This document shows positions 1 through 64,000 of a stretch of DNA of 64,000 nt, piece by piece. The DNA comes from Tepidimonas ignava (lineage in GTDB: Bacteria; Pseudomonadota; Gammaproteobacteria; Burkholderiales; Burkholderiaceae_C). Positions within the stretch are counted from its first letter, which is position 1, and each line of letters starts with the position of its first letter. The translations under genes were made by a program, and so were the position numbers. Below the pieces are notes generated by a model. It saw nothing but the letters and a program-made list of their open reading frames with translations, did no database searches and was not told where the DNA came from. Location of the stretch: positions 186,001 to 250,000 of the forward strand of contig NZ_SMAH01000002.1 in the NCBI RefSeq assembly GCF_004342625.1, in the 5' to 3' direction.

Positions 1-1295
1 GCATCGTCGGCATCCGCGTCTGGCCGGCGCGGGATTACACGCGCGTCACCATCGAAGCCGACCAGGCGTTGCAGGCCACGCCGCAGTACGTGGCCGACCC
101 ACCCCGGCTGGCGGTGGACATCCGCGGCGCGGATTTGCTGCCGCAACTGCAGGCCCTGGTGCAGCGCATCACGCCGGACGATCCGTACGTGGCGCGGGTG
201 CGGGTGGGGCTGTTCGACCCCGACACGGTGCGGCTGGTGCTGGACCTCAAGGCGCCCGTGGCACCGCAAGTGTTTCAGCTGGAGCCGGTGGCGGCGTACC
301 AGCACCGCCTGGTGCTGGACCTGCACCCGCAGCAACCGATCGACCCGCTGGAGGCGCTGATCGCGCGCCACAGCGCCGCATCCGCGCCGCCAGCGCCCTC
401 CTCCGCCCCTGCCGCGGCCCCGGCCGCAAGCGCGCACGATCCGCTGGGCGAATGGCTGGCCCGGCACCACGCCCAAGCCGACGCCCCTGCCCCTGTGGCG
501 TCGGGGCGCACCGGGGCGGCCGCGCCGGCGGCGCGCGCCCCGCAACCCGCCGCCCGTAGCGTACCGGCCACCCAACGCCTCATCATCGTCGCGCTCGACC
601 CCGGGCACGGAGGTGAAGACCCGGGCGCCATCGGCCCCAACGGCACACGCGAAAAAGACGTCGTGCTGGCCATTGCACGGCTGCTGCGCGACGAGCTCGA
701 CGGCACCGAGGTGCGCGGCAACCCCGTGCGCGTGTTCATGACGCGCGACGACGACTATTTCGTGCCGCTGCACACGCGCGTGGCCAAAGCGCGGCAGGTG
801 CAGGCCGACTTGCTGGTCAGCCTGCACGCCGATGCGTTTTTTTCGCCGCGGCCGCGCGGCGCCAGCGTCTACGCCCTCAGCGAGCGGGGGGCTTCCAGCG
901 CCGCCGCGCGTTGGATGGCCAACAAGGAAAACGCCGCCGACCGCGTCGGCGGCCTGCCGGTCCAGGTGGGTGATGCGCACGTGCAACGCGCGCTGCTGGA
1001 CATGAGCATGACGGCGCAGATCAACGACAGCCTCAAGCTCGGCGACACGTTGCTGGGCCTGTTGCGCAGCGTCGGGCCGCTGCACAAACCGCGCGTCGAG
1101 CAAGCGGGCTTTGCCGTGCTGCGCGCGCCCGACATCCCCAGCGTGCTGGTCGAAACCGCCTTCATCAGCAACCCCGACGAGGAACAACGGCTGCGCGACC
1201 CGGCGTTCCAACGCCGCCTGGCGCGCGCGCTGGCGCAGGGCATCCGGCGTTATTTCGAACGCAACCCACCCCTGGCGCGCAGCCGCCGCACCTGA
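1..1295 (+). CDS. amiC: N-acetylmuramoyl-L-alanine amidase AmiC (5' end outside window)
   Basis: Periplasmic zinc amidase that cleaves the amide bond between MurNAc and the stem peptide at the division septum. The frame is open from base 3, so the true start and signal peptide lie upstream; the TTG at 69 is not a credible start because coding sequence continues before it. An AMIN domain (septal targeting) covers about bases 3-345, followed by an Ala/Pro-rich linker and an Amidase_3 domain from about base 580. The zinc-site motifs are visible: GHGGEDPG, REKD, SLHADAF and VETAFISN. mutL follows after 13 bases, the usual amidase-mutL-miaA arrangement. A LytM protein resembling its known activator NlpD is encoded at 52837-53784. 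Confidence 0.95.
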   Translation, partial: IVGIRVWPARDYTRVTIEADQALQATPQYVADPPRLAVDIRGADLLPQLQALVQRITPDDPYVARVRVGLFDPDTVRLVLDLKAPVAPQVFQLEPVAAYQHRLVLDLHPQQPIDPLEALIARHSAASAPPAPSSAPAAAPAASAHDPLGEWLARHHAQADAPAPVASGRTGAAAPAARAPQPAARSVPATQRLIIVALDPGHGGEDPGAIGPNGTREKDVVLAIARLLRDELDGTEVRGNPVRVFMTRDDDYFVPLHTRVAKARQVQADLLVSLHADAFFSPRPRGASVYALSERGASSAAARWMANKENAADRVGGLPVQVGDAHVQRALLDMSMTAQINDSLKLGDTLLGLLRSVGPLHKPRVEQAGFAVLRAPDIPSVLVETAFISNPDEEQRLRDPAFQRRLARALAQGIRRYFERNPPLARSRRT

Positions 1296-1308
1296 GGTGC
1301 GGCCTACA

Positions 1309-3207
1309 ATGGCGGCCGTGACCGACGCCTTTTACGCCGCCGCGCCCGTGGCGCGCCGCCCGATCCAGCCGCTGCCCGACGAATTGATCAGCCAGATTGC
1401 CGCTGGCGAGGTGGTGGAACGTCCGGCCTCGGTGGTGCGCGAGCTGGTCGACAACGCGCTGGACGCCGGCGCGCGCAGCATCACCGTGCGGTTGGTGGCC
1501 GGGGGCATCCGCGCCATCGTGGTCGAAGACGACGGCTGCGGCATCCCGCGCGCCGAGCTGCCGCTGGCGCTGCAGCGCCACGCCACCAGCAAAATCCGCG
1601 ACCTGCAGGAGCTGGAAGCGGTCACGACGATGGGCTTTCGGGGCGAAGCGTTGGCCGCCATCGCCTCGGTGGCGGACGTGACGCTGACGTCGCGCAGCGC
1701 CGACGATGCGCAGGGCTGCGCTTGGACCCTGCACGCCCGCAGCGGCGAGCTGCAACCCGCCGCGCGCCCCGTAGGCACCACCGTCGAGGTGCGCGAGCTG
1801 TTTTTCGCCACCCCGGCGCGGCGCAAATTCCTCAAAAGCCCCGCCACCGAGCTGGCGCACTGCATCGAAGCGGTGCGCCGCCACGCGCTGGCGCGCCCCG
1901 ACGTGGGTTTTGCCATCTGGCACGAGGGGCGGCTCGTGCAGCAGTGGCGTGCCGTGGCCGCGCTGACGCCCCAGCTCGCCTGGCAGCAGCGGGTGGCCAG
2001 CGCCATCGGCGACGACTTTTTGGCCGAGGCGTTGCCGGTGCAGGCGCAGGCCGGCCCGCTGCGCCTGCATGGCTGGGTGGTGCGCCCGGACGCCGCACGG
2101 GCGCGCAGCGACCGCCAGTTTGCCTACGTCAACGGGCGCTACGTGCGTGACAAGGTGCTCACCCACGCCGTGCGCAGCGCCTACGACGACGTGCTGCACG
2201 GCCAGCGCCAGCCAGCCTGGATCCTGTGGCTGGACATCGACCCGCGTGCGGTGGACGTCAACGTCCACCCCACCAAAATCGAGGTGCGCTTTCGCGACAG
2301 TGGCGCGGTGCATCAGGCGGTGCAGCGCGCCGTCGAGGCGGCGCTGGCCACCCCGCGAGCAGCGGGCCCCGCCGAAGTGGCACCGTCACCACCCGACAGC
2401 GCGGCGGCCGCCCCCGCCGCGCCACCGGCCAGTCCCAACGACGCGCCCAGGCCGGACTGGGACACCACGCGCTACCGCAGCGCCCCAGCGCTGGCCCTGG
2501 GCGCGCGCGAACCCGCCCCGCGCTGGGCGGGTTGGCCCAACGCACCCGCGCCCTCGCCGGACACCGACACCGCCACCCAAGCCCCGGTGGCGCACGCCGA
2601 CGAGCCGCACGAGGTGGTCTGGCCGCTGGGGCGGGCACTGGCGCAGCTGCACGGCGTGTACATCCTGGCTGAAAACGCCCACGGGCTGGTGCTGGTGGAC
2701 ATGCACGCCGCGCACGAGCGCATCGTGTACGAACGGCTCAAGGCCCAACTGACGGGGCCCCAGGCCCAACTGCCCAGCCAGCCCCTGCTGGTGCCGGTGA
2801 CGTTCCAGGCCACCCCGCTGGACATGGCGGCGGCCGACGATCACGCGTCGACGCTGCAGCAGCTGGGGTTGGACGTGGCGCCGCTGTCCGCCCAGACGCT
2901 GGCCGTGCGCAGTGTGCCCACCCTGCTGGCGCAAGCCGACCCCGTGGCGCTGGCGCGCGCGGTGCTGGCCGAGTTGCAGCAACACGGCGGCGCCCACGTG
3001 CTGCAACGCGCCCAACACGAACTGCTGGCCACGATGGCCTGCCACGGCGCGGTGCGCGCCAACCGCCGCCTGACGCTGGAGGAGATGAACGCGCTGCTGC
3101 GCCAGATGGAAGCCACCGCGCGCAGCGACCAGTGCAACCACGGGCGTCCGACGTGGCGCCAACTGACGCTGCGTGAGCTGGACGCGTTGTTTTTGCGCGG
3201 ACGCTGA
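1309..3207 (+). CDS. mutL: DNA mismatch repair protein MutL
   Basis: Mismatch-repair ATPase that links MutS recognition to strand incision. The N-terminal GHKL ATPase motifs are present: ELVDNALDAGA, EDDGCGI, GFRGEAL and NVHPTKIEVRF. A Pro/Ala-rich linker leads to a C-terminal dimerisation domain. That domain carries DMHAAHERIVYE (about residue 463), matching the metal-binding DQHAxxExxxxE endonuclease motif except for Q to M, plus ACHGAVRAN and CNHGRP. It is therefore probably a nicking MutL, unlike that of E. coli. About 632 aa, normal length. Start ATG 1309 is the default. That ATG overlaps a TACAAT hexamer (1305-1310), so GTG 1318 is a serious alternative. Confidence 0.97.
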   Translation: MAAVTDAFYAAAPVARRPIQPLPDELISQIAAGEVVERPASVVRELVDNALDAGARSITVRLVAGGIRAIVVEDDGCGIPRAELPLALQRHATSKIRDLQELEAVTTMGFRGEALAAIASVADVTLTSRSADDAQGCAWTLHARSGELQPAARPVGTTVEVRELFFATPARRKFLKSPATELAHCIEAVRRHALARPDVGFAIWHEGRLVQQWRAVAALTPQLAWQQRVASAIGDDFLAEALPVQAQAGPLRLHGWVVRPDAARARSDRQFAYVNGRYVRDKVLTHAVRSAYDDVLHGQRQPAWILWLDIDPRAVDVNVHPTKIEVRFRDSGAVHQAVQRAVEAALATPRAAGPAEVAPSPPDSAAAAPAAPPASPNDAPRPDWDTTRYRSAPALALGAREPAPRWAGWPNAPAPSPDTDTATQAPVAHADEPHEVVWPLGRALAQLHGVYILAENAHGLVLVDMHAAHERIVYERLKAQLTGPQAQLPSQPLLVPVTFQATPLDMAAADDHASTLQQLGLDVAPLSAQTLAVRSVPTLLAQADPVALARAVLAELQQHGGAHVLQRAQHELLATMACHGAVRANRRLTLEEMNALLRQMEATARSDQCNHGRPTWRQLTLRELDALFLRGR

Positions 3208-3256
3208 GTCGCCTGCAGGCGGCCCGTGATCACGTTTGTTGTTACCATCCATAACC

Positions 3257-4504
3257 ATGTCAACCGCCACCGTCCACCCACGCATGAGCGCTGGCTGGGT
3301 CGTCGTGCTGCTGTCGCTGCTGCTGGGGGTGCAGCCGCTGGCCACCGACCTGTACCTGCCCGCGCTGCCGTCGATCGCCACCGCGTTTCAGGCGCCGATG
3401 GCCCAGGTGCAGGCCACGCTGTCGGCCCTGCTGCTGGCGTTTGGCACCGCCCAACTGCTTTGGGGGCCGCTGTCCGACCGCTGGGGACGCCGTCCGGTGC
3501 TGCTGGCTGGGCTGGCCGCTTACGCGCTGGCGGCGGTGGCGTGCGCGCTGGCCACCAGCATCGAGCAGTTGATCCTGGGGCGCATCGTGCAAGGGGCGGC
3601 GATGGGCGCGGCGGTGATGGGCGCGCGCGCCATCGTGCGTGACCTGTACGCCCCCACCGAGGGCGCGCGCGTGATGTCCAAGGGCTTGAGCGGCCTGGGG
3701 TTGTTTGCCGTCATCAGCGGCCCGCTTGGGGGCTGGCTGACCGAATGGCTGGGCTGGCGTGCGACGATGGCGGCGCTGGCTGTCTTCGGCGCCGCGGGGC
3801 TGGCGCTGGTGGCCTGGCGCTTCGAGGAAACGCTGCCCCAGCGCAACCCCCATGCGCTGCGTCCACGCGAAATGCTGCGCATCTGGGCGCGCATCGCGCA
3901 GCACCCGACGTTTTGGGCCTGGGCGCTGCTGGCGGCAACGTCGTACGGCGGCCTGTTCACGTTTTTGGCCACGTCGTCGTTCGTCTTCATCAACGTGCTG
4001 GGACACAGCAAAACCGGCTATGGCTTGCTGATGCTGTCGATGTCGGTGGTGTACATCAGCGGCACCTTCATGTGCCGTCGGCTGATCCCGCGTCTGGGTG
4101 TGCGCCGCACGGTGGCCGTGGCCGCGGCGCTCACGCTGACCGGCGGCACGTTGTGCGGTGTGCTGGCGCTGGCCGGCTTGCACACCACCTGGGCCATCAT
4201 GGGGCCGTACTACCTGTTCATTCTGGCGCACGGCGTGCACCAGCCGTGCGGCCAAAGCGGCGCGGTGGCGCCGTTCCCGCAAGCGGCGGGGGCGGCCTCG
4301 GCGTTGGCAGGATTCATCATGATGGTGACCGCCTTCGCGATGGGCACCTGGCTGGGCCACCGCATGGCCGACGGCGCGGCCGCCGGAGTGTACCCGCTGA
4401 CCAACGGCTTGTGGTTCTGGGCCGCGGCGATCGCCACCGTCGCGTGGACGCTGGTGCAGCGCCACGGCGAGGCGCGCCCGGCGCCGGTGGCCACCGCCCG
4501 TTGA
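3257..4504 (+). CDS. Bcr/CflA family drug-resistance MFS exporter
   Basis: Twelve-helix inner-membrane proton antiporter, 415 aa, probably exporting small toxic compounds. Family marks include the Bcr/CflA signature in helix 1 ([12 protein letters not shown]), the loop 2-3 motif [14 protein letters not shown] and the central [17 protein letters not shown] 3257 is chosen because the following residues run directly into helix 1 at the usual distance; an upstream in-frame TTG at 3236 lies in non-coding-looking sequence. The gene sits between mutL and miaA, which are usually adjacent, so it is probably a lineage-specific insertion there. The substrate cannot be read from the sequence. Confidence 0.9.
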
Positions 4505-4514
4505 CGGAGGCGCG

Positions 4515-5543
4515 ATGACCCCGACGCCGACGTCGGCCAACCGCGTCGCCTGGTTGGCGCTGGCCGGCCCCACCGCCAGCGGTAAAACGGCGCTCGCGCT
4601 GGCCCTGGCGCAGGATTGGCCGCTGGAGATCATCAGCGTGGACTCGGCGCTGGTGTACCGCGGCATGGACATCGGCACCGCCAAGCCCAGCGCCACCGAA
4701 CGCGCGCAAGTGCCGCACCATCTGATCGACATCCGCGACCCCAGCGAACCCTACAGCGCCGCCGAGTTCGTGCGCGACGCCACGGCGCTGCTGCACGCCA
4801 TCCGCGCGCGTGGCCGTTGGCCGCTGCTGGTGGGCGGCACGATGCTGTATTTCAAAGCCCTGCTGGAGGGGTTGGATGAGCTGCCGCCAGCGCAGCCCGA
4901 GCTGCGTGCGGCCATCGAGGCCGAAGCGCGCGCGCGCGGCTGGCCCGCGCTGCATGCGGACCTGGCGCGGGTCGATCCGGTCACGGCCGCGCGCCTGCCC
5001 CCGCACGACGCCCAGCGCATCGGCCGGGCGTTGGAGGTGTGGCGCGCCACCGGGCAGCCCCTGTCGGCGTTGCAGCGCCGCTGGCGCGGTGCGCCCGCCA
5101 TACCCGCGGCCCCCACCGTCGACGGGCTGAGCGGGTGTCTGTTGAGCCTGGAGCCGAGCCAGCGCGACTGGCTGCGCGCGCGCATCGACGCGCGGCTGCG
5201 GGCGATGTGGGACGGCGGCCTGGTGGACGAGGTGCGGCGCTTGCGCGCGCGCGCTGAGCTGCACCTGGGCCTGCCGGCCCTGCGCTGCGTGGGCTACCGC
5301 CAGGTGTGGGAAGCGCTGGACGCCGCCGGCGACGCTGCGTTGGACGCCGCCGCGCACGCCCTGTTGCACGAGCGCACCGCCGCCGCGACACGCCAGTTGG
5401 CCAAACGCCAGCTCACCTGGCTGCGCTCGATGCCGCAACGGGTGGTGCTGCCTGCCGATGCCCCCGAGGCCGAGCTGCGCCGCGCGCTGTGGCGGCAGGT
5501 CAGCGCGGCCTGGGGCCCGCCGGGCGGCGCGCCCGCCGCCTGA
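4515..5543 (+). CDS. miaA: tRNA dimethylallyltransferase MiaA
   Basis: Transfers a dimethylallyl group to adenosine 37 of tRNAs that read codons beginning with U. The P-loop GPTASGKT lies near residues 17-24, followed by the substrate loop [16 protein letters not shown], the [11 protein letters not shown] region and [14 protein letters not shown]. The C-terminal stretch [11 protein letters not shown] followed by AKRQLTWLR is also typical. At 342 aa it is slightly longer than the roughly 316 aa E. coli protein because of a proline-rich tail. GGAGG sits just before the ATG. It starts 10 bases after the MFS gene and is probably co-transcribed with mutL and the exporter. Confidence 0.97.
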
Positions 5544-5591
5544 CCCCCGCTTGGCCCGCCGCGCCGGCGCGGGCGCGGGGGAACGCCACGG

Positions 5592-6548
5592 TCAGGCCGC
5601 GCACAGGCGCTGGCGGGCCTGGGCGTACTCGCGCTTGAGCCGCTCGATCACCTCGGCCGCCGGGCGCACCGCATCGACCACGCCGATGCCCTGCCCGCAA
5701 CCCCAGATGTCCTTCCAGGCTTTGGCCGCGCCGCCACCAAAATTCATCTTGCTCGGGTCGCTCTCGGGCAGGTGATCCGGGTCCAGCCCGGCGGCGCGGA
5801 TCGACGGCTTGAGGTAGTTGCCGTGCACGCCGGTGAACAGGTTGGTGTAGACGATGTCGTCCGACGTGCACTCGACGATGCACTGCTTGTAGGCGTCGCT
5901 GGCGCGCGCCTCGTGCGTCGCGATGAACAACGAGCCGATGTACGCAAAGTCCGCCCCCATGGCCTGCGCCGCCAGCACCGCGCCACCGGTGGCGATGGAG
6001 CCCGACAACGCCAGCGGGCCGTCGAACCACTGGCGGATTTCCTGGATCAGCGCAAAGGGGCTTTTGGTGCCCGCGTGCCCCCCGGCGCCGGCCGCCACCG
6101 CGATCAGGCCGTCGGCGCCCTTGTCGATGGCCTTGTGCGCAAAGGTGTTGTTGATGATGTCGTGCAGCACCACCCCGCCCCAGCCATGCACGGCCTGGTT
6201 GACGTCTTCGCGCGCCCCGAGGCTCGTGATGATGATGGGCACCTTGTACTTTTCGCACAGCGCCATGTCGTGCTCCAGGCGGTCGTTGCTCTTGTGCACG
6301 ATCTGGTTGATGGCAAACGGCGCCGCCGGCCGGTCCGGGTGCGCGGTGTTGTGCGCCGCCAGGGCTTCGGTGATTTCGGCCAGCCACTCGTCGAGCTGCG
6401 ACGCCGGGCGGGCGTTGAGCGCCGGCATCGAGCCGACGATACCGGCCTTGCACTGCTCGATGACGAGTTTGGGGTTGCTGATGATGAACAGCGGCGAGCC
6501 GATCACCGGCAGCGCCAGCCCTTGCAGCGCGGGGGGAATGCGTGACAT
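5592..6548 (-). CDS. Nitronate monooxygenase (2-nitropropane dioxygenase family)
   Basis: FMN-dependent TIM-barrel enzyme that oxidises alkyl nitronates, 318 aa. Visible family marks are the N-terminal PVIGSPLFIISN, the phosphate-binding AVAAGAGGHAGTKSPF, and LSGSIATGGAVLAAQAMGADFAYIGS, the FMN-contacting strand-loop. It starts 31 bases after the acyl-CoA dehydrogenase stop on the same strand, so it is probably the last gene of the etfB-etfA-acyl-CoA dehydrogenase transcript. That context suggests a role in fatty or nitro-acid catabolism. Some relatives are annotated as enoyl-ACP reductase-like FabK homologues, so the physiological substrate is uncertain. Confidence 0.9.
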   Translation of the reverse strand: MSRIPPALQGLALPVIGSPLFIISNPKLVIEQCKAGIVGSMPALNARPASQLDEWLAEITEALAAHNTAHPDRPAAPFAINQIVHKSNDRLEHDMALCEKYKVPIIITSLGAREDVNQAVHGWGGVVLHDIINNTFAHKAIDKGADGLIAVAAGAGGHAGTKSPFALIQEIRQWFDGPLALSGSIATGGAVLAAQAMGADFAYIGSLFIATHEARASDAYKQCIVECTSDDIVYTNLFTGVHGNYLKPSIRAAGLDPDHLPESDPSKMNFGGGAAKAWKDIWGCGQGIGVVDAVRPAAEVIERLKREYAQARQRLCAA

Positions 6549-6579
6549 GCGGAGCCCTTGTGGTCGAGAAGGTGTTGTT

Positions 6580-8370
6580 TTAGAACGCGTCCAGCGGCAT
6601 CGCCTTGAGGCTGTCGGCGCCGTGCACGATGGCGTCGCGCGCCGCCAGCGCGCGCGGCAGGATGTGCTCGGCGTAAAAGCGCGCGGTGGCGATCTTGGCG
6701 CGCATGAACGCCTCGTCGCGCCCAGCCGCCAGCTCCTGTTGCGCGGCCAGCAGCGCGCGCGCCATTTGCCAGCCGGCCATCACGTTGCCCGCCAGCATCA
6801 GGTACGGCACGCTGCCGGCGTAGGCGGCCACCGGGTCGCCCTTGGCCTGCGCGGCGATGTACGCCACCACCTGCTCGTAGGCCTCGCGCGCGGCCTGCAG
6901 GCGCACCTGCACGGCGCGCGCCGCTTCCGTGCCGCTGGCCGCCAGCGCCGCTTCGGTGGCCTGCACCTGGCGCGCCACCGCCAGCGCCGTGGCGCCACCG
7001 TCGCGCGCCGTCTTGCGACCGACCAAATCGTTGGCCTGGATCGCGGTGGTGCCCTCGTAGATGGTCAGGATCTTGGCGTCGCGGTAGTGCTGCGCGGCCC
7101 CCGTTTCCTCGATGAAGCCCATGCCGCCGTGCACCTGCACGCCCAGGCTGGTGACTTCGTGGCTGATCTCGGTGCTGTAGCCCTTGACCAGCGGCACCAT
7201 GAATTCGTAAAAGGCCTGGTTGTGCTTGCGCGCTTCGGGGTCCGGGTGGTGGTGCGCGGCGTCGTACGCGGCCGCCGCCACGCTGGCCATCGCGCGGCAG
7301 CCTTCGGTCAGCGCCCGCATCGTCATCAACATGCGCCGCACGTCGGGGTGGTGGATGATGGGCGCGGCCCCGGCCACGCTGCCGTCCACGGGGCGGCTCT
7401 GGATGCGCTCGCGCGCGTATTGCACCGCCTTTTGGTAGGCGCGCTCGCTCAGCCCGATGCCCTGCAGGCCCACGGCGTAACGCGCCGCGTTCATCATGAT
7501 GAACATGTACTCCAGGCCACGGTTTTCCTCGCCAACCAGGTAGCCCACCGCCCCGCCGTGGTCGCCAAACTGCAGCACGCACGTGGGGCTGGCCTTGATG
7601 CCGAGCTTGTGCTCGATGCTGACGCAGTGCACATCGTTGCGCGCGCCCAGGCTGCCGTCGGGGTTAACCAGGAACTTGGGCACGATGAACAGGCTGATGC
7701 CCTTGACCCCTTCGGGGGCGCCGGGGACGCGCGCCAGCACCAGGTGGACGATGTTGTCCGCCATGTCGTGCTCGCCGTAGGTGATGAAAATCTTGGTGCC
7801 GAACAGCTTGTAGGTGCCGTCACCCTGCGGCTCGGCGCGCGTGCGCACCAGCGACAGGTCGCTGCCCGCCTGCGGCTCGGTCAGGTTCATCGTGCCGGTC
7901 CAGCGGCCCTCGATCATCGGCGGGATGTAGAGCTGCTTTTGCGCCTCACTGCCGGCGGTCAGCAGCGCCTCGATGGCGCCGTCGGTCAGCAACGGGCATA
8001 ACGCGAAGCTGAGGTTGGCGGCGTTGAGGATTTCGGTGCACGCGGCCCCGATCGTCTTGGGCAAGCCCTGGCCGCCGAACGCCACCGGGTGCTGCAAGCC
8101 CTGCCAGCCGCCTTCGGCGTACTGGCGAAACGCCTCTTTGAACCCCGGCGTGGTCAGCACCTGCCCGTCGCGCCACGACGAAGGGTTGCGGTCGCCTTCC
8201 CAGTTCAGCGGCGCCACCACCTCCTCGTTGAGGCGGGCGCATTCCTCCAGCACCGCCTGCGCGGTCTCAAGGTTGGCCTCCTCGAAGCCGGGGAGGCGGG
8301 CGATCTCGTCCAGACGCGCCAGGTGGCGCATCGTGAACAGCATATCCTGCACGGGGGCCTTGAAGGTCAT
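6580..8370 (-). CDS. Acyl-CoA dehydrogenase, long form with C-terminal extension
   Basis: FAD-dependent dehydrogenase introducing the alpha-beta double bond in acyl-CoA and passing electrons to ETF. At 596 aa it is of the long type (about 600 aa), with N-terminal, middle and C-terminal acyl-CoA dehydrogenase domains plus an additional C-terminal helical domain, as in FadE-like or DmdC-like enzymes. Motifs include [12 protein letters not shown] and YGEHDMADN in the middle domain and [14 protein letters not shown] then [16 protein letters not shown] in the C-terminal domain. ATG 8370 was chosen over the longer frame because [10 protein letters not shown] is the typical N-terminus. It follows etfA by 73 bases on the same strand. 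Chain-length preference cannot be inferred. Confidence 0.95.
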
Positions 8371-8443
8371 GGGGTGTCTCCGGTCGGCAAAAAAAGGGGC
8401 ATGCAGCGACGCGCTGAATGCCCTGGGTGGTTGGTGGCGGCCG

Positions 8444-9388
<945 letters not shown>

Positions 9389-9405
9389 GGTGGCGTGTCC
9401 TTTCC

Positions 9406-10155
9406 TCAGATGACCTTGGCTTCGTTTTTGAGCTTGTCCACGAGCGTGGCCACGTCAGGCACCTTGATGCCGGCGCTGCGCTTGGGCGGCTCGGCCACTT
9501 TGAGCGTTTGCAGCCGCGGCGCCACGTCCACCCCCAGGTCGGCGGGCTTGACGGTGTCCAGCGGCTTTTTCTTGGCTTTCATGATGTTGGGCAACGTCAC
9601 GTAGCGCGGCTCGTTGAGGCGCAAGTCGGTCGTGACGATGGCCGGCAGCTTGAGCGCCAGCGTTTCCAGACCGCCGTCGACTTCGCGCGTGACCTCGACC
9701 TCGTCGCCCTTGACTTCGACCTTGGACGCGAAGGTGGCCTGCGGCCAATCGAGCAACGCGGCCAGCATTTGGCCGGTTTGGTTGGCGTCGTCGTCGATGG
9801 CTTGCTTGCCCAGGATGACCAACTGCGGCGCCTCGCGCTCCACCAGCGCTTTGAGCAGCTTGGCCACCGCCAACGGCTGCAGCTCGACGTCGGTTTCGAC
9901 CAGGATGGCGCGGTCGGCGCCGATGGCCATCGCGGTGCGCAGCGTTTCCTGGCACTGCGCCACGCCGCACGATACGGCCACGATCTCGGCGGCCACGCCT
10001 TTTTCCTTCAGGCGCACGGCCTCTTCCACCGCGATCTCGTCGAACGGGTTCATGCTCATCTTGACGTTGGCGATGTCCACGCCGCTGCCGTCGGCCTTGA
10101 CCCGCACCTTGACGTTGTAGTCCACCACGCGCTTGACGGGGACGAGGATCTTCAT
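9406..10155 (-). CDS. etfB: Electron transfer flavoprotein beta subunit
   Basis: Small ETF subunit, 249 aa, binding AMP structurally and forming the heterodimer with EtfA. The N-terminus [19 protein letters not shown] and the segment [19 protein letters not shown] are typical. The ETF signature region lies around [33 protein letters not shown]. It is the first gene of the etfB-etfA-acyl-CoA dehydrogenase-nitronate monooxygenase unit. Its leader contains a near-consensus promoter and two palindromic operator candidates (10194-10217 and 10264-10277). Confidence 0.97.
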
Positions 10156-10193
10156 GCGTTGCTCCTGAAGGTGACCAAAGCGTGTTTGCCACG

Positions 10194-10217
10194 GTTGACG
10201 TTTACGTCAACGTCAAC
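10194..10217 (-). promoter_or_regulatory. Operator candidate in etfB leader, MerR/LiuR-like palindrome
   Basis: An 18-bp perfect inverted repeat, GTTGACGTTTACGTCAAC (two 8-bp arms, 2-bp centre), is followed at once by a repeat of the half-site, GTCAAC. It lies 39 bases upstream of the etfB start. The TTGACG/TTTACG character resembles sites described for the MerR-type regulator LiuR of branched-chain amino acid and fatty acid catabolism in proteobacteria. The palindrome is seen directly; the regulator is an inference. No regulator gene is nearby. Confidence 0.55.
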
Positions 10218-10263
10218 CAGGCCCCCATTGTACGGGCCCCGGCGCCGCCAGGGCCACAAAAAA

Positions 10264-10277
10264 CGAACGGTCGTTCG
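10264..10277 (-). promoter_or_regulatory. Operator candidate overlapping the etfB transcription start, TetR-like palindrome
   Basis: CGAACG-GT-CGTTCG is a perfect inverted repeat with 2-bp centre, flanked by A-rich sequence. It lies roughly +4 to +17 relative to the start predicted from the -10 box at 10288-10293, a position suited to repression. The form is typical of TetR-family operators such as those of fatty-acid regulators in betaproteobacteria. The protein that binds is not identifiable here. Confidence 0.55.
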
Positions 10278-10287
10278 ATTTTTGACG

Positions 10288-10316
10288 ATTATAGGCACAG
10301 GCCGTACGCCCCACAA
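10288..10316 (-). promoter_or_regulatory. Sigma-70 promoter for the etfBA operon
   Basis: On the minus strand a perfect TATAAT (10293 to 10288) is preceded by TTGTGG (10316 to 10311) with a 17-base spacer. This is one of the best sigma-70 matches in this GC-rich window. It sits just downstream of the mechanosensitive channel stop codon and reads toward etfB, leaving a leader of about 125 bases that holds the two operator-like palindromes. Confidence 0.7.
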
Positions 10317-10319
10317 GCC

Positions 10320-11633
10320 CTAGCCGGCGCCGCCATTCGTCGCCTGCGCGACGCCCGCACCCGCGGCGCCGCGCAGGTGCAGCACGCGTTGCGGGTACGG
10401 GATCTCGACCCCGTGCTCGCGCAGCAGCGCCAAGATGCGCAGGTTGATGGCCGAGCGCAGGCCAAGCTGGCCGTTTTCCGGGTCGGCGATCCAATAGCCC
10501 AGCGTGAACTCCAGCCCGTCGGCCCCAAACGCCGACAGCGCCGCCAGCGGCGCGGGGTCGCGCAGCACACGCGGCTGCTCCAGCGCGGCCTGCTCCAGCA
10601 GCCGCTGCACCAGGTCAACGTCGCTGTCGTAGGCGACGCTGACCACGGTGGACTGCCACACGCGCGGGTCGGACAGCGACAGGTTTTCCACCCGCTGCGT
10701 GATCAGCATCTCATTGGGCACGATCGACTCGCGTCCGCTGACCGAGCGGATGACCGTGTAGCGCGCCTTGATGTCGGCCACCACGCCTTCGAAGGTGTCC
10801 AGCCGCACCATGTCGCCGATGCGCATGCTGCGCTCGGTCAGGATGACAAAGCCGCTGACGTAGTTCGCGGCCAGTTTTTGCAGGCCAAAGCCGATGCCCA
10901 CGCCGATGGCGCCACCCAACACCGACAGCGCGGTCAGGTCGATGCCCACCGCCGACAGCGCCAGCATCAACCCGACGAACAGCAACAACGCACGCGTGGC
11001 GTTGCTGGCCGCCTTGCGCAGCGACAGCGACTCGCCGCTGGCGTCGCGCAGCAGCCGCGCCTCGATGGCCGACGACACCCACAGCGCCACGATCAGCACC
11101 ACTGCGGCCGACAGCGCGCCCTCCAGCAGCGTGCGCACCGACACCGTGCTGCCGCCCAACTTCCAGTGGATCTGGTCCAGCTCGGCCAACACCACCGGCA
11201 GCAGCCCGGTGATCCACGCCACCGCCGCCAGCCACGCCAGCCACGACAACGAGCGCTCCACCGGGCGCAGCCAGGCCGCGCCGCGAAACGCCACCTCCAG
11301 CACCTTGACACCAACCCGGATGACCACCAACGCGATCAGCGCGGGGATGGCCACGCTCCACACCGCGCGCGGCACCCACATCGCCGTCAACGCCCGCCCG
11401 GCGTAGGCCAGCACCAGCCACAGCAGCGGAAACAGCACGCCGTCGATGCCGCGGCGGCCAAACCAGATTGAGCGCTCGGCGTCGGGGTTGAAGGCACGCT
11501 GCAACCCGCGCACCGCAAGCCATGCCAGCGCCCACGCCAGGGCCAGCACGCCCAGCTCCAGCAGCGCGCCGGGCTGGGCAAAGGCGCGCAGCCACGCCTC
11601 CATGTCGTCCAGCGGCAGCGGCGAGCGCGCCAT
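10320..11633 (-). CDS. MscS family mechanosensitive ion channel
   Basis: Inner-membrane tension-gated channel that releases solutes on hypo-osmotic shock. 437 aa from ATG 11633: four to five hydrophobic helices, then the MscS pore helix and beta-domain, recognisable by GAIGVGIGFGLQKLAANYVSGF and then RIGDMVRLDTFEGVVADIKARY and IVPNEMLITQRVENLS. Its ATG overlaps the stop of the upstream crotonase gene by one base (TGATG), implying translational coupling. Longer than E. coli MscS (286 aa) because of extra N-terminal helices, as in YbdG/YjeP-type relatives. Confidence 0.92.
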   Translation of the reverse strand: MARSPLPLDDMEAWLRAFAQPGALLELGVLALAWALAWLAVRGLQRAFNPDAERSIWFGRRGIDGVLFPLLWLVLAYAGRALTAMWVPRAVWSVAIPALIALVVIRVGVKVLEVAFRGAAWLRPVERSLSWLAWLAAVAWITGLLPVVLAELDQIHWKLGGSTVSVRTLLEGALSAAVVLIVALWVSSAIEARLLRDASGESLSLRKAASNATRALLLFVGLMLALSAVGIDLTALSVLGGAIGVGIGFGLQKLAANYVSGFVILTERSMRIGDMVRLDTFEGVVADIKARYTVIRSVSGRESIVPNEMLITQRVENLSLSDPRVWQSTVVSVAYDSDVDLVQRLLEQAALEQPRVLRDPAPLAALSAFGADGLEFTLGYWIADPENGQLGLRSAINLRILALLREHGVEIPYPQRVLHLRGAAGAGVAQATNGGAG

Positions 11634-12433
11634 CACGCCCCCCCTTGGCGCCACGCCGGGGCGCGTTTTTCGATGAACGCCTGCACGCCTTCCTGCGCCA
11701 CCTCGTGCATCATGTTGCACGCCATCGTCTGCCCGGCCAACTGGTAGGCGGCTTCGATGCCGGTCTCACGGTGCTGGTAAAACACCGCTTTGCCCATCGC
11801 GATGGCCGCACGCGGCTTGGCCAGGATCGACGTCACCAGCCGCTCGACCTCGGCGTCCAGTGCATCCAGCGGCACCACGCGGTTGACCAGACCGCGCGCG
11901 TGCGCCTCGCGCGCGCTGATGAACTCGCCCGTCAGCAGCATTTCCATCGCCACCTTGGTGGGGACGTTGCGCACCAGTGGCACGCTGGGCGTGGCGCAGA
12001 ACAGGCCAACGTCGATGCCGTTGACGCCAAAGCGCGCTTCCTCGGCCGCCACCGCCAGGTCGCACTGCGCCACCAACTGGCACCCTGCCGCCGTGGCCAG
12101 GCCCTGCACGCGCGCGATCACCGGCACCGGCAGGCGCTGGATCTGCAGCATCATGCGCGAGCACTGCGCAAACAACTGCTGGTAGTACGCCAAGCTGGGG
12201 TTGGCGCGCATTTCCTTGAGGTTGTGCCCGGCGCAAAACGCTTTGCCCGCCGCCGCAATGACCAGCACGCGCCCGGCTTCGTCGGCCGCCACCTCGTCCA
12301 GCTTGGCCGACAGCGCCGCCAGCATCGCTTCGCTGAGCGCGTTGAAGGTCTTGGGGGTGTTGAGCGTGAGGGTGTGCACGCCGCGCGCATCACGCTGGTG
12401 CAACAAGATGGGCTCTTGCTCGCTCATCGACAT
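11633..12433 (-). CDS. Enoyl-CoA hydratase/isomerase family protein, ECHDC3-like
   Basis: Crotonase-fold protein, 266 aa. The oxyanion-hole segment AGKAFCAGHNLKEMR is present, so CoA-ester binding is likely. The two positions that hold the catalytic glutamates of classical enoyl-CoA hydratase are changed: the first lies in GCQLVAQCDLAVA (Q for E), the second in GVNGIDVGLFC (D for E). This matches the ECHDC3-type branch, whose activity is poorly defined. AGGAG is placed eight bases before ATG 12433. It lies between the HDAC-like gene and the coupled MscS gene, all on the minus strand. Confidence 0.88.
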   Translation of the reverse strand: MSMSEQEPILLHQRDARGVHTLTLNTPKTFNALSEAMLAALSAKLDEVAADEAGRVLVIAAAGKAFCAGHNLKEMRANPSLAYYQQLFAQCSRMMLQIQRLPVPVIARVQGLATAAGCQLVAQCDLAVAAEEARFGVNGIDVGLFCATPSVPLVRNVPTKVAMEMLLTGEFISAREAHARGLVNRVVPLDALDAEVERLVTSILAKPRAAIAMGKAVFYQHRETGIEAAYQLAGQTMACNMMHEVAQEGVQAFIEKRAPAWRQGGA

Positions 12434-12466
12434 GGGTCGGTCTCCTCGTTACGGGGGCGTTCGCCG

Positions 12467-13417
12467 TCACAGGTCGGCCAGCGTGCGCACATGCGCCTCG
12501 ACGCTGCGCGCCAGCGCGCTGAGGTTGTAGCCGCCTTCCAGCACGCTGACGATGCGGCCCTGGGCATGGCGCCGCGCCACCTCCATCAACTGGCGGGTGA
12601 TCCAAACGTAGTCTTGCTCGACCAGCCCGAGCTGGCCAAGGTCGTCTTCGCGGTGGGCGTCAAAGCCCGCGCTGATGAGGATCAGCTGCGGGCGGTGCGC
12701 CTGCAGGCGTGGCAGCCACATCATCTCGATGAGCTCGCGCACCTCCATGCCACGGGTGTAGGCCGGCACCGGCACGTTGACGAGGTTGGCGTCGCTGCGG
12801 TGGTCCCACTCCGGGTAGTACGGGTGTTGGTAAAAGCTGCACATCAGGATGCGCTCGTCGCCCGCGACGATATCCTCGGTGCCGTTGCCGTGGTGCACGT
12901 CGAAGTCCACGATCGCCACGCGCTGCAACCCCAGCCGCTGCAACGCGTATTTGGCCGCCACCGCCACGTTGTTGAAAAAACAAAACCCCATGGCCCGGCT
13001 GCGGCAGGCATGGTGGCCCGGCGGGCGCACGGCGCAAAAGGCGTTGGCCAGCTCGCCGCTGACCACGGCCTCGGTGGCGTCGATGGCCGCGCCGGCCGCG
13101 GCCAGCGCCGCCTCCCACGTGTGCAGGCCCAGCGCCGTGTCGGGGTCCAGCGCCAGATGCGTCGGGCCGCCGGCCTGCACGTTGTCGCGCAGCTCGTCGG
13201 CCAAACCGCGCAAGGCCGCCACGTGCAGCCGGTCGTGCGCCAGTTCCAGCTCCGCCACCGACGCCAGTGTCGCGGTGCGCTGCGCCAGCGCGTCCAGCAC
13301 CCCGGTGATCAACAACCGGTCTTCGATCGCGCCCAGCCGCTGGGGGCACTCCGGGTGCCCCGGCCCCATGTCGTGGCGGGCGCAAGCGGGATGGGTGAAG
13401 TAGCCGGTCGGTTTCAT
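12467..13417 (-). CDS. Histone deacetylase family protein (zinc amidohydrolase)
   Basis: Class II-type arginase/deacetylase-fold hydrolase, 316 aa; bacterial members deacetylate acetylpolyamines, acetoin-pathway proteins or acetyl-lysine. Seen: RPPGHHA (catalytic His pair), [11 protein letters not shown] (zinc Asp and His), ISAGFDAH (second zinc Asp) and EGGYNLSA at the C-terminus. All active-site residues appear intact. It is divergent from moxR across a 60-base gap and upstream of the crotonase gene on the same strand with a 33-base gap, so it probably heads that small operon. The natural substrate is unknown. Confidence 0.92.
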
Positions 13418-13477
13418 CGTGGGGTCTGCCTCGGGTGGTGATGCCGGCGCGCCGCCCTTGCGGTATCGTCACCCACC

Positions 13478-14395
13478 ATGACGTCACCACAACCGCTGAT
13501 CGACGCGCTGCTGCAGCAGCTTACCACGGTCGTTTTGGGCAAGGACGAGGCGGTGCGCCAGGCGCTGACCTGCCTGTTGGCCGATGGCCATCTGCTGATC
13601 GAAGACGTGCCCGGGGTGGGCAAGACCACGCTGGCCCAGGCGCTGGCACGCACGCTGGGCCTGCGCCTGGCGCGGGTGCAGTTTACCGCCGACCTGCTGC
13701 CCAGCGACGTCGTGGGCGCCTCGGTGTGGGACCGCGAGCGGCGCAGCTTTGTCTTCCACCCCGGGCCGGTGTTTGCCGACGTGCTGCTGGCCGACGAAAT
13801 CAACCGCGCCAGCCCGCGCACGCAAAGCGCGCTGCTGGAGGCCATGGAAGAGCGCCAGGTCACGGTCGACGGCGTCACGCACCCACTGCCGCAGCCGTTT
13901 TTCGTCATCGCGACCCAAAACCCGCTGGAGCAGGTGGGCACGCAACCGCTGCCCGAATCGCAGTTGGACCGCTTTTTGATGCGGCTGTCGCTTGGCTACC
14001 CCGACGCTGCGGCCGAACGCGCGTTGCTGCGCGGGCAAGACCGGCGCGAGCTGCTCAGCACCCTGCCGGCGTTGACCGACGCGGCGGGCCTGCGCGCGCT
14101 GCAGCACGCGGCGGCCGCCGTCGGCGTGGCCGACGCGCTGCTCGACACCCTGCAGGCGCTGCTGCACGCCACCCGCAGCGGGGGCCGCTTTGCGCAGGGG
14201 CTCAGCCCGCGCGCGGGCTTGGCGCTGCTGCGCGCGGCGCGTGCGTACGCGCTGCTGCAGGGGCGCGCTTACGTGGCCCCGGACGACCTGTACGCCGTGG
14301 TCGTGCCGGTGGCGGCCCACCGGCTGCGCCCGGCCCCGGGCGTGGCGCACGACAGCGCCGCGCTGCTGCGCGCGCTGCTGCAGGAGCTGGGATGA
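13478..14395 (+). CDS. MoxR family AAA+ ATPase
   Basis: Chaperone-like AAA+ ATPase, 305 aa. Walker A is DVPGVGKTTLAQ near residue 42, Walker B is LLADEINRASPRTQSALLEAMEE, and sensor 1 lies in FFVIATQNPLEQVGTQPLPESQLDRF, all typical of MoxR. The C-terminal lid follows. It is the first gene of a moxR-DUF58-transglutaminase operon; its stop overlaps the DUF58 start (ATGA). In this family the ATPase acts with the DUF58 partner on membrane or periplasmic protein assembly. A -10-like TATCGT lies eight bases before the ATG. Confidence 0.93.
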   Translation: MTSPQPLIDALLQQLTTVVLGKDEAVRQALTCLLADGHLLIEDVPGVGKTTLAQALARTLGLRLARVQFTADLLPSDVVGASVWDRERRSFVFHPGPVFADVLLADEINRASPRTQSALLEAMEERQVTVDGVTHPLPQPFFVIATQNPLEQVGTQPLPESQLDRFLMRLSLGYPDAAAERALLRGQDRRELLSTLPALTDAAGLRALQHAAAAVGVADALLDTLQALLHATRSGGRFAQGLSPRAGLALLRAARAYALLQGRAYVAPDDLYAVVVPVAAHRLRPAPGVAHDSAALLRALLQELG

Positions 14396-15354
14396 CCGCC
14401 ATCGATGGCGTGCGCGGCTGGCGCGGGTGGTGGCTGCGGCGGCTGCCGCGCACGCCGGCGCACCGCCTCACCCACCGCACGCTGTACGTGCTGCCGACGC
14501 GGCCAGGGTGGATGCTGACGCTGACCCTGACGCTGCTGCTGGTGGGCAGCATCAATTTTCAGCTCAACCTAGGCTACGCGCTGACCTTCATGCTGGCCGG
14601 CAGCGCCGCCGCGGCGGTGTGGAGCGCTCACGCCAACCTGCGCGGCCTGACGCTGACGCTGGGCGACGCGCGCGACGCCTGGGCCGGCCAGCCCGCGACG
14701 CTGGCGGTGCGCGTGACGGGCGCCCAACGGCCGCGCTGGGCGGTGGAGGTCGACGCCCTGGGCGGCCCGCCCGCCGTGCCGCAGGACCTCGTCGACCCCG
14801 AGGTGGTCATCGAGGTGCCGTGGGTGCCACCGCGCCGCGGCTGGCAGCCCGCGCCCCTGGTGCGCGTCGCCACCCGCTACCCGCTCGGGGTGTGCCGCGT
14901 GTGGAGCTGGTGGCGCCCCGCCACCGACATCCTGGTCTACCCCGCGCCGGAGCCCGACGCCCCGCCACCCCCGCTGACACCGAGCGGCACCGGGTCCGCC
15001 ACCGCCCACGGCGGCGCCAGCGCCACCGGCTGGCCCGACGACGTGCGCCCGTGGCACGCGGGCGACTCGGCGCGCCAGGTGCTGTGGAAAAAAGCCGCCC
15101 AGGTGGACGATGACCCCACCCAGTGGTGGGTGCGCACGCCCCGGCCCGACGCCGATGGCCCCGAGCGCTGGTTGGACGAGGCGGATTGCGCGGCGCTTGA
15201 CCTGGAGCGGCGCCGCTCGCGCCTGTGCGCTTGGGTGTTGCACGCCGAGCGCGCGGGCTGGCGCTACGGCTTGCGGGCGGGCGGCGTCACGGTGCCGCCC
15301 GGACGCGGCCCCGAGCATCGGCGCCGCTGCCTGGAGGTGCTGGCATGCCACTGA
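14392..15354 (+). CDS. DUF58 domain protein
   Basis: Membrane-associated protein, 320 aa. Two hydrophobic segments at about residues 40-80 (LTLTLTLLLVGSINFQ and ALTFMLAGSAAAAVW) are followed by a soluble region containing the DUF58 core VRPWHAGDSARQVLWKKAA. It overlaps moxR by four bases and the downstream transglutaminase ATG by ten, so the three proteins are probably made together. DUF58 proteins carry a VWA-like fold and are proposed MoxR partners; no enzymatic role is known. Confidence 0.9.
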   Translation: MTAIDGVRGWRGWWLRRLPRTPAHRLTHRTLYVLPTRPGWMLTLTLTLLLVGSINFQLNLGYALTFMLAGSAAAAVWSAHANLRGLTLTLGDARDAWAGQPATLAVRVTGAQRPRWAVEVDALGGPPAVPQDLVDPEVVIEVPWVPPRRGWQPAPLVRVATRYPLGVCRVWSWWRPATDILVYPAPEPDAPPPPLTPSGTGSATAHGGASATGWPDDVRPWHAGDSARQVLWKKAAQVDDDPTQWWVRTPRPDADGPERWLDEADCAALDLERRRSRLCAWVLHAERAGWRYGLRAGGVTVPPGRGPEHRRRCLEVLACH

Positions 15355-18300
15355 CGCTTCGGCCCGACGTGCTGGCCACCCGCCCGCGCGAAGTGCGCGA
15401 CACCCTGCTGCTGTTGGCCGTGCTGGCCTGGATCCAGGCGCTGTTGCTGGGTCACGTGCCGCTGTGGGCCAGCGCGCTGGGCGCCGCGCTGCTGCTGTGG
15501 CGCGGCTGGCTGGCCTGGCGCCAGCGTCCCCTGCCCGGTTGGCCGTGGCGCGTGGGCCTGAGCGTGGCGGCGCTGGCCGCCACCGTCGCGCAGCACCGCA
15601 CGCTGCTGGGCCCGGACGCCGGCGTCACCCTGGTGGTGGTGTTGCTGGCGCTCAAAACGCTCGAGCTGCGCGCGCGGCGCGACGCCTGGGTGCTGTTCTT
15701 TCTGGCCTTTTTCGCGCTGCTGACGCCGCTGCTGCGCTCGCAGGCGTTGCCGATGGCGCTGGGCGTGGCGCTGGCGGTGTGGGGGCTGCTGACGGCGCTG
15801 GTGCTGGCGCACCGGCCGGCGGGCATGGTGCCGGTGCGTGACGCTGCCCGCACCGCGGCGCGCCTGTTGCTGTTGGGCACGCCGCTGATGGTGGTGCTGT
15901 TCACGCTCTTTCCCCGCCTGCCACCGCTGTGGGGCTTGCCGCTGGACAGCACGCTGGGCCGCAGCGGCCTGTCCGGCCAGATGCGCGTGGGCGACGTGGC
16001 GCGCCTGGCGCTGGATGACCGCGTCGCGCTGCGCGTGGCGTTCCCCGACGGGGCGCCGCCCGCGCAGGCGCTGTACTTCCGTGGGCCGGTGCTGCGCGTG
16101 TTCGACGGCCAGCAGTGGCGACCGCTGCACGGACCGCAGGCCGCGCCGGTGGTGGACGCCGCGTGGGTGCACGCCGACGCCGCGGTGACGCGCACGGCCG
16201 CCGGGCCGCCACTGCGCTACCGTGTCACGCTGGAGCCCACGCAGCGCCCATGGCTGCCGGCGCTGGAGCACACGTTGCGCGTCCCCCAGGTGCAGGGTGG
16301 CGCCCCCCACGCAGCGCCGGTGACCGCCCCCGATGGCGCCTGGTGGCTGCCCGCGCCGATCACCGACGTGCTGCGCTACGACGCCCAGGCCCACATCGAC
16401 GTCGCGTGGGGCCCTCGGGCCGACCGGCTGGCGCTTCAGGTGGACCGCGAGCTGCCGCCCGGCTACAACCCGCGCACGCTGGCGTGGGCGCAAGCCCTGC
16501 GCCGCGAGCTGGGCGACCCTCCGCCCGCAGCGCTGGTGCAGGCCCTGCTGCAGCGCTTGCGCGACGGCGGCTACCGCTACACGCTGGAGCCGGGCGTCTA
16601 CGGGCCGCACAGCGCCGACGAGTTCTGGTTCGACCGCAAGGCCGGGTTTTGCGAGCACATCGCCTCGGCGTTCGTCGTTGCGCTGCGCGCGCTGGACATC
16701 CCGGCGCGCATCGTCACCGGCTACCAGGGCGGTGAGTTCAACCCCGTCGATGGTCTGTGGACCGTGCGCCACAGCGACGCCCACGCCTGGGCCGAGGTGT
16801 GGTTGCCGGGTCAGGGGTGGACGCGCATCGACCCCACCGCCTGGGTGGCGCCGTCGCGCACCACCGAGGGGGCTCGGCTGCAGCCCCCGCCGGGGCCGCT
16901 GGCGCGCGCGGTGGTGCAGGTCGATCCGCGCTTGCTGCGGCTGGCGCGCGCCTGGTGGGATGCCACCAACCAGCGCTGGAACGAATGGGTGCTCGACTAC
17001 GGCCCCACGCGCCAGCTGCAATTGCTGCGACGCCTGGGCTGGTCGGCGCAGGACTGGCGCGACGCGCTGCGGGCGCTGGGTGCGGTGCTGGGGCTGGCGG
17101 CCGTGGTGGGGGTGGCTTGGCTGCTGTGGCCGCTGCGCCCGCGCCGCGCCGACCCCTGGCAACGGTGGCTGCGGCTGGCCGCCCAGCGCGCCGCCGCGGC
17201 AGGTGTGGCGCTCCCGCAGCCACTCACCCCGCGGGCGCTGGCGACGGCGGTGCGTCGTCACCCGGGGGTGCCCGACGCCACCGCCCGAGCATGGGAAGCC
17301 GCGCTGCTGCAACTGGAGGCCTTGCGCTACGATCCGGCCATGGCCGCATCCCTTCCTGCTGGCGAACAGCGTGCGCTGCGCCAACGTCTGCGCGATCTGC
17401 CCACTTTGACCGCGCGCGCGCCCACGCGGCGTGCGGCCGGGCGCTGGCTGCTGGGTGCGGCGCTGGCGGCGACGCTGCCGCTGGGCGAGCCGCGCGCCCA
17501 GCCCGCCCGCACGGGCACGGGCTGGGATGAGGCGACGCTGCGTGCCCTGGCGACCTCCATCGACCGCGCCGAGGGGTGGGACGACGGCTGGGCCCAGCAA
17601 TGGCTGCCCCGTGCCCGGCGCGACGCCCGGGCGCGCGCGCTCAACACTCCACCCCCTGCCACCGCCTACCCCAACTGGGCCGCGTACCGGGCGCGGTTTG
17701 TCGAACCCAGACGCATCGCCGCCGGCGTGGCGTTTTGGGCGGCGCACGCCGAGGCGCTGCAACGCGCCGAGGCACGCTGGGGCGTGCCCGCGCACGTGGT
17801 GGTGGGCATCATCGGGGTCGAGACGCTGTACGGCCGCCACCTGGGCCAGCACCGCGTGCTGGACGTGTTGACCACCCTGGCGCTGGACTTTCCACCCGAA
17901 CATCCACGTGCGGCCCAGCGGCAGGCCATGTTCCAAGACGAGCTGCGCGCGCTGCTGCGGCTGGCACGCCACAGTGGCATTGCCCCGGACGCCTGGCAGG
18001 GCAGCTTCGCCGGCGCCATGGGCTGGCCCCAGTTCATGCCCAGCAGTTGGCTGGCCCACGCGGTGGATTTCGACGGCGACGGCCGCGTCGACCTGATCGG
18101 CAGCCCCGTGGACGCGATCGGCTCGGTGGCGGCGTTTTTGGCCGCGCACGGCTGGCAGCCGGACATGCCGGTGCGCTACGCCGTCACGCCGCCCACCCAC
18201 CCGCAAGCGTTGGGCACGCTGCTGGCGCCGGACATCCGCCCGACGTTCACCGCGGCGCAACTGCGTGAGCTGGGCGCCGAGCTGCCCCCCGAGGCGCAGC

Positions 18301-18485
18301 GCCACCCGGGCCCGTTGGCGCTGGTGCTGCTGCACAACGGCGACCCCGCCGCCGGGGGCGGCGCGCCCACCTACGTGCTGGGCACGCAAAACTTTTGGGC
18401 GCTGACGCGCTACAACCGCTCCAGCTACTACGCGCTGGCGGTGCTGGAGCTGGGCGAGGCCGTGGCACGGCAGCGGCGTGCCTGA
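15345..18485 (+). CDS. TgpA-like transglutaminase fused to MltB-like lytic transglycosylase
   Basis: One uninterrupted 1046-aa frame with two normally separate proteins. Residues 1 to about 670 are TgpA-like: N-terminal transmembrane helices, a periplasmic transglutaminase-like domain with Cys (AGFCEHIAS, about 435), His (HSDAHAWAEVW, about 478) and Asp (RIDPTAW, about 495), then helix LGLAAVVGVAWLLWPL and a DUF4129-like tail. Residues about 735-1046 are an MltB/Slt35 family transglycosylase, with catalytic Glu in GIIGVETLYGR (about 825) and AMGWPQFMPSSWL. The junction (about 690-718) is TRRAAGRWLLGAALAATLPL, a twin-arginine signal-like sequence that would act here as an internal helix. An internal start (ATG 17340 or a TTG near 17407) could also make a separate MltB. 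Confidence 0.85.
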   Translation: MPLTLRPDVLATRPREVRDTLLLLAVLAWIQALLLGHVPLWASALGAALLLWRGWLAWRQRPLPGWPWRVGLSVAALAATVAQHRTLLGPDAGVTLVVVLLALKTLELRARRDAWVLFFLAFFALLTPLLRSQALPMALGVALAVWGLLTALVLAHRPAGMVPVRDAARTAARLLLLGTPLMVVLFTLFPRLPPLWGLPLDSTLGRSGLSGQMRVGDVARLALDDRVALRVAFPDGAPPAQALYFRGPVLRVFDGQQWRPLHGPQAAPVVDAAWVHADAAVTRTAAGPPLRYRVTLEPTQRPWLPALEHTLRVPQVQGGAPHAAPVTAPDGAWWLPAPITDVLRYDAQAHIDVAWGPRADRLALQVDRELPPGYNPRTLAWAQALRRELGDPPPAALVQALLQRLRDGGYRYTLEPGVYGPHSADEFWFDRKAGFCEHIASAFVVALRALDIPARIVTGYQGGEFNPVDGLWTVRHSDAHAWAEVWLPGQGWTRIDPTAWVAPSRTTEGARLQPPPGPLARAVVQVDPRLLRLARAWWDATNQRWNEWVLDYGPTRQLQLLRRLGWSAQDWRDALRALGAVLGLAAVVGVAWLLWPLRPRRADPWQRWLRLAAQRAAAAGVALPQPLTPRALATAVRRHPGVPDATARAWEAALLQLEALRYDPAMAASLPAGEQRALRQRLRDLPTLTARAPTRRAAGRWLLGAALAATLPLGEPRAQPARTGTGWDEATLRALATSIDRAEGWDDGWAQQWLPRARRDARARALNTPPPATAYPNWAAYRARFVEPRRIAAGVAFWAAHAEALQRAEARWGVPAHVVVGIIGVETLYGRHLGQHRVLDVLTTLALDFPPEHPRAAQRQAMFQDELRALLRLARHSGIAPDAWQGSFAGAMGWPQFMPSSWLAHAVDFDGDGRVDLIGSPVDAIGSVAAFLAAHGWQPDMPVRYAVTPPTHPQALGTLLAPDIRPTFTAAQLRELGAELPPEAQRHPGPLALVLLHNGDPAAGGGAPTYVLGTQNFWALTRYNRSSYYALAVLELGEAVARQRRA

Positions 18486-18606
18486 GGGGGCGGCGCGCAC
18501 TGCCACCCGCGTGACACGCGAGGGGGTTTTTCCCAAGCTTTGCGGACCCGCGGTCGCGGTACGATGGGCGTCTCAAGAACCATCCGTGCCAAAGGAGACA
18601 CCCACC

Positions 18607-19566
18607 ATGCGATCCCTGCGTCGTCTGTCCCGCGCCCTCGTGTGGGGCGCCGCGTTCGTGGCCGCCAGCGTCCACGCGCAATCGACCCAGTTCATCAACG
18701 TGCTCACCGGTGGCCAAAGCGGCGTGTACTACCCGGTGGGTGTGGCGCTGTCGCAAATCTACGCCAAGGACATCCCCAACGTGCGCGCCACCGCCCAGGT
18801 CACGCGCGCCTCGGCTGAAAACCTCAACCTGCTGCAGGCCGGCCGCGGCGAGGCGGCCTTCACGCTGGCCGACGCGCTGTCCGACGCCTGGAAGGGCAAC
18901 GAGGAAGCCGGCTTCAAGCAAAAACTCGACAAACTGCGCGGCATCTCGGCGCTGTACAACAACTACATCCAGATCGTGGCCAACGCCGACAGTGGCATCC
19001 GCACGCTGGCCGACCTCAAGGGCAAGCGCGTCTCGGTGGGCGCGGCGCGATCGGGCACCGAGCTCAACGCGCGCGAAATCTTCAAAGCCGCCGGTCTGTC
19101 GTACAACGACCTGGCCAAGGTGGAGTACCTGCCCTTTGGCGAGTCGGTGGAGCTGATGAAAAACCGCCAGCTCGACGCCACGCTGCAGTCCGCCGGGCTG
19201 GGCGTGGCCTCGATCCGCGACCTGGCCACCGCGATCAAGATCGTCGTCATCCCCGTGCCGCCGGAGGTCGTGGCCAAGGTGGGTGACCCGGCGTACCAGC
19301 CCGCGGTCATTCCGGCCAACACCTACAACGGCCAGACCACCGACGTGCCCACCGCGGCCATCCCCAACTTTTTGGTCACCCACGCCGGCGTGCCTGACGA
19401 GACCGTGTACCGCATGACCAAGGCGATGTTCGACAACCTCGACACGCTGTACGCCGCGCACAACGCCGCGCGCGCCATCAAGCGCGAGCATGCGCTGACC
19501 GGCATGCCCGTGCCGCTGCACCCGGGTGCGGCGCGCTACTACCGCGAAGTCGGCCTGCTGAAGTGA
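18607..19566 (+). CDS. TAXI-TRAP transporter solute-binding protein
   Basis: Periplasmic substrate-binding component of a TRAP transporter of the TAXI subfamily, 319 aa. The N-terminal signal peptide ends at SVHAQS. The mature protein opens with FINVLTGGQSGVYYPVG, the classical TAXI start, and contains LADLKGKRVSVGAARSGTELNAREIF. AAAGGAGA precedes ATG 18607 at proper spacing, while the longer frame starts inside untranslated sequence. The fused permease follows after 10 bases. TAXI systems commonly take up dicarboxylates or glutamate-like acids; the substrate here is not deducible. Confidence 0.94.
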   Translation: MRSLRRLSRALVWGAAFVAASVHAQSTQFINVLTGGQSGVYYPVGVALSQIYAKDIPNVRATAQVTRASAENLNLLQAGRGEAAFTLADALSDAWKGNEEAGFKQKLDKLRGISALYNNYIQIVANADSGIRTLADLKGKRVSVGAARSGTELNAREIFKAAGLSYNDLAKVEYLPFGESVELMKNRQLDATLQSAGLGVASIRDLATAIKIVVIPVPPEVVAKVGDPAYQPAVIPANTYNGQTTDVPTAAIPNFLVTHAGVPDETVYRMTKAMFDNLDTLYAAHNAARAIKREHALTGMPVPLHPGAARYYREVGLLK

Positions 19567-19576
19567 ACGCACCGTG

Positions 19577-21637
19577 ATGGACCACGCCGCGCCGCTGGCG
19601 ACGGCGCCCGCCCCGACACGGGTGAGCTTGCGCTCGCCCGTGGTGTGGGTGGCGCTGGCGTTCAGCGCCTTCCAGTTGACCATGGCGGCGTTTCACCCGC
19701 TGTCCAGCCAGGTCATCCGCGCCCTGCACGTGGGGTTCGTGCTGTGGCTCGTGTTCGTTGTTTACCCTCCGTTCAAAGGCCGCGGGGGCGCGCTTGAGCG
19801 CGCTGGCCTGGCGCTGGGCTGGGCCTTGGGCTTGGCCGGCATGGCCACCGGGCTGTACCAGTGGGTGTTCGAAGCCGACCTCACCCAGCGCGCGGGCGAG
19901 CTCGCCGGCGCCGACGCGCTCGTCGGCACGACGGCCATCGCGCTGGTGTTCGAGGCCGCCCGGCGCGTCATGGGCTGGGGGTTGCCCATCATCTGCGCGC
20001 TGTTTCTGGCCTACGCGGCGTTCGGCCAGCACCTGCCCGGGCCGCTGGCGCACCGCGGCTACGGCTGGGATCAACTGATCGCCACGCTGGGCTTTGGCAC
20101 CGAGGGTATCTACGGCACGCCCACGTACGTGTCGTCCACCTACATTTTTTTGTTCATTTTGTTCGGCGCGTTTTTGGAGCAGGCGGGCATGGTGCGCCTG
20201 TTCACCGACTTTGCCATGGGCACGGTCGGGCACACACGCGGCGGGCCGGCCAAGGTGGCGGTGATCTCGTCGGGCCTGATGGGCACGATCAACGGCTCAG
20301 GCGTGGCCAACGTCGTCACCACCGGCCAGTTCACGATCCCGCTGATGAAGCGCTTCGGCTACAGCCCCGCCTTCGCGGGCGGCGTTGAAGCCACCTCCAG
20401 CATGGGCGGCCAGATCATGCCGCCGGTGATGGGGGCGGTGGCCTTCATCATGGCCGAAACAATCAATGTCCCTTACATCGCCATCGTGCAGGCGGCGCTG
20501 ATCCCGGCCATCCTGTACTTCGTGACCGTGTTTTGGATGGTGCACCTGGAAGCCGGTCGCCGCGGCCTGCACGGGCTGCCCAAGGACCAGTGCCCCAACC
20601 CGTGGACAGCGGTGCGCGAACGCTGGTTTTTGCTGCTGCCGCTGGCGGCGCTGGTGGCGCTGCTGTTTGGCGGTTACACACCGATGTTTTCCGGCACCGT
20701 CGGGCTGGCGTTGACGGTCATTCTGATTTTTGGCGCCGCCGTCATGCAGGGCCTGCGCGGCACCGGGCTGCGGGTGTTGTTCTGGGTGCTGCTGGCGTTG
20801 GCGTGCGGCGGCTTTTTCCGCTTCGGTGCGGGCACGTTTCTCGCCATCACGGCGGTGCTGGTAGCGCTGACCTACGTGCTGCGCAGCGGCGCGCAGGCGC
20901 GCGCCCAGGCGCTGGCGGCGCTGGTCGAAGGCGCCCAGCATGCGTTGCCGGTGGCCTCGGCGTGCGCGCTGGTCGGGGTTCTGATCGGCGTCATCAACCT
21001 GACCGGCGTGGCGGCCGAACTGGGCGGCTATGTGATCGGCCTGGGGCGTGACAACCTGTTGCTGGCGCTGTTGCTGACGATGCTGACCTGCCTGGTGCTG
21101 GGCATGGGCATCCCCACCATTCCCAACTACATCATCACCAGCTCGCTGGCCGCGCCGGTGTTGCTGGAGCTGGGGGTGCCGCTGATCGTGAGCCACATGT
21201 TCGTGTTTTACTTTGGCATCATGGCCGACCTCACCCCCCCGGTGGCGTTGGCGGCGTTCGCCGCAGCGCCGATCGCGCGCGAGCGCGGGCTGCTGATCAG
21301 CGTGCAGGCGGTGCGGGTGGCCATCGCCGGCTTTATCGTGCCCTACATGGCCGTGTACAGCCCGGCGTTGATGCTGCAAGGCGAAGGCGGCGCTGTGGCC
21401 GTGGCGTGGGTCACGTTCAAGGCGCTGGTGGCCGTCGGGCTCTGGGGCATGGCCGCCATTGGCCACCTGTGGGGGCCGCTGCGGGCGTGGGAGCGCCTGT
21501 GGGCGCTGCTGGCCGCGGCGTTGCTGGTGGTGGCGCTGCCCATCACCGACGAGCTGGGCCTGGGTGCCGCGGCGGCGTTGCTGCTGTGGCACTGGCACCG
21601 GCAGCGTCGCCCCGCGCCGCGCCCCGCGGCGCGCTGA
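19577..21637 (+). CDS. TRAP transporter fused permease (4TM/12TM)
   Basis: Inner-membrane TRAP permease joining the small DctQ-like and large DctM-like subunits, 686 aa and at least 16 hydrophobic segments, as usual for TAXI systems. Characteristic stretches are GGPAKVAVISSGLMGTINGS, GGVEATSSMGGQIMPPVMGA and ADLTPPVALAAFAAAPIA. ATG 19577 is immediately preceded by an in-frame GTG at 19574, so the start is ambiguous by one codon. It is co-oriented with the binding protein and, eight bases later, a DUF1850 gene. Confidence 0.94.
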   Translation: MDHAAPLATAPAPTRVSLRSPVVWVALAFSAFQLTMAAFHPLSSQVIRALHVGFVLWLVFVVYPPFKGRGGALERAGLALGWALGLAGMATGLYQWVFEADLTQRAGELAGADALVGTTAIALVFEAARRVMGWGLPIICALFLAYAAFGQHLPGPLAHRGYGWDQLIATLGFGTEGIYGTPTYVSSTYIFLFILFGAFLEQAGMVRLFTDFAMGTVGHTRGGPAKVAVISSGLMGTINGSGVANVVTTGQFTIPLMKRFGYSPAFAGGVEATSSMGGQIMPPVMGAVAFIMAETINVPYIAIVQAALIPAILYFVTVFWMVHLEAGRRGLHGLPKDQCPNPWTAVRERWFLLLPLAALVALLFGGYTPMFSGTVGLALTVILIFGAAVMQGLRGTGLRVLFWVLLALACGGFFRFGAGTFLAITAVLVALTYVLRSGAQARAQALAALVEGAQHALPVASACALVGVLIGVINLTGVAAELGGYVIGLGRDNLLLALLLTMLTCLVLGMGIPTIPNYIITSSLAAPVLLELGVPLIVSHMFVFYFGIMADLTPPVALAAFAAAPIARERGLLISVQAVRVAIAGFIVPYMAVYSPALMLQGEGGAVAVAWVTFKALVAVGLWGMAAIGHLWGPLRAWERLWALLAAALLVVALPITDELGLGAAAALLLWHWHRQRRPAPRPAAR

Positions 21638-21645
21638 GGGCGACC

Positions 21646-22095
21646 ATGGCGTGGGCGCTGTGCGTGGCCTGGGCCGCCAGCGCGGCGCTGCTGGCGCCAC
21701 CGCCCCCGGCCGAGTCCCTGGCCACCGAGGCCGTTTGGCCGGCCCGGCGGCTGACGCTGGCGTGGCAGCACACCATCGAGCGCGTGCGCTGGGAGGAGGA
21801 CTACGCCCTGCCCCGCACGCCCGACGAACCGGCCCTGCTGCACGCCACCGCCGCCCGCGTGCGCGGCAGCGGTGCCGGCATGGAACCCGCACCCGACGCC
21901 CGCTGGCAGGACGGCTGGTACGCGTGGTCACCCCAGCATCGATGGCCCGCGCTGGTCCTGGCGCACAGCGCCTACGCCGCCGACCACACCCTGTGCCTGG
22001 ACGGCCGCTGCGCGCCCTTGAGCACCTGGCTGCCCGGCGATGCCCCGCCGACCGGTGGGGTGGTGCGGCTGCGCGCGTGCCGAGCCTCCCGTTGA
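21646..22095 (+). CDS. DUF1850 domain protein linked to TAXI-TRAP
   Basis: A 149-aa protein with an N-terminal hydrophobic segment (ALCVAWAASAALLA) that may be a signal or anchor. The DUF1850 core is visible: LTLAWQHTIERVRWEEDY, followed by ARVRGSGAGMEP and DGWYAW. It begins eight bases after the TRAP permease stop. DUF1850 genes are known mainly as neighbours of TAXI-TRAP operons, so a helper role in transport is a reasonable guess without direct evidence. Confidence 0.85.
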   Translation: MAWALCVAWAASAALLAPPPPAESLATEAVWPARRLTLAWQHTIERVRWEEDYALPRTPDEPALLHATAARVRGSGAGMEPAPDARWQDGWYAWSPQHRWPALVLAHSAYAADHTLCLDGRCAPLSTWLPGDAPPTGGVVRLRACRASR

Positions 22096-22161
22096 GCTGT
22101 CACACGGCTGTCACCGCGGGGTGCCACATTGGGAACCTCGCAACCACGCCTGACGCATGCG

Positions 22162-24015
22162 ATGACGGTGCTGCCTGTTCCCGCCCCCACGCCCGTGCGT
22201 GATCCGCATTCGGTTTGGACCTTGATGCGCGAACAGCGGTTGCAGATGCACTGGCAACCGCTGGTTGATCTGACCACACGCAACGTCATAGGCCACGAGG
22301 CCCTGGTTCGCACGCCCGAGGGCTGCGCATGGCGCAACCCCGACCACTTGTTTGCGGCCGCGCGCCGGGAAGGATGCGCGATGGCGCTCGAGCGCGCCTG
22401 CGTGCAACGGGCCACGGCCGAGGCGGGACGCGCGGGGCTGGGGCTGCTGTTTGTCAACCTGAGCGCCAACGCCGTGGCGGCTTGGACCGAGGATCCACCG
22501 CGCCCCCCGCACGGCCAGCACGAACTGCCGTTGGCGGGTGTGGTGGTGGAGCTGACCGAGCACGAACGTGTCCGCGACCTGGACGCGCTGCGCGAAGTGT
22601 TGACGCGCTGGCGCGCGGCTGGCGCCGCTGTGGCCTTGGACGACTTCGGGGATGGCCACTCCAGCCTGCGCCTATGGGCCGAGTTGCGACCCGAATACGT
22701 CAAGATCGACAAGTATTTCGTGCGCGATGTGCACCGCAGCGGCGACAAAACCAAAACCATCCGCGCCCTGCAACAACTGGCCGACACCTTCGGCACGCAG
22801 CTGATCGCGGAGGGCATTGAGACGGTGGACGAGCTGATGGTGTTGCGTGACCTTGGCCTCACCCTGGGACAGGGCTACCTCCTGGGTCGCCCCCAGGCAA
22901 CCCCTTGTACAGCGTTGCCCGACCCCGTTCAGCAAGCCCTGCAGTCGCGCCAGATCTGGGTGCTGCCGCAGGAGCAGCACGTGATCCACCGCGGGCTGAC
23001 CGCGGCCGCGCTGTTGCGCACGGCCCCGGCGCTGCCCGACCACGCCAGCCACCAGGACGTGCTGGAGCTGTTCCAGCGCCATCACGATCTGGAATCGGTG
23101 GCGCTGCTGGACGCGCAGCAGCGGCCGGTGGGCCTGATCGCACGGCACACGTTTCAGGAAGAAACGTTGCACAACCCCTACTTTCGCGAGCTGTACGGGC
23201 GTCGCCCGGCCATCATGCACGCCAACACCCAGCCCCTGTGTGTGGAGGTCCACACCCCGCTGGAGCGCCTGACCGAAGTGTTGACCTCACCGGACCAGCG
23301 CTACCTGCGCGAGGGCTTCATCCTCACTGAAAACGGTCGCTACCGGGGCCTGGGCACCAGCGAGCAACTGGTGCGTCGTGTCACCGAGGCCCGCATCGAG
23401 GCCGCGCGCCACGCCAACCCCCTGACCGCCCTGCCCGGCAACGTGCCCATCACGCAACACATCGAGCGACTGCTGCACAACGGCCAGCCGTTCGTGGCGT
23501 GCTACGCCGACCTCAACCATTTCAAGGTGTACAACGACCAGTACGGCTACTGGCGCGGCGATGGCATGATCCGTCTGCTGGCACGCTGTTTGACCAGTGT
23601 GTGCGACCCGCGCCTGGACTTCGTCGGGCACGTGGGGGGCGATGACTTCGTGCTGCTGATGCAAAGCCACGACTGGCTGGCCCGCGTCGAGCGCGCGGTG
23701 CACACGTTCAACACCGAAGCGGCGCTGCTGTACGAGGCAAGCGCCCGTCAGGCTGGGGGTATTTGGGCCGAAGACCGCCACGGCGTGCGCCGCTTCCACC
23801 CGCTGACCACCCTCAGCGTCGGCGTGGTGCAGGTCGACCCCGCCCACTACGTCAGCGCGGAGTCGGTGGCCAACGCCGCCGCGCTGGCCAAGCACCATGC
23901 CAAGCAAGGTCATGTCGGCATCCAGGTGTTGTCGCCCACGGCGGAGGCGCCACCTCACTGCGGTGCTGGGGCCGGTGCGGCGGCCGCGGTGGCCGCGGCG
24001 CCCGTTTGCCAATAA
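22162..24015 (+). CDS. EAL-CBS-GGDEF cyclic-di-GMP protein
   Basis: Soluble signalling protein, about 617 aa, with no membrane helix. EAL phosphodiesterase domain at about 20-255 has the expected metal and substrate residues: GHEALVR, FVNLSANAV, VVELTEHE, ALDDFGDGHSS, YVKIDKYFV, IAEGIET and GQGYLLGRP. A paired CBS region (about 290-420) includes ESVALLDAQQRPVGLIA. The GGDEF domain (about 425-590) has GGDDF in place of GGDEF and no upstream RxxD inhibition site, so it is probably regulatory or weak. ATG 22162 is preferred to an upstream TTG at 22129. The 3' end overlaps comEC by 61 bases tail to tail. Confidence 0.9.
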   Translation: MTVLPVPAPTPVRDPHSVWTLMREQRLQMHWQPLVDLTTRNVIGHEALVRTPEGCAWRNPDHLFAAARREGCAMALERACVQRATAEAGRAGLGLLFVNLSANAVAAWTEDPPRPPHGQHELPLAGVVVELTEHERVRDLDALREVLTRWRAAGAAVALDDFGDGHSSLRLWAELRPEYVKIDKYFVRDVHRSGDKTKTIRALQQLADTFGTQLIAEGIETVDELMVLRDLGLTLGQGYLLGRPQATPCTALPDPVQQALQSRQIWVLPQEQHVIHRGLTAAALLRTAPALPDHASHQDVLELFQRHHDLESVALLDAQQRPVGLIARHTFQEETLHNPYFRELYGRRPAIMHANTQPLCVEVHTPLERLTEVLTSPDQRYLREGFILTENGRYRGLGTSEQLVRRVTEARIEAARHANPLTALPGNVPITQHIERLLHNGQPFVACYADLNHFKVYNDQYGYWRGDGMIRLLARCLTSVCDPRLDFVGHVGGDDFVLLMQSHDWLARVERAVHTFNTEAALLYEASARQAGGIWAEDRHGVRRFHPLTTLSVGVVQVDPAHYVSAESVANAAALAKHHAKQGHVGIQVLSPTAEAPPHCGAGAGAAAAVAAAPVCQ

Positions 24016-26402
24016 AAACGGCGTTGGTCGCGCGCGCAGTCCCATCGCTGCGGCGCCGCGCTGCGCCACGTGATGGCGCCACACCGCTGCGTGCTGACCA
24101 CGTCGATGCCGCGCGCCTGCAAGCGCTGCAGCACCTGCGGGTGGGGGTGACCGTAGCGGTTGCCCACCCCGGCCTGGATGGCCACCACGCGCGGCCGTAG
24201 GGTGTCCAGCCAGACGTCGGACGTGGAGGTGCGGCTGCCGTGGTGCGCCGCCACCAACAGCCCGGCGCGCAGCCCCGGGTACGCCGCCGCGATGGCTTGT
24301 TCGACCGTGGCGGGGATGTCGCCCGGCAAGACCGCTGCGGCCTCGCCCTGCCCCACCACCAGCACGCACGAGCGCTCGTTGTCCCCTGCCCACGCGCCGT
24401 CGGGCGGCGGGTGGATGAAGGTGAACGGCACCCCGTCCCACGTCCACGCCGCCCCGGCCCGGCACGGCAGCGCCGCGGAGGCGTCGCCCCACGCGCTCGG
24501 GGTTGCGTGCCAACGCGCGGCGCGCGGCCACGCCTGGAACACCAACGACGCGCCGCTGGCGTGGTCGCTGTCGTCGTGGCTGATGACCACGGCATCAACC
24601 CGCGCCCCCAGCGCGCGCAACTGTGGCAGCAGCACCCGCTCGGCGGCGGTGCGCTGGCCCATCGGTGGGCCCGTGTCGAACACCAGCGTGTGGCGCGCCG
24701 TGCGCACGATCGCGGCGCTGCCCTGGCCGACGTCGGGCAGCAGCACCTCGAACGTACCCGGCGCCGGGGCTGGGGGCCGCCACGCCAACGCCGGCCACAG
24801 CAGCAGCGCGCCCCAGGCGCGCCACAGCCACGGCCCGCGCTGCACCAGCGCGTAAGCCCCCACGGTCGCCAGCGCCACCAGCGGCCACGGCACCGCCGGC
24901 CGGTGCCACACCGCCCCGGGCCATGCGGCCAACCGCTCCAACAGCCACCACAAGGCCTGCGCCAGCCACGCTGCAGCGTCCAACACCGGCGGCACCGCCA
25001 CCCCCAGCAACGCCAGCGGGGTGATGCCCCACGTCACCCACGGCACCGCGGCCAGGTTGGCCAGCCACCCGACCACCGACACCTGACCGAACCACGCCAG
25101 CAGCAGCGGCGCCAGCGCCAGCGTCACCACCCACTGGCTGCGCCACAGCTGCAACGCCGCCGCGCGCACGCGTGTGCCCCCGTCCGTGCCGAACACCACG
25201 TCCCGGCCCTGTCCGAACAGCACCGCCACCGCGACGAAGCTGAGCCAAAACCCTGCTTGCAACCACGCCCAGGGGTCGATCAGCAACACGGCCGCCAACG
25301 CGGTCAACCACGTCACGGGCCAGGGCCAGCCTCGCCCAGCCAAACGCAGCGCCAACACGATGGCCAGCATCAGCAACGTGCGCTGCGCCGGAATGCCCCA
25401 GCCCGCGAACACCGCGTACGCCGTGGCCAACGCCAGGCCGGCCCACGCCGCCACCACCGGGGCTGGCCAACGCAACAGCAGCGTCGGCCGGCGCCGCCCC
25501 CAAGCGCGCCACAACCGCCCCAGGCCCAGCACGGCGGCGGCCGCGAACATCGTCACGTGCAGGCCCGAGATCGCCACCAGGTGCGCCACGCCGGTGGCGC
25601 GGATCACGTCCCACCCCGGCGCCGGGATGGAGGCCTGATCGCCCGTGACCAGCGCCACCAGCAGCCCCACGGTGGCGTCGTCAAAGCGCTGCGCCAACCG
25701 CTGCTGGATCGCTGCGCGCACCACGGCGCGGGCGTGCGCCACCGGGTAGGCCCATGGGTCGTGGCGCACCCACTGCGGCGACCCCACGGTCGCCGCCTGA
25801 GCGGCCAGACCCTGACGCCAGCCCCAGGCCGCCGCGTCGAAGCCCTGGGGATTGGCGCTGCCCTGCACCTGCCGCAACCGCAGCTGACCTTGCCAGACCT
25901 GCCCGGGCCACGGGGCAGGGGTTTGGGCGCGATCGTCGCGCTGGTGCAGCCAAACGTCGATGGGCAACGGGGGTGGTGCCGCGGGCGTGGACCCCACGGC
26001 CTGCAGCGCCAGCACCTGCACCCGCACGGCGTGGCCATGGGGGTGCTGACGCGGCAGATCCACCACCTGCCAGCGGGCCTGCCATACGCTGCCGTCCAGC
26101 GCAACGGGCCACAGGCGCGCCGCCAGATCGGCCGCGCGCCAGCCCACCTGCCCCCAGCCCAGCACCGCCGCCGCCACGGCGGCCAGCCACCAGCCGCCCG
26201 GGCGCGCACGCCAGCCGGCCACCAGCAGCCCCACGCCCCCCGCGGTCGCGGCCAGCGCGTAGCGCTCGGCGGGCCACAGCGCCGGTTGCAGCAACTGCGC
26301 CCCGCAACCCAGCACCCAGCCCAGCAGCACCGGCACCCAAGCCATGCGCACCCAGGCGGCGCGCGGCGCCGTCAACGTGGCATTCCGGTTGTGGTGTTCC
26401 AT
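23955..26402 (-). CDS. comEC: ComEC/Rec2 DNA-uptake channel
   Basis: Inner-membrane channel carrying single-stranded DNA into the cytoplasm during transformation, about 815 aa. Order: hydrophobic N-terminus and DUF4131 region, the Competence domain (AISGLHVTMFAAAAVLGL), then a metallo-beta-lactamase-like domain with DVGQGSAAIV, ISHDDSDHASG and VAAHHGSRTS, all motifs intact. ATG 26402 is directly preceded by GGGAGG with no spacer, so MAWVPV at 26345 is an alternative. The strain may be naturally competent, but other com genes are not in the window. Confidence 0.92.
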   Translation of the reverse strand: MEHHNRNATLTAPRAAWVRMAWVPVLLGWVLGCGAQLLQPALWPAERYALAATAGGVGLLVAGWRARPGGWWLAAVAAAVLGWGQVGWRAADLAARLWPVALDGSVWQARWQVVDLPRQHPHGHAVRVQVLALQAVGSTPAAPPPLPIDVWLHQRDDRAQTPAPWPGQVWQGQLRLRQVQGSANPQGFDAAAWGWRQGLAAQAATVGSPQWVRHDPWAYPVAHARAVVRAAIQQRLAQRFDDATVGLLVALVTGDQASIPAPGWDVIRATGVAHLVAISGLHVTMFAAAAVLGLGRLWRAWGRRRPTLLLRWPAPVVAAWAGLALATAYAVFAGWGIPAQRTLLMLAIVLALRLAGRGWPWPVTWLTALAAVLLIDPWAWLQAGFWLSFVAVAVLFGQGRDVVFGTDGGTRVRAAALQLWRSQWVVTLALAPLLLAWFGQVSVVGWLANLAAVPWVTWGITPLALLGVAVPPVLDAAAWLAQALWWLLERLAAWPGAVWHRPAVPWPLVALATVGAYALVQRGPWLWRAWGALLLWPALAWRPPAPAPGTFEVLLPDVGQGSAAIVRTARHTLVFDTGPPMGQRTAAERVLLPQLRALGARVDAVVISHDDSDHASGASLVFQAWPRAARWHATPSAWGDASAALPCRAGAAWTWDGVPFTFIHPPPDGAWAGDNERSCVLVVGQGEAAAVLPGDIPATVEQAIAAAYPGLRAGLLVAAHHGSRTSTSDVWLDTLRPRVVAIQAGVGNRYGHPHPQVLQRLQARGIDVVSTQRCGAITWRSAAPQRWDCARDQRRFYWQTGAAATAAAAPAPAPQ

Positions 26403-26509
26403 CCTCCCTGTGGCAACGCCCGGCGGTGTCCGCGATGGCCGCAGTGTAGCCACCTTCGGCGGCTGCCTACAATGCAGCGCTCGACCCCCCAATGGACAAG
26501 GAGCCTGCG

Positions 26510-26980
26510 ATGAGCGTTTACACCCGTTTGCAAACCCTGGGCATCACCTTGCCGCCGGTGGCCGTGCCGGCCGCGGCGTACGTGCCGTTCGTGCACAGCG
26601 GCAAGTTGGTGTTTTTGAGTGGCCACATCGCCAAGCGCGACGGTGCGCCGTGGGTGGGGCAGTTGGGTGTGACGATGACCACCGACGAAGGCAAGGCCGC
26701 GGCGCGCGCGGTGGCGGTGGATTTGCTCGGCACGCTGCACGCCGCGTGCCAAGCTGCGGGCACCGACCTCGACGGCGTGGCGCGCATCGTCAAGGTGCTC
26801 AGCCTCGTGAACTCCGGCCCGCTGTACACCGAGCAGCACCTGGTGACCAACGGTTGCTCGGAGCTGCTGCAGCAGGTGTTCGGCCCCGAGGTCGGCGCCC
26901 ACGCCCGCAGCGCCTTCGGCGTGGCCCAACTGCCACTGGGCGCCTGCGTGGAAATCGAACTGATTGCCGAGTTGCGCTGA
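26510..26980 (+). CDS. RidA family protein
   Basis: Small trimeric enamine/imine deaminase fold, 156 aa, slightly longer than classical RidA (about 130). Visible: PFVHSGKLVFLSGHIAKRDG, VKVLSLVNSG and HARSAFGVAQLPLGACVEIE, including the Arg typical of the active site (ARSAFG). AAGGAG sits before ATG 26510, which fixes the start against an upstream in-frame codon. A TACAAT hexamer at 26468-26473 could be the promoter; comEC diverges upstream and parC converges downstream with a 28-base gap. Confidence 0.88.
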   Translation: MSVYTRLQTLGITLPPVAVPAAAYVPFVHSGKLVFLSGHIAKRDGAPWVGQLGVTMTTDEGKAAARAVAVDLLGTLHAACQAAGTDLDGVARIVKVLSLVNSGPLYTEQHLVTNGCSELLQQVFGPEVGAHARSAFGVAQLPLGACVEIELIAELR

Positions 26981-27008
26981 GTCGCCCCACGGTGACGGCG
27001 CAACGCCG

Positions 27009-29414
<2,406 letters not shown>

Positions 29415-29508
29415 CGCGGGCCGTAGCATAACGGCTGACGCGGTGGGATCGGCGGGGCGCACGCGCGTGCCACAATGCCGGGTGTTGCACCGCCACCCCC
29501 ACCTTGTG

Positions 29509-29895
29509 ATGACCCGACCACCCGAGCCCCCCCCAAAGCGGCACGGCGTGCTGCGCCTGTGGCACGCGCTGCGCTACTCGTGGGACGGCCTGCGCGCCGG
29601 CTGGCGCGAGCCCGCCCTGCGCCAGGAGTTGGTGCTGGGCGCCGTGCTGCTGCCGGCGGCGTGGTGGGTGGGGCGCGACGCCGTGCACGTGGCGCTGCTG
29701 GCGCTCAGCGTCGTCGCGGTGTGGGTGGTGGAGCTGCTCAACACCGCGGTGGAGTCGGTGGTGGATCGCATCGGCCCCGAGTGGCACCCACTGGCCAAGC
29801 GCGCCAAGGACATGGGCAGCGCCGCGGTGCTGCTGACGCTGCTGGCCAGCGGCGGCCTGTGGGCCTGGAGCCTGTGGGCCTGGTGGCGCGGCTGA
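29509..29895 (+). CDS. dgkA: Diacylglycerol kinase
   Basis: Small integral-membrane kinase, 128 aa, phosphorylating diacylglycerol to phosphatidic acid. Three hydrophobic helices and the family signature are present: [33 protein letters not shown] and [17 protein letters not shown], containing the catalytic Glu residues. ATG 29509 follows an in-frame GTG (29506). It converges with eptA 46 bases away. EptA-type enzymes release diacylglycerol from phosphatidylethanolamine, so this kinase is a natural recycling partner. Confidence 0.94.
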
Positions 29896-29941
29896 CGCGA
29901 CCGCGCCTGCACGTCGTGCACCGCGGCGACGCGTCGTCGGT

Positions 29942-31609
29942 TCAGCCGCGGCGGCACGTGCGCAACAGGTCGCGCTCGGCGTCGTAAACGCGCGTGCGCA
30001 CCCCGAGCAACCCGGCCACCGTGTGGAACAGATGGTCGTGCGACGCCGGTTCGGCCGCGCGCCGCTGCAAGCACGCCATGTCGAGCTGCAGGCGCTGGCG
30101 CATCGTGCCATTGAGCCACAGCGCCATGGGCACGTGCGTTTGCTCGCGCGGCGCCAGCGCGTACGGCATGCCATGCAGGTACAGGCCGCCCTCGCCCAGC
30201 GATTCGCCGTGGTCCGACACGTACAGCAGCGCCGCCGGACCGCGCCGTTGCGCCAGCCACGCCACCAGTTCCCCCAACACATGGTCGGTGTAGGCGATCG
30301 TGTTGTCGTACGCGTTGACGATGTGCTCGCGCGGGCACGTCTGCAACTGGGCGCTGGTGCACTCGGGCTCGAAGCGCTTGAACGCCGCCGGCGTGCGCTT
30401 GTGGTACGCGGGGCCGTGGCTGCCCATCATGTGCAGCACCGCCAGCGTGCCAACACGCCGGCGCTGCGCGTCGAGCGTCTGCAGCGTACCCGGCAACTCG
30501 CGCAGCAGCACCTCGTCATGGCACTCGTCCCCGCTGCACAGGCCCGGCACCTGCAACCGGTCGGTGGCCAGCGTCGGCACACGCGCGCACACACCCTTGC
30601 AGCCGGACTGGTTGTCCAACCAGGTCACCGCCAGCCCGGCGCGTTGCACCACGTCCAGCAGGTTCTCTTGGGCGCGCGCGGGGTCGTAGCGCTGGCGCCC
30701 GTCGGGCGCGAACATGCACGGCACCGACGTCTGGGTGTTGGTGCCGCACGAGGTCGTGTCGGCAAAATACACCAGCTCGCCTGCGCGCTGCAACGCCGCC
30801 AGCCGCGGCGTGGTGTCGCGCGTGTACCCACCCAGGCTGACGTTGGCCGCGCGCGCCGTCTCGCCCACCACCAGCACCAACAGCGGGGCGTCGTCCTCCC
30901 TCGCGTGGGCCGGCAGCACCGGCACCTGATCGTCCAGCGGCTGCACGGGACCCGCCGCCAGCGCGTGTCGACCCAGGCCGTGGCGCAGCGTGGCGTATAT
31001 GCTGTTGTAGGGGTTGATCATGTAGCGCAGCGTGCGCTCGGTGCGCATCAGCGCCGCCAGATCCTGAAACGTCAGCCACAGCAGCAGCGCTGCCAGCGCC
31101 AACGCCCCCATGGCCAGCCCGCCGCGCTGCCCCAGCGCGCGCCGCCACGGGGCAGGCGCCACGGGCAGACGCCACCACAGCCAGCCGGGCAACGCCACCC
31201 CCAGCACCGCCACCACCAACAGCGCCGGCGTCACCAGATCGGCGGCTTCGCGCGCGTCGGTGTTGAAGACATTGGCCACCATCGAGCTGTCGATGACGAT
31301 GCCGTAGGCCAACATGAAGTAGCTCGGCACCGCCACCAGCGCCAGCAGCACCAACCCCAGCGGCCGCCGCAGCGGCCCCACGGCCAGCAGCGCCAGCACG
31401 GCAAGGTTGACCGCCGCCAGCGCCCCCATCCACGCCGCGGTGACCAGCCACGGCCGCCACCCGCCACCCTCCATCCTTTGCAGCACCGCCGCCCACAGCG
31501 GCACGTTGCCCACCAGGGCCATCCACAGGGCCAGCGCCACCAGCGGTTCCCAGCGCTGTCCCCCGGGCCACTTGGCGTTGCGTTCGTTGTCGTCGGTCAC
31601 ACGTGTCAT
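29942..31609 (-). CDS. eptA: Phosphoethanolamine-lipid A transferase (EptA/MCR family)
   Basis: Inner-membrane alkaline-phosphatase-superfamily enzyme, 555 aa. It moves phosphoethanolamine from phosphatidylethanolamine to lipid A phosphates and lowers affinity for polymyxins. N-terminal region with about five helices; periplasmic catalytic domain with zinc motif VGETARAANVSLGGY, nucleophile Thr in CGTNTQTSVPCMF and SDHGESLGE. Paired cysteines typical of EptA/MCR are visible (SGCKGVCARV, LCSGDECHDE, ECTSAQLQTC). Located downstream of the sensor kinase gene with a PmrA-box-like element 23 bases before its ATG, so it can be both co-transcribed and separately induced. Confidence 0.94.
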   Translation of the reverse strand: MTRVTDDNERNAKWPGGQRWEPLVALALWMALVGNVPLWAAVLQRMEGGGWRPWLVTAAWMGALAAVNLAVLALLAVGPLRRPLGLVLLALVAVPSYFMLAYGIVIDSSMVANVFNTDAREAADLVTPALLVVAVLGVALPGWLWWRLPVAPAPWRRALGQRGGLAMGALALAALLLWLTFQDLAALMRTERTLRYMINPYNSIYATLRHGLGRHALAAGPVQPLDDQVPVLPAHAREDDAPLLVLVVGETARAANVSLGGYTRDTTPRLAALQRAGELVYFADTTSCGTNTQTSVPCMFAPDGRQRYDPARAQENLLDVVQRAGLAVTWLDNQSGCKGVCARVPTLATDRLQVPGLCSGDECHDEVLLRELPGTLQTLDAQRRRVGTLAVLHMMGSHGPAYHKRTPAAFKRFEPECTSAQLQTCPREHIVNAYDNTIAYTDHVLGELVAWLAQRRGPAALLYVSDHGESLGEGGLYLHGMPYALAPREQTHVPMALWLNGTMRQRLQLDMACLQRRAAEPASHDHLFHTVAGLLGVRTRVYDAERDLLRTCRRG

Positions 31610-31632
31610 GGCCCTGATCGTGCCAGGCCGCC

Positions 31633-31649
31633 CTTAGCACAACCTTAAG
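31633..31649 (-). promoter_or_regulatory. PmrA-box-like element before eptA
   Basis: Read on the minus strand: CTTAAG-GTTGT-GCTAAG, two half-sites with 11-bp periodicity; the first is a perfect match to the known PmrA half-site (C/T)TTAAG and the second matches 4 of 6. Ten bases downstream is a possible -10 (CACGAT), then seven bases, then the eptA ATG. The element overlaps the kinase stop codon. The activator-to-minus-10 distance of 10 bp is that of class II OmpR/PhoB-type promoters. Confidence 0.6.
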
Positions 31650-32979
31650 CCGCCGGCCAGCGCAGTTGGTACGCGGTACGCCAGGGCGGGGGCGGACCCA
31701 GCCGCTCCAGGCGCGCGCCCTCGTGTTCGGCGATGCGTTGCACCAGCGTCAGCCCCACCCCGAGCCCGCCGCGGTCCGCTGCGCGGGTCTCGGCAGCGGT
31801 GGTTGCGCCGCCGTCGTCCAACACTTGGCACACCACGTCGCCATCGGGCTGACGCTGCACCCGTACGGCCACGCGGGTGCCGGGCGGGTTGTGGCGCAGC
31901 GCGTTGTCGAGCAGGTTGCGCAACGCCAGCCGCAGCAGGGTCGGCCGCGCCGTCACAAGCAGCGCGTCGCCCTGCACCTCGGGCACCGGTCGCGGCGGGT
32001 CGAACACTGCGGCGCACGCCTGGGCCACCTCCCGCGCCAGGGCCAGCAGCTCCACCGGCTCGGGCGGCTGCGCGCCGGGCGCGTCGGCGCGCGCCAGCGC
32101 CAGCAACTGGGTCAGGGTGTCGCCGGCGCGCAACGCCTCGTGCTCCAACGCCAGCAGCGCCTGCTGCGCCGTTGCGCTGCCGGGCTGCGTACGCACCAAC
32201 CGTGCCTGCCAAACGATGGCGGTCAGCGGCGAGCGCAGCTCGTGCGCCACGTCGGCGGTGAAACGCCGCTCACGTTGCCACAGGGCGTGCAGCCGCTGCA
32301 CCAACGCGTGCAACGCGGCGCGCACCCGCTCCAGCTCCGAATAGCGTTGCTGGGGCGGCAGCCCTTGGCCCGTGTCGGGGTCAAAGCGCTGCAGCGCACG
32401 CGCCAGCTCGCCCAGCGGCGCCAGCCCGCGGCGCAGCGCCCAGGCCAGCAGCAGCGCCAGCAGCGGCAGCAACACCAGCGCCGGGCGCACGATGTGCTCG
32501 GCGATGTCGCGCCCCAAGGCGGCGTGGCGGCGCGTGTCCACCCCCACGGCCACCCGACGCCCACCGGTGTCCAGCACGTACCAACGCCAGGTGGCCAGCG
32601 TGCCCTGGTGCGCTACCACCACCGTGTGCCAGCCCACGGCGTCATGCAGGGGCAGCCGGTCGGCCCAACCGCCGGGATCCCAACGCACCTGGCCGTGCTC
32701 CCACACCACGGCGTGCAGCGTGGGCGCGTAGCGCGCGGCGCCCTGGTGCGGCGGCGGCAGGGACGCGGGCGCCTGCGCCGGCGTTGGCAGCGGGAGGGTC
32801 GCCAGCAAGCGTGCCACCGATTGCAGCTGGCCGTCGGTGATCTCCTCGACCTCGTGCACCCCGGTGTAGTAGGCGCTGGCCATCAGCGCGAGCCACACCG
32901 CCACCAGCGCCGCCAGTGTGAACGCCCACAGGCGCCGCCACAGGCGCGCTGCCGGGGGACGCGGCTGCCCTGCCCTCAT
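31645..32979 (-). CDS. Sensor histidine kinase, PmrB/BasS-like
   Basis: Two-component membrane sensor, 444 aa. Two transmembrane helices (about 14-38 and 165-187) flank a periplasmic region of roughly 125 residues that begins with HEVEEITD, containing an ExxE pattern like the metal-sensing motif in PmrB. HAMP-like linker, then the phosphorylated His in FTADVAHELRSPLTA, N box NLLDNALRHNPPG and G box GGLGVGLTLVQRIAEHEG. Its ATG overlaps the regulator stop (ATGA), so the pair is translationally coupled. The adjacent eptA makes a PmrAB-type role likely; the signal is unknown. Confidence 0.9.
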   Translation of the reverse strand: MRAGQPRPPAARLWRRLWAFTLAALVAVWLALMASAYYTGVHEVEEITDGQLQSVARLLATLPLPTPAQAPASLPPPHQGAARYAPTLHAVVWEHGQVRWDPGGWADRLPLHDAVGWHTVVVAHQGTLATWRWYVLDTGGRRVAVGVDTRRHAALGRDIAEHIVRPALVLLPLLALLLAWALRRGLAPLGELARALQRFDPDTGQGLPPQQRYSELERVRAALHALVQRLHALWQRERRFTADVAHELRSPLTAIVWQARLVRTQPGSATAQQALLALEHEALRAGDTLTQLLALARADAPGAQPPEPVELLALAREVAQACAAVFDPPRPVPEVQGDALLVTARPTLLRLALRNLLDNALRHNPPGTRVAVRVQRQPDGDVVCQVLDDGGATTAAETRAADRGGLGVGLTLVQRIAEHEGARLERLGPPPPWRTAYQLRWPAA

Positions 32980-33644
32980 GGCGACGGCGGCGCCGGGATG
33001 GTGTAGCCAACGCCGCGCACGGTCTGGATCAGCGTGCTGCCCAGTTTGCGGCGCAGGTGGTGGATGTGAACTTCAAGCGCGTTGCTCTCCACCACCTCGT
33101 CAAAGCCGTACAGGGTGCTTTCGAGCTGCGCGCGCGTCAGCACCCGACCGCGCGCGCGCAGCAGCGCCCACAGCAACGCGAACTCCTTGGTGCCCAGGGT
33201 GACCGGCTGACCGTCCAACGTCACGGTGCGCCGCGCCGGATCGACCCGCAGCGCACCGTGTTCGAGCAGACCTCCCGCCTCGCCCCCACTGCGCCGCAGC
33301 GCCACCCGCAGACGCGCCAGCAGCTCCTCGGGCGCAAACGGCTTGACCAAGTAATCGTCAGCGCCGCTGTCAAGCCCAGCCACGCGTTCGGGCACGGCGT
33401 CACGGGCGGTCACGATCAGCACCGGCGTGCGCCACCCCGCGGCCCGCCGTGCTCGCAACCACGCCACACCGTCCCCGTCGGGCAACCCCAGATCCAGCAG
33501 CACGGCGTCAAACGGTTCGGCGTCGACGGCGGCCGAGGCGCAGGCCAGCGTCGCGCAGACATCGCAAGCGTGGCCTTGGGCGCGCAGCAGCGCCGCCACC
33601 GCCCCGGCGATGGCGGCATCGTCCTCGATCAGCAACAAGCGCAT
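32976..33644 (-). CDS. OmpR/PhoB-type response regulator, PmrA/BasR-like
   Basis: Response regulator of 222 aa: receiver domain with acidic pocket LLLIEDD, phospho-accepting Asp in DAVLLDLGLPDGDG (about residue 51), conserved Thr/Lys (IVTARD, DDYLVKPF), then a winged-helix DNA-binding domain with NALEVHIHHLRRKLG and TVRGVGYTI. The start is fixed by the canonical MRLLLIEDD. A PmrA-box-like element lies 14 bases upstream but is spaced for the divergent PAP2 gene rather than for this one. Confidence 0.92.
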   Translation of the reverse strand: MRLLLIEDDAAIAGAVAALLRAQGHACDVCATLACASAAVDAEPFDAVLLDLGLPDGDGVAWLRARRAAGWRTPVLIVTARDAVPERVAGLDSGADDYLVKPFAPEELLARLRVALRRSGGEAGGLLEHGALRVDPARRTVTLDGQPVTLGTKEFALLWALLRARGRVLTRAQLESTLYGFDEVVESNALEVHIHHLRRKLGSTLIQTVRGVGYTIPAPPSP

Positions 33645-33658
33645 CGGCCTGCCCCACG

Positions 33659-33675
33659 GTTAAGGCTGTCTTAAG
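33659..33675 (+). promoter_or_regulatory. PmrA-box-like element before the PAP2 gene
   Basis: Read on the plus strand: GTTAAG-GCTGT-CTTAAG, two half-sites matching (C/T)TTAAG at 5 of 6 and 6 of 6 with a 5-bp spacer. Ten bases later is TGTACT (33686-33691), then seven bases to the PAP2 ATG. The box-to-ATG distance, 23 bases, is identical to that at eptA. In the opposite direction the regulator ATG is only 14 bases away, too close for the same promoter geometry. Confidence 0.65.
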
Positions 33676-33698
33676 GCCACCGCAGTGTACTGCGCGCC

Positions 33699-34424
33699 AT
33701 GCCCGACACTCGCCTTCCTTCGGTCCGAACGCTGCTGTGGCTGACAGCGCTGCTGTGGGCCGTGGCGTTGGCCTGGGACGCCACCGGCAGGGACCTGGCG
33801 GTGATGCAGCGCCTGGGCGACGCCCAGGGTTTTGCCCTGCGTGACGCGCCGCTGTGGCGACACTGGGGTCACGACGTGGCACAGCAACTGGCCCGGGTGA
33901 TGCTGGCGCTGCTGTGGCTGGCCGCCTTGCTGCCATGGACGGTGCCGCGCACGCGCGCCCGGGTGTGGGGCCGCCAGGCGCTGCAAGCGGCGCTGGGCGC
34001 CACCCTGGCGCTGCTGTTGATCGGTTGGCTCAAGCACCGCAGCCTGACCAGTTGCCCGTGGGATCTGGAGCTGTTCGGTGGCACGGCGCGTTACGTTTCG
34101 CATTGGCAATGGGGCATGCCCGACGGCGGCGGTGCGCGCTGCTTTCCGGGCGGGCACGTGGCGTCGGCGGCGATTTTTTGGTCGTTGGCGCTGGTGCCGC
34201 GCTCGCCGCGCGCCCGTCGCGCGCTGTGGCTGCTGGTGGCGTTGCTGGCCTTGGCCTTCGGCGCCGTGCAAACGCTGCGCGGCGCGCACTACCCCAGCCA
34301 CACCTTGTGGACGATGGCGCTGGCGTGGACCGTGGTCGTGGCGCACCACGCCGCCTGGCGTCGTTGGGTGCGCGCCCACGCGCTCGGCGTGGCTCAGATA
34401 TCCACCTCCACCGCGTCGCCGTAG
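33699..34424 (+). CDS. PAP2 family phosphatase, probable lipid phosphatase
   Basis: Integral-membrane acid phosphatase-like protein, 241 aa, about six helices. The phosphatase motifs are present in variant form: KHRSLTSCPWDLELFGG (motif 1, Cys-Pro in place of Arg-Pro), CFPGGHVASAA (motif 2, equivalent to PSGH) and RGAHYPSHTLWTM (motif 3). This KxxSxxxCPW variant resembles PAP2 proteins that accompany eptA/mcr genes. Likely substrates are lipid A phosphates, undecaprenyl diphosphate or phosphatidate; it cannot be decided here. Its tail overlaps the parE end by 31 bases. Confidence 0.88.
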   Translation: MPDTRLPSVRTLLWLTALLWAVALAWDATGRDLAVMQRLGDAQGFALRDAPLWRHWGHDVAQQLARVMLALLWLAALLPWTVPRTRARVWGRQALQAALGATLALLLIGWLKHRSLTSCPWDLELFGGTARYVSHWQWGMPDGGGARCFPGGHVASAAIFWSLALVPRSPRARRALWLLVALLALAFGAVQTLRGAHYPSHTLWTMALAWTVVVAHHAAWRRWVRAHALGVAQISTSTASP

Positions 34425-36370
34425 CGCTCCAGCAGCTCGCGCCGCGCGGCGGCCTCGCCTTTGCCCATCAACTGGTGCAACCGGGCCTCGGTGGCGGCGC
34501 GGTCGCGCAACGTCACCGGCAGCAAACGGCGCGTGTCGGGGTTGAGCGTGGTTTCCCACAGTTGCTCGGCGCTCATCTCACCCAGCCCCTTGAAGCGGCT
34601 GATCGTGCAGCGCTCGCGCGCCACACCGTCTTGCGCGCATTTGTCCAAGATGGCCTGCAGCTCGCCCTCGTCCAGCGCGTACAGCTTGGCCGGCGGGCGC
34701 TTGCCACGCGCTGGCACGTCCACCCGGTACAGCGGCGGGCGGGCCACGTACAGGTGCCCGCGCTCGATCAGGCGTGGAAAGTGGCGGAAAAACAGCGTCA
34801 GCAGCAACACCTGGATGTGCGCCCCGTCGACGTCGGCGTCGCTCAGGATGCACACCTTGCCATAGCGCAGCCCGCTCAAGTCCACCGCATCGTCGGGGCC
34901 GTGCGGGTCGATCCCGATGGCCACCGCGATGTCGTGCACCTCCTGGTTGGCGTAGAGCCGCTCGCGCTCCACTTCCCAGGTGTTGAGCACCTTGCCGCGC
35001 AGCGGCAGCACCGCCTGAAAGGTCTTGTCGCGCCCCATTTTGGCGCTGCCGCCGGCGCTGTCGCCCTCCACCAAAAAAAGCTCGTTGCGCGTGGTGTCGC
35101 GGCTTTCGCAGTCGGTCAGTTTGCCTGGCAGCACCGCCACGCCGCTGCCTTTGCGCTTTTCCAGCTTGACGCTGGCGCGCTGGCGGCTTTGCGCGCTGCG
35201 GATGACCAGCTCGGCCAGCCGCTTGCCGTGCTCCACGTGCTGGTGCAACCACAGCTCCAACGCGGGGCGCACGTAGCTGGCCACCAACCGCACGGCGTCG
35301 CGCGAGTTCAGGCGTTCTTTGGTCTGCCCCTGGAACTGCGGATCGAGCACCTTGGCGCTGAGCACGAAGCTGGCGCGCGCAAACACGTCTTCCGGCAGCA
35401 CCTTGACGCCTTTGGGCAGCAGCGCGTGCAGCTCGATGAACCCCCGCACGGCCTGAAACAGCCCCTCGCGCAGGCCGCTTTCGTGGGTGCCGCCGGCGGT
35501 GGTGGGGATCAGGTTGACGTAGCTCTCGCGCACCAGCGGGCCCTCTTCGGTGAACGCCACGGCCCACTGCGCGCCTTCGCCTTCGGCAAAGGCATCGTGC
35601 CCCGCCTCGGCCCAGCCTTCACCGGTGAAGATGGGCAGCAGTGGCTCGCAAGGCAAGCGTTGCGCCAGGTAGTCGGCCAGGCCGCCCTTGTACTGCCAGG
35701 TCTGGCGCTGACCGCTGGTTTCATCGATCAGCGTCACGCTCACCCCCGGCAGCAGCACCGCCTTGCTGCGCAGCAGGTGCGCCAGCTCCGCCCGCGGGAT
35801 CTCGGCGCTGTCAAAGTAACGCGCGTCGGGCCACACCCGCACCGTGGTGCCCTGGCGCCGCTCGCCCGCGGCCAGCGGCCGGCGCTGCAACGGCTGCACC
35901 ACGTCGCCCCCGGCAAAGGCCATCGTCGCCACATGGCCGTCGCGGTGGCTGGCCACCTCCAGCCGCCGCGACAGGGCGTTGGTCACGCTCACCCCCACGC
36001 CATGCAACCCGCCGGCAAAGTTGTAGGCGCCCCCGTGCCCCTTGTCGAACTTGCCGCCGGCGTGCAAGCGGGTGAAGACCAGCTCCAGCACCGGCGCGCC
36101 CTCCTCGGGGTGCACGCCGTGCGGTATCCCGCGCCCGTCGTCTTCAACGCTGATCGAGCCGTCGCTGTGCAACGTGACGACGATGCGCCGTCCGTGGCCG
36201 GCCAGGGCCTCGTCGGCGGCGTTGTCGATCACCTCCTGCACGATGTGCAGCGGATGGTCGGTGCGCGTGTACATGCCGGGCCGCTGCTTGACGGGCTCCA
36301 GCCCCTTGAGCACCCGAATGGCGGCCTCGGCATAGCCCGTGGAGGCAACGGTGGGGGTGGTGTCGACCAT
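34394..36370 (-). CDS. parE: DNA topoisomerase IV subunit B
   Basis: ATPase subunit of topoisomerase IV, 658 aa. GHKL ATPase motifs are seen: EVIDNAADEALAGHG, VEDDGRGIPHGVH and GGLHGVGVSVTNAL. The TOPRIM domain follows with LVEGDSAGGSAKMGRD and LSDADVDGAHIQ, and the C-terminus ends with RFKGLGEMSAEQLWETTLNP. ATG 36370 (MVDTTP) is used rather than the longer frame. It lacks the insertion that distinguishes GyrB in many proteobacteria, and the parC partner lies downstream on the same strand. Confidence 0.95.
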   Translation of the reverse strand: MVDTTPTVASTGYAEAAIRVLKGLEPVKQRPGMYTRTDHPLHIVQEVIDNAADEALAGHGRRIVVTLHSDGSISVEDDGRGIPHGVHPEEGAPVLELVFTRLHAGGKFDKGHGGAYNFAGGLHGVGVSVTNALSRRLEVASHRDGHVATMAFAGGDVVQPLQRRPLAAGERRQGTTVRVWPDARYFDSAEIPRAELAHLLRSKAVLLPGVSVTLIDETSGQRQTWQYKGGLADYLAQRLPCEPLLPIFTGEGWAEAGHDAFAEGEGAQWAVAFTEEGPLVRESYVNLIPTTAGGTHESGLREGLFQAVRGFIELHALLPKGVKVLPEDVFARASFVLSAKVLDPQFQGQTKERLNSRDAVRLVASYVRPALELWLHQHVEHGKRLAELVIRSAQSRQRASVKLEKRKGSGVAVLPGKLTDCESRDTTRNELFLVEGDSAGGSAKMGRDKTFQAVLPLRGKVLNTWEVERERLYANQEVHDIAVAIGIDPHGPDDAVDLSGLRYGKVCILSDADVDGAHIQVLLLTLFFRHFPRLIERGHLYVARPPLYRVDVPARGKRPPAKLYALDEGELQAILDKCAQDGVARERCTISRFKGLGEMSAEQLWETTLNPDTRRLLPVTLRDRAATEARLHQLMGKGEAAARRELLERYGDAVEVDI

Positions 36371-36805
36371 GGCGCGCGATTGTATTGTGCACACCCGACG
36401 GGGAGGCGGGATGCGCCGCTGGCACCCGGGTCATCCCCCTTGGTTGCAGCGCAACGCACTGCGAAAACACCACAACATATTGTTTTTACACACCATTTTT
36501 ACTGCTCAAAAAATAGGCAATCTGTTGCAAGGCTTGTGCGGCGCGGCTTGGCCCGCGATGACCACGGGTTGCCCACAATGTTATCCACAGGCGCGCGGGA
36601 TAACGGCCACAGCCCCTTGTGGTTCAATGGGTTGCCACACAACGTGCACGCCCCATGTCAACGGGTGCCGGCAACATCAACCGTCCGCCGCCATGGCTGG
36701 CCCAGCCGCGTTGGCGGCCGACGCCAACACCCGCCGCCAAGGCGCCGCACCCCGCAAGCCCCCCTCGCCCACCATCACGGCCCCGCTTGGGCTACCATCA
36801 CGGGC
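36371..36805. other. 435-base intergenic region with AT-rich patch and DnaA-box-like site
   Basis: Divergent region between parE and an MFS gene; no credible coding sequence. It contains the most AT-rich patch in the window (about 36466-36530). A perfect DnaA-box consensus TTATCCACA is at 36581-36589, forming part of an inverted repeat (GTTATCC 36580-36586, GGATAAC 36598-36604), and a CCACA/TGTGG hairpin is at 36607-36622. Only one consensus DnaA box is present and no dnaA or dnaN is nearby, so this is more likely a regulated promoter region than a replication origin. A TACCAT hexamer at 36793-36798 lies 7 bases before the MFS start. Confidence 0.5.
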
Positions 36806-38029
36806 ATGACCCCCAACCGCTTGTCCGCCACCCAGGTGCTGCTGTGTGGCGCGTTGATCGTGACCCTGTCGATGGGCATTCGCCACGGCTTCGGGTTGTG
36901 GCTGCAGCCGCTGACCGCCGCCCATGGCTGGCCGCGTGAGAGCTTTGCGTTGGCCATGGCGGTGCAAAACCTGGCTTGGGGGGCGCTGGGCATCGGTGCG
37001 GGGATGGTGGCCGACCGCTGGGGGCCGTACCGGGTGTTGTGGGCCGGGGCGTTGCTGTACGCGCTGGGCCTGGCGGGCATGGCGCTGGCGACCGACCCGG
37101 TGGTGTTTGCCTGGACCGCGGGGGTGCTTATCGGCGCCGCGCAGGCGGGCACCACCTACGCCATCGTGTACGGCGTGATCGGCCGGCAAATCGAGGCCGA
37201 ACGCCGTTCGTGGGCCATGGGCGTGGCCGCCGCGGCGGGCTCGTTCGGTCAGTTTTTGATGGTGCCGCTGGAAGGGTGGCTGATCGAGCACCTGGGCTGG
37301 CAGCACGCGCTGCTGGCGTTGGCGGTGGCGGTGCTGGCCATCGGGCCGCTGGCGCTGGGCCTGCGCGAGCCCCACTTCCACGCCACGCGCGCGGCCGCAC
37401 CGACGCAGGGGGTGATGCACGCGCTGCGCGAGGCGCTGGGCACGCGCAGCTTCGTGCTGTTGATGGCCGGCTACTTCGTGTGCGGCTTTCAGGTCGTTTT
37501 CATCGGCGTGCACATGCCCAGCTACCTCAAAGACCAGGGGCTGGCGCCGCAGGTGGCCAGCACCGCGCTGGCGCTGATCGGGCTGTTCAACGTGGCCGGC
37601 ACTTACGCCGCCGGTGCCTTGGGCCAGCGCCTGGCCAAGCGAAAAATCCTGGCGGCCATCTACGCGCTGCGCTCGGTGGCGATCGTGGTCTTTTTGAGCG
37701 TGCCGCTGTCGCCCGCCAGCGTCTATGTGTTTGCCGCCGTGATGGGGCTCCTGTGGCTGTCCACCGTGCCACCCACCAACGCGCTGGTGGCGCAGATCTT
37801 TGGTGTGGCGCACCTGTCGATGCTGGGCGGGTTTGTCTTTTTCAGCCACCAGGTCGGCAGTTTTGCCGGGGTCTGGCTGGGTGGCCTGCTGTACGACCGC
37901 ACCGGCAGCTACGACGTCGTGTGGTGGCTGGCCATCGCGCTGGGCGTGCTGGCCGCCGCGGTCAACCTGCCGATCCGTGAAGCGCCGCTGGCGCGGGGGC
38001 CGGCGCGTGTCGCCCCGGGCGCCGCCTGA
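36806..38029 (+). CDS. MFS transporter
   Basis: Twelve-helix major facilitator, 407 aa. The loop 2-3 motif is GMVADRWGPYRVLWAG and the central loop is rich in charged residues. The protein resembles the monocarboxylate/oxalate-formate-like branch (short N-terminus, helix 1 GIRHGFGLWLQPL). The reading frame stays open for about 980 codons upstream through antisense parE sequence; that is a GC-rich artefact, and ATG 36806 begins the recognisable protein. Substrate unknown. The 54-residue membrane protein follows 12 bases later. Confidence 0.88.
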   Translation: MTPNRLSATQVLLCGALIVTLSMGIRHGFGLWLQPLTAAHGWPRESFALAMAVQNLAWGALGIGAGMVADRWGPYRVLWAGALLYALGLAGMALATDPVVFAWTAGVLIGAAQAGTTYAIVYGVIGRQIEAERRSWAMGVAAAAGSFGQFLMVPLEGWLIEHLGWQHALLALAVAVLAIGPLALGLREPHFHATRAAAPTQGVMHALREALGTRSFVLLMAGYFVCGFQVVFIGVHMPSYLKDQGLAPQVASTALALIGLFNVAGTYAAGALGQRLAKRKILAAIYALRSVAIVVFLSVPLSPASVYVFAAVMGLLWLSTVPPTNALVAQIFGVAHLSMLGGFVFFSHQVGSFAGVWLGGLLYDRTGSYDVVWWLAIALGVLAAAVNLPIREAPLARGPARVAPGAA

Positions 38030-38041
38030 GCGTGCATCGCC

Positions 38042-38206
38042 ATGTCCAGCGTCCCCCCTTGCCCTGCCCCGCGCCGGCCGTCCGCGCGACGGCTGCGACT
38101 GCTGCTGTGGACGGCGGCGGTGGCCGCGTGCGCCGCGGTGTTCGCGTGGTACCTTTCGCCCACCTTTGTGCTGACCTTGGCCGATCGCCTGTGGAGCTGC
38201 TTTTGA
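38042..38206 (+). CDS. Small single-pass membrane protein, 54 aa
   Basis: Translated from ATG 38042: a basic, arginine-rich N-terminus (RRPSARRLR), a hydrophobic helix (LLLWTAAVAACAAVFAWYL) and a short tail ending TLADRLWSCF. It sits 12 bases after the MFS stop and overlaps the start of the methyltransferase gene, with the GGAG for that gene inside its last codons. The coupling argues that it is translated. I have the impression of similar short proteins ending in LADxxWxCF in related betaproteobacteria, but this is memory, not a search. Confidence 0.6.
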   Translation: MSSVPPCPAPRRPSARRLRLLLWTAAVAACAAVFAWYLSPTFVLTLADRLWSCF

Positions 38207-38811
38207 CCCCAGCGCACGCGCAACTGCCCCCATCGCCCTGGATCACGCGCTTCGGCGCGCTGCTGCAGGCGTTGCACGCGCAGCGGCCGCAGCGCCGCGC
38301 GCTGGACGTGGCCTGCGGCTGGGGGCGGCACACCCGTTGGCTGGCGCAGCAGGGCTACCGTGTCACGGCGGTCGACCGCGATGCCGAAGCGCTGGCGGCG
38401 TTGACCGCGCTCGGGCCTGCGGTGACACCGCTGCACGCCGACCTGGAAGGCGCGCCGTGGCCCCTGCCCGGGCAGTCCTTTGACGTCGTGCTGGTGACCA
38501 ACTACCTGTGGCGCCCGCTGTTGCCGCACGTGCTGGCCAGCCTGGCCCCCGGCGGGGTGCTGCTGTACGAAACGTTCGCCTGGGGCCAGCACACCATCGG
38601 TCGGCCGGCGCGCGCCGATTTTTTGCTCGCCCCCGGCGAGCTGCTGCAGGTGTGTGAAGGTCTGCGCATCGTCGCCTACGAGGACGGCTACGAGAGCGAC
38701 CCTGCGCGCTACGTGCAACGCGTGGCGGCGCTGCGCCCACCCCAACCCGCCCCGAGCGAGCCGCTGCGTCTGCCGCTCACCACCCCGTCCACCTTCGGCG
38801 CGGCTGGTTAG
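38203..38811 (+). CDS. Class I SAM-dependent methyltransferase
   Basis: Rossmann-fold methyltransferase, about 202 aa. Motif I is ALDVACGWGRHTRWLAQQG, followed by the acidic strand VTAVDRD and FDVVLVTNYLWRPLLPHV. The family is TehB-like/methyltransferase 11; the substrate is unknown. The start is uncertain: TTG 38203 has GGAG six bases upstream and overlaps the small protein stop, while GTG 38191 is an in-frame alternative. The stop is followed by a possible -10 (TAGAAT, 38809-38814) for dapA. Confidence 0.85.
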   Translation: MTPAHAQLPPSPWITRFGALLQALHAQRPQRRALDVACGWGRHTRWLAQQGYRVTAVDRDAEALAALTALGPAVTPLHADLEGAPWPLPGQSFDVVLVTNYLWRPLLPHVLASLAPGGVLLYETFAWGQHTIGRPARADFLLAPGELLQVCEGLRIVAYEDGYESDPARYVQRVAALRPPQPAPSEPLRLPLTTPSTFGAAG

Positions 38812-38844
38812 AATGGGCGCTTCGATCCAGCTCACCGTACACCC

Positions 38845-39729
38845 ATGAAGCCCATCACCGGCAGCATCGTTGCCCTCGTGACGCCGATGCACGAGGACGG
38901 CAGCGTCGACTACGCCACGCTGCGCAAGCTCATCGACTGGCACATCGAACAGGGCACCGACTGCATCGGTGTCGTCGGCACCACGGGCGAATCGCCCACG
39001 GTGACCGTCGAAGAACACTGCGAAATCATCCGCGTCGCGGTCGAGCACGCCGCCGGCCGCGTGCCCATCATGGCCGGCTGCGGCGGCAACTCCACGCGCG
39101 AAGCCATCGCGCTGGCCCAATACGCACGCCAGGTCGGCGCCGACTGCCAACTGCAGGTCGTGCCGTACTACAACAAGCCCACCCAAGAAGGCCTGTACCA
39201 GCACTTCAAGGCCATTGCCGAGGCCACCGGCGACCTGCCCATCGTCCTGTACAACGTGCCGGGGCGCACCGTGGCCGACCTGCTGCCCGAAACCGCGCTG
39301 CGCCTGGCCCAGGTGCCCGGCATCGTCGGCATCAAGGAAGCCACCGGCAACATCGAACGTGCCCAGTGGCTGATCCGCGAAAAGCCCGCGCACTTTGCGG
39401 TCTACTCCGGCGACGACGCCACCGCCGTGGCGCTGATGCTGCTGGGTGGCCAAGGCAACGTCAGCGTCACCGCCAACGTGGCCCCACGCCTGATGCACGA
39501 ACTGTGCGCGGCGGCCATCGCCGGCGACGCGCGCACCGCCACCCGCATCCAAATGCAGTTGCTGCCGCTGCACAAGCAGCTGTTCGTCGAGGCCAACCCG
39601 ATCCCGGTCAAGTGGGCCATGGCGCGCCTGGGCCTGTGCGGCCCGACGCTGCGCCTGCCGCTGACGCCGCTGTCGGCCAACGGGCAGGCCGTGGTCGAAG
39701 CGGCGCTGCGCGCCAGCGGCCTGCTGTGA
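38845..39729 (+). CDS. dapA: 4-hydroxy-tetrahydrodipicolinate synthase
   Basis: Condenses pyruvate with aspartate semialdehyde in lysine and meso-diaminopimelate synthesis. 294 aa TIM barrel. Visible residues: GTTGESPTV (pyruvate-binding Thr-Thr), [14 protein letters not shown] (Tyr), LYNVPGRT and the Schiff-base Lys in [10 protein letters not shown], as well as YSGDDATAV. Normal length (E. coli 292). bamC follows after 31 bases, the conserved dapA-bamC pair. Confidence 0.97.
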
Positions 39730-39760
39730 ACCGATCCGCCCAGCCCTGACGGGAGACGAC

Positions 39761-40885
39761 ATGCCCATCACCCCCCGCCCCACCACGGCCCTGCGGCTGA
39801 GCGCCGTCGCGCTGGCCGCCCTGCTGGCCACCGGCTGCTCGGTGCTCGAAGAAACCCGCATCGACTACAAAAGCGCCAAGCAAATCAACACGCTCGAGGT
39901 GCCGCCGGACCTGACGCAGCTGGCGCGCGACAGCCGCTACGCGCTGCCCGGCGGGCCCGTGACCGCCACCGGAATGGAAGCCGCCGCCGCGGCGCGCCCC
40001 AGCACCCAGGTGGCCGCCCCGGCGCAGATCGGGGATGTGCGCATCGAGCGCGCCGGCAACCAACGCTGGCTGGTGGTGGACCGCCCGCCCGAGCAGCTGT
40101 GGCCCGCGCTGCGCGACTTCTGGCAGGAAAACGGCTTTTTGCTGACGCTGGACCAGCCGCAGCTGGGCCTGCTGGAAACCGACTGGGCCGAAAACCGCGC
40201 CAAAATCCCGCAAGACATCATCCGCGCCACCATCGGCAAGCTGTTCGACAACCTGTACTCCACCGGCGAGCGCGACAAGTTCCGCACCCGGGTCGAGCGC
40301 AACGAGCGCGGCGGCAGTGACATCTTCATCAGCCACCGCGGCATGGTGGAGGTCTACAGCAACGAGCGCAAAGACAACACCGTCTGGCAGCCACGCCCGG
40401 CCGACCCCGAGCTGGAAGCCGAATTCTTGCGTCGCTTGATGGTCAAGCTCGGCGTCAGCCAAGAGCAGGCCAAGGCCGCGGTGGCCGCCGGCGCGGTGCC
40501 AACGCTGGCGCGCCTGGACACCGTCGATGGGCGGCCGGTCGTCGTCATCCAGGAAAACTTCGACCGCGCCTGGCGCCGCGTCGGCCTGAGCTTGGACCGC
40601 AGCGGCTTCACCGTCGAAGACCGCAACCGTGCCGAGGGCGTGTACTTCGTGCGCTACGTGGCGCCGGACGCCAACACCGCCAAACAAGAGCCCGGCTTTT
40701 TCGGGCGCATCGCTGGCTGGTTCAGCAGCAGCAACAAGACCGACAACGCCCCGCTGCGCCTGCGCATCACGGTGCGCGGCGAAGGCGAGCGCACCGTCGT
40801 GCAGGTGCTCGACGCGCAAGGCCAGCCCGACCGCAGCCCCAACGCCGAGCGCATCGCCAAGCTGCTGGTCGACGACCTGAAGTGA
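39761..40885 (+). CDS. bamC: Outer-membrane assembly lipoprotein BamC
   Basis: Accessory lipoprotein of the BAM complex, 374 aa. The signal peptide ends in a lipobox ALLATGCSVLEE. The conserved N-terminal unstructured stretch follows, with YKSAKQINTLEVPPDLTQ, which in E. coli BamC binds BamD. Two helix-grip domains follow, recognised by WLVVDRPPEQLWPALRDFW and RAWRRVGLSLDRSGFTVEDR. GGGAGA precedes ATG 39761. Placement directly after dapA is typical. Confidence 0.93.
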   Translation: MPITPRPTTALRLSAVALAALLATGCSVLEETRIDYKSAKQINTLEVPPDLTQLARDSRYALPGGPVTATGMEAAAAARPSTQVAAPAQIGDVRIERAGNQRWLVVDRPPEQLWPALRDFWQENGFLLTLDQPQLGLLETDWAENRAKIPQDIIRATIGKLFDNLYSTGERDKFRTRVERNERGGSDIFISHRGMVEVYSNERKDNTVWQPRPADPELEAEFLRRLMVKLGVSQEQAKAAVAAGAVPTLARLDTVDGRPVVVIQENFDRAWRRVGLSLDRSGFTVEDRNRAEGVYFVRYVAPDANTAKQEPGFFGRIAGWFSSSNKTDNAPLRLRITVRGEGERTVVQVLDAQGQPDRSPNAERIAKLLVDDLK

Positions 40886-40959
40886 CCCCTCGGCAGCGCC
40901 GATCCCCGCCTGCCGCAGGGTTGCCTGGGCGCAGGGCGGGGGCGGGGCGGGTCGGATCT

Positions 40960-40987
40960 GGACCGGGGCTCGGCGCGGCCCCGGTCC
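40960..40987. terminator. Hairpin between convergent bamC and ahpF
   Basis: A 10-bp perfect stem, GGACCGGGGC with GCCCCGGTCC, and an 8-base loop, extendable by CTG/CAG. It lies between the stop codons of bamC (+) and ahpF (-), where a shared terminator would be expected. No T-tract follows on either strand, so intrinsic termination is uncertain. Confidence 0.45.
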
Positions 40988-40997
40988 CAGACCGGGG

Positions 40998-42587
40998 TTA
41001 GGCCACCGCGGCTTCGGTGGCTTGCGGGGCCGGCATCCGAATCAACTCATCGAACGCCGCCAGCGCCGCCTTGGCGCCTTCACCGGCAGCCACGACGATT
41101 TGCTTGTACGGCACCGTCGTGCAGTCGCCCGCCGCCAGCACGCCGGGCACGCCGGTGCGGCATGCGGCGTCGATCTCGATTTCGCCGAAGCGGTTGCGCG
41201 GCACCACGTCGCCCAACCACTCGGTGTTAGGCACCAGGCCAATCTGCACAAACACCCCTTCCAGCGCCAGGGTGTGCTCGGCGCCGCTGGCGCGGTCGCG
41301 CCAGCGCAGGCCGGTGACCTTGTGGCCGTCGCCCAGCACCTCCAAGGTCTGCGCCTGCGTCAAGACGGTGACGTTGGGCAAGCTCTTGAGCTTGCTGACC
41401 AGCACCGCGTCGGCTTTGAGCTGTTCGGCAAACTCCAGCAGCGTCACGTGCTGCACGATGCCGGCCAGGTCGATCGCAGCCTCCACCCCCGAGTTGCCCC
41501 CGCCGATGACCGCGACCCGCTTGCCCTTGAACAGCGGACCGTCGCAGTGCGGGCAGTAGGCCACACCGCGGTTTTTGTACTCGGCTTCCCCGGGCACATT
41601 GAGGTTGCGCCAGCGTGCCCCCGTGGCCAGCACGACGCTGCGCGCACGCAGCGTCGCCCCCCCTTCCACCGTGACGCCGATCCAGCCACCGGGCTGCGCC
41701 GCGGGGTGCAAGGCTTGCGCGCGCACCCCCGTCATCACGTCCACCTCGTAGCGCTGGACGTGCGCCTGCAGCGCGGCAGCCAACTGCGGCCCGGTGGTTT
41801 CCAACATACCCAGGTAGTTTTCGATGGCCAACGTGTCGTTGACCTGCCCGCCCACGCGCTCGGCCAACAGGCCCACCCGGATGCCCTTGCGCGCGGCGTA
41901 GACCGCCGCCGCCGCACCGGCCGGGCCGCCGCCCACCACCAGCACGTCAAACGGCTCTTTCGCCGCCAACGCCGCCGCCTGGCGCTGCTGGGCCCCTTGG
42001 TCCAGCTTGGCCAACAGTTCGGCCAACGTGGCCCGGCCGGAGTGGAACACTTCACCGTTGCGCAGCACCAGCGGCACCGCCATCACGTTGCGCTCGCGCA
42101 CCTCGTCGGCAAACAGCGCGCCGTCGATGATGGTGGTGCGCACGCGTGGGTTGACGATCGCCAGCAGGCTGAGCGCCTGCACCACGTCCGGGCAGTTGTG
42201 GCACGACAGCGACATGTACACCTCGAAGTCGTGCTCGCCGGGCAACTCGCGCGCCTGCTGCAACACCTCGGGGGCTTCTTTGGGCGGGTGGCCGCCGGCC
42301 CACAGCAACGCCAACACCAGCGACGTGAACTCATGCCCCAGCGGCACCGCCGCAAAGGTCAACTGGGGTGTGCCGTCGGCACGACGAAGGGCAAACGAAG
42401 GCCGCCGCGCGGCGTTGCCGTCGGTGCGCACGGTGATCTTGCCGTCGGACAAGCGGGCGATGGTGTGCAGCAATTCGCGCAGCTCGTGCGCGCTGGCCGA
42501 GTCATCCAGCGTCGCCACCAGCTCAAACGGCTGCTTGACGTAGGCCAGGTAGGCCTGCAATTGGGATTGGAGTTGGGCGTCCAGCAT
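40998..42587 (-). CDS. ahpF: Alkyl hydroperoxide reductase subunit F
   Basis: FAD/NADH-dependent disulfide reductase that regenerates AhpC, 529 aa. N-terminal tandem thioredoxin-like domain with redox pair [11 protein letters not shown]; then FAD motif [21 protein letters not shown], active disulfide [13 protein letters not shown], and NAD motif [19 protein letters not shown]. The C-terminal FAD motif is [19 protein letters not shown] 42587 ([10 protein letters not shown]) is the canonical start. ahpC lies upstream on the same strand, with a 155-base gap containing a strong hairpin. Confidence 0.96.
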
Positions 42588-42630
42588 ACGCAGCGCTCCT
42601 GGGGTTGGGTGACTGGGACAGCGCACCCCC

Positions 42631-42656
42631 GACCGGCCCACCCGCGCGGGCCGGTC
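42631..42656 (-). promoter_or_regulatory. Hairpin between ahpC and ahpF
   Basis: GACCGGCCC pairs with GGGCCGGTC around an 8-base loop (9-bp perfect stem). It lies in the unusually long gap between ahpC and ahpF. With no T-tract it looks more like an mRNA-stabilising or partial-attenuation stem that keeps AhpC more abundant than AhpF. The role is inferred. Confidence 0.4.
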
Positions 42657-42742
42657 AAGGTTGCTCAACGATGGGGTTGATCGGGCCATCGGCGCAGGCA
42701 GCACCGCACGGTGCCGCCCGGGTGCGCCGACGGCCGGCGGCG

Positions 42743-43306
42743 TCAGATCTTGCCGACCAGGTCCAGCGACGGGGCGATCGTCTTGGCGCCTTCGTTCCAC
42801 TTGGCCGGGCAGACTTCGCCCGGGTGCTCGGCCACGTACTTGGCGGCCTTGAGCTTGCGCAGCGTCTCCTTGACGTCACGCGCGATGGCGTTGTCGTGGA
42901 TTTCAGCGGTCTTGATCACACCCTCGGGGTTGATGATGAAGGTGCCGCGCAGCGCCAGGCCCTCTTCGTCGATGTGCACGTCGAACTGGCGGGTCAGCTG
43001 GTGCGTGGGGTCGCCCACCAGCGGGAACTTGGCCTTGCCCACCGCGGGCGAGACCTCGTGCCACACCTTGTGCGAGAAGTGGGTGTCGGTCGTGACGACG
43101 TACACCTCGGCGCCCAGCTTCTGGAACTCTTCGTAGTGGTCGGCGGCGTCTTCGACCTCGGTCGGGCAGTTGAAGGTGAACGCCGCCGGCATGAAGATCA
43201 GCACCGACCACTTGCCCTTGAGCGACTGCTCGGTGATCTCGACGAACTTACCGTTGTGGAACGCTTGCGCCTTGAACGGCTGCACTTGCTTGTTGATCAG
43301 CGACAT
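42743..43306 (-). CDS. ahpC: Alkyl hydroperoxide reductase subunit C (peroxiredoxin)
   Basis: Typical 2-Cys peroxiredoxin, 187 aa, reducing hydrogen peroxide and organic peroxides. The peroxidatic Cys is in [14 protein letters not shown] and the resolving Cys in [11 protein letters not shown] near the C-terminus. The start [11 protein letters not shown] is canonical (ATG 43306), with AGGAAG upstream. The gene heads the ahpC-ahpF unit and diverges from the siderophore receptor operon across 217 bases. No clear full OxyR site could be identified by eye. Confidence 0.97.
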
Positions 43307-43448
43307 AGCTCGACTTCCTTTCGTGGTTGAGGGAATGATGGACGCGCCAAGCTGCGCGTCGACCCTGAAATCATAGTACAAAACAATCACGACATCTCAT
43401 TGATAGTTTCAATCTTGATCATCAGATACCTCGATTCTTTACACAAAC

Positions 43449-43477
43449 GCAAATCGTTCTCATTTGTAGTCTATAAT
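43449..43477 (+). promoter_or_regulatory. Promoter with Fur-box-like element for the iron-uptake operon
   Basis: A perfect TATAAT lies at 43472-43477. Just upstream (43450-43466) is CAAATCGTTCTCATTTG, an inverted repeat with CAAAT/ATTTG ends and the TTCTCATT core seen in Fur sites. Placement over the -35 to spacer region would allow iron-dependent repression. The ATG at 43476 overlaps this -10 box, so it cannot be the translation start. Fur binding is inferred from sequence and from the operon content. Confidence 0.6.
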
Positions 43478-43523
43478 GGCACTGCTCAACGACCCTGTTT
43501 ACCCATCCAGACCCGCCTTGGCC

Positions 43524-45779
43524 ATGACCATGCCTATACCGACGCCCACCACCCCCACCCTCCCCCTCGGGGCCATGCTGCTGGCGGCCAGCCTGCACGC
43601 CGCGGCACAGACCAACCCACCCGCGGCGCAAGCCGCGGCCACGCTGGACACGGTCACCGTCACCGGCCAGTCAGAACCTGCCGAGATCCGCGCCAAGAGC
43701 ACGCTCAAACCCTCCACCACCCGACTGGGCAAGGGCGAGCAGCAGGTGCGCGACATTCCGCAAAGCGTCACCGTGATGACCGAGCAGCTGTTGGACGACC
43801 GCCAACTGGACGACTTGCGCGACGTGCTGCGCACCACCGCCGGCGTGACCTTCCAAGCCGGCGAAACCGGCGAAGAGGATGTGCGTCTGCGCGGCTTCTC
43901 GCTCGGGCAAGCGGGCGACATCTACCGTGACGGCATGCGCGAAGGTCAGCTCATCACCCGCGACACCTTTGCCACCGAGCGTGTCGAGGTTCTCAAGGGC
44001 TCGGCGTCGATGCTGTTTGGCAAAGGCTCCACCGGCGGCGTGGTCAACCAAGTCACCAAGCAGCCGTTCCTGATGGACCGCTACGAGGTGGAGGCCACGG
44101 TGGGCAACGGCAACCACAAGCGCGTGCAAGCCGACCTCAACAAGCAACTCAGCAGCAGCAGCAGCGCCGTGCGCCTCAACGTCATGAAACAAGACGCCGA
44201 CCTGTGGGGCGCCCAAGACAACCGCGAAGGCTTGGCCGTGGGTGTGCGCACCGGCATTGGCGAGCGGCACGAGTTGGCTGTGGACCTGTACCACCTGCGC
44301 ACCGACCAGCGCCCCAACTACAACCACCCTTGGCTGTTGACCGGCAACACCGGGGAAACAGGCCGACGCATCGTGCCCGTGCTGGCAGCCAAAAACTACT
44401 ATGGGCTGGCCAGCGACTACATGGACAGCGATCAGGACGTGCTGACGCTGTCGCACACCTGGCGCCTCAGCCCGCAGGAAGAGCTCAAAACCACCCTGCG
44501 CCACGGCCGCTACGAGCGTGATCTGTGGGTCTCGGCGATCGGCTTTTGCCAAAACAACGCCACCCTGTGCCCAGGCCAGACCGTCAGCCTGACCAACCCA
44601 CCCACCGCCAACACCGTCCTGACCCGCAACGCCAAAGGGCGCCGCGGCATCAGCGACATCACCCAGCTGCAAAGTGACTACAGCCACACGTTTGAGCTGG
44701 GCGGGCTGCGCCACCACCTGACCGCGGGCGTCGACATCACCCAGGAAGACGCCAAGCGCAACAACAACAACAGCGGCGGCAACTCGGGGCTGACCACCAC
44801 CGTAGGCACCCCCAACGACGGCGACAGCCGCGCCGACACCCGCACCTGGGTGTACAACACCTTCACGGCCAAAAGCCTTGGCGTGTACGCGCAAGACGTG
44901 GTGCACCTCACCCCGCAATGGAAGGTGGTGGGTGGCCTGCGCTTCGACCGTTTCGAAGCCGACTACACCGATGGCACCACAGGCGCCAGCGGCGGCCGCC
45001 GCGACAGCCTCTGGAGCCCACGCGTCGGTGTGATGTACGAACCCGATGCGACCTCGTCGTACTACGCGTCGTTCGGGGAGTCGTACAACACCTCGGGCGA
45101 CACCTACCAGTTTGCGTTGGGCAACTTCGCCTCCGGCAGCAACAACGCCAAGACTGCCAACACGCCGCCCGAAAAGAGCCGCAACGTCGAAATCGGTGCC
45201 AAGTGGGAGCTGTTCGAGCAGCGGGCGCTGGTGGGTGTGGCGCTGTTTCGCAGCGAGAAGTACAACGAGCGCAACACCGACCCCGACAGTGCGGCCACCC
45301 AGCAACTGCTGTCAGGCAAGCGCCACGCCACGGGCCTGGAGTTCAACGCCGCGGGCCGCATCACCCCGAACTGGGAAATCTTCTACAACCACACCTGGAT
45401 CCCCAGCGCCCGCATCGACCGCTGCGCGGAAAGCTCTTGCCCTTCCACCGGCAACAGCCAACGCGTCGGCGACCGCCCGGGCTTGACCCCGAAGCACAGC
45501 CTGAGCCTGTGGACCACCTACCGCTTCGCGCCGCAGTGGCGCGCCGGCCTGGGCATCAACCACCGCAGCGAGCAAAGCCCCGAGGGCAACCGCACCGTGG
45601 TGGCGCCGGCCTTCACCACCCTGGACGCGATGCTGGAGTACACGCTGGACGAGCGCACCACCCTCAAGCTCAATGTCACCAACCTCACCGACAAGCTCTA
45701 CGCCGACGCGCTGTACCGTGGCTTTTATACCCCCGGCGCACCGCGGCGCGTGTACCTGAGCCTCAAGACGGTGTTCTAA
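43524..45779 (+). CDS. TonB-dependent siderophore receptor, Fiu/PiuA-like
   Basis: Outer-membrane gated barrel, 751 aa from ATG 43524, with signal peptide [12 protein letters not shown]. TonB box-like TVTVTGQSE, then a plug domain ([20 protein letters not shown] and VRLRGF) and a 22-strand barrel ending in the C-terminal aromatic YLSLKTVF. The immediately downstream PiuC hydroxylase points to a catecholate-type siderophore receptor as in fiu-ybiX or piuA-piuC pairs. First gene of a probable Fur-controlled operon with its own tonB-exbB-exbD. Confidence 0.92.
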
Positions 45780-45807
45780 ACTGACCGCCCGGCCCAACCT
45801 GCGCACC

Positions 45808-46497
45808 ATGTTGCTGCACCTCAAAGCCATCCTCACCCCGCAGGAACTGCGCGACATCCGCGCCGTGCTGGACGCTGCCGACGCCCCCTGGATCGACGGA
45901 CGCGCCAGCGCCGGTGCGCAGGCCGCCCAGGTCAAACGCAACGAGCAACTGGCGCAAGACAGCCCGCAGGCCGCAAGGCTGCGCGGCATCGTGCTGCAAG
46001 CGTTGCAGCGTGATCCGCTGTTTTTCTCGGCGGCCCTACCACGGCGCATTTACAACCCGCTGTTCAACCGGTATCGACCCGAGGCCCCCGCCTACGGGCC
46101 GCACATCGACGGCGCCGTGCTGCACTCCCACGCCGATGGCCAGTGGGTACGCACCGACGTGTCGTGCACGGTCTTTCTGGCCGACCCCGACGAGTACGAC
46201 GGCGGTGAGCTGACCATCCACGACACCTTTGGCGTGCAGCGCGTCAAGCTGCCCGCGGGCGACGCTGTGCTGTACCCGGGCACCAGCTTGCATGAGGTCG
46301 CGCCGGTGACGCGGGGGGCGCGGCTGGCCAGTTTCTTGTGGATCGAGAGCATGGTGCGCAGCGACGAGCAGCGCCGCATCCTGTTCGAGCTGGACATGAA
46401 CGTGCTCAAGTTGCGCCAGCAACTGGGCGAAACCCCAGCCACCACCGGGCTGACCGGGGTGTACCACAACCTGCTGCGCCTGTGGGCCACGCCATGA
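45808..46497 (+). CDS. piuC: PKHD-type Fe(II)/2-oxoglutarate hydroxylase PiuC
   Basis: Non-haem iron dioxygenase, 229 aa. Iron ligands are seen as GPHIDGAV (His, Asp) and [12 protein letters not shown] (distal His), with the 2-oxoglutarate Arg in TRGARLAS. Family-specific segments are NPLFNRY and [20 protein letters not shown]. The gene follows the receptor by 28 bases and its stop overlaps the next ATG. PiuC/YbiX proteins are linked to catecholate siderophore receptors and to iron starvation, but their substrate is not settled. Confidence 0.93.
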
Positions 46498-47618
46498 CGC
46501 CAGCCACCGCCCCCCATGCTGCCGCCGCCCCAGCCCCATCGGGGCTGAGCGCCGCCGCCCGCGCGTACCTGCTGGGCGGCGCGGGCGAGCAGCGCACGCT
46601 GCAGGCCAACGTCGCCGCGTGGCGCGCCTTCACGTGGTGGCCCCGCGTGCTGGCCACGCCGCCGCATGTCTCCGCCACGGTGGAGCTGCTGGGTCGGCGC
46701 TGGCCAGCGCCGTGGCTGGCGGCGCCCATGGCCCACCTGTTGCTGGCCCACCCGCAGGCCGAGCTGGGGTTGGCCCTGGCCTGCGCCGCCCAGGGCGCCG
46801 GCCTGGTGTTGTCAACCCAGGCCACGGTGCCCCTGGAGAGGGTGGCGCGCGCCGTGCTGCCTGAGCCCACGCGGGGCCCCCTGTGGTTCCAACTGTACCC
46901 GTACGGCGAGCCGACGGCGTGGCTGCACGTGGCGGACCGAGCCGCCCAAGCCGGCTACGAGGCCATTGTGCTCACCGTCGACGCGCCGGTCCAGTGGACG
47001 TCCCCGCAGGCGCGCGCGGCCGGCTTTGCCCTGCCTGCCGACTGGCCGCAACCCAACCTGCCCGCCGGCGCCCCCCACGGCACGCTGGATGCGCTGCTGC
47101 GCTGCGCCCTGCGCTGGGACGACGTTGCCTGGCTGCACCAGCGCTGCCCGCTGCCGCTGGTGCTCAAAGGCATCCTGCACCCCGCCGACGCCCGGCACGC
47201 TTGCGACGCAGGGCTGTGCGACGCCATCATCGTGTCCAACCACGGCGGTCGGGTGCTGGATGGTCTGCCCGCCACGGCGCTGGCGCTGCCGGGCATCGTG
47301 CAGTCGGTGGGGGGGCGTGTCCCGGTGCTGGTGGACGGTGGATTGCGCAGCGCCGCCGACGTGGCGGTGGCCTTGGCCCTGGGGGCGCGCGCCGTGCTGG
47401 TCGGACGTCCGCTGATCGAGGCTCTGGCCAGCGCAGGGCCAGCGGGCGTGGCGGCGTTGTGGCGTCAGTGGCACGACGAGCTGCGTGGCACGATGGCGCT
47501 GCTGGGCTGCGCCGAGCCCGCCGCATTGCACCCCAACCTGCTGCGCAGCCCTGCCCCCACCGACCCCAACAACGCTGCACCAAGCCAACCCGAACGGAGC
47601 CCGACGCCATGCACTTGA
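46494..47618 (+). CDS. FMN-dependent alpha-hydroxy-acid oxidase/dehydrogenase
   Basis: TIM-barrel flavoenzyme, 374 aa, related to lactate dehydrogenase LldD and glycolate oxidase. Seen: FMN site [33 protein letters not shown], Lys in LVLKGILHP, the catalytic His-Gly in [14 protein letters not shown], and [21 protein letters not shown]. Start ATG 46494 overlaps the piuC stop; its last codons overlap the 24-residue peptide ORF. Presence in a siderophore-uptake operon suggests processing of a hydroxyacid-type siderophore or ligand; this is an inference only. Confidence 0.88.
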
Positions 47619-47683
47619 CTTGGATACTTGGGTTGAGTCTGCTGATCGTGCTGACCGCCGCAGTCTGGGTGCTGAAGCGATGA
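47609..47683 (+). CDS. 24-residue hydrophobic membrane peptide in the iron operon
   Basis: ATG 47609 encodes [20 protein letters not shown] followed by VLKR, a single hydrophobic helix with a basic tail. GGAG lies at 47596-47599, nine bases before the ATG. It overlaps the hydroxyacid oxidase stop by ten bases, and its own TGA overlaps the tonB ATG (ATGATGA), so it is coupled on both sides. It includes codons rare for this genome (ATA, AGT). No function is known to me; a partner of TonB-ExbBD or the oxidase is possible. Confidence 0.6.
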   Translation: MHLTWILGLSLLIVLTAAVWVLKR

Positions 47684-48471
47684 TGAGCGCGTTCGTTGCC
47701 CCCGACCTTGGCGCGCCAGCCTTGGCGCCCGGTGCACGCAGCCGGCGTGCGCAGCACCGCCCCGGCCGCCGCGTGGCCACCGTGACGGCCATCGTCACCG
47801 CAGCCCACGTCGCCGGCTTGTGGGCGCTGTCACGCGCGTGGAGCCAGCCTGCCAGCCCCACGGCACCGCGCATCGTGCAGGTGCAACTGCTGACACCCGA
47901 ACCCGCGCCGCCGCAACCTGCTGCACAACCCGCCCCGCCACCCGAGCCACCCCGGCCCAAAGCCGTGCCCAAGACCGCCCCGGTGCGTGCAGACACCCCA
48001 CCGCCGCCCACCGCCCCACCCCAGCCCGAGGCCACGCCAACGCCAGCACCCGAGGCGGTGGCCGTGACCTCGGCACCCCCAGTGGCGGCGCCGGCCACAC
48101 CCGCACCGGGCGCCGCCGTGGCCGCCTCGGCGGTCGAAGCAGCCAGCCCCGCCGCGTCCGCCGCGGCGGCGCCAGCCGCTGCACCGCGCATCGAGCTGCC
48201 ATCGGCCTCGGCAGCCTACCTCAACAACCCCCCGCCGCCGTACCCGGCGCTGTCGCGCCGCCTGGGCGAACAGGGGCGGGTCGTGCTGCGCGTGCGCATC
48301 GAGCCCGACGGCACCGCCTCGGCCGCGGAAATCCGCACCTCCAGCGGCTACGAGCGGCTGGACCAGGCCGCGCTGCAGGCCGTGCTGCGCTGGCGCTACG
48401 TACCGGGCAAACGCAACGGCGTGCCTGAAGCCATGTGGTTTTTGGTGCCGGTGCAGTTCGTGCTGCAGTGA
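47680..48471 (+). CDS. tonB: Energy-transducing protein TonB
   Basis: Periplasm-spanning protein carrying proton-motive energy to outer-membrane receptors, 263 aa. One N-terminal membrane helix (VATVTAIVTAAHVAGLWAL), a long Pro/Ala-rich spacer (residues about 60-165) and a C-terminal TonB domain with YPALSRRLGEQGRVVLRV and SSGYERLDQAALQAV. Two consecutive ATGs (47680, 47683) are possible starts. exbB follows after 52 bases. Probably dedicated to the receptor at the head of the operon. Confidence 0.93.
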   Translation: MMSAFVAPDLGAPALAPGARSRRAQHRPGRRVATVTAIVTAAHVAGLWALSRAWSQPASPTAPRIVQVQLLTPEPAPPQPAAQPAPPPEPPRPKAVPKTAPVRADTPPPPTAPPQPEATPTPAPEAVAVTSAPPVAAPATPAPGAAVAASAVEAASPAASAAAAPAAAPRIELPSASAAYLNNPPPPYPALSRRLGEQGRVVLRVRIEPDGTASAAEIRTSSGYERLDQAALQAVLRWRYVPGKRNGVPEAMWFLVPVQFVLQ

Positions 48472-48523
48472 CCCACCGCCTCGATACAAGCCTCCTGGAC
48501 AACCGTCATACGAGATCAAAACC

Positions 48524-49282
48524 ATGGACACCACCACCCCTTCGTTCGGTCTGGCCCACCTGTGGGCGCAAGGCGACGGCGTCATCCGCGGCATCGCCGT
48601 GCTGCTGCTACTGATGTCGGTCGTCTCGTGGGTCATCATCATCGTCAAGGCGCTGGAGCTGCGCCACCAGCGCGCGCTGGCGCGCCGCGTCGAGGCGTTT
48701 TGGCACGCCAGCGACTTTGCCGAGGGGCTCGATCGCCTCGGGCGCGAACCGGACAACCCCTTCCGGCTGCTGGCTTCGCACGGGCGCGACGCCGCCGCCC
48801 ACGTGCAGGGCCAGGATGGCACGCCGCGCGCGCCGCAGTTGCACGATCAGCTCGACCTGAGCGAATGGGTGCAGCGCGCGCTGCGCCACGCGGTGGACGA
48901 CATCGTGGCGCGTCTGCAAAGCGGCCTGTGGGTGTTGGCCTCGGTCGGCTCCACCGCACCGTTCGTGGGGCTGTTTGGCACCGTGTGGAGCATCTACCAT
49001 GCGTTGGTCAGCATCGGCGCCAGCGGCAGCGCGGGGCTGGACCAAGTCGCCGGTCCCATCGGCGAGGCGCTGATCATGACGGCGCTGGGCCTGGCCGTGG
49101 CCATCCCCGCCGTGTTGGGCTACAACGCGCTGGTGCGCGGCCACAAGGCGTTGGTGCACCGCATCAACCGTTTTGCGCACGAACTTCACGCCTACTTCGT
49201 CACCGGCGCGCGCGTGGCGGCCACGGCCCCAGCCCCCGCGTCGGCCAAGGTGCAGCCCCTGCGGGCCGAAGGCCGCGCGTGA
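48524..49282 (+). CDS. exbB: ExbB/MotA/TolQ family proton channel protein
   Basis: Inner-membrane stator-like subunit, 252 aa, forming the proton-driven motor with ExbD. Three helices: IAVLLLLMSVVSWVIIIVKA near the N-terminus, then APFVGLFGTVWSIYHALVSIG and IGEALIMTALGLAVAIPAVLGYNAL, the canonical MotA/TolQ/ExbB signature. Adjacent tonB and exbD, and the iron-receptor operon, favour ExbB over TolQ. Confidence 0.94.
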   Translation: MDTTTPSFGLAHLWAQGDGVIRGIAVLLLLMSVVSWVIIIVKALELRHQRALARRVEAFWHASDFAEGLDRLGREPDNPFRLLASHGRDAAAHVQGQDGTPRAPQLHDQLDLSEWVQRALRHAVDDIVARLQSGLWVLASVGSTAPFVGLFGTVWSIYHALVSIGASGSAGLDQVAGPIGEALIMTALGLAVAIPAVLGYNALVRGHKALVHRINRFAHELHAYFVTGARVAATAPAPASAKVQPLRAEGRA

Positions 49283-49304
49283 ACCACGCCACGAGGAGCC
49301 AGCC

Positions 49305-49718
49305 ATGGCCATGACGGTCACCGACCACGACAACGATGAGCTGATGAGCGAGATCAACATGATTCCGCTCATCGATGTGATGCTGGTGCTGTTGATCGTG
49401 TTCATCATCACGATCCCGGTCATCAAGCACGCCGTGCAGGTCAACCTGCCGCAGGCCAGCGCCGAGCGCAGCACCCCACCGCCGCAAGCGGTGCGCCTGA
49501 GCGTGCAGGCCGACGGCCGCTACCTGTGGAACGACGAGCCCATCGACGACGCCCAGCTGGATGAGCGGCTGCAAACGATCGCCGCGCAGGACGTGCAGCC
49601 CCCGCTGCACCTGCTGGGCGACCGCGACGTGCGCTACGAGCGGGTCGCGCAGGTGCTGGCCAAGGCCCAGCAGGCCGGCGTCAAGGGCATCGGTTTTGTC
49701 ACCGAGCCGGCGCGCTGA
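49305..49718 (+). CDS. exbD: ExbD biopolymer transport protein
   Basis: 137-aa partner of ExbB. The N-terminal helix carries the essential Asp in INMIPLIDVMLVLLIVF, and the periplasmic domain ends with VAQVLAKAQQAGVKGIGFVT. GAGGAG lies before ATG 49305 (a second ATG at 49311 is possible). Last gene of the receptor-piuC-oxidase-peptide-tonB-exbB-exbD operon; a 214-base gap without a recognisable gene follows. Confidence 0.94.
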   Translation: MAMTVTDHDNDELMSEINMIPLIDVMLVLLIVFIITIPVIKHAVQVNLPQASAERSTPPPQAVRLSVQADGRYLWNDEPIDDAQLDERLQTIAAQDVQPPLHLLGDRDVRYERVAQVLAKAQQAGVKGIGFVTEPAR

Positions 49719-49932
49719 CGACGTCAGGCCGTCGGTCGCCCGCTCGGCCAGGGGCCTGGTGCGGCGGCCGACCCGCCGCGCCGTGCGCGCCCATGTCCGC
49801 CATGCAGGGCGGTCGAGGAACTCCGGTGCGCCCTCATCCTCTAACGTCAGGCGCAGCCGGTGTGGTACGCTGCGCGCGGCGTTGTCATCGGCAACGCGCC
49901 ACGTTACCCCGCAACCCTAGGAGACCCGATCG

Positions 49933-50628
49933 ATGCGTCTGGACACCCAAGTCTTGCATCCCACCGACACCCTGGCCAGCGCCGCCGGCCAGCGCCAGCG
50001 TGTGCTGCGCAACACCTACGCCCTGCTGGCGCTGAGCATGCTGCCCACCGTGTTGGGGGCGTGGATCGGCATGCGCACCGGCGTAGGCGCCGTGCTGTCG
50101 GGCGGCGTGGGCCTGGTGGTGTTCCTGGTGGGCGCCTTTGGCTTCATGTTGGCCATCGAGCGCACCAAGCACTCCGGCACCGGCGTGGCGGTGCTGCTGG
50201 CCTTCACGTTCTTCATGGGACTGATGCTGTCGCGCCTGCTGGGCGCGGTGCTGGGCCTGGCCAACGGGGCGCAGTTGGTGATGACCGCGTTTGCCGGCAC
50301 GGCCGGGGTGTTTTTGGTCATGGCCAACCTGGCCAGCGTCGTCAAACGCGATCTGGAAGGCCTGGCCAAGTGGTTGTTCTTCGGCGCCATCGTGCTGCTG
50401 ATCGGCGGCATCATCAACGTTTTTGTGGGCAGCACGGCCCTGATGGCGGCGTTGTCGGTGATGGCCATCGGCATCTTCAGCGCGTTTTTGCTGGTGGACC
50501 TCAAGCGCATCGTGGACGGGGGCGAAACCAACTACATCACCGCCACGCTGGCGCTGTACCTGAGCCTGTTCAACATCTTCCAAAGCCTGCTGGCGCTGCT
50601 GGGCGTCTTCGGCGGCGAGCGTGAATGA
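49933..50628 (+). CDS. Bax inhibitor-1/YccA family membrane protein
   Basis: Seven-helix membrane protein, 231 aa, of the BI-1/TMBIM family. Typical features are helix ends such as VFLVGAFGFMLAIERTKHS and the C-terminal VDLKRIVDGGETNYITATL, which contains the conserved Asp residues. E. coli YccA modulates the FtsH protease. AGGAGA lies before the ATG. A double-hairpin terminator follows directly, so the gene is probably monocistronic. Confidence 0.93.
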   Translation: MRLDTQVLHPTDTLASAAGQRQRVLRNTYALLALSMLPTVLGAWIGMRTGVGAVLSGGVGLVVFLVGAFGFMLAIERTKHSGTGVAVLLAFTFFMGLMLSRLLGAVLGLANGAQLVMTAFAGTAGVFLVMANLASVVKRDLEGLAKWLFFGAIVLLIGGIINVFVGSTALMAALSVMAIGIFSAFLLVDLKRIVDGGETNYITATLALYLSLFNIFQSLLALLGVFGGERE

Positions 50629-50638
50629 TCCAGCCGGA

Positions 50639-50660
50639 GGCCGCACCCACCGGTGCGGCC
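50639..50660 (+). terminator. Strong hairpin after the BI-1 gene
   Basis: Perfect 9-bp stem GGCCGCACC/GGTGCGGCC with a 4-base loop, starting ten bases after the stop codon. No T-tract follows directly; it probably acts with the second hairpin at 50674-50699. Confidence 0.55.
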
Positions 50661-50673
50661 ACGCCGCCCACCG

Positions 50674-50708
50674 CAAACGCCGCAATTGCGCGGCGTTTGT
50701 GCTTTTGA
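50674..50708 (+). terminator. Rho-independent terminator after the BI-1 gene
   Basis: Perfect 10-bp stem CAAACGCCGC/GCGGCGTTTG with a 6-base AATTGC-containing loop, followed by TGCTTTTG. Together with the preceding hairpin it isolates the BI-1 gene from the downstream lipoprotein gene. Confidence 0.7.
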
Positions 50709-50760
50709 TGCGGGGATGGCACCCACCCCGCCCGCGCTGCCGATCGGTGACAATCGAGCC

Positions 50761-51306
50761 ATGCTGGCACCGACACCGCCCCAAGCCGACACGCCGCGCG
50801 GCCGACGCGCGGCGTGGCTGCTTGCCGTTGCGCTGACGGCCACCACGCTGCCCGGCTGCGACATGTTGGGCATCGACACGCCGGCCAAACAAGCCGAGCG
50901 GCGGGAGGCCGAGGGCAAGGCCATCGGCGCAGCGTGCCGGCACACCCAGCGCAGCCTGGAGGATTGCTACGCCAGCAACCCCAAGGCTTCCAAAGCCGCC
51001 ATCTTTGCCGGCTGGCGCGAGATGGACGAGTACATGCGGGAAAACGATATCCCGCCCGCCACCCCGACGGCCCGCCCCGCCCCACCCGCCGAGCCCAAAG
51101 AGGAGGTCGTCGACGCGGGGGACGGCGCCCAAGGCCCGCAGGCCGAAGGCAAAGCGGCGCCCGTGGGCGGGACCGCCGCCCCTGCGGCCGCCAACGCCAA
51201 CGGCACCACTGCGGCGACGGCGGCCCCCGCCGGCGCCAAGCCCCCCACCGGCAGCATCGTACCGAACCTTGCCCCCGCGGCGCAGAAAACACCCCCGCGC
51301 CAGTGA
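50761..51306 (+). CDS. Conserved hypothetical lipoprotein
   Basis: 181 aa. Twin-arginine-containing signal (RGRRAAWLLAVALTATTLPGC) with lipobox TLPGC, then a charged helical segment with two further cysteines (GAACRHTQRSLEDCYASN) and AAIFAGWREMDEYMREND, and a long Pro/Ala-rich tail. The cysteine-helical core looks conserved; the tail is low-complexity. A GACAAT hexamer ends six bases before ATG 50761, so transcription may begin at the start codon. Function unknown. Confidence 0.8.
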   Translation: MLAPTPPQADTPRGRRAAWLLAVALTATTLPGCDMLGIDTPAKQAERREAEGKAIGAACRHTQRSLEDCYASNPKASKAAIFAGWREMDEYMRENDIPPATPTARPAPPAEPKEEVVDAGDGAQGPQAEGKAAPVGGTAAPAAANANGTTAATAAPAGAKPPTGSIVPNLAPAAQKTPPRQ

Positions 51307-51349
51307 GGCGGCGCAGCGAGCGCGGCGGCCGCGTGCGGGAGGCCGGGCC

Positions 51350-52837
51350 TCAGGCCCCGACGCGGTCGAACACGGCGATGCTTTCCACGTGCGCCGTGTG
51401 CGGAAACATGTTGACCACCCCGGCCGCGCTGCAGCGGTAGCCCGCCTGATGCACCAGCAGCCCGGCGTCGCGCGCCAGCGTGGCGGGGTTGCAACTGACG
51501 TACACAATGCGCGTTGGCGGCTGCCACGCCGCCCCCGAGCCCGCTGCGGGCCACGAGCCGCCCGCGCGCGCCGCTTGCACGGTGTCGGCCAGGGCCTTGA
51601 CCAGCGCCAACGCGCCTTCGCGCGGTGGGTCGATCAACCAGCGCTGCGCCACGCCGTCGGCCACCAGTTGCTCAGGCGTCATCGCGAACAGGTTGCGCGC
51701 CACAAACGCGGTCGGAGCCAGCCCACCGCGGCGCTGCTGGTTGTGCGCCCAGTTGTCACGCGCGCGCTGCACCAGCGCCTCGCTGCCCTCCACCCCCAGC
51801 ACCGCACCGGCCTGCGTGGCCAGCGGCAGCGTGAAGTTGCCCAGGCCACAAAACCAGTCGATCACGCGCTCGTCGCGGCGCACCTCCAACAACCGCAGCG
51901 CGCGCGCCACCAGCACGCGGTTGATGTGCGGGTTGACCTGGGTGAAATCGGTGGGCCGGTAGGGCATGTGGATGCCGAACTCCGGCAGCGCGTAGGCCAG
52001 CGGTGGCGTGCCGTCGTGCGCATCGAGCCGGTGCACGCTGTCGGGTCCGGCGGGCTGCAACCACCATTGGATGGCCGCCTGGGGATGGGCGGCGGCAAAG
52101 GCGCGCAGCAGGTCCCGGTCGTGCTCGTCCAGCGGCTCCAGGTGGCGCAACACCAGCGCGGTGACACCTTCGCCGCAGGCCAGCTCGATTTGCGGACAGC
52201 GCTCACGGGCGTGCAGCCCCATGATCAGCGTGCGCAAGGGTTGCAGCAGCGCGCTGACCGGCGGCGGCAGCACGGCGCAGGTGTCCATGTCGGCCACGTA
52301 GCGGCTTTTGCGCTCGTGGAAACCCACGAGCACCGTGCCTTTGCGTGGCACGTGGCGCACCGCCAGCCGGGCACGCCAGCGGTAGCCCCACGCCGGCCCG
52401 GCGATGGCAGGCAGCATCCGCTGCGGTCGCACCTTGCCCAGGCGCTGCAGGTTGTCTTCCAGCGCACGCTGCTTGATCGCCACCTGCGCGCCGGGGTCGA
52501 TGTGCTGCATTTTGCAGCCGCCGCACGCGCCCGCATGCAGGCCGAAGTGGGGGCAGCGCGGCGTCACCCGCAACGGCGAGGGGCGGTGGATCGCGACGGC
52601 CTCGGCGGCTTCCCACTGTGGTTTGCGCCGCGTCACACGCACCTCGGCCCACTCGCCGGGCAAGGCGCCTTCGACAAACACCACCTTGCCCTCGGGACGG
52701 CGCCCCACGCCGTGCGCTTCCAGGTCGATGGCGTGGATCGGCACCGCCTCGGGCGGCACACCCGCGGGGCGCACCGGCGGCACGGCCTCGCTGAGGGCGG
52801 CCGATGCCACCCGCTCCATGTCGTCGTCGTGCTCCAT
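51350..52837 (-). CDS. rlmD: 23S rRNA (uracil-1939-C5) methyltransferase RlmD
   Basis: SAM-dependent iron-sulfur RNA methyltransferase, about 495 aa. N-terminal TRAM domain, then Fe-S cysteines in [18 protein letters not shown]. The Rossmann core shows [16 protein letters not shown] and DPPREGA, with the nucleophile Cys in [14 protein letters not shown] longer relative of E. coli RlmD (433 aa). ATG 52837 overlaps the nlpD stop by one base (TGATG). It occupies the place where rpoS often follows nlpD. Confidence 0.94.
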
Positions 52838-53784
52838 CAACGGCTCGGCAGCAGGCTCAGGGGATCGACCGGCTTGCCCTGACGCCGCACCTCGAAGTGC
52901 AGCTTGACCCGGTCGGCGTCGGTGTTGCCCATCTCGGCGATCTTTTGCCCTTGGCGCACGGTTTGGTCCTCGCGCACCAACAGCGTCTGGTTGTGGGCGT
53001 AGGCGGTCAGGTAGGTGTTGTTGTGCTTGATGATGACGAGGTTGCCGTAACCGCGCAGGTCGGAGCCCGCGTACACGACACGCCCATCGGCCGCGGCCAG
53101 CACCGGGTCACCCGCCTTGCCGCCGATGCCGATGCCTTTGTTGCGCACTTCATCAAAGTGGTACAGCACCGGACCACGCGCCGGCCACGCCAGCGCGATG
53201 GCGTCGGCGGGGGCGGCTTTGGCCGGTGTGGGTTCGGGCGTGGCGCTGGCCGCCGGCGCTGGCTTGCCGGTGCCGTTGGCCGCCGCGGGCGCGCCGCCAC
53301 CGGTCGTCGACGGCGAGCGGGCGCCGCTGGGCGGGGTTTCAAGCGGACGCGCCTGCACCGGGGCAACCGCGGCCACCGGTTGCGTTTGCACCCCGTCGCC
53401 GGCGGTCACCGGCTCCGCCGTCGGCGGCACCACCCGCAGCACCTGCCCAACCTCGATACGGTTGGGGTCGCTCAGGTTGTTCCAGGCCGCCAGGTCGCGC
53501 CAACTGTGGCCGTGTTCCAAGCCAATGCGGTACAACGTGTCGCCCGGCCGCACCGTGTAGTAGCCGGGCTTGCCGGCGTTTTCGCTGCCGGGCGGGGGCG
53601 GCGTGGCGGGAGTGGCGGGCGCCGGTGCGGGCAACGGCGCCGCCGCGGCCGCGCCGGCCACCCGCCGATCTTCCACAGGCGCGGTGCGTGCGGGTTTGCT
53701 GGGGGCTGCGCAGCCGGCCAGCAGGGCCAGCAGCCCCCCGGCCAACAGCCAGGCACCGCAGCGGTGCGGTTGTTTGAGCGTCAT
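52837..53784 (-). CDS. nlpD: LysM-M23 family lipoprotein, NlpD-like
   Basis: Outer-membrane lipoprotein that activates septal amidases, 315 aa. Lipobox [12 protein letters not shown], a LysM domain ([18 protein letters not shown] to [10 protein letters not shown]) and a C-terminal LytM/M23 domain. The first zinc motif of active M23 peptidases (HxxxD) is missing: the equivalent segment reads [11 protein letters not shown]; the later YAHNQTL and KLHFEVR are retained. It is thus a non-catalytic activator like E. coli NlpD, which switches on AmiC; an amiC gene is at the left edge of this window. Confidence 0.93.
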
Positions 53785-53809
53785 CGCAGCGTCGTTTTCG
53801 TAGCAGGGT

Positions 53810-54613
53810 TCACAGCACGCCCGATTGTAGGGGGACGAACCGCACGCCCTCGAGCACCTCGCGCTGCCACCCGGTGGCGGTGCGCTGCACGACCACGAGC
53901 CGCTGCTGCCCCGGTTGCACCTCGGCCGGGGCCACCAACCGCCCCCCGACCGCGAGTTGATCCAGCCACGCTTGGGGGATGGCCTCCCCGCCCGCCGCGG
54001 CGATGATGCCGGCGTACGGCGCCCCCGCAGGGTAGCCGGCGGTGCCGTCGCCCAAAATCAGGTGCAGGTTGGGGATGCGCAGCGGCCGCAGATTGTCGCG
54101 CGCCTTGTCGTGCAGGGCGCGCAAGCGCTCCATGCTGTACACCTCGCGCGCCAGCCGGGCCAGCAGCGCCGCCTGGTAGCCACAGCCGGTGCCAATCTCC
54201 AGCACCCGCCCCAGCGGCAACGTCTGGCCGGCGCACAACAGCTCCAGCATGCGCGCCACCACGCTGGGTTTGGAAATCGTCTGCCCCCAGCCGATGGGCA
54301 ATGCGGTGTCCTCGTAGGCCTGGGGCACCAGCGCGCTGTCCACAAAGCGATGCCGCTCCACCGCAGCCAGCGCCTGCAACACCGCCGGATGGGTCACCCC
54401 CTGCTGCGCCAGGCGCTGCACCATGGCCTGGCGCACCGCCGCCGAGTCCAGCCCCACCCCCTGCGCGCTGGGCACCGCCCCCGCGGGGCGCGCGCCCGGG
54501 GTTGCCGCCCCCGCACGGCGTGCGGGTACCGCAGGGGCCGGACGCAGCCCTTCCAGGGTGGCCGGAAACCGCGCCCCGCGCCCCCGCGCACCACCCGCGC
54601 CGGGTTGGCTCAT
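53810..54613 (-). CDS. pcm: Protein-L-isoaspartate O-methyltransferase
   Basis: Repairs isoaspartyl residues in aged proteins using SAM, 267 aa. N-terminal disordered Gly/Arg-rich extension of about 45 residues, then the core: [25 protein letters not shown], the SAM motif [16 protein letters not shown] and VPLQ at the end. Longer than E. coli Pcm (208) because of the N-terminal extension. ATG 54613 overlaps the surE stop (ATGA); nlpD follows after 25 bases. Confidence 0.95.
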
Positions 54614-55422
54614 GCCTGCGCCTCGCTGCCCGCGCGCAGCGCAGCCGCCGTCTGCGCCCAGTACGCCAGCCGGGCATGGTCGGTCAGGTCGATCTGCAGC
54701 GGCGTGATCGCCACGTACCCTTGGCGTGTGGCGTGAAAGTCCGTGCCCTCGGCATCGTCCTTGGCCGGCCCGGCGGCGCCGATCCAGTACATCGTCTCGC
54801 CGCGCGGGTTGACCTGGGTGATGACCGGCTCGGCGGCGTGCCGTCGCCCCAGCCGCGCCACCTTGAAGCCACGGATCTGCGCGCGCGGCAACGCGGGGAT
54901 GTTGACGTTGAGCAGCCACGGCTCGGCATGCGCGCCTTCGGCCCCCTGCGCCACCGCTTGGGCATGGGCCTGCACCGCCGGCTGCAGACTGCGCACCAAC
55001 TGCGCCGCCAGCGCCACGGCGTCATCCAGGTGCGCCCAGCCCTTCTCTGTCAGCGAAAACGCAATCCCCGGGATGCCAAACAGGTACCCCTCCATCGCCG
55101 CGCCCACGGTGCCAGAGTAAATCGTGTCGTCACCCATGTTGGCGCCGTTGTTGATGCCAGACACGACCAGGTCCGGCCGGTACGGCAGCAGCCCGGTCAG
55201 CGCGATGTGCACGCAATCCGCCGGGGTGCCGTTGACGTAGCGCACGTGCTCATCCGCGCGGTGCACGTACAGCGGCGCGTTGAGCGTCAGCGCGTTGGAT
55301 TTAGCGCTGTTGTTGTGTTCGGGCGCGACGATTTCGACGTCGGCAAACGCCCGCAGCGCGGCCGCCAGGGCCTGAATGCCAGGGGCTTGGTAGCCGTCGT
55401 CGTTGCTGAGCAGGATACGCAT
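54610..55422 (-). CDS. surE: 5'/3'-nucleotidase SurE
   Basis: Metal-dependent nucleoside monophosphatase, 270 aa. The metal site is [16 protein letters not shown] with the following N residue in [14 protein letters not shown], plus [20 protein letters not shown]. First gene of surE-pcm-nlpD-rlmD. MRILLSNDD from ATG 55422 is canonical; an in-frame ATG at 55431 overlaps a TACAAT hexamer (55430-55435). That hexamer is exactly seven bases from the chosen ATG, suggesting a leaderless transcript. Confidence 0.97.
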
Positions 55423-55524
55423 GCGGCGCATTGTAGGCGCGCCGCTGGCCCGCCGCCCAGGTGACACCCATGCCGGACCTGCCCCGCTAGCATCGGGGCC
55501 CGGACCACCGAAGGAGACATGCCG

Positions 55525-56520
55525 ATGCAAGCCTGGCAGTGCGACCAACCCCTGGGCGTCGAAGCCCTGCGCTGGACCACCCTACCCACGCCCGAGCCGG
55601 GCGCGGGCGAGGTGCTGGTGGACATCGAGGCCGCCAGCCTCAACTACCCGGACCTGCTGATGATCCAGGGCCGCTACCAGCACAAGCCCACGCCGCCGTT
55701 CGTGCCCGGGGCGGAGTTTGCCGGGGTGGTGCGCGCGGTGGGCCCTGGTGTGACCACCCTGCAACCCGGTCAGGCGGTGGCGTGCCTCAGCGGCACCGGT
55801 GCGTTCGCCACCCAGGCGGTGGTGCCGGCGGCGCTGTGCGTGCCCCTCCCTCCCGGGATGGCGCTGACCGACGCCGCCGCGTTCATCATGACCTACGCCA
55901 CCTCGTACCACGCGCTGCTGGACCGCGGCGCGCTGCGCGCCGGCGAAACCGTGCTGGTGCTGGGCGCCGCGGGCGGCGTGGGCACGGCGGCGATCCAGAT
56001 CGCCCAAGCGGCCGGCGCCCACGTCATCGCCGCGGCCGGCGGGGCCGACAAATGCGCGCTGGCCCAGCGCCTGGGGGCCGACGCCGTGCTGGACTACCAG
56101 CAACACGCCCCAGACGGCAGCCTGCGCGAGGAACTGAAGCGCTTGACACACGGCCGCGGCCCGGACGTCGTGTACGACCCGGTCGGCGGCGCGCTGGCCG
56201 AGCCCGTGTTTCGCTCCATCGCCTGGCGCGGCCGCTACCTGGTGATCGGCTTTGCCGGCGGCCCCATCCCCAGCCTGCCGTTGAACCTGCCGCTGCTCAA
56301 AGGCGCCTCCATCGTGGGGGTGTTTTGGGGTGAGTTCGCCCGCCGCGAACCGCAGGCCAACGCCACCATGCTGCGCACGCTGCTGCAGGGCTACCAGCAG
56401 GGCCTGTACCGCCCGGTCATCGACAGCGTGCTGCCGATGACCGAACTGCCCCAGGCGCTGGCCCGCATCGCCGCGCGCCAGGTGCGCGGCAAGCTGGTGC
56501 TGCGCAACGCCAGCGCCTAA
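55525..56520 (+). CDS. NADPH:quinone oxidoreductase family protein (zinc-free MDR)
   Basis: Medium-chain dehydrogenase/reductase of the quinone oxidoreductase branch, 331 aa. GroES-like N-terminal domain ([26 protein letters not shown]) and nucleotide-binding [19 protein letters not shown]; no zinc-site cysteines. ATG 55525 has AAGGAG eight bases upstream; ATG 55519 is only two bases from it. The stop codon forms part of a possible -10 hexamer (TAAAAT, 56518-56523) for the adjacent riboswitch. Confidence 0.92.
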
Positions 56521-56540
56521 AATGCCCAGCCTCTGAGTCG

Positions 56541-56670
56541 CCAGGGGAGCCGGCGCACGTGCCTGCCGCCAAGCGCGGTGGATGTGCCCCGGCTGAGAGT
56601 GGACGCCAGGCCATGGGGGCCGAGGTCCAGACCCTTGGAACCTGATCCGGTTCGTACCGGCGCGAGGAAG
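56541..56670 (+). promoter_or_regulatory. TPP riboswitch (THI element)
   Basis: The conserved thi-box parts occur in the right order: GGGG-containing 5' stem (about 56543), GGCTGAGAGT (56591-56600), then ACCCTTGGAACCTGATCCGG (56631-56650) followed by TTCGTACCGGCGCGAGGAAG. The last part includes the Shine-Dalgarno GAGGAAG (56664-56670), so ligand binding should mask translation of the symporter starting at 56677. Expected effect: repression when thiamine pyrophosphate is abundant. Confidence 0.93.
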
Positions 56671-56676
56671 TGCGAC

Positions 56677-58092
56677 ATGACAAGCGGATGGGCGATGGCC
56701 GCGGTGGCCGCGGCGTTGGTGGGGTTTTTGTTCATCGGTTTGCGCGCGCGGCGCACCGACGAAGGGCTGGACGACTACCTGACCGCGCGCCACAGCCAAG
56801 GGGCGGGTACGTTGGCGCTGTCGTTTGTGGCGTCGGGCCTGGGGGCGTGGATCTTGCTCGTACCGCCCGAAGTGGCCGCCTTCGTGGGGCCGCTGGCGTT
56901 GGCCGGCTACGCGCTGGGGGCGGCGCTGCCGTTTGTGCTGCTGGCCTGGGCCGCCCCCGCGCTGCGGCGGCGTTTGCCCGCGGGCCGCAGCCTCACCGAT
57001 TACGCCGGTGAGCGCTTCGGCACCCCGGTGCGCCTGTGGGTGCTCGGGCTGGCGCTGCTGTACATGCTTTGTTTTCTGACCGCCGAGTTGACCGCGTTGA
57101 GCAGCATCGTGGCGCTGCTGACCGGCGCCGATGGCCGCTGGGCCATGCTGGCGGTGGCCGGCGTCACGCTGGCCTACACCACCTGGGGCGGCCTGCGCGC
57201 CAGTCTGGCCACCGACCGCTGGCAAGCATGGTTGCTGCTGGTGCTGCTGGTGGGCGTCGCGACGCTGGCGCTGACCCAACCCGGCCCGTCGGTGACCGTC
57301 ACGCCCAGCGCCCCGGCCGATGCCCCGCTGGCCGTGGGGCTGTCGGTGGCCGCCACCCTGGTGATTGCCGTCACGGCGGCCAACCTGTTCCACCAGGGCT
57401 ACTGGCAGCGTCTGTGGGCCGCCACCGACACGCAGGCGCTGCACCGCGCCGCGTGGGCCGGGGCACTGGTCAGCGCGGGGGCCATCGCCGTGGTCGGCGC
57501 CTTGGGCATCGTGGCCGCGTTGCGCGGGCTGCCGTTGGGCCAGCCGCCGGTGCCGCTGTTTGCGTTGGTGCAGCAAGGTCCGGCCTGGGGGCTGTGGGCG
57601 GTGCTGCTGCTGGCGGTGGCGCTGGTGGCCTCGTCGGTCGATACGCTGCAAAGCGGCATCGCCTCGCTGCTGGTCACCCAGCACCGCGGCACCACGCTGC
57701 GCGGCGCGCGCTGGGCCACGGTGCTGCTGATGGTGCCGGTGCTGCTGGTGGCGTGGCAGGGTCTGTCGGTGCTGCGGTTGTTCTTGGTGGCCGACTTGCT
57801 GTGCGCCACCGCCGCGGTGCCGTTGCTGCTGGGCCTGCACCCGCGCGTGCCGCGCCACGCCGCGCTGGCCGGCATGGTCGCCGGCGTGGTCGGCGCGGTG
57901 CTGCCCGACGCGCTGGCCAGCGGCAGCCTTGGGCAAGGCATTGTGGCGGCCACCTTCCCGGCCAACGTGCCCACGCTGGCCCCGTTTGTTGGGGCGTTGC
58001 TGGCCTCCAGCGCGGTGACGCTGCTGCTGACCTGGCTTGATCAGGCGCGCGCGTCGCCCCAGCGCAGCGGGCAGCGGTCGTCGCCCACGTAA
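56677..58092 (+). CDS. Sodium/solute symporter family protein, predicted thiamine or precursor transporter
   Basis: About 471 aa, 12-13 hydrophobic helices, SSS-family membrane protein; the helix containing LSFVASGLGAWILLVPPEVA and the loop with RLPAGRSLTDYAGERFG are SSS-like. The start is ATG 56677, since codons upstream belong to the riboswitch whose SD lies six bases before it. TPP riboswitch control indicates uptake of thiamine or a pyrimidine/thiazole precursor; comparative studies have proposed such SSS proteins (called ThiV) as thiamine-related transporters. Its end overlaps the convergent nucleotidyltransferase by 52 bases. Confidence 0.88.
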   Translation: MTSGWAMAAVAAALVGFLFIGLRARRTDEGLDDYLTARHSQGAGTLALSFVASGLGAWILLVPPEVAAFVGPLALAGYALGAALPFVLLAWAAPALRRRLPAGRSLTDYAGERFGTPVRLWVLGLALLYMLCFLTAELTALSSIVALLTGADGRWAMLAVAGVTLAYTTWGGLRASLATDRWQAWLLLVLLVGVATLALTQPGPSVTVTPSAPADAPLAVGLSVAATLVIAVTAANLFHQGYWQRLWAATDTQALHRAAWAGALVSAGAIAVVGALGIVAALRGLPLGQPPVPLFALVQQGPAWGLWAVLLLAVALVASSVDTLQSGIASLLVTQHRGTTLRGARWATVLLMVPVLLVAWQGLSVLRLFLVADLLCATAAVPLLLGLHPRVPRHAALAGMVAGVVGAVLPDALASGSLGQGIVAATFPANVPTLAPFVGALLASSAVTLLLTWLDQARASPQRSGQRSSPT

Positions 58093-59144
58093 GTGGCGCG
58101 GCCCCAGCGGTCCACGCAGTAGCTGGGTGACACGATCATGTCCTGAAACAGCATGCCCGCGCCGATGCGGGTGTACTCGAACAACACGCTGCGCTCGATG
58201 CGCGAGCCGGCGCGCAGATGCGAGCCATGGCCGATCCAGGCCGGACCGACGATCGAGCAATCCGGCTCCAGCCGCACGCTGGAGCCTATGTACACCGGCC
58301 CGGTGATGTGCACGCGCTCGAAGTCGATGCGGGTGTTGAGCCCCACCCACACGCCCGGGCGGATTTCGGTGCCCGGCATGCGCATGTCGGCGATCTCGCC
58401 GCTGAGCACGCGCTGCAGCACCGACCAGTAGTCGCTCACACGGCCGATGTCGATCCAGTGAAACGGCCGGCTCTGCGCGTAAAACGGCAGCCCGCGCTGC
58501 ACCAGCAGCGGAAAGAGCTGGCTGCCGATGTCAAACACCTGCCCCGACGGCACGAGGTCCAGCACCGCTGGCTCGAAGATGTAAATACCCGTGCTGGCCA
58601 GGTTGGAGCGCGCTTCGTCCGGTTGGGGCTTTTCCTGGAACGAGCGCACACGCCCATCGTCATCGGCCACGACGATGCCATAGTTGCTGACCTGCTCACG
58701 CGGCACCGGCAGCGTCACCACCGACGCCAGCGCCCCCTTGGCGCGGTGCTCCTGCAACGCGGCCGTGATGTCCAGGTCCACCAAGGCATCGCCGCACAGC
58801 ACGATGGTAGTGTCGTCAAAGAAGCCGCTTTGGTCCTGGATGCGCTTCATGCCCCCAGCCGAGCCCAGCGGCCGCGGCAGGATGTCGCCGTGCTCGTACA
58901 CGCCTTCGTAGGAATAGCCAATTTCGACGCCCCAGCGCCGACCGTCACGGAAGTATTGTTCGATCTTGTGGTGGTTCCACGCCACGTTGACCATGATCTG
59001 CCGCACCCCGTGCGCGGCGAGGCGCTCGATCAGGTACTCCATCACGGGCTTATCCAGGATCGGCACCATGGGCTTGGGCCAGTCCTTGGTCAGGGGACGT
59101 ACGCGGGTGCCCTGTCCCGCCGCCAATATCATGCCTTTGGCCAT
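58041..59144 (-). CDS. Sugar-phosphate nucleotidyltransferase with left-handed beta-helix
   Basis: NDP-sugar pyrophosphorylase, 367 aa. N-terminal nucleotidyltransferase signature ILAAGQGTRVRPLTKDWPKP, with LCGDALVDLD and FQEKPQ; C-terminal hexapeptide-like repeats (EIRPGVWVGLNTRID to IVGPAWIGHGSHL). Most like mannose-1-phosphate guanylyltransferase or glucose-1-phosphate nucleotidyltransferase; the specific sugar is uncertain. ATG 59144 is used because the longer frame runs through the tRNA-His gene. It lies 61 bases downstream of that tRNA. Confidence 0.9.
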   Translation of the reverse strand: MAKGMILAAGQGTRVRPLTKDWPKPMVPILDKPVMEYLIERLAAHGVRQIMVNVAWNHHKIEQYFRDGRRWGVEIGYSYEGVYEHGDILPRPLGSAGGMKRIQDQSGFFDDTTIVLCGDALVDLDITAALQEHRAKGALASVVTLPVPREQVSNYGIVVADDDGRVRSFQEKPQPDEARSNLASTGIYIFEPAVLDLVPSGQVFDIGSQLFPLLVQRGLPFYAQSRPFHWIDIGRVSDYWSVLQRVLSGEIADMRMPGTEIRPGVWVGLNTRIDFERVHITGPVYIGSSVRLEPDCSIVGPAWIGHGSHLRAGSRIERSVLFEYTRIGAGMLFQDMIVSPSYCVDRWGRATYVGDDRCPLRWGDARA

Positions 59145-59205
59145 TGTTGTTGGTGGTGCAACAAAAAAGCCCAGGCCTGGGTGGCGCTGGGCTTGAAGAA
59201 CATAC

Positions 59206-59281
59206 TGGGGTGGCTGATGGGACTCGAACCCACGACAACCAGAATCACAATCTGGGACTCTACCAACTGAGCTACAGCCAC
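59206..59281 (-). tRNA. tRNA-His (anticodon GUG)
   Basis: The minus strand folds as a tRNA: acceptor GTGGCTG/CAGCCAC, D-arm AGCTCAGTTGG, anticodon loop ATTGTGATT, T-loop GGTTCGAGTC, encoded CCA (59206-59208). Anticodon GTG gives His. The extra 5' G (G-1, base 59282) opposite discriminator C is the histidine identity element and is encoded here. A perfect TATAAT lies at 59301 to 59296. Confidence 0.97.
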
Positions 59282-59295
59282 CGTGTAAAGCCCGC

Positions 59296-59301
59296 ATTAT
59301 A
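59296..59301 (-). promoter_or_regulatory. -10 box of the tRNA-His promoter
   Basis: TATAAT on the minus strand, followed by GC-rich GCGGGC, typical of stringently controlled stable-RNA promoters, and about 14 bases before the tRNA 5' end. A convincing -35 was not found. Confidence 0.6.
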
Positions 59302-59309
59302 GCGGTGAA

Positions 59310-61235
59310 TCACCCCGCTGACCGAGGCTGCGCCCCCGCCGGCACGAGGATTTCGACCTTGTAGCGCTGGCGCAGCGCTTGCAGCAGCGCACGCGCTTCG
59401 CCGTCACCCCACAGTCGCGTGAGTTCGTGCGTCAAAGCCTCCTGCTGCGCAGCCGGCACCTCGGCGCGGGCCGCGCGCCGCACCCGCAGCACCATCGCAC
59501 CTTCGTCGCCCAGGTCAACGAGCGTCCAGGCTGGAGCGTCGCCCTGCAGGCGCACGCTCAGCGCAGCCCGCAAGGCCTTCGGGGGCAAGCCCTGCGCGTC
59601 CTGACGCGACACCACCACCGGCACACGCAGCGCCGTGTCGGCGGGGGGCTGTGCTTGCCACTGGGCCAAACGGGCCTGGGCGTCGTCCAGCGCGGCCTGG
59701 CGTGCGCGCTCGGCCACCAGGCGCTGACGCACCTGCGGCGCCACCGCCTCCAGCGGCTGGCGCTCGGCCTTGCGGTGCTCGACCACGCGCACCGCCAGCA
59801 CGCGGCCGCCGCGCAACTCGATGGGGCGGCTGTTGAGTTTGCGCGTCAGCGCCTCGTCGTCGAAGATCGCACGCAACGCCGCCGGATCCGCCAGCACGGG
59901 GTCGACGTCGCCCTCCACCGGCCCTTGCCGCTGCACCGTGGCGCGCCGCACGCGCAGCCCCAGCGCCTGCGCCGCCGGCTGCAAGCTGTCGGCTTGCTCG
60001 TAGACCAGGTTGCCAAAGCGCTCGGACGCCTCGGCGAATTGCCGCGCAGCCTGCTGCTGGCGCCATTGGTCGGCCAATGCGGCACGCATTTTTTCAAAAG
60101 GCTCCACCGGCTGCTGCCGCACGTCCAGCACACGGATGATGTGCAGGCCAAAGTCGGTTTCGACGATGTCCGACACCTGCCCCTTGGCCAGCGCGAACAC
60201 GGCGTCCTCAAAGGGCTTGACCATCGCGCCACGGCCAAACCAGCCCAGGTCGCCACCTTGGGCCGCCGACCCCGGGTCCTGCGAGTGTTGTCGCGCCAGC
60301 TCCGCGAACCGCTCGGGGTTGGCGCGCACTTCGGCCAGCAGCCGCTCGGCCTCGGCACGCACACGCGCCTTGTCCTCGGGCTTGGCGTCGGGCGCCAGCG
60401 TCAACAGGATGTGCGCGGCACGCCGTTGTTCGCGCTGCGCGGCCGCGGCCACGTTGGTGTCGTAATACTGCCGCAGCTCATCCTCGCTGGGCTGCAGGGT
60501 GCGCGCCAAGGCGTCGCGGTCCAACACCAGGTATTCCACCACCGCCTGCTCGGGCGAGCGGAACGCGTCGGCATGCTGCTCGAAGTACGCGCGCAGGTCG
60601 TCATCCGACACCCGCACCGCGGCCATGTGGTCCGCCGCACGGAACGCGGCCACGGCCACCTCGCGGCGCTCGAACCACGCCGCCGTGGCCAGTTCGACAC
60701 TGGCCTTGGGCAGCCACGCGCTGGCGGCGACCATCTCACCCAAGCGCTGGCGCTGCAGCGCGGCCCGCACCAGCGCCTCGTACTGCTCGGCCGTCATGCC
60801 CTGGCTGCGCAGCAGGTCTTGGTAGCGCTGCGTGTCCAGCGTGCCGTCGGGCTTGCGCAGGCTGGCGATCGTTGGATCCCGCAGCAACTCGGCCGCCAAG
60901 CGGCGATCGCTGACCAGCAACCGCATGTCAGCGGCCGCTCGGGTCAGCACGCGCTCGGTCACCATACGCTCCAGCGTCGCGCGACGGCTGTCATCGCTTT
61001 CCAGCAGCGCGCGGTCCACCCCCGGCATCGCGGCCGCCAGCCGCTCCACTTCACGCCGGTGGACGGCCTCCCACTCGGTGCGGGTGATGCGCTCGCCCGC
61101 GACCCGGGCCACCGGCTCGGCGCGCTCGCGAAAGCTGGTGTAGCCCTGCACGCCGAAGAAGATGAACGAAGGGATGATCAACAACATGAGCAGCGCCATC
61201 AGCAGCTTCATGTTGTTGCGAAAAACGTCGAACAT
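59310..61235 (-). CDS. ppiD: Peptidyl-prolyl isomerase/chaperone PpiD
   Basis: Inner-membrane-anchored periplasmic chaperone for outer-membrane and exported proteins, 641 aa. N-terminal helix [20 protein letters not shown], SurA-N-like helical domain, PpiC parvulin domain at about residues 260-370 ([39 protein letters not shown]) and a second degenerate parvulin region to the C-terminus. Located downstream of hupB as in E. coli, but here tRNA-Val and an intrinsic terminator intervene. Confidence 0.93.
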
Positions 61236-61250
61236 GGGTCGTGCGCGGTA

Positions 61251-61290
61251 TCAAAAACAAAAGGGCGCGACATCTTAGCATCGCGCCCTT
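61251..61290 (-). terminator. Rho-independent terminator between tRNA-Val and ppiD
   Basis: On the minus strand a 10-bp stem (AAGGGCGCGA with TCGCGCCCTT, 10-base loop) is followed by TTGTTTTTGA. It should end the hupB-tRNA-Val transcript. The loop contains TGCTAAGAT, which resembles an extended -10 element and may be the ppiD promoter, since only 15 bases separate the T-tract from the ppiD ATG. Confidence 0.8.
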
Positions 61291-61338
61291 GTTGAGTCGG
61301 GGCGCCGTTGCCCCGATGGCATGGATGGAACCGGTGGG

Positions 61339-61414
61339 TGGTGGGTGCTGACGGGATCGAACCGCCGACCTACGCCTTGTAAGGGCGCCGCTCTACCAGC
61401 TGAGCTAAGCACCC
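61339..61414 (-). tRNA. tRNA-Val (anticodon UAC)
   Basis: 76 nt on the minus strand: acceptor GGGTGCT/AGCACCC, D-arm AGCTCAGCTGG, anticodon loop CTTACAA, T-arm GGTTCGATCC, encoded CCA at 61339-61341 with discriminator A. Anticodon TAC reads GUN valine codons. It begins 14 bases after the hupB stop codon, so the two are probably co-transcribed and the tRNA is released by processing. Confidence 0.97.
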
Positions 61415-61428
61415 GGTCCGCTACCGGG

Positions 61429-61704
61429 TCAGCCGTTGACGCTGTCTTTGAGCATCTTGCCCGGACGAAACTTCGGTATTTTAGCCGCTGGGATCTCCAC
61501 TTCCTCGCCGGTGCGGGGGTTGCGGCCTTTGCGCGCGGCGCGCTCCTCAACGCCGAAGGTGCCAAACCCCACCAGGGTCACCTCACCGCCGCGTGCCAGG
61601 GTCGTGGTCACACCCTGCAGCAGCGCGTCCAGCGCGCGCGCCGCCTGTTGCTTGGTCAGCTCGGCGTGCTCGGCGATGTGTTCGATCAGTTGTGCTTTGT
61701 TCAT
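61429..61704 (-). CDS. hupB: DNA-binding protein HU-beta
   Basis: Nucleoid protein, 91 aa. [20 protein letters not shown] at the N-terminus, then [19 protein letters not shown] with the arm motif and [16 protein letters not shown] 61704 with GGAGAG upstream. A -10-like TAGAAT (61765 to 61760) in the gap after the tartrate dehydrogenase gene is a likely promoter element. Confidence 0.98.
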
Positions 61705-61772
61705 CGTAGGCTCTCCGCGTGTCCGGCTGCGGGCGCCGCAACCGGCGAAAAAGCGCCGTATTCTAGTCGTGC

Positions 61773-62879
61773 TCAGGCGCCATGCCGCAGTGCGTCGGCG
61801 ACAGCGCGTCCCACGTCGGTGGTGCGGTCGTGCCCCCCCAGGTCTGGGGTGCGCGGGCCGCCACCGGCCGGGTCCAACACCGCCTCGATGGCGCGCAAGA
61901 TGGCGTCGTGCGCCTGACGGTACCCCAAAAAGTCCAGCATCAGCGCGCCCGACCAAATTTGCCCGATCGGGTTGGCGATGCCGCGCCCGGCGATGTCCGG
62001 GGCGGAGCCGTGCACCGGCTCGAACAGCGAAGGGTGGCGCCGCTCGGGGTTGAGGTTGGCCGACGGCGCAATGCCGATGGTGCCGGTGCACGCGGGCGCC
62101 AGGTCGCTCAAGATGTCGCCAAAGAGGTTGCTGGCCACGACGACGTCGAAAGCCTCGGGCCGCTGCACAAAGTGCGCGGTCAGGATGTCGATGTGGTATT
62201 GGTCCACCTGCACGTCCGGGTAGGCCGCCGCCATGGCGCGCACCCGCTCGTCCCAGTACGGCATCGTGATGGCGATGCCATTGGACTTGGTGGCGCTGGT
62301 CAGGTGTTTGCGCGGGCGCGAGCGCGCCAGCTCGAACGCGTAGCGCAGCACGCGGTCCACCCCGTGGCGCGTCATCACGGTTTCCTGCACCACCAGCTCG
62401 CGCTCGGTGCCTTCGAACATGCGCCCGCCGATGCTGGAGTACTCCCCTTCGGTGTTTTCGCGCACGATCAGCATGTCGATGTCGCCCGGCGCGCGCGGCG
62501 TGCCGTCGCGTCGCACCAACGGCGAGCGCACCCCGGGCATCAAGCGCGCGGGGCGCAGGTTCACGTACTGGTCGAACGCGCGCCGAAACTGCAGCAGCGA
62601 GCCCCACAGCGAGACGTGGTCGGGAATCTTGGCCGGCCAGCCCACGGCGCCAAAAAAGATCGCGTCGTGCCCGCCGATGCGCTCGCGCCAATCGTCCGGC
62701 AGCATCTGGCCGTGGCGCTCGTAGTACGGCCAGCAGGCAAAGTCGAAGTGATCGAACGCCAGGCCGATACCGAAGCGCTCGGCCGCCGCCTGCAGCACGC
62801 GCAAGCCCTCGGGCATCACCTCGGTGCCGATGCCATCGCCAGGGATCACCGCGATGCGGTGCACACGTTGGGTCGTCAT
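61773..62879 (-). CDS. ttuC: Tartrate dehydrogenase/decarboxylase family protein
   Basis: NAD-dependent isocitrate/isopropylmalate dehydrogenase fold, 368 aa. [13 protein letters not shown] at the N-terminus, [20 protein letters not shown] and [16 protein letters not shown], which are typical of the tartrate/D-malate group, then the metal Asp in [14 protein letters not shown] and the closing [14 protein letters not shown]. Probable substrates are tartrate or D-malate; substrate choice is not certain. Same strand and 39 bases after the EamA transporter. Confidence 0.9.
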
Positions 62880-62918
62880 CTCACACTCACCTCCTCCAAG
62901 GGCATCGGACGCCGGCCC

Positions 62919-63809
62919 TCAACGCCCGCCGCGCACCACCAGCGCCACGCCCAGCGCGGTCAGCGCCGTGCCGGCCAGCGTGGTGGGCGTGATCGGCTCG
63001 CCAAACAGCACCCAGGCCAGCACCGCCGTGCAGGGCGGCACCAGGTACATCAGGCTGGTCACGCTGGCCGCCGCACCGCGCTGGATCAGCAGGTACAGCA
63101 GGGAGCTGCCGCCCAGCGTCAGCCCCAGCACCGACCACGCCATGGCACCGGCGGACTGCGCGTTCCAGTGCATCGGTTCGGCCTCCAGCAGCGCCAGCGG
63201 CAGCGTCACCAGCAGCGCCGCGCCCAGCTGCACGGTGTTGGCGGTGCGCACGTCGCACGGCCGCACGTGGCGCTTTTGGTACAGCGTGCCCACGGTGATG
63301 GCCAACAGCGCCCCCACCGCGTAGGCCAGGTTCAACGGCGTGGCGCTGTCGCCGGGGCCGCCGTGGCCGAACTTGTGCCACACCACCAGCACCAGGCCCA
63401 CCAAGCCCAACAGCAGCCCCAACCACTGGCGCGGCGTGACGCGCCCGCCCGTGGCCGACAACCACACGGCGGTGAGCACCGGCTGCAGCCCGACGATCAG
63501 CGCCGACAGGCCCGCCCCCATGCCCGCTTTGACCGCCGCCCACACCCCGCCCAGGTAGCCGGCGTGCATCAGCACCCCTGTCAAGGCCAAATGCCCCCAC
63601 TGCGCGCGCTCTCGGGGCCACGGCACGCGCGCCAGCGCGATCCACGCCCCGAACGCCGCGATCGACAGCGCGTAGCGCCAAGCCAAAAACGTCATCGGCG
63701 GCGCGTGGGGCATGCCGTAGCGCGCCACGATGAAGCCGGTGCTCCAGATCAGCACAAACACCGCCGGCATGGCGCGGATCCACAGCGAATCGGTCTCGGA
63801 GGTGGTCAT
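62919..63809 (-). CDS. EamA/DMT family transporter
   Basis: Ten-helix drug/metabolite transporter, 296 aa, with two EamA repeats: MTFLAWRYALSIAAFGAW to LSALIVGLQPVLTAVW in the first half, and the second ending in VPPCTAVLAWVLFGEPITPT, the standard closing motif. ATG 63809 (MTTSETDSLWIRAMP) is used; the longer frame starts inside pgsA. It begins eight bases after the pgsA stop. Substrate unknown. Confidence 0.88.
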   Translation of the reverse strand: MTTSETDSLWIRAMPAVFVLIWSTGFIVARYGMPHAPPMTFLAWRYALSIAAFGAWIALARVPWPRERAQWGHLALTGVLMHAGYLGGVWAAVKAGMGAGLSALIVGLQPVLTAVWLSATGGRVTPRQWLGLLLGLVGLVLVVWHKFGHGGPGDSATPLNLAYAVGALLAITVGTLYQKRHVRPCDVRTANTVQLGAALLVTLPLALLEAEPMHWNAQSAGAMAWSVLGLTLGGSSLLYLLIQRGAAASVTSLMYLVPPCTAVLAWVLFGEPITPTTLAGTALTALGVALVVRGGR

Positions 63810-63817
63810 CGCGGTCT

Positions 63818-64000
63818 TCAGCGCGCGCGGGCGCGGATTTCGGGCAGGGCTTTTTGCAGGTAGTACACCATCGACCACACCGTCAACACCACCGCGGCCC
63901 ACAACAACAGCGTGCCCCACCAGCGCGTATCCACGCCCCACAGCACGCCGTCGTACAGCAAAAAGGGAATGGCCACCATCTGCGTGGCGGTTTTGAGCTT
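63818..64000 (-). CDS. pgsA: CDP-diacylglycerol-glycerol-3-phosphate phosphatidyltransferase, C-terminal end
   Basis: Only the last 60 codons are inside the window; the start lies beyond the right edge. The minus-strand translation begins KLKTATQMVAIPFLLYDG and ends LPEIRARAR. The segment KLKTATQMVAI and the last helix (LLLWAAVVLTVWSMVYYLQKA) match the C-terminus of PgsA, which makes phosphatidylglycerophosphate. EamA follows after eight bases. Confidence 0.85.
   Translation of the reverse strand, partial: KLKTATQMVAIPFLLYDGVLWGVDTRWWGTLLLWAAVVLTVWSMVYYLQKALPEIRARAR

Follow-up and report, generated by a model that had tools for sequence, protein, structure and literature searches.

The analyzed window, a stretch of 64,000 nucleotides from Tepidimonas ignava, contains two genes, eptA and a gene for a PAP2-family membrane phosphatase, that are preceded by PmrA-type boxes with identical promoter geometry. 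We consider it likely that both boxes are sites of the neighbouring OmpR/PhoB-type response regulator (RR), that this regulator activates both promoters in a class II manner, and that the resulting mRNAs are leaderless; all three parts of this proposal are predicted from the sequence. The term PmrA box is used here as a label for the sequence, not for a regulator identified by experiment.

Gene cluster and promoter geometry

The two genes belong to a cluster that also encodes a sensor histidine kinase (HK) and DgkA (Table 1) and is flanked as a whole by parC and parE (27009-36394). EptA exceeds the cut-off of its identity model, and the PAP2 protein is a member of the PAP2 superfamily; the score of the latter against the lipid A phosphatase model NF028538 is 70 bits, below the cut-off of 275. 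The dgkA gene occupies the same position in other Tepidimonas, and the sister Tepidimonas have the gene order parE-RR-HK-eptA-dgkA-parC with no PAP2 gene. This PAP2-less order was observed in T. sediminis, T. alkaliphilus, and a Hydrogenophaga-like MAG, suggesting that the PAP2 gene was either gained here or lost there. No relative of the PAP2 gene was found in the 10 other Tepidimonas genomes searched, and its promoter was compared with those of other genera.

Table 1. Features of the eptA-PAP2 cluster (positions in the window)
Feature	Position	Strand	Description
dgkA, diacylglycerol kinase	29509..29895	+	PF01219; convergent with eptA
eptA, phosphoethanolamine--lipid A transferase	29942..31609	-	NF028537, 520.7 bits (cut-off 500); Sulfatase and EptA_B_N
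eptA, predicted TSS (leaderless)	31609	-	A of ATG; 7-bp gap after the -10 hexamer, with family-wide statistics
eptA, gap between -10 and ATG		-	CAGGGCC, 7 bp; read directly
eptA, predicted -10 hexamer	31617..31622	-	CACGAT; 10 bp past box; fits YANNNT
eptA, gap between box and -10		-	GGCGGCCTGG, 10 bp; read directly
eptA box	31633..31649	-	CTTAAG-GTTGT-GCTAAG; PmrA-type direct repeat; read directly
HK, sensor histidine kinase, QseC/PmrB-like	31645..32979	-	QseC 141 bits, PmrB 105 bits, both below cut-off
RR, OmpR/PhoB-type response regulator, PmrA/QseB-like	32976..33644	-	ATG 14 bp from PAP2/RR box
PAP2 box	33659..33675	+	GTTAAG-GCTGT-CTTAAG; PmrA-type direct repeat between divergent PAP2 and RR genes
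PAP2, gap between box and -10		+	GCCACCGCAG, 10 bp; read directly
PAP2, predicted -10 hexamer	33686..33691	+	TGTACT; 10 bp past box; atypical second base
PAP2, gap between -10 and ATG		+	GCGCGCC, 7 bp; read directly
PAP2, predicted TSS (leaderless)	33699	+	A of ATG; from family-wide comparison
PAP2-family membrane phosphatase	33699..34424	+	PF01569

Each box is a direct repeat of two TTAAG-like half-sites with an 11-bp period. The PAP2 box is perfect, and its half-sites are near-palindromic, the minus strand reading CTTAAG-N5-CTTAAC; the eptA box departs from the core at one base (GCTAAG), overlaps the end of the HK gene and contains its stop codon TAA. A previous sequence-only reading had described both boxes, both 10-bp gaps to the -10 hexamer, both 7-bp gaps to the ATG, and the total of 23 bp, and these were confirmed to the base. 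The 10-bp distance is that of class II promoters of OmpR/PhoB-type regulators, and the only deviation in the hexamers concerns the PAP2 gene, where TGTACT is without the usual A at position 2. In PhoB class II promoters, the box replaces the -35 element and ends 10 bp before the -10 hexamer; the promoters described here share this geometry but differ in half-site sequence, in their targets, and in being predicted as leaderless. Bacterial transcripts start ~7 bp past the -10 hexamer. Since both start codons lie at this position, 6-8 bp past the hexamer with no Shine-Dalgarno (SD) sequence, the mRNAs are predicted to be leaderless, a consequence that the sequence-only reading had missed although 23 bp between box and ATG leave no space for a leader.

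In the proposed mechanism, the phosphorylated PmrA/QseB-like RR would bind each box as a head-to-tail dimer and replace the -35 element, giving class II, PhoB-like activation from the -10 hexamer located 10 bp downstream. With only 6-8 bp between this hexamer and the start codon, RNA polymerase would initiate on the start codon or about one base away, and the leaderless eptA and PAP2 mRNAs would be translated without an SD sequence. RR may thereby switch on lipid A phosphoethanolamine transfer together with its putative PAP2 partner.

Conservation of box-to-start spacing

The strict pattern STTAAG-N5-CTTAAG occurs once in the 2.7-Mb genome, at the PAP2/RR box. The looser pattern TTMAG-N6-TTMAG with at most one mismatch has 54 genomic sites versus 60 for the reversed pattern, thus the box alone is not enriched, and one-mismatch boxes have a frequency of about one per 100 kb and strand. 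A given gene has a chance of ~0.001 of carrying a looser box in the 100 bp upstream of it, and both eptA and the PAP2 gene have one, at equal distance. As the box by itself is no commoner than its reversed control, the case rests on the relatives.

The PAP2 and eptA loci compared came from ~160 genomes, most of which belong to the family of T. ignava. Among them we identified 133 distinct promoters (90 PAP2 and 43 eptA) with a box, defined as TT(A/C)AG-N6-TT(A/C)AG and allowing one mismatch. A YANNNT hexamer is located exactly 10 bp past the box in 79 of the 133 promoters, other offsets reaching ~2%, near chance, which supports the earlier assignment of class II geometry; the direct repeats at PmrA-type spacing are supported as well. 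The sequence-only reading had itself named as a test whether related genomes retain the half-sites and their spacing, and the prediction held. An in-frame start codon 22-24 bp past the box is present in 60 of 90 PAP2 promoters (p 8e-56) and 31 of 43 eptA promoters (p 2e-33) against a background of 4-5%, with p values that are nominal because the sequences are related. When the three frames are compared, the in-frame codon at 22-24 bp is a start codon, mostly ATG, in 92 of 133 cases versus 5 of 266 for the two out-of-frame positions. By these counts, the matching geometry is not due to chance. This arrangement spans about 42 genera. In the aligned promoters, the variation between 22, 23, and 24 bp resides in the gap between the -10 hexamer and the start codon, and the last T of the hexamer is present in 90-100% of PAP2 and eptA promoters of class A. 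Typical transcription starts combine a pyrimidine at -1 with a purine at +1, and C predominates immediately before the start codon in the 23- and 24-bp classes, which fits a TSS at the start codon. Measured to the position that is homologous with the T. ignava start, the distance from the box varies widely (SD 24-31 nt) because the N-termini differ in length, while the box-to-start distance is fixed; by this comparison, the start codon goes with the box and not with the protein N-terminus.

In about one third of the boxed family loci, no start codon falls at 22-24 bp, and a leader is probable there. Such loci, together with the frequent occurrence in other families of an ATG 26-36 bp past the -10 hexamer with an SD sequence, and with a GTG at codon 4 of the T. 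ignava eptA gene, are what would be expected if the class II sites were real but translation started further downstream or the TSS lay upstream. We regard such leadered transcription of eptA and the PAP2 gene as improbable, since it gives no reason for the excess of in-frame starts and since SD motifs are absent; moreover, ATG 33699 is the sole start codon of the PAP2 ORF within 80 bp of the box. SD-like motifs occur in 8% of class A promoters, about the level of shuffled sequences. Starts of control ORFs at their first ATG were dropped as an SD control because they were too noisy, and the leadered class was used instead: an SD-like tetramer is present in 2 of 29 leaderless-type matches versus 14 of 22 leadered-type matches in other families (p 3e-5).

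These two classes were defined by whole-genome searches for a box and its -10 hexamer followed by an ATG either 6-8 bp later (leaderless pattern) or 26-36 bp later (leadered pattern). In 300 genomes of the family, the leaderless pattern was found at 49 places in 46 genomes (reversed control, 1) and the leadered pattern in 47 genomes (control matches in 4). An order-level set of 250 genomes, nearly all from other families, yielded the leaderless pattern in 20 genomes (control matches in 4) and the leadered pattern in 74 (control matches in 7), so that simple arithmetic on genome counts gives a roughly fourfold shift towards the leaderless pattern in the family. Among the inspected ORFs of more than 60 aa behind the leaderless pattern in the family, 25 of 29 encode PAP2, EptA, or RR; outside the family, 7 of 18 matches have no real ORF. 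By these genome counts, class II spacing of 10 bp is widespread, and it is mainly this family that has the short distance to the start codon. At one locus outside the family (L307), an ORF for an ArnT-like glycosyltransferase, named by eye, starts 7 bp past a box-linked -10 hexamer and is a possible leaderless target.

The eptA promoter has to be considered in its operon context. The gene lies only 35 bp behind the HK gene on the same strand, which makes cotranscription with HK possible, and its box overlaps the HK stop codon and carries the core mismatch that brings it into the class expected once per 100 kb and strand. Nevertheless, it seems rather unlikely that eptA is transcribed mainly from an RR-HK-eptA operon and that the box is a relic or a chance match. 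The box and 24 bp to the ATG are kept in T. sediminis (L053; CTTAAGGCTGCGCTAAG) and T. alkaliphilus (L078; CTTAAGGCCGCGCTAAT), and box and spacing also in the Hydrogenophaga-like MAG, despite kinase identities of only 59-64%; the same geometry precedes eptA in different gene contexts of other genera, and eptA has no SD sequence that would serve a read-through transcript.

Two further observations were made in the collected loci. Three PAP2 promoters (L044, L040, and L045) contain several consecutive CTTCAG half-sites with an 11-bp period. A record titled Akkermansia muciniphila (L074) carries a Limnohabitans-like RR and eptA locus and is probably a mis-binned contig.

The neighbouring regulator and its own promoter

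RR aligns end to end with the PmrA structures 8jo2 and 4s04 and scores nearly equally against two NCBIfam models, QseB (227 bits, below the cut-off of 345) and PmrA (BasR; NF007928, 222 bits, below the cut-off of 330). The DNA-contact residues of Klebsiella PmrA have been named, and in the solved complex the -35 element lies within half-site 1 (PMC4660055). The contact residues N188, V192, H195, and R210 are kept in the T. ignava RR, N196 is replaced by His, and T187 by Ser. Residue 195, in the recognition helix, varies with the half-site: the RR neighbouring TTAAG boxes mostly has His195 (33 loci), and that neighbouring TTCAG boxes has Ser195 (35 loci); the exceptions are four more distant regulators with Ser195 and TTAAG and five loci with mixed boxes. 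Since about two changes on the RR tree explain this association, we treat it as a lead, not proof, that the neighbouring RR reads these predicted boxes. The leaderless spacing is present under both the His195 and the Ser195 regulator types. The PreA (QseB) regulon overlaps the PmrA regulon (PMC2653508); the T. ignava RR and HK resemble this system in scoring slightly better as QseB/QseC than as PmrA/PmrB, but the predicted targets here are eptA and the PAP2 gene.

The RR gene shares the PAP2 box on its other side. The sequence-only reading had noted that RR does not fit the spacing, which is correct (the ATG is 14 bp from the box, and the class II position holds GCCGAT, a poor hexamer), and had suggested from this that strong autoinduction is lacking, a suggestion that is weakened by the near-palindromic box and by the double starts of relatives. 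In 11 relatives, the RR and PAP2 starts are both located 22-24 bp from one box; the RR start in these genomes is at its usual place in five, extended by 22 residues in five, and a TTG in one. A TTG at 23 bp was considered as the start of a leaderless RR gene in T. ignava and rejected, since the protein would lose part of its first beta strand and the -10 hexamer would be GCCGAT. In the sister Tepidimonas without PAP2, a box is still present 45-50 bp before RR. Seven loci (L178, L188, L213, L228, L232, L170, and L032) have ACAAT 6-8 nt before the RR ATG and the box at 27-60 bp; RR at these loci is likely leaderless, with a differently placed box. In T. ignava, a TACACT hexamer (33684-33689, minus strand) overlaps the PAP2 -10 hexamer and is a possible -10 hexamer of RR; speculatively, this would put the box just downstream of the RR transcription start, a repressing position.

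Although OmpR/PhoB-type regulators can act as repressors and a box 14 bp from the ATG would suit repression of RR, repression of eptA and the PAP2 gene by RR covering their -35 regions is very improbable, because class II activation would call for exactly this 10-bp distance, which most relatives retain, and because eptA in enterics is activated by PmrA.

Within the preferred reading, activation with leaderless transcripts, we tentatively suggest that the regulon may be leaderless by selection, so that one near-palindromic box could fire the divergent RR and PAP2 genes and translation of the SD-less eptA would depend on its own regulated transcript, with none from HK read-through. Leaderlessness would then be part of the control and, for example, could favour translation under stress. 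A predicted activator site that fixes the start codon across about 42 genera makes start codons predictable from the box. It also allows the eptA and PAP2 gene starts of many relatives to be called or corrected, and offers a defined, inducible regulon with a link to lipid A modification for work on leaderless translation.

Comparison with known systems

The PmrA box of Salmonella and Klebsiella is a TTAAG-like direct repeat with a 5-bp gap (CTTAAT-N5-CCTAAG at pbgP) that is bound head-to-tail (PMC3973317, PMC4660055). The T. ignava system shares the repeat type, the 5-bp gap, and eptA as a (here predicted) target; however, the Klebsiella pbgP box is located at -170 from the start codon with a long leader, whereas the T. 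ignava type has 22-24 bp and no predicted leader. Leaderless mRNAs are already known in beta-proteobacteria: they account for 4.67% of the primary TSSs of Cupriavidus metallidurans (PMC7563307), and in Burkholderia cenocepacia 72 genes have their TSS exactly on the start codon (PMC4603805); in the literature searched, we found no description of a leaderless design for a PmrA-box/eptA regulon. The genes in these reports likewise have a -10 hexamer directly before the start codon and the TSS on it, but they are scattered and enriched in regulators, whereas here the predicted targets of one activator share the arrangement across genera. The radiation/desiccation response of Deinococcus is likewise a stress regulon with a conserved promoter motif, and leaderless mRNAs are also discussed in its literature; its regulator DdrO, however, is a repressor, and both the regulator and the genes are unrelated.

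The co-occurrence of a phosphoethanolamine transferase with a nearby PAP2 or dgkA gene is known from the mcr-1-hpap2 and mcr-3-dgkA units (PMC7559476, PMC10285318). Unlike these units, the T. ignava set is chromosomal and has its own two-component system and separate promoters.
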